Source: Vulcanococcus limneticus LL
GTDB taxonomy: Bacteria > Cyanobacteriota > Cyanobacteriia > PCC-6307 > Cyanobiaceae
Assembly (NCBI RefSeq): GCF_002252705.1
Contig: NZ_NQLA01000028.1
Location: forward strand, 1 to 40,193
Direction: 5' to 3'
DNA: 40,193 nt
The position numbers and the translations under genes were made by a program. Shown here piece by piece: positions 1-40,193 of this stretch; position 1 is the stretch's first letter; each line of letters begins with the position of its first letter. The notes below the pieces were generated by a model. That model was not told the DNA's origin. It worked only from the letters and a program-made list of their open reading frames with translations, and ran no database searches.

Positions 1-215
1 AGCTGCTGCGGGGCGCCGGCCTGGGGGCCCGTAGGCCGGCCTCACTGCTGCGCCGCCTGGCCCGCCAGGACGGCCGGGCCCGGGCCTGGCTCGAGCATTG
101 GCCTGCCCCCGGCGAGGCGGCCCGCACAGGCCTTCGCGGCGGCCCCGCCACCGACACCCGCAGCAACCGCCTGGCCAGTCCCGACGCCGCGACGCTGCAG
201 GGCCTGCTGCCGTGA
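1..215 (+). CDS. 3' end of an unidentified gene, cut by the window edge
   Basis: An open frame enters from the left edge (first full codon at position 3) and ends at TGA 213-215, giving about 70 C-terminal residues. They are rich in Arg, Ala, Leu and Gly and end in LQGLLP. The stop overlaps the GTG of the following nadD-like gene by 2-3 bases (GTGA), which suggests both are cotranscribed. I do not recognise the family from this fragment. That it is a real gene is inferred from the overlap and from the codon bias matching the neighbours. Confidence 0.5.
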   Translation, partial: LLRGAGLGARRPASLLRRLARQDGRARAWLEHWPAPGEAARTGLRGGPATDTRSNRLASPDAATLQGLLP

Positions 216-814
216 GCCCAGCCGCCACCGGGCTGGAGGACCAGGGCCCCGTGGCCCTGTTCGGCACCAGCGCCGATCCGCCCAGCTGTGGCCACCGCAG
301 CCTGCTGGCGGGCCTGGCCGCCACCTATCCGCTGGTCGCCACCTGGGCCAGCGACAACCCCTTCAAGGCCCACGGCGCTCCGCTGGACGTGCGGGCCCGG
401 CTGCTGGGCACGGTGGTGGCGGCCCTGAACCGGCCAGGCCTGCGGGTGGAGCAGGGTCTCAGCAGCCCGCGGGCGATCGAGACCCTGGAACGGGCCGGGG
501 CCCTCTGGCCTGGCCGGGAGCTGGTGTTCGTGGTGGGCAGCGACCTGGTGCCCCAGATCCCGCGCTGGTATCGGGCCGCCGACCTGCTGGGGCGCTGCCG
601 GCTGGCGGTGGTGCCACGCCAGGGTTGGCCTGTGGCCCCCGCCGACCTGCAGCCCTTGCGGGACCTGGGCGGCCGGGTGGAGCTGCTGCCGCTGTCGATT
701 CCCGCCACGGCCAGCTCGGCCATCCGGCAGCGGGCCCGCCGCGAGCAGGTGCCGGCCGAGCTGTGGCCGGAGCTGATCCAGCACAATCTCTACGGCCTCA
801 GCACCCCGCCCTGA
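212..814 (+). CDS. nadD: Nicotinate-nucleotide adenylyltransferase (NadD-like)
   Basis: A 200-residue cytidylyltransferase-fold protein, predicted to adenylate nicotinate mononucleotide to deamido-NAD in the cytosol. Near the N-terminus is the nucleotide-binding signature FGTSADPPSCGH, a form of the (H/T)xGH motif with Ser in place of the usual His/Thr. Near the C-terminus is ATASSAIR, matching the family's ISSTxIR-like motif. GTG 212 was chosen because it overlaps the preceding stop; GTG 251, just before the motif, is an alternative. The stop (812-814) shares its last base with the ATG of nadE, so the last two steps of NAD synthesis are translationally coupled. Function is inferred from motif plus neighbour. 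Confidence 0.85.
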   Translation: MSPAATGLEDQGPVALFGTSADPPSCGHRSLLAGLAATYPLVATWASDNPFKAHGAPLDVRARLLGTVVAALNRPGLRVEQGLSSPRAIETLERAGALWPGRELVFVVGSDLVPQIPRWYRAADLLGRCRLAVVPRQGWPVAPADLQPLRDLGGRVELLPLSIPATASSAIRQRARREQVPAELWPELIQHNLYGLSTPP

Positions 815-2502
815 TGCGCCTCGCGCTCGCCCAGTGCAATCCCCTGGTGGGCGACCTGCGCGGCAATGCCGACCGGCTGCTGGACACCTGCTGGCGCGCC
901 GCCGGCTCCGGCGCCGATCTGGTGTTGGCGCCGGAGCTGGCCCTATGGGGCTACCCGGCGCGGGACCTGCTGCTGCGCCCCGACCTGCGCCGGCTCCAGC
1001 ACCAGCAGCTCGACCGCCTGGCGGCGCAGCTGCCGGTGGGCCTGGCCCTGCTGCTGGGGGTGAGCGAACCCGCCCCGGGCCAGCAGCAGCCCGACCTGTT
1101 CAACGCGGCGGCCCTGGTGGAGGCCGGCCACTGGCGCATCGTGGCCCGCAAGCGGCTGCTGCCCAGCTACGACGTATTCGATGAGCGACGCTACTTCCGC
1201 CCGGCCTCCGAGCCCTGCCTGCTGGAGCTGGAACGGGGCGGCCGCACCTGGCGCCTGGGCCTCAGCCTCTGCGAGGACCTCTGGGTGGACGAGGACCTGC
1301 ACGGCCACCGGCTCAGCGGCGGCGACCCGATCGGCGACCTGATCCCCCTGGCCCCGGACCTGCTGCTCAACCTCTCGGCCTCGCCCTTCGCCCAGGGCAA
1401 GGCCCAGCTGCGCCGGGACCTGGCGGCGGCGGCGGCTGGGCGGCTGGGCTGCCCCGTGGTCTACGTGAACCAGGTGGGCGGCAACGACGAGCTGGTGTTC
1501 GACGGCGGCAGCTTCGTGACCGCACCGGGCGGATCGGTGCTGCTGCAGCTGCCCTGGGCCGAGGAGTCCCTGGCCTGCTGGGACCCCACGGCCACCCCGG
1601 GCAGCCCAGCCCAGGCCATCCCCGCCAACGAGGCGCTGCTGCTGCGGGTTCTGGTGCTTGGCGTGGCCGATTACGCGCGCAAGTGCGGCTTCCGGCGGGC
1701 CCTGCTGGGCCTGAGCGGCGGCATCGACTCGGCCCTGGTGGCGGTGCTCGCCGCCGCGGCCCTGGGGCCCGAGAACGTCCAGGGGCTGCTGATGCCCTCG
1801 CCCTGGAGTTCGGCCGGCTCCATCGACGATGCCCTCGCCCTCGCCGAACGGCTCGGCCTGGCGACCCACACCCTGCCGATCGCGTCGCTGATGGCGGGGT
1901 TCGACACCGCCCTGGCGCCGGCCCTGGGCGGGGCTCCCGCCGGTCTCACGGCCGAGAACCTGCAGTCGCGCATCCGCGGCACGCTGCTCATGGCGGTGGC
2001 CAACCAGCAGGGCCAGCTGCTGCTCTCCACCGGCAACAAGAGCGAGCTGGCGGTGGGCTACTGCACCCTCTATGGCGACATGAACGGCGGCCTGGCCGTG
2101 ATCGGCGACCTCTACAAGACCACCGTGTTCCGCCTCTGCGCCTGGATCGACTCGCCCGAGGCCGGCCCCTGCCGCGCCGCCCTGGGCCTGCCGGCCGAGG
2201 GGGAGCTGATCGGCCGCGCCATCCGCGAGAAACCGCCCAGCGCCGAGCTGCGTCCGGACCAGCGCGACAGCGACTCCCTGCCCGACTACGCCGTGCTCGA
2301 CCCCCTGCTCAAGGGCCTGATCGAGGAGCTGCGCAGCCTGGAGGAGCTGGTGGACTCCGGCGTGGACCCCGCCCTGGCGACGCGGGTCCAGGGGCTGCTG
2401 CGCCGGGCCGAGTTCAAGCGGCGCCAGGCGGCGCCGCTGCTGAAGGTGAGCGGACGGGCCTTCGGCAGCGGCTGGCGCATGCCGATTGCCGCCGGCGCCT
2501 GA
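814..2502 (+). CDS. nadE: NAD+ synthase, glutamine-hydrolysing (NadE)
   Basis: A 562-residue two-domain enzyme that amidates deamido-NAD to NAD+ using glutamine and ATP. Residues 1 to about 260 are a nitrilase-type glutaminase domain with the expected catalytic Glu (APELALWGY), Lys (ARKRLLPSYD) and Cys (LSLCEDLW). From about residue 280 comes the synthetase domain with the PP-loop LSGGIDSAL near residue 299 and the STGNKSE motif. The length fits the glutamine-dependent NadE class. The ATG overlaps the nadD stop by one base. The following gene ald begins 108 nt later; the gap shows no obvious structure. Confidence 0.97.
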   Translation: MRLALAQCNPLVGDLRGNADRLLDTCWRAAGSGADLVLAPELALWGYPARDLLLRPDLRRLQHQQLDRLAAQLPVGLALLLGVSEPAPGQQQPDLFNAAALVEAGHWRIVARKRLLPSYDVFDERRYFRPASEPCLLELERGGRTWRLGLSLCEDLWVDEDLHGHRLSGGDPIGDLIPLAPDLLLNLSASPFAQGKAQLRRDLAAAAAGRLGCPVVYVNQVGGNDELVFDGGSFVTAPGGSVLLQLPWAEESLACWDPTATPGSPAQAIPANEALLLRVLVLGVADYARKCGFRRALLGLSGGIDSALVAVLAAAALGPENVQGLLMPSPWSSAGSIDDALALAERLGLATHTLPIASLMAGFDTALAPALGGAPAGLTAENLQSRIRGTLLMAVANQQGQLLLSTGNKSELAVGYCTLYGDMNGGLAVIGDLYKTTVFRLCAWIDSPEAGPCRAALGLPAEGELIGRAIREKPPSAELRPDQRDSDSLPDYAVLDPLLKGLIEELRSLEELVDSGVDPALATRVQGLLRRAEFKRRQAAPLLKVSGRAFGSGWRMPIAAGA

Positions 2503-2610
2503 AGGCCCGCCAAGATCCCGCCGCAGCCACTGCTGCGAAGCGGCCCGGTGGCCATCCGGTGGCGGCCCCGTGGCGGCCTCGCCATCGTGGAGCGATACCT
2601 CCAGCTCCCT

Positions 2611-3750
2611 ATGGCCAGCGCCGGCCCCCCAGCCTCCATCGCCAGCATCGGCGTACCGACGGAGACCAAGCGCGACGAGCAGCGGGTGGCCCTCACCCCC
2701 GATGGGGTGCGGGAGCTGGTGAGCCAGGGCCTGGAGGTGCGCATCCAGGCCGGTGCCGGCCAGGGGGCCGGCCTCGACGACGACGCGTTCGCCACGGCTG
2801 GGGCCCGCATCGTCGACCGGGAGGAGGCCTGGGCCGCGCACCTGGTGGTGAAGGTGAAGGAGCCCCAGCCCGCGGAGTTCGGTTTCCTGCGTCCCGACCT
2901 GGTGCTGTTCACCTACCTGCACCTGGCCGCCTATCCGGAGGTGGGCCGGGCCCTGCTGGAGGCAGGCACCACCGCCATCGCCTACGAAACCGTGCAGCTC
3001 GACGACGGCAGCCTGCCCCTGCTGGCGCCGATGAGCGAGATCGCCGGCCGGCTGGCGGCCCAGGTGGGCGCCCACCTGCTGGAGAGGCCCCATGGCGGCC
3101 GTGGCGTGTTGATCGGCGGCTGCACCGGCGTGCGGCCGGCGCGGGTGGTGGTGATCGGGGCCGGCACCGTGGGCTGGAACGCGGCCCGCATCGCCACCGC
3201 CATGGACGCCGAGGTGTTCCTGCTCGATCGCTCTCCCCAGCACCTGCGCCGGCTGGAGGCCCAGCGCCAGGGGCGCCTCACGAACCTGGTGAGCAGCCGT
3301 GGCCTGCTCGAGCGCCTCGTGCCCAGCGCCGACCTGCTGATCGGCGCCGTGCTGTTGCCGGGCGACCGGGCCCCGACCCTGGTGGAGGAGGAGCTGGTGC
3401 GCCGGATGAAGCCGGGCTCGGTGATCGTGGATGTGGCGATCGACCAGGGCGGCTGCATCGCCACCAGCCGCGAGACCACCCACACCGATCCGGTGGTGAC
3501 GATCCACGGCGTGCAGCACTACGCCGTGGGCAACATGCCCGGCGCCGTGCCCTTCACCTCCACGGAGGCCCTGGTGAGCGTCACCCTGCCCTACATCCTG
3601 GCGATCGCCGGCCGGGGCCTGGTGGAGGCCGTCACGGAGCGGCCCGAGCTGGTGTCCGGACTGAACACAATCGACGGGGCGGTGTGCCATCCCGGCGTCG
3701 CCAAGGCCCTGGGGGTGCCGAACCGCCACCCGATGGCCTGCCTGCACTGA
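2611..3750 (+). CDS. ald: Alanine dehydrogenase
   Basis: A 379-residue NAD-dependent dehydrogenase interconverting L-alanine with pyruvate and ammonia. Visible family marks are the N-terminal GVPTETKRDEQRVALTP block, the substrate-site VKVKEPQ and YLHLAAYPE segments, the Rossmann motif VIGAGTVGWNAA near residue 182, and HYAVGNMPGAVPFTST towards the C-terminus. ATG 2611 is preferred; an in-frame GTG at 2548 would add 21 low-complexity residues. The enzyme follows nadD-nadE on the same strand, so an NAD supply/use association is possible but not shown. The end converges on the YchJ-like gene 45 nt away, with no clear terminator between. Confidence 0.96.
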   Translation: MASAGPPASIASIGVPTETKRDEQRVALTPDGVRELVSQGLEVRIQAGAGQGAGLDDDAFATAGARIVDREEAWAAHLVVKVKEPQPAEFGFLRPDLVLFTYLHLAAYPEVGRALLEAGTTAIAYETVQLDDGSLPLLAPMSEIAGRLAAQVGAHLLERPHGGRGVLIGGCTGVRPARVVVIGAGTVGWNAARIATAMDAEVFLLDRSPQHLRRLEAQRQGRLTNLVSSRGLLERLVPSADLLIGAVLLPGDRAPTLVEEELVRRMKPGSVIVDVAIDQGGCIATSRETTHTDPVVTIHGVQHYAVGNMPGAVPFTSTEALVSVTLPYILAIAGRGLVEAVTERPELVSGLNTIDGAVCHPGVAKALGVPNRHPMACLH

Positions 3751-3795
3751 CCGGGGTTGGCGGGCCGCCCACAACGCGGCACAGCCCGAGCTCCG

Positions 3796-4224
3796 TCAGC
3801 TGGAGCCCGAATCCGAGAGCTCAAGGGCCTTCAGATAGAGCCAGCGGCCCTCCGGCCGGTTTCCCTCCCGCCCGAACAGCGAACACTCCCGCATCACCCC
3901 CGCCTGGCCGCCAACGGCGTAGTGGGCTTCAAAAGTCACCGTGCCGGCGGGATCGGCCGGCCCTCCAGCTGTGGTGGCCAGGATGCACAGCCGCTGCCAG
4001 CGCACCTGGCCAAGGCTGGCCCCCAGCTCCCGGCGGCGGCGGGCCAGCGGTTCGGGGGAGGAATGGGTGCGCAGCAGATACTCCAGCTCCCCGAGGGCGT
4101 AGGCGCTGTAGCGGGAGCGCATCAGCTGCTCGGCCGTGGCCGCCGGCCGCTCGCCGCGGTGCAGGGGGCCGCAGCAGGAGCGGTAGCTGAGGCCGCCACA
4201 GGGGCAGGGTCGATCGAGCGCCAT
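3796..4224 (-). CDS. YchJ family protein with SEC-C-type zinc motif
   Basis: A 142-residue protein. The N-terminus carries a cysteine-rich CPCGGLSYRSCCGPLH motif (SEC-C-type, a probable zinc site), followed by the family block AEQLMRSRYSAYALGELEYLLRTHS. The middle contains the typical LGQVRWQRLCIL and TVTFEAHY strands. The family (UPF0225, YchJ) has no firmly established biochemical role. ATG 4224 lies 13 nt after the stop of the DUF3326 gene, so it is the last gene of a four-gene operon starting with a ferredoxin. The longer open frame upstream of this ATG is a shadow of the DUF3326 gene. Confidence 0.88.
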   Translation of the reverse strand: MALDRPCPCGGLSYRSCCGPLHRGERPAATAEQLMRSRYSAYALGELEYLLRTHSSPEPLARRRRELGASLGQVRWQRLCILATTAGGPADPAGTVTFEAHYAVGGQAGVMRECSLFGREGNRPEGRWLYLKALELSDSGSS

Positions 4225-4237
4225 CGCCGTCTCCACC

Positions 4238-5359
4238 TCAGGCCAACCGCGCCAGGGGCCGTCGCAGGGCAGCGGGATCCAGCCCCTCCCGCAGGGCGAG
4301 CACCAGGCCGGCGGCCTCCATGTAGCTCCGGGCCGGCAGCACCTCCAGCCCCAGGGCCTCGGCCGACACGTGGAGCACGCAGGGGTTGTGCACGGCGATG
4401 AGCGGGATGCCACGCTCGGCGCAGGCCAGCACGGCGGCCCCGCCGAGGGCCCCGGCGGGCGCCACCACGGCCCCCACATCCGCAACCCGGAGGAGATCGC
4501 CGCCGCCACTCCAAGCCCTGGAGCGCCCCTGGGACGACGCGGGGGCCATCGGCACCAGATCAGGCGCCCGGCTCAATCCCACCAGCACGCAGGCCAGGAA
4601 GGTGTAGCCCAGCTCCTCCCCCGCCGCCCGGGGATCGAGGAGCGGATCCAGCGGCAGCGGGCTCAGGGCCGGAGCGTGGGCGCAGGGGATCCCCAGCTCC
4701 CGGCTGAGCAGATGGCTGATCACCGCCTCGGCCCCCGCCAGGGCATCCACGCCCGATCCCTGGCGATAGGCGGCGAGGGCCTCACTGGCGGGATCCTCCG
4801 GGAAGCGGGCCACCACGGCAATCGCCGTGGCCCCCGCCGCCTGCAGCTCGCGGCCGGCGCGCAGCAGCGCGTCGGGGCGACCCAGGCGGCCCCAGCTGGC
4901 CCCGCTGGCCCCGCTCGTGAGCGTGACCTCCAGGGGCTGGTCAGTGATCTGCACGGGCCCGATGCTGAGGCCCAGGCTGGCGCGGCAGCCATCGGCCACC
5001 TGCAGGTGGCGCTGGCGCAACTCGGCCTCGATGCCGGCATCGAGCAGCAGGCCGACGCGTTGACGCCGCACGGACCGCAGCGCCAGCTCCCCGCCAGCGA
5101 AGCGATCGAGGGCCGAGCCCTCTACGTAGTGGATGCGGGGGTCGCTCCAGTAAAGGGCCGCCCCGTTCATCACGTTGGGGTGGGTGATCAGGCAGCCGCT
5201 GGCAGCTGCCAGCAGCCGTGCCGAGGGAAGGGCATCGCCCGCATAGCCGCCGACCTCACAGCCGATGCCCGTGGGGAGCACCAGCAGGGTGGGCAGGGGC
5301 GCACCGGGATGCCCGGCCACGCCAGCTGCAGCGGATGTCACGCCAAGGTCGGGCCTCAT
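4238..5359 (-). CDS. DUF3326 family protein
   Basis: A 373-residue protein of the DUF3326 family, found in cyanobacteria and plants and without established function. Recognisable segments are LLVLPTGIGCEVGGYAGDA near the N-terminus, LITHPNVMNGAALYWSD, a central VGLLLDAGIE, and near the C-terminus GIPLIAVHNPC, which reads like a nucleotide- or cofactor-binding loop. No signal peptide or membrane segment is obvious. ATG 5359 overlaps the preceding stop by 4 nt (ATGA), and a gap of only 13 nt separates it from the YchJ-like gene. Coupling to a ferredoxin gene suggests a redox or biosynthetic context, but that is inference. Confidence 0.88.
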   Translation of the reverse strand: MRPDLGVTSAAAGVAGHPGAPLPTLLVLPTGIGCEVGGYAGDALPSARLLAAASGCLITHPNVMNGAALYWSDPRIHYVEGSALDRFAGGELALRSVRRQRVGLLLDAGIEAELRQRHLQVADGCRASLGLSIGPVQITDQPLEVTLTSGASGASWGRLGRPDALLRAGRELQAAGATAIAVVARFPEDPASEALAAYRQGSGVDALAGAEAVISHLLSRELGIPCAHAPALSPLPLDPLLDPRAAGEELGYTFLACVLVGLSRAPDLVPMAPASSQGRSRAWSGGGDLLRVADVGAVVAPAGALGGAAVLACAERGIPLIAVHNPCVLHVSAEALGLEVLPARSYMEAAGLVLALREGLDPAALRRPLARLA

Positions 5360-5658
5360 CGCTGCAGCACGGCCTCGATGCGCAGCCGCGATCCCTCCGG
5401 ACCACCTCCTGCGCCAGGCTCCACGGCCGTGATGGCCCAACGCAGAACCCGACCCTCGGCCCCGAGGCCCGCCTGAATCTGGGCCAGCAGCGGGCCGGGC
5501 CGCCGCACCAGCTCCAGCTCCACGGCCTCGAGCGCGATGGCCCGATGCCCAGCGGCCGCCACCGGCCTGGGCGCCTGCCCCAAGGAGTCCAGATCCCCAG
5601 TCTCTGGCGGCATCGGCTCCACGGGCGACTCCACCGGAGAGTCAGCCGATCCGCTCAC
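5356..5658 (-). CDS. Small protein of unknown function in the ferredoxin-DUF3326 operon
   Basis: A 100-residue protein I do not recognise. The first 35 residues are acidic and rich in Pro and Ser. The remainder looks folded, with alternating hydrophobic residues (IALEAVELELV, VLRWAITAVE) and a basic end, LRIEAVLQR. It starts with GTG overlapping the ferredoxin stop (GTGA), and its own TGA overlaps the ATG of the DUF3326 gene, so translation of all three is probably coupled. No Cys pattern, signal peptide or membrane segment is present. The tight packing and neighbour-like codon use support a real gene. Confidence 0.72.
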   Translation of the reverse strand: MSGSADSPVESPVEPMPPETGDLDSLGQAPRPVAAAGHRAIALEAVELELVRRPGPLLAQIQAGLGAEGRVLRWAITAVEPGAGGGPEGSRLRIEAVLQR

Positions 5659-5978
5659 TTCTGGTACTGACCGAACTGGGCCTCGTAAAGGGCGTCCTCC
5701 TGGCCGCCGACCAACTTGAGATCACTGCGGGGGTAGGCCACGCACAGCAGCGCGAACCCCTGCTCCTGCAGCTCCGCCTTCACGCCCATGGCATCCGGCT
5801 GATGCACGCTGCCCTCGGTCAGCCGGGCGGCACAGGTGGTGCACACGCCCGAACAGCAGGAGCTGGGCAGCTCCACGCCCGCGGCCTCGGCCGCCGCCAG
5901 CACGGTCTGGTCGGCGCGGCAGCTGAAGCTGTGCGACGTGCCGTTCAACTCGGCGACAACGGTGAAGCTCTCACTCAT
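5655..5978 (-). CDS. Plant-type [2Fe-2S] ferredoxin
   Basis: A 107-residue soluble electron carrier. It has the plant-type cluster motif C-x4-C-x2-C (SCCSGVCTTC, residues about 39-48) and the distant fourth Cys in FALLCVAYPRSDL. The N-terminal MSESFTVVAELNG is the usual beta-grasp first strand. ATG 5978 was chosen over an upstream start that would add 14 non-conserved residues. It is the first gene of a four-gene overlapping operon. Its upstream region holds a 28-bp perfect palindrome (6050-6123). The sequence is divergent from photosynthetic PetF, so a special-purpose ferredoxin is more likely. Confidence 0.93.
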   Translation of the reverse strand: MSESFTVVAELNGTSHSFSCRADQTVLAAAEAAGVELPSSCCSGVCTTCAARLTEGSVHQPDAMGVKAELQEQGFALLCVAYPRSDLKLVGGQEDALYEAQFGQYQK

Positions 5979-6049
5979 GGGAAGGGCCGCTGCAGCGGCG
6001 ACTGGCCGGATCGGGACCATCTTCCCGGATCACGGAACCGAGAGTCCTG

Positions 6050-6123
6050 CCGACCCCGGGCGCCAGTTGGGCAGCGCTTCGCCACGGGCGGAGGCGCGCT
6101 GCCCAACTGGCGCCCGGGGTCGG
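6050..6123. repeat. 28-bp perfect inverted repeat, 18-nt spacer
   Basis: The left arm 6050-6077 is exactly complementary to the right arm 6096-6123, with spacer 6078-6095. It begins 24 nt after the oxygenase stop and ends 72 nt before the ferredoxin start; both genes run on the minus strand. A very stable RNA hairpin would form in either transcript. No T-run follows on either side, so it is not a textbook intrinsic terminator. It may be a U-tract-less terminator, an mRNA-stabilising structure or a palindromic repeat element. Confidence 0.85.
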
Positions 6124-6146
6124 GGCAAGGGTGTTTGTGGGGGGAT

Positions 6147-6908
6147 TTACGGGCCGCTGGGACGGGGTAGCTCGCTCCACTGGGTGGGGTGGGGGGCCAG
6201 GTATTCGGGGGGGGCGGGGTCGCCGGGGGCGGCGAGGGGGGCGGTGAGGGCGAGGTCGAAGGCGATCGAGAGGCGCACCTCCTCGTCGTCCCCATTGGCG
6301 GTCACGGCGTGGTCGATGGCAGAGGGGAACAGCACCAGCAAGCCGGCCTGGGGGGCCACATCCAGCCAGGGGGCGTTCCAGCGTGCAGCGCCGGGATGTT
6401 CGGCACGGATCGGGCCGCCATGGCCCACGGCCAGCCCCGGCACCAGCTCATTGGCCTGGCGCTGGGGGAACAGGCGCAAGCAGCCACTACGGCCGCTGCC
6501 ATCGCCGTTGAGGTAGTAAACGGCGCTGAGATGGGCATTGGGGTGGTGGTGACGGCCCACCACCTGGCCCGCTTCGCTCACCACCGGCCAGGCCCGCTGG
6601 ATGTGGAGCGCCACGGCAGAGCGGTCAAAGCCCAGGGCCTCCAGGTAGGCCCAGGCCTGGTGCTGCACCTGCTGGCACAGGCCGGCGAAGGCCTGCAGGC
6701 GCTGCAGCTGCCAGACGCCGTTGATGTCGCCGGTCCAGGCGCAACCGGGCTCGGGATTGCCGCTGGCCTGACCGCGCAGCGCCAGCACCTCCTGGATCCA
6801 CACCGCCGAATCCCAGGGGTCCGGACGGAGCTGCACCCGGGCCAGCGCCAGCGGGAACAACGGCTCCAGGCCTAGGGAAACGGACGACGACAGGGGCATC
6901 GGCAGCAT
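6147..6908 (-). CDS. Putative 2-oxoglutarate/Fe(II)-dependent oxygenase
   Basis: A 253-residue protein resembling the putative 2OG-Fe(II) oxygenases of the TIGR02466 type. The jelly-roll core holds a probable metal-binding HHHPNAHLSAVYYLN segment and, further on, LLVLFPSAIDHAV followed by VRLSIAFDL, which fits the distal His and the Arg that binds 2-oxoglutarate. The substrate cannot be predicted. The start is uncertain: ATG 6908 or 6899 are both possible. The longer frame upstream would overlap the atp terminator (6911-6941), so it is rejected. The gene may be monocistronic, with a long palindrome after its stop. Confidence 0.75.
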   Translation of the reverse strand: MLPMPLSSSVSLGLEPLFPLALARVQLRPDPWDSAVWIQEVLALRGQASGNPEPGCAWTGDINGVWQLQRLQAFAGLCQQVQHQAWAYLEALGFDRSAVALHIQRAWPVVSEAGQVVGRHHHPNAHLSAVYYLNGDGSGRSGCLRLFPQRQANELVPGLAVGHGGPIRAEHPGAARWNAPWLDVAPQAGLLVLFPSAIDHAVTANGDDEEVRLSIAFDLALTAPLAAPGDPAPPEYLAPHPTQWSELPRPSGP

Positions 6909-6910
6909 GC

Positions 6911-6941
6911 AAAAAGGGGAGCCCCACAACGCGGGCTCCCC
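6911..6941 (-). terminator. Intrinsic terminator of the ATP synthase operon
   Basis: Read on the minus strand, a 9-bp GC-rich stem (6941-6933 with 6924-6916, GGGGAGCCC type) with an 8-nt loop is followed at once by five T residues (6915-6911). It lies 28 nt after the stop of the gamma-subunit gene, as expected for the end of the atp transcript. Confidence 0.9.
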
Positions 6942-6969
6942 TCAGCCTGCCTCAGGCTCGGGCGCTGCT

Positions 6970-7923
6970 TCAGGACATCGCGGCCGCGCCACCGACCACT
7001 TCCAGGATCTCCTGGGTAATGGCGGCCTGGCGGGCCTTGTTGTAGTCCAGCGTCAGAGACTTGGCCAGGGCCTTGGCATTGTCGCTGGCGTTGTTCATGG
7101 CCGTCATGCGGCTGGCCAGCTCAGATGCGGCAGCCTCCTGCAGGGAGCGGAGCAGCTGATTCTGCAGATAGAGCGGCAGCAGGGCATTGAGCAACTGCTC
7201 GGGGCTCTGCTCGAACACGAAGTCCGACTGCAGGGTGGGTTCCACGTTCTGAATCTTGTCGACCTCCACGCCAAGACGGCCCTCACGGGTGGTGAGCCGG
7301 AAGATCTCGTCGTCGGGGGTGGCGATGCCCTGGGGATCGAGGGGCAGCAGGGTCTGGGAGACCGGCTTGGAGCTCACCAGGTTGATGAACTTGGTGAAGA
7401 TGATCTCGATCCGATCGGTGCTGCCAGAGAGGAACTCCGCCAACACTTCATTGGCGATCTCACCGGCTTCAGCGGCGCTCGGCACCTGCTCCAGACCGGT
7501 GAAGGTGGCCCGGATCTTGTAGAGGTGGGAGCGGTTCTGGAAATAGGTGATGGCCTTGCGGCCGATCAGCACCAGATCCACGTCATAGCCCTGGGCCTTG
7601 AGCTCAGCGAAGCGCTGCTCGGTGCGCTTGATGATGTTGGCGTTATAGCCGCCGCACAGACCCCGGTCGCCGGTGACGGAGAGCAGGGTGATGTTGCGCA
7701 GGTCACGATCCTCCAGCAGCGGAGCATCGGCATCCTCGAAGCGCAGCCTGGACTGGAGGTTCTCCAGCACCCGGGCCAGGCGATCGGCGAAGGGGCGACT
7801 GCGCAGGACCTGTTCCTGGGCACGGCGCACCTTGGCGGCAGCCACGAGGCGCATGGCCTCAGTGATCTTGCGCGTGTTCTTGACCGAACTGATGCGGTCG
7901 CGGATGTCCTTGAGGTTCGCCAT
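6970..7923 (-). CDS. atpG: ATP synthase F1 subunit gamma
   Basis: The 317-residue central-stalk subunit (atpC in cyanobacterial naming). The N-terminal helix has [21 protein letters not shown] and the C-terminal helix [15 protein letters not shown], which together form the rotating coiled coil. It carries the extra loop between about residues 190 and 235 that is typical of cyanobacterial and chloroplast gamma, here without the pair of regulatory cysteines used for thioredoxin control in chloroplasts. It is the last gene of the operon, 12 nt after atpA, with an intrinsic terminator beyond. Confidence 0.98.
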
Positions 7924-7935
7924 TACTCAGGATCC

Positions 7936-10053
<2,118 letters not shown>

Positions 10054-10054
<1 letters not shown>

Positions 10055-10572
10055 CAGGCGTTCCCCAGGTTTTGGATGGACTGGTTCAGCAGCTGGGCCT
10101 GGGCATCGGCATCGAGCTTGCCGGGGAGGGTGGCCAGGGCCTTCTCGATGGCGAGGCGGGCCGCTTCACGCCGCAGCTGGTTGGTGACACGGGCCGCCTC
10201 GGACTGCAGGTCGGCCGCGGAACCCTGCTTGAGGCGCGCCATCTCCTCAATGGTGCGCTTTTCGTTCTCCAGACGGATCGCCTGGGCACGGGCTTTGCCG
10301 TCGGCACGGATCTGCTCGGCCTTCTTCTGGGCCTCGGCCAGACCCTGCTGGGCCTGGGCCAGGGACTCGCTGGCCGCGCCCAGGCGCGTCTCAGCGTCCG
10401 TCAGATCGGTGAGAATCGCCGCTCGCCGCCGCTCCAGAATGCCGCCCAGGAAGTTGGGGAGGAATTTGTAGAGGGCGAAGATGACGATCGCCAGGTTGAT
10501 GATGTTGGTCTCGAACGGATTCAGGTTCAGCCCGAATGTGCCGTGCGAGGCCAGGATCGAAGGGAAGTTCAT
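10054..10572 (-). CDS. atpF: ATP synthase F0 subunit b
   Basis: The 172-residue peripheral-stalk subunit with one N-terminal membrane anchor (about residues 24-44, [19 protein letters not shown]) followed by a long charged helix rich in Ala, Glu, Gln and Arg (about 50-160) that pairs with b'. Its ATG overlaps the b' stop by 4 nt and its stop overlaps the delta start by 1 nt, so b', b and delta form a coupled block. Length is normal for cyanobacterial b. Confidence 0.97.
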
Positions 10573-11030
10573 TTGGCGGCCAGCAGGCGGTCGACGATCA
10601 GGTCACCGAGCTTCTCGGCATCACCCTGGAGCTGCTTGAAGGCGGTCTCGCGCTCAGCATCGATCTCGCGGCGAGCCTGCTCACGGGAGGCATTGGCATC
10701 CGCAGTAGCGGCGGCCAGGGCTTCGCGGTAGAGGCGATCGCAATCCTGCTCCGCGTCCTGGATCAGCTTCTGGGTGGCCAGACGGGCCTCCTTGAGCTGG
10801 GCGGCGAGATCCGCCTCCAGGCGCTCCACCTGGGCCAGCTTCTGCTTGGCCTCAGCACGGCTGGTGGTGATGTAGCCCTCGCGCTCCTCCACAACCCGAC
10901 CAACGGGGCGGAAGAACAGGGCGTTGAGAATGAAGGTGAGGAGCACCACCTGCACCGCCATCAGCGGCAGGGTGGCATCGAGGTCGAAGAGACCTCCCTC
11001 CGTTGCACCGAGCAGTAGCCAGCTGGTCAT
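10569..11030 (-). CDS. atpF2: ATP synthase F0 subunit b'
   Basis: The 153-residue second stalk subunit typical of photosynthetic organisms (also called atpG in cyanobacteria). A membrane anchor lies at about residues 21-42 ([20 protein letters not shown]), then [15 protein letters not shown] and a long coiled-coil helix. Having b and b' as separate genes is a cyanobacterial and chloroplast feature. It is preceded by a 121-nt gap after atpE that can form a 7-bp hairpin (GCGGCTG/CAGCCGC) but no clear terminator. Confidence 0.97.
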
Positions 11031-11151
11031 GAGGCGGGGGTGCGGGCGGATGAAGCGGGCCGCGGAACGGCTTGGGGGCTGGATGCGAGCGGCTGGAGCC
11101 AGGGTTCAGCCGCCATCCGGCGACCGAACCCCCACTCACCTCCGTTCGCGA

Positions 11152-11559
<408 letters not shown>

Positions 11560-12288
11560 TCAGTGGTGGGATTCGTGCACCGCTTCGCCGATGTAGTAGG
11601 CGGCGAGGGTGGCGAAGATCAGCGCCTGGATAGCACTGGTGAACAGGCCCAGGAACATGGCTGGCAGGGGCACCACCAGGGGCACCAGGAAGGCCAGCAC
11701 AGCCACCACGAGTTCGTCGGCCAGGATGTTGCCGAACAGACGGAACGAGAGGGAGAGCGGCTTGGTGAAGTCCTCGACGATCTTGAAGGGAACCATGATC
11801 GGCGTGGGCTCCACGTAGTACTCGAAGTACCGGAAACCCTTGCGGCTCAGGCCGGCATAGAAGTACGCCAGAGACACCAGCAGGGCCAGGGCCACGGTGG
11901 TGTTGATATCGGCGGTGGGGGCACCGAGTTCACCGCTGGGCAGGTGAATCAGCTTCCAGGGCACCAGGGCACCGCCCCAGTTGCTCACGAAGATGAACAG
12001 GAACAGGGTGCCAATGAACGGCAGCCAGTCGCGGTAGGCCTTCTCGCCGATCTGCTCGCGAGCCATGTCGCGGATGTAGTCCCACAGGAACTCGAGCAGG
12101 TTCTGCACGCCGCGGGGGTCGCGCTCCAGCTTGCGGGTGCCGACCACCACCAGGGCGAGCAGGGCGCCGATGACGACCCAGGAGCTCAGGAACACCTGGC
12201 CGTGGATCTTGAGGTTCCCGAGCTGCCAATAGAGGTGTTGGCCCACCTCCAGTTCGGCAAAGGGAAGAGCGAGTGGCAAGGGAACCAT
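11560..12288 (-). CDS. atpB: ATP synthase F0 subunit a
   Basis: The 242-residue proton-channel subunit (atpI in cyanobacterial naming). It is strongly hydrophobic with about five membrane helices. The essential Arg of the half-channel is visible in [16 protein letters not shown], and the C-terminal [19 protein letters not shown] helix is typical. It follows atp1 after 67 nt. Start [21 protein letters not shown] and length agree with cyanobacterial homologues. Confidence 0.98.
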
Positions 12289-12355
12289 CGGGCTGGAAGG
12301 GCGGTGTCGCGCGGGCGACGGGTCGGAATGGGGGCCGGCGGGGCCAGGCAGCCGC

Positions 12356-12934
12356 TTAGCGGTCGAACAGCGCCTGGAGGAGCAGGGCGGGCTTGTAGAG
12401 CACGAAGCCGATCAGGGCCGGCAACAGCTCCAGCTGGGGGGAGCGCGAGCTCGCCAACACCAGCACCACCGGCACGAGCAACTGGATCTTGCCCACCTTC
12501 TTGGAGCCGTTGCCGAGCTTGCTCACACTGCGGGCAAGGAGCCACAGATAGAGCAGGCCAGCCAGGGCGCCCACCAGCAGGCTGCCGGCGGTGGGGAGAT
12601 CAAATCGCCATGCCGTGAAGACCACCGCCGCGGCGGAGACGATCACGGTGGCGAGCAACAGGCGCTGCTGAAGCCGCCGGTAGTCGTCCAGCCCGCCATC
12701 GACGGCTGCCGTGGCGGCCGCAGGGTCCGCAGCGGCTGCTGCGGGGCTGGTGGACGGTGGAGACTCCGAGGACTCGGAGGCCACCGGGTCCAGGGCCAGG
12801 TCGGCAAGGTCGCCGGCGGGGAAACCGCTCACCACCCCGCCAGCCGATCCCGCTGAGGGGACGTCGTCGGGAGGGGAAACGGGGCCTGCCTGCAAGGGGG
12901 CCGAGGCTCTGGAAAGGCGCGCGGAATCTATCAC
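12356..12934 (-). CDS. atp1: ATP synthase protein I (Atp1/UncI-like) with long N-terminal extension
   Basis: A 192-residue membrane protein at the head of the atp genes, the usual place of the assembly-associated protein I. The core (about residues 82-192) has [19 protein letters not shown] and several hydrophobic helices ([32 protein letters not shown]), then [10 protein letters not shown]. Residues 1-80 are a low-complexity Ala/Ser/Pro/Asp-rich extension. The GTG start at 12934 overlaps the stop of the upstream methyltransferase by 4 nt. A shorter product from an internal start cannot be excluded. Confidence 0.82.
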
Positions 12935-14178
12935 GCAGCGTTACAAGTCCCGGCCTGGAGCAGCAGAACCTGCTGTCGTAGCAGGGTTCTTGCCGTCTCA
13001 AGCAGCCGGGCCTGCTCCCAGTCCAGGGGCAGCTCGCCCAGGGGCCTGGACAGCACCTCGTCGGCCTGCTGGCCCGCAGCCCCGGACGCCTCCACGGCCT
13101 GGAGCAGGGCCTGGCCGTCGGCGCTCAGATCCAGGGGCGCCATGTCCGAATCGAGCAGGGCGGTGCCGGGCCAGCCCCACAGGCAACGGTTGCGGCGGCC
13201 GCGGGCCGCCAGCAGCGCCCCGTCGTCCGACCAGTTGTGGCGGGCCGGTTCCCCCTGGCTGAGGAAGAACTCGAAGTGGCTGATGTCGGGATCCAGATCC
13301 TCCACCAGCTGCCACTGCTGGCGCGGGGGCAGGGCGCGGGCCCGCTCCAACAGCTCGCCCCCCAGCAGCCGGGCCGGATCCCACACCTGGGGATTGGAGA
13401 AGCCGGCGAAGTGCAGGTGCGCCGAGGCCACGAAGGCGAACAGGCGCTCGAGGTTGTAGCTGGTCTCCTGGGGGTGCAGGTACATGTCGGCGAAGTTGGC
13501 GTCGGCGGCGCAGTCGATCGCCCAGCGCTGCTCGTGGTGGCGCCGCAGCCGGTTGTGCCCGGGCAGCTCGGTGAACAGCTGGCGGCCCAGCCGCAGTCCC
13601 TCGGCGCCGCTGCCCACCCCCAGGGCCGTCAGGGCCCGCTGGCTGCGGTGGATCTCCCAGCGGCCGCCGTCGGCATAGAGGAAGAGATGCAGCAGGGCGC
13701 CGGGAGCCAGCAGGGCGGCCAGGGCCCGCAGGCCCGCCTCCGGCTCGCGCAGGTGGTGCAGCACCCCCACCGAGTTGATGTAGTCGAACGGGCCCTCGCC
13801 CTGGAGCTCCAGCAGGCTGCGGTTCTCGATCCGCACTGAGGCCTGGCGGTCGCCGCCGGAGCGCCGCAGGCGCTCGCGGGCCACCTCCAGGGTGCCGGGG
13901 GAGATGTCCACCGCCAGGATCTCTGCGCCGGGGTTGAGGTGGGCCAGGTAGTCGGTGCTCACCCCCGTACCGCAGCCCGCATCGAGGATCCGCAGCGGTC
14001 GGCCCTCGGACCGCTGCGGCGGCAGGGCACCGGTGCTGGCGGCGTAGGCCGTGTCCACGCACCAGCGCCAGTTGTATCCGGGCGGCGGGCCGTCCTGCAG
14101 CGGATCCCCGGGGTAGGGGAAGCGGTCGTAGAAGGCGCTCACCACCGGGGTGGCGGCATCGGCCGGGGACTGGGTCAT
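12931..14178 (-). CDS. Class I SAM-dependent methyltransferase of unknown substrate
   Basis: A 415-residue protein. The methyltransferase fold is clear: motif I ILDAGCGTGVSTDYLAHL (about residues 65-82), acidic motif EILAVDISPG, and YINSVGVLHHLREPEAGL. A C-terminal part of about 190 residues contains a conserved-looking region (HPQETSYNLERLFAFV, NPQVWDP) and is not a standard domain I can name. ATG 14178 was chosen because the longer frame runs into the apcE promoter and coding region. Its stop overlaps the atp1 start, so it may be the first gene of the ATP synthase transcript. It is divergent from apcE across 176 nt. Confidence 0.82.
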   Translation of the reverse strand: MTQSPADAATPVVSAFYDRFPYPGDPLQDGPPPGYNWRWCVDTAYAASTGALPPQRSEGRPLRILDAGCGTGVSTDYLAHLNPGAEILAVDISPGTLEVARERLRRSGGDRQASVRIENRSLLELQGEGPFDYINSVGVLHHLREPEAGLRALAALLAPGALLHLFLYADGGRWEIHRSQRALTALGVGSGAEGLRLGRQLFTELPGHNRLRRHHEQRWAIDCAADANFADMYLHPQETSYNLERLFAFVASAHLHFAGFSNPQVWDPARLLGGELLERARALPPRQQWQLVEDLDPDISHFEFFLSQGEPARHNWSDDGALLAARGRRNRCLWGWPGTALLDSDMAPLDLSADGQALLQAVEASGAAGQQADEVLSRPLGELPLDWEQARLLETARTLLRQQVLLLQAGTCNAA

Positions 14179-14354
14179 GGCAGGGGAAACAGGCGGAGCA
14201 GGACCGCCGGCAAGGGGACCTGCAGGGGCGAGCTTTTCATGGCCCCAGCTGGCGTGGAGCCGGGGATCGCGTAAGGCTGCAAACATTTGTTCATGGCCGG
14301 CCGAGGGGCCAGAGGGGCAGCCGTAAGTTGCCTTGGCCCGGTTCGCTCTCCTCC
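14179..14354. promoter_or_regulatory. Divergent promoter region between the atp cluster and apcE
   Basis: These 176 nt must hold the promoters for apcE (+) and for the methyltransferase-atp operon (-). On the plus strand TAAGTT at 14324-14329 fits a TANNNT -10 box and would give a short apcE leader. I see no convincing -35 box. On the minus strand no good -10 stands out. Exact start sites are not resolved by reading alone. Confidence 0.4.
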
Positions 14355-16700
14355 ATGACTGTGACCGCCAGCAGCGGCAGCAGCAGGGTTGCACCCCAGC
14401 GCTACGACACCCTGCCGCTCTCCAGCGTCCGTCAGGCGGAACAGCAGGATCGCTTCCCCGACGGCACTGAGCTGCAGACGCTCGCCACCTTCTTCGAGAG
14501 CGGCAAGCTCCGGCTCGAGGCCGCCCGTCGTCTCTCGGCCAATGCCGAGACGATCGTGGCCCGCGCCGCCAACCGCATCTTCGCGGGGGGTACGCCGCTG
14601 TCCTACCTGGATGCGCCCCTGAGTCCAGCCGCCAGCGAGGAAACGCCCCTCGCCGCCGACCAGGTCGCCTTCCAGAAGTCGGTCCAGACCTTCACCGGCG
14701 GCAGCGCCAGCAAGGGCAATTTCCTCACCCGCCTTCTCGAAGGGGGCGGTGACGCCGACGTGCGGGTGGTGATCCCCACCGGCTTCTCGCCGATCAGCGT
14801 CGCCGTCTACGGCACGGCGCGGATGAAGAAGTCGATCCGCGACCTGGCCTGGTTCCTGCGCTACGTGGGCTACGCCGTGGTGGCGGGTGATCCCAGCATC
14901 CTGGCGGTCAACACCCGGGGGCTGCGCGACGTGCTCGAGAAGGGCTGCTCCCTGGCCGCCACCAACGTGGCCCTGCAGGAGATGCGCGCCGGTGCGGCCG
15001 CCCTGCTCAAGGACCTGCCCGAAGCGCGCCAGCTGCTGATCGAGAGCTTCAACGTCCTGATCAAGGAGCTGGACGTTCCCACCCCCTCGCCGCGCCAGCG
15101 CCTTGGCAGCCCCGAGAACCAGGGCCTGCAACTGCCGGCGATCTACGCCCTGGCAGCCCAGGGCAAGGCTCTCCGCTACAACATGAAGCCGGGCCTGACC
15201 GGCGGACAGAAGGCCGAGGTGGTGCGCGCCGCCTACCGCCAGGTCTTCGAGCGCGACATCGTCAAGGGCTACAGCCAGGAGGTGGCGCCGGTGCAGGCCA
15301 CCCAGCTGCGCCAGGGCCAGATCTCGGTGCGCGAATTCATCCGCGCCCTCGGCCACAGCAAGGAATACCGGCAGCAGTTCTACAGCCGCTTCTCCAACAG
15401 CCGCGCCGTGGAGCTGGCCTTCCGCCACTTCCTGGGCCGCGGCATCAGCTCGAAGGAGGAATTCACCCGCTACTTCGACATCGTCAGCGCCCAGGGCCTC
15501 AAGGGCCTGGTCGATTCCCTGATCAACACCGCCGAGTACGCCCAGGTCTTCGGCGAAGAAACCGTTCCCTTCCTGCGGGACATCGGCGAAGAGGCCCAGG
15601 AGAGCGCGGGCTGGGGCAGCAACCGCAAGCTGTTCCGCTTCAGTGCCCCATTTGAAGGCGCTCCCCAGTACGTCACGCTCTACGCCAGCTACCGCCGGCC
15701 CTTTGCCGACCAGCACCCCTACGGCGGCGGCAACGATCCCCTGGGCCTGAACTACGGCGCCATCTTCCCCTCGGGTACCGCCAGCGTGGCCACCCGTCCG
15801 GCACCGTTCAGCTACGACAGCCGACGCATCCTGGTGGGCAACGGTCTGCGCCAGCCCGGCCAGATGAACAGCCCCCAGTTCCGCGCCTCCACCCCCCGCA
15901 AGGTGGGCCCCAAAGTGGTGCGCCTGACCCAGATCGCCACCGGCGGCAACTCGGTGCCCCGCCGCGGCGGCCAGCCCAGCGTGCGCAACACCGAGGCCGG
16001 CACCCAGGCCGTGATCAACGCGGTGTACGTGCAGGTGCTGGGCAACACCGGCTACGCCGGTGAGCGCAACACGGTGGAGGAGATCAAGCTTGAGAACGGC
16101 GATCTCAGCCTGCGCGAGTTCATCCGCCAGGTGGCCCGTTCCGATGCCTTCCGGCGTCGCTACTGGAGCGGCCTCTACATCACCAAGGCGATCGAGATCA
16201 TCCACCGCCGCCTGCTGGGCCGTCCCACCTTCGGCCGCTGGGAGATCGACAGCTACTTCGACGTAGCGGCCCGCAAGGGTTTCTACGGCGTGGTCGACGC
16301 GATCCTCGACAGCCGTGAATACAGCGAGACCTTCGGCGAGGACACGGTCCCCTACGAGCGCTTCATCACCCCGGCGGACCTCAACAGCCGGCGCGTGCCG
16401 GCCCTGAAGCGGGAGCTGGACCTGGCGGCCTACGCCGATCTCACGCCTCGCCAGCGCCCTGAGGTGGCTCCCCCCCGCGATTTCCGCTATGCCGGCGAGC
16501 TGACCCGCCGCAACCTCCCTGCCAAACCTGCGGTGGTGCGGGGAGGCTGGAGCGCCACCCTCAGCGGCGGCCAGAGCCTGGCGCCGAGCGTGCCCGCAGA
16601 CCAGGGACCCGGCACCATCGCCACCCCGCCCGAACCCTCCCGCCGCTGGAGCGCACCGCGCTGGCAGCCCGGCGGTGGCCTCACTCCCACCTGGAGCTAG
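14355..16700 (+). CDS. apcE: Phycobilisome core-membrane linker ApcE, N-terminal 781 residues, ended by an in-frame TAG
   Basis: ApcE (LCM) organises the allophycocyanin core, anchors it to the thylakoid and acts as terminal emitter. Residues 1-240 are the phycobilin-binding domain starting MTVTASSGSS, interrupted by the usual PB-loop (about 78-150); the bilin-binding Cys is Cys198 in KGCSLAATNVALQEM. Linker repeat 1 spans about 285-415 (ends FGEETVPFLRD) and repeat 2 about 550-672 (FGEDTVPYERF). Translation then meets TAG at codon 782 (16698-16700). The frame continues open to 17405 and encodes a third repeat, so the full-length gene would be 14355-17405, 1016 residues. The truncated form has only two repeats. 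Confidence 0.93.
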   Translation: MTVTASSGSSRVAPQRYDTLPLSSVRQAEQQDRFPDGTELQTLATFFESGKLRLEAARRLSANAETIVARAANRIFAGGTPLSYLDAPLSPAASEETPLAADQVAFQKSVQTFTGGSASKGNFLTRLLEGGGDADVRVVIPTGFSPISVAVYGTARMKKSIRDLAWFLRYVGYAVVAGDPSILAVNTRGLRDVLEKGCSLAATNVALQEMRAGAAALLKDLPEARQLLIESFNVLIKELDVPTPSPRQRLGSPENQGLQLPAIYALAAQGKALRYNMKPGLTGGQKAEVVRAAYRQVFERDIVKGYSQEVAPVQATQLRQGQISVREFIRALGHSKEYRQQFYSRFSNSRAVELAFRHFLGRGISSKEEFTRYFDIVSAQGLKGLVDSLINTAEYAQVFGEETVPFLRDIGEEAQESAGWGSNRKLFRFSAPFEGAPQYVTLYASYRRPFADQHPYGGGNDPLGLNYGAIFPSGTASVATRPAPFSYDSRRILVGNGLRQPGQMNSPQFRASTPRKVGPKVVRLTQIATGGNSVPRRGGQPSVRNTEAGTQAVINAVYVQVLGNTGYAGERNTVEEIKLENGDLSLREFIRQVARSDAFRRRYWSGLYITKAIEIIHRRLLGRPTFGRWEIDSYFDVAARKGFYGVVDAILDSREYSETFGEDTVPYERFITPADLNSRRVPALKRELDLAAYADLTPRQRPEVAPPRDFRYAGELTRRNLPAKPAVVRGGWSATLSGGQSLAPSVPADQGPGTIATPPEPSRRWSAPRWQPGGGLTPTWS
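16698..16700 (+). other. apcE: In-frame amber codon inside apcE
   Basis: TAG stands at codon 782 between ...TPTWS and GVTSFGTG.... Both sides are in the same frame (codons begin at positions divisible by three) with no indel. It falls in the Pro/Ser/Gly-rich linker between repeats 2 and 3. A single substitution from CAG, TGG, GAG or AAG would produce it; CAG GGG is a plausible ancestor. The true end of the frame is another TAG at 17403-17405. Confidence 0.9.
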
Positions 16701-16775
16701 GGGGTCACCAGCTTCGGCACCGGGGTCAGCAGCACCCCGACATCCCCAGCCTTCTCCGTTGGCGCTGTTGCCCCT

Positions 16776-17405
16776 GTGGTGGGTGGCTGGTCGAAGGCCG
16801 TGGCGGGCACCCTGGCCGCAGGCCCCGCCCAGCAGCCGGGCCAGGCGATGCAGAAGGCCCTGCGACCCGACCGTCCCCAGGGCTTCGCCCGCCGCCAGAG
16901 CCTGGGACGGCCCCTGCAACTGGCCCTGCGGCCCAGCCCTGCCGAGCTGAAGCAGGCCATCGACGCCGTCTACCGCCAGCTGCTCAACCGCCAGCCCCTC
17001 GCCGCCGAGCGGCTGGTGGATGCTGAGTCGCAGCTGCGCAACGGCAAGCTGAGCGTGGCCGACTTTGTGGCCAAGGTGGCCGGAAGTGAGCTCTTCGAGC
17101 GCCGCCTCAACCGCATGGCACCGCTGCGGGCCGCCGCCGCCGCCTACCTGGCCCTGCTGGGACGCGCCGCCCAGCCCCATGAAACCAGCCGTTTCCTGGC
17201 CACCCGCACCACCGAGGGCCTGCGGGCCTCCATTGAGGCGATCCTGAGCAGCCAGGACTACGCCTCGGCCTTCGGCCGGGACACTGTGCCCTACCTGCGC
17301 GGCCTGGCCACCAGCGACGGCATCCCGCTGACCACCGTGAACCGCACGGCCTCCCTCTACGGCGGCAATGCGGCCCTCAATCCGCCCATCAAGGGCGCCA
17401 TCTAG
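16776..17405 (+). pseudogene. apcE: C-terminal part of ApcE after the amber codon, with the third linker repeat
   Basis: In the same frame as the upstream apcE part, the region after the amber codon (16701-17402, 234 codons) is uninterrupted. It holds a full phycobilisome linker domain: PSPAELKQAIDAVYRQLLNR, GKLSVADFVAKVAGSELF and FGRDTVPYLRG, equivalent to the ends of repeats 1 and 2. It ends GNAALNPPIKGAI, a normal ApcE C-terminus. If translated separately, possible starts are GTG 16776 or ATG 16848; neither has a strong ribosome-binding site. The lack of further stops or frameshifts means the part is recent, selected for, or the TAG is an error. It is listed as a pseudogene fragment for want of proof of expression. 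Confidence 0.75.
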
Positions 17406-17451
17406 GACGAGAGCACTCGTCAGGATTCCTGGCGTCCAAACGAGCAGCCCA

Positions 17452-17477
17452 CCGGCCCCCACAAGGGCCGGTTTTTT
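17452..17477 (+). terminator. Intrinsic terminator after apcE
   Basis: The 7-bp stem CCGGCCC (17452-17458) / GGGCCGG (17465-17471) with a 6-nt loop is followed by six T residues (17472-17477), 46 nt after the final apcE stop. It separates apcE transcription from apcABC. Confidence 0.88.
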
Positions 17478-17845
17478 ATTTGTGACAACAAGCAAGCAAA
17501 ATCCCGAATCGCAGACTGTGCGCGACTGGGCGATCAAGCCTCCTGATTGTTAACAAGCGAGACAGGAGCCGCGTATTCACAACATCGCCGAAAACCCTTG
17601 CGAGCCAAGGGATCTGCGGGACTGAGGCGCCGTGAAGAACTGTTACCGGAGCCGGGGCTGTCGCAGGGCTCTGCCACAGAATGATTCGGCGAACAGCACC
17701 CCTGTCGCCTCCCCCAGTCCAGCCCCGCCACGGCGGGCCGTCCGCCGAAGCGGGCAGCTCCTAGTAGCGAGGCCCTGAGAGAGCCCCCTTACCCACCGGA
17801 TATCGGTCTCCGTTCAGGCGACCGCTTGTTTCGAGGCAGAACTGC
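17478..17845 (+). promoter_or_regulatory. Long leader and promoter region of apcABC
   Basis: 368 nt without a gene. It is less GC-rich at its left end and contains a TTGTTAACAA palindrome around 17550 and a TATTCA hexamer shortly after, too widely spaced for a standard -35/-10 pair. A purine-rich GAGGCAG element lies a few bases before the apcA ATG. A long leader is usual for phycobiliprotein genes. I cannot place the start site, and no riboswitch or coding frame is convincing. Confidence 0.4.
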
Positions 17846-18331
17846 ATGAGCATCGTCTCCAACTCGATCATCAACGCGGACGCCGAAGCCCGCTACCTCA
17901 GCCCTGGCGAACTCGACCAGATCAAGGCTTTTGTGAGTGGTGGCCAGCGCCGCATTCGCGTAGCCCAGGTTCTGAGCGAGAGCCGCGAGCGCCTGGTGAA
18001 GCAGGCCGCAGGCGCCCTCTTCCAGAAGCGCCCCGACCTGATCTCCCCCGGCGGCAACGCCTACGGCGAGGAGATGACTGCCTCCTGCCTCCGCGACATC
18101 GACTACTACCTGCGCCTGGTGACCTACGGCGTGGTGGCCGGTGATGTCACCCCGATCGAGGAAATCGGGATCATCGGCGCCCGCGAAATGTACCGCTCCC
18201 TCGGCACCCCCCTGGAGGGCATCGCCGAGGCCGTGCGTGAACTGAAGGTCGCTTCCGCGAGCCTGCTCACCGGTGGCGATGCCGAAGAGGCTGGCTTCTA
18301 CTTCGACTACGTCGTCGGCGCCCTCTCCTGA
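17846..18331 (+). CDS. apcA: Allophycocyanin alpha subunit
   Basis: A 161-residue phycobilisome core protein starting [23 protein letters not shown]. The phycocyanobilin attachment Cys is Cys81 ([14 protein letters not shown]). The length is exactly that of the family. It pairs with ApcB to form the (alpha beta)3 discs of the core. It is the first gene of apcA-apcB-apcC, with only 38 nt to apcB. The preceding terminator and long leader imply its own promoter, as expected for the most abundant core proteins. Confidence 0.99.
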
Positions 18332-18369
18332 GGTTGCTTCTTCCCTAACCCCGCCTCTTCTCAGCTTCC

Positions 18370-18858
18370 ATGCAAGACGCCATCACCAACGTCATCAATT
18401 CGGCCGACGTTCAGGGTCTCTACCTGGACGGCTCCTCCATCGGCCGCTTGGAGCAGTATTTCGCCTCCGGTGAACTGCGGGTGCGCGCTGCCGCCACCAT
18501 CAGCGCCAACGCCTCGGCCATCATCAAGGAAGCCGTCGCCAAGTCGCTGCTGTACTCGGACATCACCCGTCCGGGCGGCAACATGTACACCACCCGTCGC
18601 TATGCCGCCTGCATCCGCGACCTGGACTACTACCTGCGCTATGCCACCTACGCCATGCTGGCCGGTGACACCTCGATCCTCGACGAGCGCGTGCTGAACG
18701 GCCTCAAGGAGACCTACAACTCCCTGGGTGTGCCCATCGGTGCCACCGTCCAGTCGATCCAGGCCATCAAGGAAGTGGCTGCCAGCCTGGTGGGTCCTGA
18801 TGCCGGTCGTGAACTGGGCGTCTACCTCGACTACATCAGCTCCGGCCTGGGTAACTGA
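18370..18858 (+). CDS. apcB: Allophycocyanin beta subunit
   Basis: A 162-residue partner of ApcA, starting [16 protein letters not shown]. The bilin-binding Cys is Cys81 ([14 protein letters not shown]), and Asn71 in RPGGNMY is the residue gamma-N-methylated in beta phycobiliproteins. Family length is normal and no anomaly is seen. A pyrimidine-rich 38-nt spacer precedes it and 35 nt separate it from apcC. Confidence 0.99.
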
Positions 18859-18893
18859 TCCCGCGCCCTCGGCACACCCTGCGGATCATTCCC

Positions 18894-19094
18894 ATGCGTC
18901 TGTTCAAGATCACGGCCTGCATCCCCTCCCCTGAGAAGACCCGGACTCAGCGCGAGCTGCAGAACACCTTCTTCACGAAGTGGGTGCCCTTCGAAAGCTG
19001 GTTCGCTGAACAGCAGCGGATCATGAAGCAGGGCGGCAAGATCCTGAAGGTCGAACTGGTCACCGGTCGCCGTCAGGTCAGCGTCGGCAACTGA
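18894..19094 (+). CDS. apcC: Phycobilisome small core linker (LC 7.8)
   Basis: A 66-residue linker with the CpcD-like domain: MRLFKITACIPSPEKTRTQREL at the start, then NTFFTKWVPFESWFAEQQRI and KVELVTGRRQVS. It caps or stabilises the allophycocyanin discs of the core cylinders. It completes apcA-apcB-apcC. A terminator follows at 19201-19225. Confidence 0.98.
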   Translation: MRLFKITACIPSPEKTRTQRELQNTFFTKWVPFESWFAEQQRIMKQGGKILKVELVTGRRQVSVGN

Positions 19095-19200
19095 AGCTCC
19101 AGCTTCACGAGGTGCCGGAAGCCAAAGCTCAGTTGATCTGGATCATGTTCTGAGCTCTGAGCACAGCATCAGCCTGCACTCCGTCTTCCAGTACTGCATC

Positions 19201-19225
19201 AGCCCGGCTCAAGCCGGGCTTTTTT
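19201..19225 (+). terminator. Intrinsic terminator after apcABC
   Basis: The 8-bp stem AGCCCGGC (19201-19208) / GCCGGGCT (19213-19220) with a TCAA loop is followed by a run of T to 19225. It lies about 107 nt downstream of the apcC stop and ends the apc transcript before ftsW. Confidence 0.92.
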
Positions 19226-19283
19226 GTTGGCAACCACCACGCAGATAGGGGATAGTCGGTGACACAGCTGCACCAGCACCGCC

Positions 19284-20522
19284 TTGTCCAGCGCTCCCGT
19301 TGCCGCCCGCCCGCAGCGCCACGGCGCGGCCTCCGGCTCCGGGGGTCTGCGCCTGCTGCCGCTCCCCTTCACCCACTGGCCGGCCGAGGCCCGGCTGCTG
19401 CTGGCCATGGTGGCCCTCTGGAGCCTGCTGGGGCTGCTGGTGCTCGCCTCCGCCAGCTGGTGGGTCGCCAGCCGCGAGATGGGAGACGCGGCCTACTACC
19501 TGAAACGCCAGGGCCTGTGGCTGGTCGCCAGCTGGGGCCTGCTCTGGCTTGGGATCAGCACCAACCTGCGGCGTTGGCTGCGGCTGGCGGGGCCGGCTCT
19601 GCTGGTGGGGGCCCTGCTGGTGGCAGCCACCCTGGTGGCGGGCAGCACCGTGAACGGGGCCAGCCGCTGGTTGGTAGTGGGCCCGATCCAGATCCAACCC
19701 ACCGAGCTGATCAAGCCCTTCGTGGTGCTGCAGGGCGCCGCCCTGTTCTCGCACTGGAAGCGGATTGCCCCCGATCAGAAACTGATCTGGCTGGGGGTCT
19801 TCGGGGTGTTGATCCTGCTGATCCTCAAGCAGCCCAACCTCAGCACCGCCGCCCTCACCGGCCTGCTGCTTTGGCTGATGGCCCTGGCCTCCGGCATCAG
19901 CCTCACCGGCCTTGTGGCCACGGCGTCGCTGGGGGCCATGGTTGGGGTGGGCAGCATCCTGATCAACGAGTACCAACGCATTCGCGTCACCTCCTTCCTC
20001 AACCCCTGGAAGGACGCCCAGGGCGATGGCTACCAGCTGGTGCAGAGCCTGCTGGCGATTGGCTCCGGGGGCGTCTGGGGTGAGGGTCTGGGCCTTTCCA
20101 CCCAGAAGCTGCAGTACCTGCCGATCCAGAGCACCGACTTCATCTTCGCGGTGTTTGCCGAGGAGTTCGGCTACGTGGGCTCGCTGATGCTGCTGCTGTT
20201 CCTGCTGCTGTTCGGCCTGACGGGCCTGCGGGTGGCCCTGGCCTGCCGCAGCAACCAGCAGCGGCTGGTGGCGATCGGCTGCACCACCCTCCTGGTGGGC
20301 CAGTCGATCATGAACATTGCCGTGGCCAGCGGCGCCATGCCCACCACCGGGCTGCCGCTGCCCTTGATCAGCTACGGCGGCAACTCGCTGCTGGCCAGCC
20401 TGCTGCTGGCCGGCCTGCTGATTCGCTGCTCCCTGGAGGCGGCCGGCCTGGAGCCGCCGCGGCCCGCCCTCAGCCGCCGACTGGCCCAGGCCACCGCCAA
20501 ACCCGCGGGAGCCCCCCGATAG
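19284..20522 (+). CDS. ftsW: Peptidoglycan glycosyltransferase FtsW (SEDS family)
   Basis: A 412-residue polytopic membrane protein of the SEDS family that polymerises septal peptidoglycan. It has about ten hydrophobic helices. Diagnostic segments are IQIQPTELIKPFVVL, a large periplasmic loop with RIRVTSFLNPWKDAQGDGYQ and SLLAIGSGGVWGEGLG, TDFIFAVFAEEFGYVG, and the near-terminal MPTTGLPLPLISYGG typical of FtsW. The start is taken as TTG 19284 because no better in-frame ATG precedes the first helix; this is uncertain by a few residues. RodA is the alternative assignment, but the C-terminal motif favours FtsW. It is followed after 42 nt by ccdA. Confidence 0.9.
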   Translation: MSSAPVAARPQRHGAASGSGGLRLLPLPFTHWPAEARLLLAMVALWSLLGLLVLASASWWVASREMGDAAYYLKRQGLWLVASWGLLWLGISTNLRRWLRLAGPALLVGALLVAATLVAGSTVNGASRWLVVGPIQIQPTELIKPFVVLQGAALFSHWKRIAPDQKLIWLGVFGVLILLILKQPNLSTAALTGLLLWLMALASGISLTGLVATASLGAMVGVGSILINEYQRIRVTSFLNPWKDAQGDGYQLVQSLLAIGSGGVWGEGLGLSTQKLQYLPIQSTDFIFAVFAEEFGYVGSLMLLLFLLLFGLTGLRVALACRSNQQRLVAIGCTTLLVGQSIMNIAVASGAMPTTGLPLPLISYGGNSLLASLLLAGLLIRCSLEAAGLEPPRPALSRRLAQATAKPAGAPR

Positions 20523-20564
20523 GCTGGGCCGACAGCCCAGACGCCGGAGCGAGCGCAATTGCCG

Positions 20565-21335
20565 ATGCTGGCTCTGCCCATAGCGACCAGCCTGCCAACG
20601 GCCGCCTGCCTGACCCTCGCCACCCTGCTGCCGGTGGCCGACTGGGCCCGTAGCAGCGAAGACCTGCTGCGCAGCTCCCTGGCCGCCCCGGGCCCGCTGA
20701 CTCTGGCCCTGGTGTTCGTCGGCGGTCTGCTTACGAGCCTGGGGCCCTGTTCGCTCTCGCTGCTGCCGGTGACCCTGGCCTACCTGGCGGGCTTCGATGC
20801 AGACGGTGGGAAGCCGTGGCTGCGCAGCCTCAGCTTCACCGGCGGCATCGTGGGCGCCCTGGTGCTGCTGGGGCTGGCCAGTGGCTGGCTGGGCCGGCTC
20901 TACGGCCAGATCCCTGGCCTGATCCCCACCCTGGTGGGGGCCCTCGCCCTGCTGATGGGACTGAACCTGCTCGGGCTGGTGCGGCTGCGGCTACCCGCCG
21001 GCCCCGACCCCGAGCAGTGGCGCCAGCGCGTGCCCGCCCCCCTGGCCCCCCTGGCGGCCGGTCTGGCCTTCGGGCTTGCGGCCTCCCCCTGCACCACCCC
21101 GGTGCTGGCGGTGCTCCTGGCCTGGATCGCCCAGGCGGGCGATCCGCTGGTGGGGGTGGTGCTGCTGACCTGCTTCGCCGGCGGCCAGGTGCTGCCGCTG
21201 CTGCTGGCCGGCACCGCCGCCGCCTCCCTGCCCCGTCTGCTCGCCCTGCGGGCCCTGGGTCAGTGGGTGCCTCCGATCAGCGGCGTCGTGCTGCTGGTCA
21301 GCGGCGGGCTCACCCTGCTCGCGCAGTGGTCTTGA
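20565..21335 (+). CDS. ccdA: Cytochrome c biogenesis protein CcdA
   Basis: A 256-residue membrane protein of the DsbD/CcdA family that carries reducing equivalents across the thylakoid membrane for apocytochrome c thiol reduction. It has six hydrophobic segments and the two conserved membrane Cys residues, in [14 protein letters not shown] and in [16 protein letters not shown] 20565 is preferred over a TTG two codons earlier. It stands directly before ccs1, its partner in System II cytochrome c maturation (97-nt gap). Confidence 0.95.
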
Positions 21336-21432
21336 GTCCACGGCCAGCCGGCAGCCCCCGCGCCAGCAAACGGCCAGACCGCTTCCACTCCTCTCCCTGC
21401 CCTCCCTTCCCCTCCGACAGAGTCCTCCGCCG

Positions 21433-22764
21433 ATGAACACCGCCGCCCCATCCCTTGGCCGCTGGGGTCAGTTCGGCCGGCTGCTCGCCTGGATCTCCGA
21501 CCTGCGGGTGGCGATCGGCCTGCTGCTGGTGATCGCCATCGCCAGCGGCATCGGCACGCTCGTGCCCCAGAAGGAAGACGGCGCGCTGTATCACCGCGTC
21601 TTCGACGGCAAGCCCTGGCTCGGGCTGCTCAACGGCGACGCGATCCTGCGGCTGCAGCTCGATCACGTGTATTCGAGCAGCTGGTTTCTGGCCCTGCTGG
21701 CCTGGCTGGGGCTGGCCCTGATCCTGTGCAGCTGGCGCCGTCAGTGGCCCGCCCTGCAGGCGGCCCTGCGCTGGATCGACTACCGCTCGCCGCGCCAGCT
21801 CAGCAAGCTGACCCTGGCCGAAACCCTGGAGAGCCCCGATCCCCGCGCCGAGCTCACGGCCCTGCAGACCCTGCTGGCCGTGCGGGGTTGGCAGCTGCAG
21901 CCCGCCGAGGGGCGCCTGGCAGCCCGCAAGGGCGTGCTGGGCCGGGTGGGGCCACTGCTGGTGCACACGGGCCTGGTGGTGCTGATGGTGGGGGCGGCCT
22001 GGGGCGCCCTGGCGGGCCAGCGGCTGGAGCGCTATCTGGCCCCCGGCCGGGAGCTGGAGCTGCTCAGCCGCCGCGGCGACAGCCAGCTCACCGTGGCCCT
22101 GGCGGATTTCCGGGTGGAGCGGGATCCGGCCGGCCGGCCCGAGCAGTTCCGCTCCCAGCTGGAACTCAGCGACGGCAAGGGCGCATCGCTCGGCGCCTAC
22201 GAGATCAGCGTGAACCATCCGCTGCGCTTCCGCGGCCTCACCATGTATCAGGCGGACTGGAGCCTGGCCGCCATCGGCGTGCAGCTGGGCAAGAGCCCGA
22301 TCCTGGAGCTGCCCCTGCAACCCTTTCCCCAGCTGGGGGAGCAGGTGTGGGGCATCGTGCTCCCCACCCGGCCGGACGGCAGCGAGCCCGTGCTTCTCAC
22401 GGCATCCAACGAGCAGGGACCGATCACGGTGTACTCGGCTGAGGCCCAGGTGATCGGCAGCCTCAGCCCCGGCGGCCCTGCGGTGGACATCCAGGGGCTG
22501 CCGCTACGGGTCGCCAGCGTGCTGCCCGCCAGCGGCCTGCTGCTCAAGCGCGATCCGGGCGTGCCGCTGGTCTACGCCGGCTTCGCCATCGCCCTGGCGG
22601 GCGGAAGCCTGAGCCTGGTGGCCACCCGCCAGCTCTGGGCCGTGGCCGAGCCGGAACGGGGCCGCCTGCACGTGGGCGGCCTCTGCAACCGCAACCTCAC
22701 GGCCTTCGCGCGGGAACTGCCCCAGCTGCTGGCCGAGCTGCGGAGCACCCCTCAGCAGGGCTGA
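21433..22764 (+). CDS. ccs1: Cytochrome c biogenesis protein Ccs1 (ResB family)
   Basis: A 443-residue System II haem-ligation factor, acting with CcsA on the luminal side of the thylakoid. Three membrane spans lie in the first 185 residues (about 23-43, 78-97, 160-183), followed by a large soluble domain with [17 protein letters not shown], typical of ResB/Ccs1, and a last span near 382-402 ([18 protein letters not shown]). Its end overlaps the convergent queF by 13 nt, so the two transcripts must run into each other's coding sequence. ccsA is not in the window. Confidence 0.96.
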
Positions 22765-23165
22765 CGGGTGCCGTGGCTGGCCCGGATCACGGTGTGCACG
22801 TTGCCGCGGGGGTTGAAGTCGGCCTCGAGCTGCATCCACACCGGCTCACAGGCCGCCACGAAGTCGTCGAGGATGCGGTTGGTGACTTCCTCATGGGAGA
22901 TGGAGCGATCGCGATAGCTGTTGATGTAGAGCTTGATCGCCTTGAGTTCGATCACGCGCGGCCCCGGCTGATAGATCAGGCGCAGCACGGCGAAATCGGG
23001 ATAGCCGGAGAAGGGACACTTGCAGGTGAACTCCGGCAGTTCGATCGCGATCTCATAGGCCCGCCCAGGCCGTGGGTTCTCGAAGCAGATCAGCTCCGCC
23101 TCGGCGATGGCCCGCTCGCCATAGAGGGGGGTGCGGGTCTGGGAATCGGCGAGGCCGGCGGTCAT
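22752..23165 (-). CDS. queF: NADPH-dependent 7-cyano-7-deazaguanine reductase QueF
   Basis: A 137-residue enzyme of the short (YkvM-type) QueF class, reducing preQ0 to preQ1 in queuosine biosynthesis. The catalytic Cys (about Cys50) and Asp (about Asp57) lie in [11 protein letters not shown]. The NADPH-binding QueF motif is seen in [26 protein letters not shown] 23165 was selected because upstream residues are low complexity. It is divergent from glnB across 206 nt and convergently overlaps ccs1. No preQ1 riboswitch is apparent upstream. Confidence 0.96.
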
Positions 23166-23243
23166 GGCGGGAACACCAGGAGGGCAATGGGGGATGCTAC
23201 GCACTTCGCCCCCCACCGGCGCAAAGGCGCTGGGGCCATGGCC

Positions 23244-23257
23244 GTAACAATGGCTAC
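23244..23257 (+). promoter_or_regulatory. NtcA-binding site upstream of glnB
   Basis: GTA-ACAATGGC-TAC is a perfect match to the NtcA consensus GTAN8TAC. A -10-like TAATAG follows 24 nt later (23282-23287), the spacing of NtcA-activated class II promoters in cyanobacteria. glnB is a well-known NtcA target. The site is 114 nt before the glnB ATG. Such a motif occurs by chance at low frequency, so position and target are what make it convincing. Confidence 0.8.
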
Positions 23258-23281
23258 CCCGCCGAGCGGGCCGCTGCGGCC

Positions 23282-23287
23282 TAATAG
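23282..23287 (+). promoter_or_regulatory. Predicted -10 box of the glnB promoter
   Basis: TAATAG lies 24 nt downstream of the NtcA box. No -35 box is needed in this promoter class because NtcA occupies that position. The predicted start site is about 23294, leaving a leader of roughly 78 nt. Confidence 0.6.
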
Positions 23288-23305
23288 CCCGTATCCGGGG
23301 TCTGA

Positions 23306-23710
<405 letters not shown>

Positions 23711-23752
23711 TGGCAAGCCGCCAGTTTGTGGGGGCAGCGACTTGCAGCCCCC

Positions 23753-24580
23753 TCAACTGGCCAGGGTGGCCTCCACCAGCCCCAGGATTTCCGGCCGATC
23801 GAGACTCGCGGCACCGGGCTCCGCGGGCCAATCACCGCGGCGCAGCCAGAGCAGATATTCGTGGTTGCCGGCCGGCCCGGTGATCGGCGAGGCCACCAGC
23901 CCACAGGGCCGCCAGCCCTCGCCGGTCGCCGCCGCGATCACCCCCGCGATCGCATCGGCATGGGCCGCCGGATCACGCACCACCCCGCCCTTGCCCACCC
24001 GCTCGCGGCCCACCTCGAACTGGGGCTTGACCAGCAGCAGCGCCTCCACCGGCCCTTCCACCAGCAGGCGCCCCAGGGCGGGAAGCACCAGCGCCAGGGC
24101 GATGAACGACACATCCGCCACCGCCAGATCGGGCCGCGGATCCTCCGCGCCGTAGAGCTGCTCAGGCAGCAGGTGGCGCAGGTTGGTGCGCTCCTTGAGC
24201 ACCAGACGGGGATCGGTGCGCAGGCTCCAGGCCGTCTGGCCGTAGCCCACATCCACCCCGTAGACGCGGCTGGCCCCCTGCTGCAGCAGGCAGTCGGTGA
24301 AGCCACCGGTGGAAATGCCGCCATCGAGGCACACCCGCCCCGCCACGCTGATCGGGAAGGCCTCCAGGGCCGCGATCAGCTTCTCGCCGCCCCGCGACAC
24401 AAACCGGGGGGGCTGCTCCACCTGCAGGGCCAGCTCCGGCGCCACGTCGAGACCGGGCTTGTCGAGCACCCGCTCGCCACTGCGCACCCGGCCGGCCCGG
24501 ATCAGCTGCTGGGCCTGCTGGCGGCTGGCGGCCAGGCCCAGCTCAACAAGCCGCAGGTCGAGGCGTTGCTTGCGGGCCAT
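23753..24580 (-). CDS. tlyA: TlyA family rRNA 2'-O-methyltransferase (S4 plus FtsJ-like domains)
   Basis: A 275-residue protein predicted to 2'-O-methylate rRNA. The N-terminal S4 RNA-binding domain spans about residues 4-65 (RLDLRLVELGLAASRQQAQQ). The linker FVSRGGEKL follows, then a Rossmann methyltransferase domain with STGGFTDCLLQQGA, YGVDVGYGQTAW, LAVADVSFIAL and LLVKPQFEV, which fits the K-D-K-E tetrad of the family. The SAM loop reads CLDGGISTGGF, where many relatives have DVGASTGGF, a mild divergence. Substrate specificity (16S and/or 23S) cannot be read from sequence. It is convergent with glnB. Confidence 0.92.
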   Translation of the reverse strand: MARKQRLDLRLVELGLAASRQQAQQLIRAGRVRSGERVLDKPGLDVAPELALQVEQPPRFVSRGGEKLIAALEAFPISVAGRVCLDGGISTGGFTDCLLQQGASRVYGVDVGYGQTAWSLRTDPRLVLKERTNLRHLLPEQLYGAEDPRPDLAVADVSFIALALVLPALGRLLVEGPVEALLLVKPQFEVGRERVGKGGVVRDPAAHADAIAGVIAAATGEGWRPCGLVASPITGPAGNHEYLLWLRRGDWPAEPGAASLDRPEILGLVEATLAS

Positions 24581-24717
24581 GGCGGAGTCGGGGAAGCGTA
24601 GTCGGCGAAGGAGTGGGCGGCGGGAGCGGCGGCGGCGAACGGTGCGCGCACCAGCGGGCTGGGCCCCGTTGTCCTACATCGAGGCCGAAGATCGCCAGCG
24701 TTCCCGAACAAAACCGG

Positions 24718-24766
24718 TGCGGAGCGGGGTCGAACCCGAAACCCATCGGAGGATGGCCCCACCGCA
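24718..24766. other. Structured intergenic element of unknown nature
   Basis: Nested complementary blocks can form one bulged hairpin: 24718-24722 with 24762-24766, 24726-24729 with 24757-24760, and 24743-24747 with 24752-24756 (loop GGAG). It lies in the 233-nt gap between the tlyA start (-) and the next small gene (+), which otherwise shows nothing I can name. The GGTTCGACCC-like string on the minus strand resembles a tRNA T-loop, but the arm does not pair, so it is not called a tRNA. Confidence 0.35.
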
Positions 24767-24813
24767 GCAGTCGGGGTATGGCCCTCCCACAGGAGCCTGG
24801 ACGATCGAGCCCC

Positions 24814-25092
24814 ATGGGCATCGCCAAGCCGGCCAGCGCCAGCACTGACCGTCGTGCTCGCCCCCGCACCATGCCGGACGGCACCACCCCCAGACCGGCG
24901 CAGACCCCGGCCAACGTGCTCGAACTCCTGCATCCCGGCAGCTTCGTGAAGCTGCAGCGCCACCCGGCCGACCTGCCCCCCTTCCAGCTGATCCGCTGCC
25001 ACGGGGGCCGCTGCTGGGTCCGCCAACAGAGCTGGGGCCCCGCCGTCCACTGGGAAGTCCCCCACCGCCAACTGAAGAGCCTCGGCGCCTGA
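24814..25092 (+). CDS. Small conserved-looking cyanobacterial protein of unknown function
   Basis: A 92-residue protein (74 residues if ATG 24871 is used). The first 30 residues are basic and Pro/Ala-rich. The C-terminal 60 form a compact domain: VLELLHPGSFVKLQRHP, FQLIRCHGGRCWVRQQSWG and VHWEVPHRQLKSL. The pattern of Trp, Cys, His and Arg suggests a small folded, perhaps nucleic-acid-binding, module, though no family function is known to me. It resembles a hypothetical protein seen in picocyanobacteria. Its stop is followed at once by a large hairpin and then purB. Confidence 0.7.
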   Translation: MGIAKPASASTDRRARPRTMPDGTTPRPAQTPANVLELLHPGSFVKLQRHPADLPPFQLIRCHGGRCWVRQQSWGPAVHWEVPHRQLKSLGA

Positions 25093-25164
25093 TCGCGGTG
25101 GCTGGTGCGTCGGCGGCCGGCGCCCGCGGGGCGGGCGATGCCGCCTCTGCACCAGCCACCGCGA
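25093..25164. repeat. Long hairpin: 16-bp perfect outer stem after a stop codon
   Basis: 25093-25108 is exactly complementary to 25149-25164. Inside, GGCGG/CCGCC and GCCCGC/GCGGGC pairs can extend the stem after a 3x3 internal loop. It starts at the first base after the preceding gene's TGA. No T-run follows. It may end the small upstream gene's transcript or act in the leader of purB, 92 nt downstream. Confidence 0.75.
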
Positions 25165-25256
25165 CCGGGCGGGCTCCAGGGCTCAGGGGGTAGGGGGAGC
25201 TCTAGGAGCCGGAGTATCACCCCATACATTGGGGGAGATGTGAGCCCGGCGCGGCC

Positions 25257-26552
25257 TTGATCGAGCGTTACACCCTGCCCGAGATGGGCGCCATCTGGAG
25301 CGAGCAGGCCAAGTTCCAGAGCTGGCTGGATGTGGAGATCGCGGCCACCGAGGCCCAGTGCGACCTCGGCCGGGTGCCTCCTGAGGCAGTAGCCACGATC
25401 AAGGCGAAGGCGGCCTTCTCAGTGGAGCGCATCCTCGAGATCGAGGCCGAGGTGCGTCACGACGTGATCGCCTTCCTCACCAACGTGAACGAGCACGTGG
25501 GCGATGCGGGCCGCTACATCCACGTGGGTATGACCAGCTCAGACGTGCTGGACACGGGGCTGGCGCTGCAACTGAAGGCCTCGGTGGCGATCCTGCGCCA
25601 CGAGCTCGACCAACTGGCCGAAGCCCTGCGCGAACTGGCCCGGGCCCACAAGGGCACGGTGATGATCGGCCGCAGCCACGCCATCCACGGCGAGCCGATC
25701 ACCTTCGGCTTCAAGGTGGCCGGCTGGCTGGCCGAGGTGGTGCGCAACCAGGAGCGGCTGGAGCGCCTGGAGCGGGTGGTGGCCGTGGGCCAGATCAGCG
25801 GCGCCATGGGCACCTACGCCAACACCGATCCCCAGGTGGAGGCCATCGCCTGCCAGAAGCTGGGCCTGGAGCCGGATACCGCCAGCACCCAGGTGATCTC
25901 CCGCGATCGCCACGCCGAATACGTGCAGACCCTGGCGCTGGTGGGTGCCGCCCTGGAGCGCTTCTCCACCGAGATCCGCAACCTGCAGCGCACCGATGTG
26001 CTGGAAGTGGAGGAGAACTTCGCCAAGGGCCAGAAGGGCAGCTCGGCCATGCCCCACAAGCGCAATCCGATCCGCAGCGAGCGCATCAGCGGCCTGGCCC
26101 GGGTGCTGCGCAGCTACACCGTGGCGGCCCTGGAAAACTGCGCCCTCTGGCACGAACGAGACATCAGCCACAGCTCTGTGGAGCGAATGATGCTGCCCGA
26201 CTGCTCGGTGACCCTGCACTTCATGCTGCGGGAGATGACCCAGGTGGTGAAGGGGCTCGGGGTCTACCCCGAGAACATGGCCCGCAACCTGAACGTGTAC
26301 GGCGGCGTGGTGTTCAGCCAGCGGGTGCTGCTGGCCCTGGTGGAGGCGGGCCTGGCCCGCGAGGAGGCCTACCGGATCGTGCAGCGCAACGCTCACACGG
26401 CCTGGAACACCGGCGGCGGCGACTTCCGGGCCAACCTCGAGGCCGATCCCGATGTGAGCGGCCAGCTCAGCCAAGAGCAGCTGGCGGACTGCTTCTCCAC
26501 CGCCCTGCACCAGGAGAATCTGGGGGTGATCTGGGAGCGGCTGGGGATCTGA
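25257..26552 (+). CDS. purB: Adenylosuccinate lyase
   Basis: A 431-residue fumarase/aspartase-superfamily enzyme acting twice in purine synthesis (SAICAR to AICAR, adenylosuccinate to AMP). The superfamily signature GSSAMPHKRNP lies near residue 265. Other active-site regions are HVGMTSSDVLDT and GRSHAIHGEP, with the catalytic His in the latter. TTG 25257 gives the family start MIERYTLPEMG; no in-frame ATG is available. A GTAN8TAC string (25214-25227) stands just upstream but lacks a correctly spaced -10. The gene converges on the helicase with 25 nt between stops. Confidence 0.98.
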   Translation: MIERYTLPEMGAIWSEQAKFQSWLDVEIAATEAQCDLGRVPPEAVATIKAKAAFSVERILEIEAEVRHDVIAFLTNVNEHVGDAGRYIHVGMTSSDVLDTGLALQLKASVAILRHELDQLAEALRELARAHKGTVMIGRSHAIHGEPITFGFKVAGWLAEVVRNQERLERLERVVAVGQISGAMGTYANTDPQVEAIACQKLGLEPDTASTQVISRDRHAEYVQTLALVGAALERFSTEIRNLQRTDVLEVEENFAKGQKGSSAMPHKRNPIRSERISGLARVLRSYTVAALENCALWHERDISHSSVERMMLPDCSVTLHFMLREMTQVVKGLGVYPENMARNLNVYGGVVFSQRVLLALVEAGLAREEAYRIVQRNAHTAWNTGGGDFRANLEADPDVSGQLSQEQLADCFSTALHQENLGVIWERLGI

Positions 26553-26577
26553 GCACCCGGCCTTTGCAGCCCGGCCC

Positions 26578-29505
26578 TCAGGCCGCCCGCTCCGTGGCCG
26601 GGTTGAGCCCCTCCCCCGCCACCAGCAGGTCGATCGGCTCACACACCGGGAAGCGGTTGATGGCCTTCAGCGCCAGCCGGGCATGGCTGCGCAGCCGTTC
26701 GCTGATGGCCTCGCAGTAGGGGATCTGGGCCAGCAGGTCCACGGTGCGGCGCATGATCCGCACCACGTCCCCCTCATCGAGGGAGGTGTTGGCGATCACG
26801 TCGTTCCAGGCGGCGCCCTTGGCCCAGGCATGGACCAGTCCCATCAGCTCCGGCTCGAACCACACCGGCACCACCACCCTGGCCGTCTCCTGCTGGCGCA
26901 GCAGCTCGCGGCGGATGCCGCGCAGGTCGTGCAGGGCCTCCTCGGCCGCGGGGGGCGGCGGGTAGCCGCTCCACAGGTCGGGCCGGTTCACCTCGGTGGA
27001 GATGGCCTCCAGCAGGGCCGCCAGATCGGCCGGTTCCAGCTCATCGGCGTGACCGCTCATCAGCGCCAGACCGATCCAGAGCTCGTTGTCGCCACGGATG
27101 GCGGCCACGGTGCGGCCGATCTCGGTGGGCTCCAGCCCCCCCTCGCCACCCAGGCAGCCGAAGCGCTGCAGGATGTCGATCAGGGCCAGGAAGGTCTCCC
27201 AGTGGCGGTTGGCGCGGAAGTGCAGGATGCGCTGCCGCTCCTCGATCTCGGCCTCCAGCTCCTCCATGCGCTGGCGCTGCTTCTTGAGCCGCTTGCGGTC
27301 GCCGGCGTGGTGGGCCGGATGCAGCTCCAGGGCCAGCTCCAGCTCGCGCACCAGGTGGGCCTGGGCCTGCACCTCGCCGGCCAGGTCGTACTGGGGGGTG
27401 GTCATGTCGTGGCGGCGGGCCATCGAGGCCACCGCCAGGGCCAGGCCGCCGCTGGCCTGATCGCCGTGGCGCAGCTCGCCGGAGCGGTGCAGCTCGGGGG
27501 CCTGGATCTCCCGCACCTGCAGACAGCTGAGCTCGGCGTGCAGGCTCACCACGGCGCCGCAGGGCACCAGGATCCACACGTTCTCATCGGTGAGGCAGAG
27601 CAGCAGCGGGAACTGCCCCGGCCCCTCCAGCTTCTCCACGATCACCGCCGGCGTGACCCGGCCCCTGAGCTGGGGCGTGCGCAGGCTCACCAGGGTGCCC
27701 TCGCTGGCGAAGCGCAGGGCCAGGGTGAGTTCGTGGGCCAGAGTCTCCTCGGCCTGCTGCTGCAGGATCCGCAGCAGGCGCCGCTCCTCCAGCAGGCGAC
27801 CGCGCTGCTTCTCGTAGGCCTCGAAGTCGTCCCAGGCCACCTCCGGACCGGTGCCGAGCAGGTGGCCGAGCTGGGCACGCAGCTCGGCGATGCGGGCCTC
27901 GTCCTCCACCAGGTCGAGGGAGGCCAGGTAGCGGCCGAAGCTGCGCTCCACCAGTTCCTTGGCCTTGGGCAGCTCGTAGCGCTGCAGCAGGTTGAGCACC
28001 ATGCCGTAGCTGGGGGTGAACTGGCTCACCAACGGATCGGCGGGGCTGGTGGCCAGCTGGCCGGCCTCGCGCACCCCCTCGAAGCGGCTCTGCACCGTCA
28101 CCACGTAGCCCTGGGAATCGAGGCCACGACGGCCGGCCCGGCCCGCCATCTGCAGGAATTCGCTGCCCATCAGCGGCCGGTGGCCCCGCTCGGTGCGCTT
28201 GGAGAGGGCCGAGATCACGGTGCTGCGGGCGGGCATGTTGATGCCGGCCGCCAGGGTCTCGGTGGCGAACACCACCTTCACGAGCCCCTGCTGGAACAGC
28301 TCTTCAATCAGTTCCTTCCAGGCGGGCAGCACGCCGGCGTGGTGGGCTGCGATGCCGCGCAGCAGGGCGTCGTCGTGGCCGCCCTCACGCACGGCCTCCG
28401 GGGTGGCGGCCACGTAGGCCTCCAGGCGGGCGCGGATGCGGGCCTGCTCCTCGGGCGTCACCAGGCAGAGCTTGCCCAGGTCACGCACGGCCTTGTCGCA
28501 GCCGCGGCGGCTGAAGATGAAGTAGATGGCGGGCAGCATGTCGCGCTCGGCCATCTGGGCCACCACGAAGGCCAGGGGTGGGGCCTCGGGCTGGGGTGGC
28601 TTGGGCGTCTTGGGCCCCTTGCGCTTGTGGCCCTTGGGAGCGCGCCACACCTTGCAGTTGGGGTGCAGGTCGGTGCCGGCCTCGTTGAGCAGCGGGTGCA
28701 GACCCTTGGCGCTGCAGAAGCTGAACTGGAGCGGCACCGGCCGGAAGGTGCTCATCACCAGCCGGGTGGGCCCGTGCACCTTGGCGATCCAGTCGGTGAG
28801 CTGGCCGGCGTTGGCCACCGTGGCGGAGAGGGCCACCAGCTGCACCGTGAGCGGGCAGTGAATGATTGATTCCTCCCACACGGTGCCGCGCTGGGAGTCG
28901 TTCATGTAGTGGCACTCATCGAGCACCACAGCCTCCACATCCGCCAGGGGATCGTCGTCCTGGTCGGCCTCCGCGTAGAGCATGTTGCGGAAGATCTCGG
29001 TGGTCATCACCACCACCTTCGCCTCACGATTCACCGTGAAGTCCCCCGTCATCAGGCCCACGTTCTCGGCGCCGAACTGCTCGCGGAAATCGCGCAGTTT
29101 CTGGTTGGAAAGGGCCTTGAGCGGCGTTGTGTAGAACACCTTCTGGCCATGGGCCAGGGCGCGGTGGATGGCGTACTCGCCCACCAGCGTCTTGCCGGAG
29201 CCGGTGGGGGCGCTCACCACCACCGAGTGGCCCTGGTTGAGGGCATCGATCGCCTCGAGCTGGAAGTCGTCGAGGGGAAAGGGGAAGAGCTGATCGAGGG
29301 GGGGCACCGCGCCGGCCACCGGCAGGGGCCCTGCGGGTGGGGTGGCGGTCGGGGTGGCGCCTTGGGCCGGGTCCGCACCAGCACCTGCCGTATCGGAGCC
29401 AATTCGCTCCGAATGAGCGGCGGGGGCGGCCTTGGGGAGAGTCTGGAGGGTGGAACCGGCCGGATCGGAGTCCTGATCGGGCACGTCGGGGCCGGTGCTG
29501 TGCAT
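26578..29505 (-). CDS. Ski2/Mtr4-like DExH-box RNA helicase
   Basis: A 975-residue superfamily 2 helicase of the Ski2-like type found in cyanobacteria and chloroplasts (ISE2-related). Residues 1-68 are a disordered Pro/Ala-rich tail. Helicase motifs are complete: Q-like DDFQLEAIDAL, Walker A APTGSGKT (99-106), Walker B as DECH (196-199), SAT, AAHHAGVLPAWK, and motif VI QMAGRAGRRGLD. The C-terminal half has a charged coiled-coil (RKRLKKQRQRMEELEAEIEE) and the DSHCT-like end with DLLAQIPYCEAI. Likely role: RNA unwinding in processing or degradation. A -10-like TAGGAT lies only 6 nt before the ATG, suggesting a leaderless mRNA. Confidence 0.92.
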   Translation of the reverse strand: MHSTGPDVPDQDSDPAGSTLQTLPKAAPAAHSERIGSDTAGAGADPAQGATPTATPPAGPLPVAGAVPPLDQLFPFPLDDFQLEAIDALNQGHSVVVSAPTGSGKTLVGEYAIHRALAHGQKVFYTTPLKALSNQKLRDFREQFGAENVGLMTGDFTVNREAKVVVMTTEIFRNMLYAEADQDDDPLADVEAVVLDECHYMNDSQRGTVWEESIIHCPLTVQLVALSATVANAGQLTDWIAKVHGPTRLVMSTFRPVPLQFSFCSAKGLHPLLNEAGTDLHPNCKVWRAPKGHKRKGPKTPKPPQPEAPPLAFVVAQMAERDMLPAIYFIFSRRGCDKAVRDLGKLCLVTPEEQARIRARLEAYVAATPEAVREGGHDDALLRGIAAHHAGVLPAWKELIEELFQQGLVKVVFATETLAAGINMPARSTVISALSKRTERGHRPLMGSEFLQMAGRAGRRGLDSQGYVVTVQSRFEGVREAGQLATSPADPLVSQFTPSYGMVLNLLQRYELPKAKELVERSFGRYLASLDLVEDEARIAELRAQLGHLLGTGPEVAWDDFEAYEKQRGRLLEERRLLRILQQQAEETLAHELTLALRFASEGTLVSLRTPQLRGRVTPAVIVEKLEGPGQFPLLLCLTDENVWILVPCGAVVSLHAELSCLQVREIQAPELHRSGELRHGDQASGGLALAVASMARRHDMTTPQYDLAGEVQAQAHLVRELELALELHPAHHAGDRKRLKKQRQRMEELEAEIEERQRILHFRANRHWETFLALIDILQRFGCLGGEGGLEPTEIGRTVAAIRGDNELWIGLALMSGHADELEPADLAALLEAISTEVNRPDLWSGYPPPPAAEEALHDLRGIRRELLRQQETARVVVPVWFEPELMGLVHAWAKGAAWNDVIANTSLDEGDVVRIMRRTVDLLAQIPYCEAISERLRSHARLALKAINRFPVCEPIDLLVAGEGLNPATERAA

Positions 29506-29561
29506 GGGGGAATCCTAGGAGCAGACTGCTTTCAGCCCAGGCGCCCGTCAGCGGCCAGCCC

Positions 29562-30818
29562 TTGAGCGACGCCCCCCCCGATCCCCTGGCCCCCCTGGCC
29601 GCCGCCCTCGCGGCCCTGCCGGAGCAGCGGCGCCGGCGGCTGCGCCATTTCCAGCCCGCTGGACCCGGGAGCCTGCGGGCGATCGGGGCCGACGCGGCTC
29701 CGGCCACCGCCCAGCCAGCGACAACGCCTGCGGCCGCCCCCAGCGGCTCGCGCCAACCGCTCCTGCTGGATCTGGCCAGCAACGACTATCTGGGCTTCAG
29801 CCAGCACCCCCAGCTGAAGGCCGCGGCCAGCGCCTGCATCGCCGAGCAGGGCGTGGGGGCCGGCGCCTCGCGGCTGGTGAGCGGCACGCGGCCGGTCCAT
29901 GCCGAGCTGGAGCGGCGCCTGGCCCGCTGGCTGGGGCGGGAGCGGGTGCTGCTGTTCCCCAGCGGCTTCCAGGCCAACCTGGCGGCGGTCGGCGCCCTGG
30001 CGGATCGCCACAGCCTGGTGCTGGCCGACCGGCTGATCCACCACTCGTTGCTGGTGGGGGTGCAGGCCACCGGCGCCCGGCTGCAGCGCTTTGCCCACAA
30101 CGACCTGGCGGATCTGGCGCAGCGGCTGGAGCGCGCCAGATCCGCCGAGCCGCAGCGGCGCCTGGTAGTGATCAGCGAGAGCCTGTTCAGCATGGAGGGC
30201 ACATCTCCAGACGCCACCGCCCTGGCGGAGCTGTGCCGGCGCCACGCTGCCGCCCTGCTGCTGGATGAGGCCCACGCCCTTGGGGTGCTCGGGCCCGGCG
30301 GTCGCGGCCTGGGCCAGGGGCTTGCGGGGGTGCACCTGGTGAGCGGCACCTTCGGCAAGGCCTTCGGCAGTGGCGGCGCCTTCCTGGCGGCCGATGGCGT
30401 GGTGGGGGAGTGGCTGGAGCAGTTCTCCGGGCCATTCCGCTACAGCACCGCCCTGGCCCCACCCCTGGCCGCCGCGGCCCTCGCGGCCCTGGAGTTGCTG
30501 GAGCAGGAGCCCGGGCGCGGGGTAGCCCTGCTGCAGCGGGCGCGGCGCTGGCGCGACCGCCTGGAGGACGCCGGCTGGCCCCGTCCCCCCGGGGAGGGGC
30601 CGATCCTGCCGCTGCTGGTGGGCGGCGATGCCACCGCCCTGGCCCTGCAGCAAAGGCTGGAGGCCGCGGGGCTGCTGAGCGTGGCGATCCGCCCGCCCAC
30701 CGTTCCGGAGGGCTCGGCCCGGCTGCGGCTGGTGCTGCGCCACGATCTGGCCCAGGGCAGCCTGGAGCGCCTGCTGGGGGCCCTGGGCCCACCGGCTCAC
30801 CCCCAGGAGAGCAGCTGA
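29562..30818 (+). CDS. bioF: 8-amino-7-oxononanoate synthase BioF
   Basis: A 418-residue PLP enzyme of the alpha-oxoamine synthase family, condensing pimeloyl-ACP with alanine in biotin synthesis. Key segments are LASNDYLGFS, GAGASRLVSGTRPVHAELE, the cofactor Asp-Glu in LLLDEAHALGVLG, and the PLP lysine (about Lys266) in SGTFGKAFGS. The start is uncertain; TTG 29562 is chosen because no in-frame ATG or GTG precedes the conserved region sensibly. The first 60 residues include an Ala/Pro-rich insert before the SNDYLG motif. It is the first gene of the bio operon, divergent from the helicase, and its stop shares a base with bioK. Confidence 0.93.
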   Translation: MSDAPPDPLAPLAAALAALPEQRRRRLRHFQPAGPGSLRAIGADAAPATAQPATTPAAAPSGSRQPLLLDLASNDYLGFSQHPQLKAAASACIAEQGVGAGASRLVSGTRPVHAELERRLARWLGRERVLLFPSGFQANLAAVGALADRHSLVLADRLIHHSLLVGVQATGARLQRFAHNDLADLAQRLERARSAEPQRRLVVISESLFSMEGTSPDATALAELCRRHAAALLLDEAHALGVLGPGGRGLGQGLAGVHLVSGTFGKAFGSGGAFLAADGVVGEWLEQFSGPFRYSTALAPPLAAAALAALELLEQEPGRGVALLQRARRWRDRLEDAGWPRPPGEGPILPLLVGGDATALALQQRLEAAGLLSVAIRPPTVPEGSARLRLVLRHDLAQGSLERLLGALGPPAHPQESS

Positions 30819-31531
30819 TGGGCGTCGATCTGATCGCGATGCACGGCTGGGGTGGCGACCACCGCAGCTGGGCCCCCTGGGGCGCCGCCGCCGTGGAGCG
30901 GGGCTGGCGGCTGAGCTGCGGCGAGCGGGGCTACGGCCGCCAGACGCCGCACCAGCCGACCTGGGGCGACGCCGAGCAGCGGGTGGTGCTGGTCCATTCC
31001 CTCGGCCTGCACCTGCTGCCGCAGGAGCTGCTGGGACAGGCCACGGCGGTGGCCCTGCTGGCCAGCTTCGGCCGCTTCGTGCCGCCGGGGCCGCCGGGCC
31101 GGCGCCTGCAGAAGGCCCTGCAGGGCATGGCCGCCAAGCTCGAGGCCGGCGGCGGCGAGCCCGAAGCGATGCTGCGGCAGTTTCTGGCGGAGGCCGCCGC
31201 TCCAGCACCGCCCGAGTGGCTGCCCCAAGGGCCCCTGGAGGATGGCCTGAGCGCCGAGGGCCTGCAACGGCTCCACGACGACCTGGCCCTGCTGGGCCAC
31301 ACCAACGGGCTGCCGTGGGGCTTTCCCAGCACCGCGCGGGTGCTGATCGTGGAGGCCGCGGAGGATCGGATCGTGACCCCCGAGAGCCGGGGGCTGCTGC
31401 GGTCAGCCCTGCCCCAGGCGGAGCTGCTGCGCCTGGAGGGGGTGGGCCACAGCCTGCTCAGCCCCACGCTGATCCCCGCCGTGCTGCATTGGATCGAGAC
31501 CCCTGCGGCGGGAGGCCATGGTCCGGGCTGA
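30818..31531 (+). CDS. bioK: Pimeloyl-ACP methyl ester esterase, BioK class (alpha/beta hydrolase)
   Basis: A 237-residue alpha/beta hydrolase between bioF and bioC, exactly where picocyanobacteria carry BioK in place of BioH or BioG. It would cleave pimeloyl-ACP methyl ester to end pimelate synthesis. N-terminal AMHGWGGDHRSW fits the oxyanion-hole strand-loop. A catalytic triad can be proposed: Ser61 in VLVHSLGLH (a variant of GxSxG, with His before Ser), Asp183 in EAAEDRIV and His211 in GVGHSLL. The ATG overlaps the bioF stop by one base and the end overlaps bioC by 14 nt. The name rests on position plus fold. Confidence 0.82.
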   Translation: MGVDLIAMHGWGGDHRSWAPWGAAAVERGWRLSCGERGYGRQTPHQPTWGDAEQRVVLVHSLGLHLLPQELLGQATAVALLASFGRFVPPGPPGRRLQKALQGMAAKLEAGGGEPEAMLRQFLAEAAAPAPPEWLPQGPLEDGLSAEGLQRLHDDLALLGHTNGLPWGFPSTARVLIVEAAEDRIVTPESRGLLRSALPQAELLRLEGVGHSLLSPTLIPAVLHWIETPAAGGHGPG

Positions 31532-32351
31532 CTCCACAGCCAGTCGTGCCGCGGAACCAGTGGCGGATCCGGGGGCGGAACCCGCCGCGCCGCCCGGCGA
31601 CTTCAGCGGCCAGGTGCGCCGCAACTTCGGCCGGGGCGCCGGGCGCTACGAGCGGGAGGCACGGCTGCAGCGGGCCGTGGCCTGGCGCCTGGCACGGCAC
31701 TGCCGTGACCTGGCGATCCCCACCGGCCCCTGCGCCGACCTGGGGGCCGGCACGGGCCTGCTGGCCGGGGCGCTCGAGCAGCTGCGGCCGGACCTGCGGC
31801 TGCTGCGGGTCGACAACTGCCCGCAGCTGCTGGCCCAGGATGCCGCGACGGCCCCGCACCTGCGCTGGGATCTGAATGGCGGCCTGCCACCAGGCCTGGA
31901 GGGCTCGGCGCTGCTGGTCTCCAGTTTCGCCCTGCAGTGGCTGGAGCAGCCGGAGCGCCAGCTGGAGCACTGGGGCGGGCAGCTGCACGCGGGCGGCTGG
32001 CTGGCCCTGGCGGTCCCCACCGCCGCCAGCTTCAGCCAGTGGCGGGCCGCCGCCGCCGCCGCCGCCGTGCCGTTCACCGGCCTGGACCTGCCGGAGGCGG
32101 AGCGCCTGGAGGGGGCGGCGGGCCGCCACCTGGAGCTACGGCTCTGCCGCCGCCTGCGCTTCAGCCGACCGGCCCCGAGCGCCATCGGCTTCCTGGGCCA
32201 GATCAAGGCGATCGGCGCCCAGGCCAGCCGCGGCCCGCGCCTCGGGCCCGCACAGCTCAGGCGTCTGGAGGCCGCCTGGCCCAACGCCGCCGGCCGCCGC
32301 CTGGAATGGGAGGTGCTGCTGCTGCTCGGCCGCCGCCCGGGCGCGGCCTGA
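31518..32351 (+). CDS. bioC: Malonyl-ACP O-methyltransferase BioC
   Basis: A 277-residue SAM-dependent methyltransferase that methylates malonyl-ACP to start pimelate synthesis. It shows the BioC-like N-terminal VRRNFGRGAGRYEREARLQRAVA, SAM motif CADLGAGTGLLAG, the acidic VDNC, and LLVSSFALQWLEQPERQL. The first 30 residues are a disordered Ala/Pro/Glu-rich extension. The ATG lies 14 nt inside bioK, implying coupling with the esterase that removes the same methyl group at the end of the cycle. Confidence 0.92.
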   Translation: MVRADSTASRAAEPVADPGAEPAAPPGDFSGQVRRNFGRGAGRYEREARLQRAVAWRLARHCRDLAIPTGPCADLGAGTGLLAGALEQLRPDLRLLRVDNCPQLLAQDAATAPHLRWDLNGGLPPGLEGSALLVSSFALQWLEQPERQLEHWGGQLHAGGWLALAVPTAASFSQWRAAAAAAAVPFTGLDLPEAERLEGAAGRHLELRLCRRLRFSRPAPSAIGFLGQIKAIGAQASRGPRLGPAQLRRLEAAWPNAAGRRLEWEVLLLLGRRPGAA

Positions 32352-32386
32352 GCGGCGGCCTGGCCGTGACCCGCCCGCCCGACGCC

Positions 32387-33067
32387 ATGCCCCCCGTCCA
32401 GGCCCCCATCCCCGAGCCCCCCCTGCAGCTGGTGGTCTGCGGCACCGACACCGATGTGGGCAAGACGGTGGTGAGCGCCCTGCTGGTGCAGGGCTTGGGG
32501 GCCCACTACTGGAAGCCGGTGCAATCCGGCCTGGAGGGCGGCGGCGACAGCGGCCGGATCCGCACCCTGCTGGACCTACCGTCGGAGCGTCTGCTGCCGG
32601 AGGCCTACCGCCTGACGGCCCCCGTCTCACCCCACTGGGCGGCGGAGCTGGAGAGCGGCGATCCCCAGCGGCCTGGGGCCCCGATCGATCCGGCCCGGCT
32701 GGCCCTGCCGGCCGTGGCGGGTCCCCTGGTGGTGGAGTGCGCCGGCGGCCTGCTGGTGCCCCTGCGCCGGGACCTGCTGCAGATCGACCAGATCCAGCGC
32801 TGGGGGCTGCCGGTGCTGCTGGTGGCCCGCAGCGGCCTGGGCACCCTCAACCACACCCTGCTGTCGCTGGAGGCCCTGGAGCGGCGGGGGATTCCGGTGC
32901 TCGGCCTGGTGCTGAACGGCCCTCAGCACCCCGACAACCCCCGCACCCTGCAAGCCCTGGGCCATGTGCCGGTGCTGGCCTGCCTGCCCCCCGTGGAGCC
33001 CCTCAGCCGCGAGGCCCTCGCCGTCCAGTGGGAGGCCAGTGGCCTGGCCCATAGGCTCCAGCGATGA
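32387..33067 (+). CDS. bioD: Dethiobiotin synthetase BioD
   Basis: A 226-residue P-loop enzyme closing the ureido ring of biotin from DAPA, CO2 and ATP. P-loop CGTDTDVGKTVVSALLV lies at about residues 18-34; HYWKPVQSGLE is the substrate-binding lysine segment and VVECAGGLLVPL the second conserved block (the usual EGAGG appears here as ECAGG). The start may be ATG 32387 or an in-frame GTG at 32366. It begins 35 nt after bioC. Its stop overlaps the ATG of a 51-residue ORF by 4 nt. Confidence 0.94.
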   Translation: MPPVQAPIPEPPLQLVVCGTDTDVGKTVVSALLVQGLGAHYWKPVQSGLEGGGDSGRIRTLLDLPSERLLPEAYRLTAPVSPHWAAELESGDPQRPGAPIDPARLALPAVAGPLVVECAGGLLVPLRRDLLQIDQIQRWGLPVLLVARSGLGTLNHTLLSLEALERRGIPVLGLVLNGPQHPDNPRTLQALGHVPVLACLPPVEPLSREALAVQWEASGLAHRLQR

Positions 33068-33219
33068 AACCATCTGTTCTTCTGATCAGCGGCGCCGTCG
33101 TCGTCGTGCTCGCCGGCATCCTGGCGGCCATCACCGATCTCGATGTGGCGGTGGTGCGCTGGGTGAGCTGCGGCCCGCTGGGCAGCAGCGCGGCGAAGCA
33201 GTCCGAGATCTGCCGCTGA
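33064..33219 (+). CDS. 51-residue single-span membrane protein in the biotin operon
   Basis: A small ORF filling the gap between bioD and bioA. It starts MKPSVLLISG with a strongly hydrophobic stretch (about residues 5-23, LLISGAVVVVLAGILAAIT) and then a short polar tail with two Cys residues (WVSCGPLG... SEICR). Its ATG overlaps the bioD TGA (ATGA), an arrangement used throughout this operon, which argues for real translation. No family is recognised. It could be a small membrane protein or a lipid-independent signal-anchor peptide; a role in biotin synthesis is not implied by sequence. Confidence 0.5.
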   Translation: MKPSVLLISGAVVVVLAGILAAITDLDVAVVRWVSCGPLGSSAAKQSEICR

Positions 33220-33265
33220 CGCCCGGCGCCGGCGGCAGTGCCCATCCCGTTCCTTCCGATTGACC

Positions 33266-34561
33266 ATGGCGACCTGGCACCCCCACCTCTGGCACCCCAC
33301 CACCCAGGTGGCCACGGCGGATCCACCGCTGCGGGCGGTGCGGGCCCGGGGTGCCCTGCTGGAACTGGAGGACGGCCGCCAGCTGATCGACGCCATCAGC
33401 AGCTGGTGGGTCACCCTGCACGGCCACGCGGAGCCGGAGATCGCGGCGGCGGTGGCGGCCCAGGCCCAGACCCTGGAGCAGGTGATCTTCGCCAACTTCA
33501 GCCACCCCCCCGCCGAGGCCCTGGCCACGGCCCTGAGTGCCCGAACGGGCCTCGAACGGCTGTTCTTCTCCGACAACGGCTCCACCGCCGTGGAGGTGGC
33601 CCTCAAGATCGCCTGGCAGTGGTGGCGCAACCAGGAAGCCGCCGGCACGCCGGGGGCGGCGGCGCGGCGGCGCCTGATCGCCTTCGATGGGGCTTACCAC
33701 GGCGACACCTTCGGGGCCATGGCCCTGGGGGAGCGCTCGATCTTCTCGGCCCCGTTCCAGCCGCTGCTGTTCGAGGTGGCCCGGGCCCCCTGGCCCGCCA
33801 CCTGGTGGGACGACGAGGGCATCGAGGCACGGGAGGCGGCGGCCCTGCAGCGGCTCGAGCAGCTGCTGGAGGAGGTGCCCACCGCGGCGGTGATCCTGGA
33901 GCCGATGATCCAGGGGGCCGGCGGCATGGCCATGGTGCGCCCCTCGTTCGTGCACGGCGTGGCGGAGCGGGTGCGGGCCGCCGGCGCCCTGCTGATCGCC
34001 GATGAGGTGATGACCGGCTTCGGCCGCACCGGCGCCCTGTTCGCCCACCGCCACGCCGCCATCCAGCCCGACCTGATCGCCCTCTCGAAGGGCCTGACCG
34101 GCGGCTTTCTGCCCATGGGGGTCACGATGGCGAGCGAGGGGCTGTTCGCAGGCTTTGTCGATGCGGAGCAGCCCGGGCGCACCCTGTTCCACGGCCACAG
34201 CTTCACCGCCAACCCCCTGGGCTGTGCCGCCGCCAACGCCAGCCTGGCGCTGCTGGAGCGCCAGGCCGAGCGCTTCACGGGCTTCGAGGCCCGCCACCGC
34301 CCCCACCTGGAGGCCCTGGCCCGCCACCCCAGGCTGCGCCGGCCGCGGCTGCTGGGCACGGTGGCGGCGGTGGAGCTGGTGGTGGAGCGCCCCGGCTACC
34401 TCAACCCCGTGGGCCGGGAGCTGCAGCGGCGGGTGCTGGAGCAGGGCGTGTTCCTGCGGCCCCTGGGCCAGGTGCTCTACCTGCTGCCGCCGCTTTGCCT
34501 CAGCGACGCCCAGCTGGAGCAGTGCTACGCCGCCATCGGCCTCGCCCTGGACGCCCTCTGA
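33266..34561 (+). CDS. bioA: Adenosylmethionine-8-amino-7-oxononanoate aminotransferase BioA
   Basis: A 431-residue class III PLP aminotransferase converting KAPA to DAPA with SAM as amino donor. Typical BioA features are HLWHPTTQ at the start, ISSWWVTLHGH (substrate Trp-Trp pair), FFSDNGSTAVEVALKIA, LIADEVMTGFGRTG, and the PLP lysine (about Lys275) in ALSKGLTGG. ATG 33266 is preferred over a TTG two codons earlier. It closes the operon bioF-bioK-bioC-bioD-ORF-bioA; bioB is not in the window. It converges on DUF3143 with 28 nt between stops. Confidence 0.97.
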   Translation: MATWHPHLWHPTTQVATADPPLRAVRARGALLELEDGRQLIDAISSWWVTLHGHAEPEIAAAVAAQAQTLEQVIFANFSHPPAEALATALSARTGLERLFFSDNGSTAVEVALKIAWQWWRNQEAAGTPGAAARRRLIAFDGAYHGDTFGAMALGERSIFSAPFQPLLFEVARAPWPATWWDDEGIEAREAAALQRLEQLLEEVPTAAVILEPMIQGAGGMAMVRPSFVHGVAERVRAAGALLIADEVMTGFGRTGALFAHRHAAIQPDLIALSKGLTGGFLPMGVTMASEGLFAGFVDAEQPGRTLFHGHSFTANPLGCAAANASLALLERQAERFTGFEARHRPHLEALARHPRLRRPRLLGTVAAVELVVERPGYLNPVGRELQRRVLEQGVFLRPLGQVLYLLPPLCLSDAQLEQCYAAIGLALDAL

Positions 34562-34589
34562 GGAGCGCCCAGCCCTGGGATGCCCAGCC

Positions 34590-34892
34590 TCAGGGGCCCG
34601 CCAGGATCGCCGCCTCCACATCGGCGCGGGAGAGTCCGTAGGGGAAATGGCGCTCGTTGCACTGTCCAGCCCCTGGGCCGGATTCCGCGCTGGCCGGGGC
34701 CGTTGCCCGCTGCCAGCGCACGCCCAACTCCTCAATCTCCAGCTCGATCTCGGCGCTCCAGTCGCGGCGATGCAGATCCCAGAGACAGGGGTTACCCCGC
34801 TGCTGCACCGCGCCCAACTCCTGGAGCCACTGCTCCAGGGCTGGCAAGGGATGGTGGTAGAGGGGAGTCTGCGGCGGCGGCAGGGGCGACAT
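34590..34892 (-). CDS. DUF3143 family protein
   Basis: A 100-residue cyanobacterial protein of the DUF3143 family. The conserved start LPPPQTPLYHHPLPALEQWLQELG and end FPYGLSRADVEAAILAGP are both present, with an acidic middle (WSAEIELEIEELGVRW). No function is established. The ATG lies 101 nt inside the 3' end of the J-domain gene, in a different frame, an unusually long overlap. The conserved N-terminus means a later start is unlikely, so the overlap appears genuine. Confidence 0.9.
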   Translation of the reverse strand: MSPLPPPQTPLYHHPLPALEQWLQELGAVQQRGNPCLWDLHRRDWSAEIELEIEELGVRWQRATAPASAESGPGAGQCNERHFPYGLSRADVEAAILAGP

Positions 34893-35409
34893 CCGAACGG
34901 GCGGAAGCTGGGGATTGGGCAGTCTGCCCCGGCGCGCCCGGCGGCGCCGGCCACCAGCTGGGAGCTCGTATCAGCTCGGCGCCACGGGCCCAGGCCAGTC
35001 CAACCCCCAGCACCAGGCTGAAGACCACCGCCAGGGCCAGCAGCACCAGGGCAAACCACTCGCCACCGGAGAGGTCGCGGCGCACCGAGGCGGGCGGGCC
35101 GGGCACCACCAGCCGCAGGCCCGGGGGCGGGGCGGCGGGCGGCGGGGCAAGGGTGGCGACCAGGCTGGCGTCGTAGCTGCGGCGGCGCTCGGGGTCGCTG
35201 AGGGCGTTGTAGGCCTGCTGCAGCCGGCGAAACGCCTCCTGGGCCTGCGGCTCCGGCAGGGTGGTGGTATCCGGGTGATACAGCTTGCTCAGGCGCCGGA
35301 AGGCCTGGCGCAGCTCCTGGGCCGAGGCCGTGGGCTCCAGCCCCAGCAGTTCATAGTGGTTGGCATGGCCCCTGTGGCGGGCCTCTCCGAGGGAATCGCC
35401 GGCGACCAC
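34792..35409 (-). CDS. Membrane-anchored J-domain (DnaJ-like) protein
   Basis: A 205-residue protein with an N-terminal J domain (about residues 17-80; NHYELLGLEPTASAQELRQA, the HPD motif in LYHPDTT, AYNALSDPERRRSYDA), a Pro/Ala linker, one membrane span (about 118-140, EWFALVLLALAVVFSLVLGV) and a low-complexity Ala/Pro/Ser tail. It is presumed to recruit an Hsp70 to the membrane. It starts with GTG 35409. The tail overlaps DUF3143 by 101 nt. The last 35 or so residues lack any conserved look and may simply be readout of the DUF3143 start in another frame. Confidence 0.88.
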   Translation of the reverse strand: MVAGDSLGEARHRGHANHYELLGLEPTASAQELRQAFRRLSKLYHPDTTTLPEPQAQEAFRRLQQAYNALSDPERRRSYDASLVATLAPPPAAPPPGLRLVVPGPPASVRRDLSGGEWFALVLLALAVVFSLVLGVGLAWARGAELIRAPSWWPAPPGAPGQTAQSPASARSDVAPAAAADSPLPPSLASPGAVAPGVGRGAAAG

Positions 35410-35463
35410 CGCTGCAGCACCTGATGTGCGGGATCCTAGGGAGCCTGCCCCTGAGCCCCGCGG

Positions 35464-36255
35464 ATGCCCGCCGACCCCGAGCCCACCGCCGCTGCGGCCG
35501 CCAACGCCGCTGAATCCGATGGGGCCTTCGCCAGCCCGACACCGGAGCTGTGGCAGGCCCTGGGCTGGGCCCCGGATGACAACCAGCGCGCCCAGTTCCT
35601 CGCCCTGCAGCAGCAGCTGCGCGAGTGGAACGGCCGCCTCAACCTCACCCGCCTGGTGGAGGAGGCCGATTTCTGGATCGCCCAGGTGGTCGACAGCCTC
35701 TGGCCGCTGCTGCCGCTGCTGCGGGAGCGCCCCGAAGCGCCGCTGCGCTGCATCGACGTGGGCACCGGCGGTGGCTTCCCCGGCCTGGCGGTGGCGATTG
35801 CCCTGCCCAACGCCCGCCTGACCCTGGTGGATTCGGTGGGCCGCAAGACCCAGGCCGTGCAGGCCATGGCCGAGGCCCTGGGCCTGGCGGAGCGGGTGGA
35901 GCTGCGCTGCGAGCGGGTGGAGCTCACGGGCCGCCAGAAGCGCTGCCGCGGCCAGTTCGACCTGGCCCTGGCCCGGGCCGTGGCGGCGGCGCCGGTGGTG
36001 GCCGAATACCTGGTGCCCCTGCTGGCCAGCGGCGGCGAGGCCCTGCTCTACCGAGGCCAGTGGTCGGACGATGACCAGGCGGAGCTGGATCGTGCCCTGG
36101 CCCTGCTGAAGGCCCGGGTGAGCCGGCGCGAGCAGCGGGAGCTGCCGGCCGGGCGGGGCCTGCGCACCGCCCTGACCCTGCAGCCCGTGGCCCCCTGTCC
36201 CGCCCAGTACCCGCGGGCGGTGGGGGTGCCGGCCAAGCTGCCGCTCGGGGCCTGA
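35464..36255 (+). CDS. rsmG: 16S rRNA (guanine527-N7)-methyltransferase RsmG
   Basis: A 263-residue GidB-family enzyme that methylates G527 of 16S rRNA with SAM. Marks are [16 protein letters not shown]-binding [30 protein letters not shown] and the active-site [10 protein letters not shown]. The first 25 residues are an Ala/Pro-rich extension. It is divergent from the J-domain gene across 54 nt that contain a CCTAGGAT string usable as a -10 for the minus-strand gene. It ends 15 nt from the convergent aldo/keto reductase. Confidence 0.96.
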
Positions 36256-36270
36256 ACGCCGGCAGGGGCC

Positions 36271-37503
36271 TCAGCCCTGTTGCAGGCGGCGCACCTGCTC
36301 CCCGCCGATCCGCTCCCGCAGCCGGCGCAGCAGGTCAGGGATCTGCGCGGCCCAGGGGCTCCCGCCGAGGACCCCCAGCAGCTCCACCTCACTCACCGAG
36401 ACATCGAGGGCATCGGCATTGGCGCCGGGGAACCAGTGGCCGCCGGACCCCAGCAGGCCGTAGCGGGCCCGGCCGAAGCTCTGCAGGTCCCAGGCCTCCA
36501 GCAGGTTGTGCAGCCACAGCAGCACCGGCAGGTTGATCTGGCCGGGGGTGTCCTGCCACTCCGGCAGGCCCCGCTCCCAGCTGGAGAGCCAGGCCTCGCC
36601 GAGGACCTCCCGCCGGGCCTGCTCCAGCCGCGCAACGATCGGCGGCAGCAGCTCCGCCGCCCGGGGCAGCAGCGCCACGGCCTGCAGGTGCAGCTCCAGA
36701 TCCTCCGGCCGGGCGGCGCCCACGCTGAGGGTGTGGATGCCGGGGGCCGAGAGGCAGAACAGATCGTTGAACACGATCGGGTGCAGCGGCGCGCAGAGCT
36801 CCAGCAGCCGCGGCGACGGGCTGTGCAGGTGGCCACCCTTGTCGGTGGGGCTGATCACGAACACGCCCATGTCGCGGGCGGTGGCGGCGACGATCGCCGG
36901 GCCGTTGTCCTGGCGGATGTAATACCAGTGCAGGTTGATGTAGTCGAAGCGATCCGAGGCGATCGCCTCCAGCATCAGCGACAGGGGCGCGTGGGTGGAG
37001 AAGCCCACCGATCCGATGCGGCCCTCGGCCTGCCAGCGGCGGGCCACGTCCATGCAGCCGCCGGGCCGCAGGGTCTGCTCCAGGTGCTCCGGCAGGTTCA
37101 GGCCGTGGATGCCGAGCAGATCCACCCGCTCCACCCCCAGCCGCTCAAAGCTCAGGGCCAGTTCCGCCTCGAAGGCCGCCGCGTCGTCCTGGGGCGGCAC
37201 CTTGGTCTGCAGGATGCGCCCTGGGTCAGGGCACTGGGGCAGCAGCCAGCCCAGTTGGCGCTCGGAACTGCCGTAGTGCCGAGCGGTTTCCACGTGGTGG
37301 AAGCCATGGGCCACAGCCCGCTCCAGGGTGGCGCGCAGGTTGGCCTGGCTCTCGGCGGTGATCTGGTCGGCCGGCAGGTCGCTCCAGCTCTGCTGGAAGC
37401 GCATCCCCCCCAGCGACAGCACTGGCATCGCCAGCTCCGTGCGCCCGAAGCGGCGGGTCGGCAGAGGGCCTGGCCCGGCGCCTGGCGGGACAGGGGAGGC
37501 CAT
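36271..37503 (-). CDS. Aldo/keto reductase family protein
   Basis: A 410-residue protein: an aldo/keto reductase TIM barrel (about residues 15-280) with a C-terminal extension of about 120 residues, as in the larger COG1453-type group. Recognisable segments are RRFGRTELAMPVLSLGG, HHVETARHYGSSERQLG (the usual catalytic Asp of VDTA appears as Glu), ILQTKVPP with the Lys, LLGIHGLN with the His, and IGSVGFSTHAP. Its ATG overlaps the ferredoxin stop by 4 nt, suggesting the two proteins work together. The substrate is unknown. Confidence 0.9.
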   Translation of the reverse strand: MASPVPPGAGPGPLPTRRFGRTELAMPVLSLGGMRFQQSWSDLPADQITAESQANLRATLERAVAHGFHHVETARHYGSSERQLGWLLPQCPDPGRILQTKVPPQDDAAAFEAELALSFERLGVERVDLLGIHGLNLPEHLEQTLRPGGCMDVARRWQAEGRIGSVGFSTHAPLSLMLEAIASDRFDYINLHWYYIRQDNGPAIVAATARDMGVFVISPTDKGGHLHSPSPRLLELCAPLHPIVFNDLFCLSAPGIHTLSVGAARPEDLELHLQAVALLPRAAELLPPIVARLEQARREVLGEAWLSSWERGLPEWQDTPGQINLPVLLWLHNLLEAWDLQSFGRARYGLLGSGGHWFPGANADALDVSVSEVELLGVLGGSPWAAQIPDLLRRLRERIGGEQVRRLQQG

Positions 37504-37925
37504 CAGGGCGCCTCGCCCTGGGCAGCACCACCGCGGGGAATCAGCCGCTTGGGCCGGGCTGCGCTCGGCAGCCCCAAAGGCAGCAGCTCCTGGCGGCGGG
37601 CCTGCTGCTCGAGGCCGGGCAGGTCCTCGTAGGCCACCCAGTGGATGCAGTCCACCGGACAGGTGTCGATCGCCTCCTGGATCGTCTCGGTGCTGTCGCC
37701 GTCCTGGCGGATGGCGCGGGAGCGGCCCCAGTCGGGCTCCACCAGGAAGGTGTTGCCGGCCACGTGGGCGCAGTAGCGGCAGCCGATACACACCGCCTCA
37801 TCCACCCACACCGCCTTCTGGCGCAGGCCTCCCCCCAGCAGCGGCTCACGCCCAGTGGGTTCGACGGCAGGACGCGCGGCCGCCGCAAAGGCCAGGGAGG
37901 GATCAACCGGGGCAGGCCGGGGCAC
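37503..37925 (-). CDS. Ferredoxin with one 4Fe-4S (or 3Fe-4S) site
   Basis: A 140-residue ferredoxin. The cluster ligands are CIGCRYC (about residues 46-52) and the distal Cys residues in DTCPVDCIHWV (about 88-98), a single-cluster arrangement common in cyanobacteria and chloroplasts. Flanks of about 40 residues on each side are low complexity. It starts with GTG immediately after the ycf35 stop (no spacer), and its own stop overlaps the aldo/keto reductase start. It is probably the electron donor or acceptor for that enzyme; this is inferred from coupling. Confidence 0.92.
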   Translation of the reverse strand: MPRPAPVDPSLAFAAAARPAVEPTGREPLLGGGLRQKAVWVDEAVCIGCRYCAHVAGNTFLVEPDWGRSRAIRQDGDSTETIQEAIDTCPVDCIHWVAYEDLPGLEQQARRQELLPLGLPSAARPKRLIPRGGAAQGEAP

Positions 37926-38318
37926 TCAGCCGTCCCAGCGGGTCACCACCAGCTCGATGCTGCCGTCGAGGGCCTGGCGCTGCTCACTCACCTGGAAACC
38001 CTCCTGCTCGGAGGCCGCCAGGATGCTGCGCAGGGCGTAGCGCTGGGTGAGCTGGGCCAGGAAGCGCTCCACCGGCACCGGCTGCTTCCACAGGTCCAGG
38101 TCGGTCACCAGCTCATAGCTGCCGGCCTCGGCGTTCCAGCGGAAGCCGAGGTCGCTGCCCTGCTCGCTGGCGATGGCCAGGTCGGCCAGCACGGTCTGGC
38201 CGCGGTAGCCACGTACGGGGCGCTCGCCCTCGCTGGGCTGGTGGCCCAGATCGCGCAGGGCGTCGAGCAGGGCGCCGCGATCACGGAGTTCCGTCTTGAC
38301 GGTGCTGAAATGCGACAT
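37926..38318 (-). CDS. ycf35: DUF1257 / Ycf35 family protein
   Basis: A 130-residue protein of the Ycf35 (DUF1257) family, encoded in some plastid genomes and in cyanobacteria, with no established function. The start MSHFSTVKTELRDRGALLDAL is characteristic, followed by RGYRGQ and the aromatic block ELVTDLDLWKQPVPVERFLAQLTQRYA. No cofactor motif or membrane span is seen. It lies 21 nt after the DUF2997 gene and abuts the ferredoxin, a grouping I recall from other cyanobacteria, which points to a shared redox-linked role. Confidence 0.93.
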   Translation of the reverse strand: MSHFSTVKTELRDRGALLDALRDLGHQPSEGERPVRGYRGQTVLADLAIASEQGSDLGFRWNAEAGSYELVTDLDLWKQPVPVERFLAQLTQRYALRSILAASEQEGFQVSEQRQALDGSIELVVTRWDG

Positions 38319-38339
38319 GGTGCAGGCCTCGCGGGGAGC

Positions 38340-38564
38340 TCAGGACAGCGGTGCTGTGATGGTCTGCTCGGCGGTCACCGACTGGCCAGAGGGGAGCGCC
38401 TGGGCCTGGTAGGCCTCGGAGGTGGCGCGGCGCTGCTGCACCACGCCCAGCTTGGCCTCGATCCGCTCGGTGAGTTCCTCGCAGCCGCTGCCGGCGATGC
38501 CCTCCACCAGCTCCTCCACGCGGCCGTCGGGCCGGATGCGGAATCGGATGGTGTGCTGGGCCAT
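38340..38564 (-). CDS. DUF2997 family protein
   Basis: A 74-residue protein of the DUF2997 family: MAQHTIRFRIRPDGRVEELVEG and SGCEELTERIEAKLG are the typical blocks. It is a small acidic protein with one Cys and no membrane span. ATG 38564 was chosen because residues upstream derive from a palindrome. It is the first gene of the DUF2997-ycf35-ferredoxin-aldo/keto reductase set, 39 nt downstream (in its own direction) of the large hairpin at 38603-38653. Confidence 0.9.
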   Translation of the reverse strand: MAQHTIRFRIRPDGRVEELVEGIAGSGCEELTERIEAKLGVVQQRRATSEAYQAQALPSGQSVTAEQTITAPLS

Positions 38565-38602
38565 TCCGGGCAGCGGAAGGTGACGCGATGCTAGCCGCGT
38601 CG

Positions 38603-38653
38603 TCCAGGTGCTGGGGGACGCCCGGGTCGATCGGGCGTCCCCCAGCACCTGGA
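38603..38653. repeat. 22-bp perfect inverted repeat, 7-nt loop
   Basis: 38603-38624 is exactly complementary to 38632-38653, with loop GGTCGAT. It starts 14 nt after the stop of the HEAT-repeat gene and ends 39 nt before the DUF2997 start, both on the minus strand. No T-run follows. It probably ends or stabilises the HEAT-gene transcript. Confidence 0.85.
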
Positions 38654-38666
38654 TCGGCCCAACCGC

Positions 38667-39467
38667 TCAGCTCAGCAGTCCCTCATCCACCAGGGTCTGC
38701 AGGCGCTCCAGCACCATCGGATCCTCCAGCTGCTCCAGGGCCAGGCGGGCCTCGTCGCGCACGGTGAGCTCGCCGTCGTGGAGCATGGCCTTGAGCAGGG
38801 CCTCCACCACCTCCCGCTGGCGCGGCTCCACCAGATCGGGGTAGAGGCGGCCCAGCGACCAGGCGCAGTTGCTGCGCACCACCGGCTCACTGTCGATGCG
38901 CAGGCTGAGCAGCAGCTGGCCGGCGGCCTGGTCGGCCTTCGCCAGGCCCGTGGCGCCGGCATCGGCCAGGGAGCTGGCGGCCCAGAGGCGCACGGCGGCG
39001 ATGTCGTTCTGCAGGGCCCGGATCAGCGGGTTCATCACCGGGGCATCCGGATAACTGCCCAGGCTCCAGGCCACGGCCTTGCGCACGTAGCCGTTGCTGT
39101 CGTTCTGGAGCAGGGCCAGCAGCGGGGTCACGGCCTGCAGATCCGGGTTGCGTCCCAGGGCATAGACCGCGCTCATGCGCAGGATCGGGCAGCTGGCCTC
39201 CAGCAGGGGCAAGAGCTGGGCCGGGGCGCGCGGGTCGCGGTGCTCGCAGAAGATGCGCAGCCCCTGCATGCGCTCCTCGTGGCTGCCGCGCAGCAGCTGC
39301 AGGCCCAGGTCGCACTCGGCGGCCACGTCGGCCTCCCCGGGCTCGAGGGTGTCCAGGTCGTCGAGGGGATCCCCCAGCAGTTCCTCCGCCAGCTCCGAGG
39401 CGAGCACCTCCGGATCCAGGGCCAGCTCGGCCGGGCTGTGGGAGAACGGTGGGAAGGGGTCCGTCAT
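38667..39467 (-). CDS. HEAT-repeat protein
   Basis: A 266-residue alpha-solenoid protein. After an acidic N-terminal stretch (residues 1-50), about five HEAT-like repeats follow, for example RMSAVYALGRNPDLQAVTPLL, VRKAVAWSLGSYPDAPVMNPL, VRLWAASSLADAG and VRSNCAWSLGRLYP. Such proteins in cyanobacteria include bilin lyase-related and scaffold proteins; nothing here proves lyase activity. A 41-residue membrane protein gene lies 28 nt upstream and may be cotranscribed. A strong palindrome follows the stop. Confidence 0.92.
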   Translation of the reverse strand: MTDPFPPFSHSPAELALDPEVLASELAEELLGDPLDDLDTLEPGEADVAAECDLGLQLLRGSHEERMQGLRIFCEHRDPRAPAQLLPLLEASCPILRMSAVYALGRNPDLQAVTPLLALLQNDSNGYVRKAVAWSLGSYPDAPVMNPLIRALQNDIAAVRLWAASSLADAGATGLAKADQAAGQLLLSLRIDSEPVVRSNCAWSLGRLYPDLVEPRQREVVEALLKAMLHDGELTVRDEARLALEQLEDPMVLERLQTLVDEGLLS

Positions 39468-39495
39468 CGGGGGATCGTAAAAGCCGGGCTCCGGC

Positions 39496-39621
39496 TCAGC
39501 CGATCGGCGCCGGAGCCGCCATGTCGCCCGGCAGCCAGATGCGGGCGCTCACCGCGACCAGGGCCAGGCCGAACAGCAGCACGATCGCGGCCGGAAGCAG
39601 GGTGGAGCGGAGAAACTGCAC
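39496..39621 (-). CDS. 41-residue single-span membrane protein
   Basis: A very small ORF starting with GTG 39621. Residues about 8-26 (LLPAAIVLLFGLALVAVSA) form one membrane span, and the tail is ARIWLPGDMAAPAPIG. The clean hydrophobic profile, the place 28 nt before the HEAT-repeat gene on the same strand, and the fill of a 214-nt gap support a real gene. It resembles small hypothetical membrane proteins of picocyanobacteria, but I cannot name a family. It could be a minor subunit or assembly factor of a thylakoid complex (speculative). Confidence 0.55.
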   Translation of the reverse strand: MQFLRSTLLPAAIVLLFGLALVAVSARIWLPGDMAAPAPIG

Positions 39622-39681
39622 GGCGGGCTCGGCGTTGGCCCCATTGTGGCGGTCCAGCCGAACCGAACCCGCAGGGTGCCC

Positions 39682-40193
39682 CTACTGGCCGCTGCCGTAG
39701 GCCACCACACAGGCCGCATTCAGGAGCTGGGCGGCCTCAAAGCCGCTGGCGGGCTGGCCATTGAGCAGGCCGCTCTGACAGTCCCCCTGGGCCGTCAGGG
39801 TCACGCCATTGGCCCCGTAGACGAAGCTCACGCCGCTGGGGGGCGCGGCCACCACCGTGGCGTAGTTGAGCTGGTAGCTGGTCTGGGGCACCACGAACAC
39901 CGTGGACTGCTGGGCGGCGGCGCTGTTCACGGAATTGGCGATCGCGGCGCCCGTGGCCAAGCCCGCCACCCCCCAGCCGACGGGCCGGGTGCCGTACCAG
40001 CCGGCGCTCCAGGGCCGAGCGGCCCAGTAGCCCCCGCCGGCCCAGCCCGGGTGATAGACGGCGGCGCCATAGGCGGCGGCCGGCGCGCGGGTGAGCCCCA
40101 CCCCAGGAGCCCCCCAGCCGGCCCCGGGGCGCACACCCGCCCCGGAGGCCGGGCCGCCCACACCTCCTGCACCCACCCCGGGGCGGGGCGTCA
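39682..40193 (-). CDS. Gly/Ala-rich protein of unknown function, 5' end beyond the window
   Basis: The open frame ends at TAG 39682-39684 and runs off the right edge. At least 164 residues are visible. The N-terminal half is rich in Gly, Ala, Pro, Trp and Tyr (GWAGGGYWAARPWSAGWYG), like a flexible or cell-surface region. GVAGLATGAAIANSV could be a short hydrophobic segment. The C-terminal 70 residues (VFVVPQTSYQLNYATVVAAPP, GDCQSGLLNG, LLNAACVVAYGSGQ) look folded, with two Cys residues that may pair. An exported protein is plausible, but the signal peptide would lie outside the window. Confidence 0.65.
   Translation of the reverse strand, partial: TPRPGVGAGGVGGPASGAGVRPGAGWGAPGVGLTRAPAAAYGAAVYHPGWAGGGYWAARPWSAGWYGTRPVGWGVAGLATGAAIANSVNSAAAQQSTVFVVPQTSYQLNYATVVAAPPSGVSFVYGANGVTLTAQGDCQSGLLNGQPASGFEAAQLLNAACVVAYGSGQ

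Follow-up and report, generated by a model that had tools for sequence, protein, structure and literature searches.

Results

A stop codon separates the third linker repeat from apcE

The window studied here, a stretch of 40,193 nucleotides from Vulcanococcus limneticus LL (contig NZ_NQLA01000028.1, positions 1 to 40,193, forward strand), carries an apcE gene that starts at ATG 14355 and encodes 781 amino acids before a TAG, beyond which the same frame stays open until a second TAG at 17403-17405 (Table 1). A Pfam search places three PF00427 matches at this locus and, given their positions, two repeats lie 5' of the first TAG and one lies 3' of it, with the break inside the REP2-REP3 spacer. 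As the original prediction had claimed, exactly two complete repeats precede the stop, the break is in the spacer between repeats, and both parts, REP1-REP2 and REP3, are intact. The nearest relative found (G019, 96% identity over the first 781 residues) has a Ser at the TAG codon and encodes a fused ApcE of 1016 aa which, together with the open frame after the stop, confirms the break noticed earlier at this codon. A comparison of the window with 40 kb of G019 showed, as judged by reading, no real gene besides apcE that had an internal stop; the other stops counted belonged to shadow frames or to upstream ORF extensions.

Table 1. Features of the apcE region of V. limneticus LL, in positions of the window
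Feature	Position	Strand	Remarks
apcE, truncated core-membrane linker LCM	14355..16700	+	PF00502 and two PF00427; start MTVTAS common to nearly all relatives with the N-terminus available
Linker repeat REP1 (PF00427)	15207..15578	+	E 2.5e-41
Linker repeat REP2 (PF00427)	15993..16361	+	E 1.8e-40
REP2-REP3 spacer	16362..16934	+	Consensus of 82 complete fused genes
TAG stop where the nearest relative has a Ser codon	16698..16700	+	Comparison with G019
Open continuation of the apcE frame with REP3	16701..17405	+	Reading of the open frame
Candidate free REP3 cistron, 185 aa, 20.0 kDa	16848..17405	+	Putative initiation at the conserved ATG; conservation of the Met
Linker repeat REP3 (PF00427)	16935..17300	+	E 2.1e-31; predicted structure with PF00427 fold
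Hairpin and T run 3' of REP3, intrinsic-terminator-like	17451..17472	+	Terminator scan
apcA	17846..18331	+	Presumed from sequence and gene order
apcB	18370..18858	+	Presumed from sequence and gene order
apcC (probable)	18894..19094	+	Presumed from sequence and gene order

The chain encoded before the stop has the domain composition of an LCM, with an N-terminal PF00502 domain (E 9.8e-24) followed by two PF00427 stretches, and its two repeats, the only ones it has, are colinear with ApcE of S. elongatus. A three-repeat LCM, in which REP3 is covalently joined to REP2, is precluded in LL by the TAG as long as this codon is not read through. We regard it as highly probable that the LCM of LL is truncated. 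The predicted masses, 85.5 kDa for the truncated form and 110.1 kDa for the full-length one, agree with the values of about 85 and 110 kDa given originally. The gene order apcE-A-B-C has been reported in a study of marine Synechococcus (PMC2246261). A terminator scan gave three sites in the region, against 2.3 expected by chance, and listed no hairpin site between the TAG and REP3; near the break, Rfam matches were all below the gathering score.

V. limneticus LL is described as a phycoerythrin-rich isolate from Lake Albano with an absorbance maximum at 573 nm (PMC5902973). From this description the strain has phycobilisome pigments, and a strain with no phycobilisomes at all, on which the original prediction would have foundered, is, as to pigments, not what is found. 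Elsewhere in the same genome (G000:C23:1935-2417) there is a match of the phycobiliprotein alpha type with one internal TAA, perhaps a decayed extra copy.

Separation of REP3 recurs among relatives

We collected apcE from 25 genomes of the genus (LL included), from the best 80 loci of a named genome collection, and from a set of 400 genomes in the family, at least 207 with an ApcE match and at least 187 with a REP3 match at the cut-offs set. The family stretches analysed came from 80 genomes, 20 picked for their short frames and 60 fused, plus four contig pieces; among the matches listed, every short-frame genome was taken unless cut by a contig end, and about 20 more fused non-marine genomes, some of which may equal named loci, were left out. 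The resulting 133 distinct loci were classified as fused (103), split (13), remnant (5), without significant REP3 match (5), cut by a contig end (4) or partial (3). One locus first scored as contig-cut (L068, genome G369) was rescored as split, with REP3 on another contig; the two contigs appear to adjoin.

A tree of a single gene was built on the N-terminal 690 codons of apcE (128 tips), from which 15 fused tips were dropped, 13 of them marine-side and two (L027, L028) divergent members of the genus of LL; the dropped tips are thus absent from the w test, the neutral-age test and the clade count. In the remaining 113 tips, REP3 is separated, decayed or gone in 24 and fused in 86, and three unknowns were left out, giving 24 of 110 scorable tips (24 of 125 if the dropped tips are included), a proportion that overstates the true frequency because short genes were preferentially sampled. 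These 24 tips fall into 15 clades of the apcE tree. Two members of one clade, L074 and L103, carry different frameshift indels, so there are 16 events by lesion; since their lesions differ, we rejected a shared ancestry of this split, which would have been proof of long retention.

All 24 truncated ApcEs end about 98-141 codons past REP2, after the P.P.R.W motif, and none ends within REP1-REP2; the N-terminal match (to residue 690) proved free of stops in all 133 loci, of which three are partial. The lesions comprise TAG, TGA and TAA codons and indels of 1 and 2 nt. The separation of REP3 in LL is therefore more than a chance accident, as it recurs across relatives. We recognised no description of REP3 separation or loss in picocyanobacteria in the literature searched, which was mostly open-access, and neither this recurrence in 15 clades, nor the decay and loss of REP3 in relatives, nor the link with phycoerythrin described below was part of the original prediction.

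Three observations on the sample may be recorded here. A record titled as a MAG of Bifidobacterium breve (L071) encodes a Cyanobium-like ApcE and is probably a mislabelled bin. In four loci (L105, L106, L107, L111) the encoded ApcE, at 1180-1190 aa, exceeds the usual three-repeat form in length and perhaps has four repeats, as reported for some marine strains. Genome G020 has two different apcE genes (L012, L034), which may reflect a mixed bin or possibly two copies.

The 24 cases differ in the state of REP3. Its frame is intact in nine: L009 (this window), L019, L055 (Cyanobium sp. ATX 6A2), L088, L124, L074, L103, L068 and L076 (Cyanobium sp. CACIAM 14), each a single tip of the tree with its own lesion. 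REP3 is broken in L123, L125, L126, L129 and L133, reduced to a remnant in L048-L051 and L056, and without significant match in L079 (C. usitatum Tous, where a 15-residue trace is all that is left), L084, L102 (SynAce01), L130 and L135. No break inside REP3 was found in the 103 fused loci, two of which are cut by contig ends. In L124 (genome G106), comparison with its fused sister L148 reveals a spacer that has nonsense codons as well as two 1-nt indels compensating each other. Four stops, that of apcE included, interrupt the REP3 frame of this locus, and from the conserved ATG described below onward REP3 is clean; that the three further lesions are all in the spacer has a p of about 0.004 under an even spread (a rough estimate). 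A new ATG, missing from L148, lies 9 bases past the last TGA of this decayed spacer and is a possible reinitiation site.

Selection on the separated REP3

Pairwise w for REP3 was 0.05-0.16 in pairs with a separated member and 0-0.15 in fused pairs. In a codon model of 92 REP3 sequences, w was 0.082 on the nine separated tips versus 0.097 elsewhere (2dlnL 2.37, not significant); the nine tips thus display neither the relaxed selection nor the further lesions in the REP3 part by which a pseudogene would be recognised.

We also estimated for how long REP3 could have evolved neutrally since separation, on a scale obtained by converting nucleotide branch lengths of the N-terminus to synonymous units. 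Such a neutral stretch would occupy at most 2.5-10% of each tip branch, with upper bounds of 0.0045-0.056 synonymous substitutions per site (0.0077 for REP3 of the window). With the age of separation taken as uniform, neutral evolution from the break onward is disfavoured on every one of the nine tips (joint lnBF -26.5), and 53 fused control tips behave alike (mean lnBF -2.2 each), the best neutral fraction being above zero in 8 of them and one reaching lnBF 14. The latter is a fused gene whose REP3 is relaxed or fast-evolving. A rough calculation from the seven events of decay or loss along 48.5 synonymous units gives an expectation of 0.16-0.89 young events, against the nine counted. Taken together, the w and neutral-age tests indicate either that REP3 is still under selection or that all nine breaks are very young, and the evolutionary evidence, as read from these sequences, leans towards a maintained free REP3 in LL.

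Association with phycoerythrin

The phycoerythrin gene cpeA (NF058506 above cut-off) was detected in 23 of the 80 genomes and in 5 of 34 further entries, two of which are genomes already scored. For the 109 tips with both states, cpeA accompanies 13 of the 24 separated or lost REP3 and 13 of the 85 fused ones (Fisher p 2.4e-4). The association is also supported when the tree is taken into account in a two-trait model (LRT 7.0, p 0.008), which assumes a fused root and no regain of REP3 and in whose unmasked null fit the phycoerythrin rates became extreme. Incomplete MAGs can miss cpeA, and with absences in MAGs less than 90% complete treated as unknown the same model gave LRT 13.5 (p 2.4e-4). 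Its dependent fit has a zero rate of separation without phycoerythrin, which is possible only if cpeA was later lost, or was missed, in the exceptions. These are four separated cases in genomes at least 95% complete (L074, L076, L084, L135) and, in less complete ones, L068, L088, L103, L129 and three of the L048-L056 clade.

Comparisons between sisters point the same way. LL has cpeA and its fused sister G019 does not, and all six clear contrasts (L009, L055, L124, L123, L133 and the L048-L056 clade) share this direction, with none opposite (sign test p 0.03); a seventh, L019, is ambiguous, its sister locus belonging to a genome in which apcE is present twice. We also considered that the orange carotenoid protein (OCP) was lost along with the top cylinder, and rejected this for want of a clear link: PF09150 is present in 75 of the 80 genomes, and is missing in 3 of 24 separated (G022, G128, G304) and 2 of 56 fused ones (G109, G233).

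A candidate start for a free REP3

The consensus of the spacer in the 82 complete fused genes has P.P.R.W in its first half and AM..AL...QGF.RR.SL in its second, with variable sequence between. The Met of the AM..AL motif, which in LL is ATG 16848, is found in all 82 of the complete fused relatives aligned and is kept in eight of the nine intact separated cases, being absent in L019; it precedes the REP3 match by 57-66 bases in the six separated cases measured. Two starts had been put forward for a free REP3, GTG 16776 and ATG 16848; both are in the REP3 frame, and the ATG is the better candidate of the two. The motif around this Met is also conserved as protein, so the residue may serve the fused protein, and the preceding Gly codon is not invariant. 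No clear ribosome-binding site was seen upstream of ATG 16848 in LL. The mean Shine-Dalgarno duplex energy at the conserved ATG (-3.5, versus -2.5 at the apcE start) does not discriminate, other internal Mets giving -0.1 to -3.7, and the predicted local fold at ATG 16848 (-22.4) is more stable than those at the apcA (-13.0) and apcB (-4.7) starts and like that at apcE (-20.7).

REP3 has the PF00427 fold in a separate open frame without PF00502, the sequence make-up of an ApcH-like free core linker. Its predicted structure has a mean pLDDT of 76.8, with blocks over residues 21-150 at 84-96, and matches PF00427 domains, for example in top-cylinder entry 8tpj, one chain of which gave TM 0.76. It is probably made as a free 20-kDa linker from ATG 16848.

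Discussion

The link between the number of LCM repeats and the number of allophycocyanin cylinders was drawn largely from distant cyanobacteria. In published work, Rep3 and ApcC are placed in the B (top) cylinder (PMC9205905) and REP4 is reported as required for the C cylinders (PMC8448738). By analogy with this placement and with the two-repeat ApcE of S. elongatus PCC 7942, a two-repeat LCM should organise the basal pair of cylinders and the top cylinder should depend on REP3, so the idea of a smaller core in LL fits the literature on Rep3 as the repeat that holds the top cylinder.

The sequences show the truncated frame, the intact REP3, the recurrence, the absence of any sign of relaxed selection and the association with phycoerythrin; that REP3 is translated, where it sits in the antenna and how many cylinders the core has are inferred. 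The reading to which we give somewhat better than even chances is that LL has a two-repeat LCM plus a REP3 that is probably a free linker, by one of at least 15 parallel separations favoured with phycoerythrin. On this account the TAG would be a real nonsense change within the LCM spacer. The LCM of LL would have a mass of 85 kDa and comprise REP1, REP2 and the membrane and terminal-emitter domain, which together are presumed to hold the two basal allophycocyanin cylinders. REP3, the top-cylinder part in known cores, would have become an independent downstream cistron, with a free, basic 20-kDa linker initiated at the conserved ATG 16848 through reinitiation or internal initiation, and the top cylinder could thereby turn into an optional, separately dosed add-on. 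The same event would have happened at least 15 times in this family of picocyanobacteria, preferentially in lineages with phycoerythrin in their rods, and in several lineages REP3 would then have decayed or been lost. The recurrence through differing lesions, the lack of breaks inside REP3 in fused loci, the w and neutral-age results, the small number of young events expected and the phycoerythrin association speak for this reading, and L124, with its much-damaged spacer and clean REP3, is the most telling single case. Several points count against it, among them the want of a clear ribosome-binding site and the stable fold at ATG 16848, the missing ATG of L019 and the single-gene tree. Since some relatives have lost REP3, a core without it works, and if all nine separations are very young, their unrelaxed selection proves nothing.

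In the reading that comes next in probability, with appreciably less than even chances, LL carries a young nonsense mutation, REP3 is no longer made, the core has two cylinders, and the REP3 frame is intact only through recency, as the first step of its loss. Relatives with decayed REP3, with remnants and with no significant match are what such a path would leave behind, the nine intact separations are on single tips with a lesion of their own, and in S. elongatus a two-repeat ApcE accompanies a bicylindrical core. Against this, nine very young separations are needed where fewer than one is expected from the rough rate given above. Breaks inside REP3 should also be about as frequent as breaks in the spacer, unless half a REP3 is harmful, and the fused loci have none; all nine first lesions are confined to some 65 codons out of 250, which for evenly spread lesions has a p of about 5e-6 (a rough figure). 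The spacer of G106, which has accumulated several lesions next to a clean REP3, is likewise hard to reconcile with recency.

The two other readings are both improbable. The TAG could be an assembly error or a mutation arisen in culture, as it is a single substitution in a genome published as a draft of 3,548,882 bp (PMC5902973), assembled with SPAdes into 160 contigs from Illumina HiSeq reads of a non-axenic culture, and no second strain was found; on the other side, the same kind of break is seen in 15 clades, in MAG-titled records and others, and the genes neighbouring apcE are intact. To much the same slight degree, ribosomes could pass the TAG at some rate, so that short and full-length LCM would coexist and cores would vary in size. 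REP3 is constrained, and the frame is in register in six of the nine intact cases (L009, L019, L055, L088, L124, L068), as readthrough would have it, but the lesions are TAG, TGA, TAA and frameshifts at different places with no evident common context by eye, G106 has several stops in a row, and the REP3 of LL itself ends in TAG. A shared stop or slip site with its context, the mark of programmed readthrough or frameshifting, was thus not seen by eye. A suppressor or an alternative code was rejected because REP3 ends in TAG and other lesions are TGA, TAA and frameshifts.

More broadly, and as a tentative proposal that we hold with less than even confidence, picocyanobacteria might repeatedly make a two-part organiser, a two-repeat LCM plus a freely dosed REP3 from a conserved internal start, which would render core size adjustable; the change would follow the gain of phycoerythrin rods, and some lineages would drop REP3 and settle on a smaller core. 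In LL, a pink cyanobacterium of fresh water, the protein that organises the antenna core is cut short by a stop codon ahead of its third building block; independent breaks of a similar kind are numerous among relatives, so the size of the antenna core may be evolving repeatedly in nature. The apcE series is a natural example of a large scaffold protein losing a domain, and its separations tie the organisation of the core to the pigment of the rods. Sister pairs with fused, separated, decayed and missing REP3, some of them in records not titled as MAGs, make the repeat-cylinder rule directly testable among close relatives.

Among known systems, the nearest to the truncated LCM is ApcE of S. elongatus PCC 7942 (PDB 9wg7, bicylindrical by the title of the entry), a protein of 705 aa whose residues 1-685 align with residues 1-690 of LL over the PF00502 domain, REP1 and REP2. 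This chain matches a REP3 query in two stretches only and hence has two repeats in all; unlike it, LL keeps an intact REP3 frame downstream and has a three-repeat sister strain. In that sister, G019, the same protein has REP1-REP3 fused, and in marine Synechococcus ApcE is reported with three repeats, or four in two strains, most cores being three-cylinder (PMC2246261); LL differs from both in that a stop codon breaks the covalent link to REP3. Two-cylinder cores are also described for the bicylindrical far-red ApcE2 complexes, where ApcE2 uses its second REP domain to hold the second hexamer (PMC12152189), although ApcE2 is a separate paralogue used in far-red light, unlike the truncated ApcE of LL. 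For the free REP3, the closest likeness is ApcH of Anthocerotibacter panamensis, described as a free core-core linker that has PF00427 without PF00502 on a separate polypeptide (PMC10696076). ApcH is longer (a chain of 431 aa) and forms a clade of its own, whereas the free REP3 of LL, a predicted protein, derives from a split of apcE.
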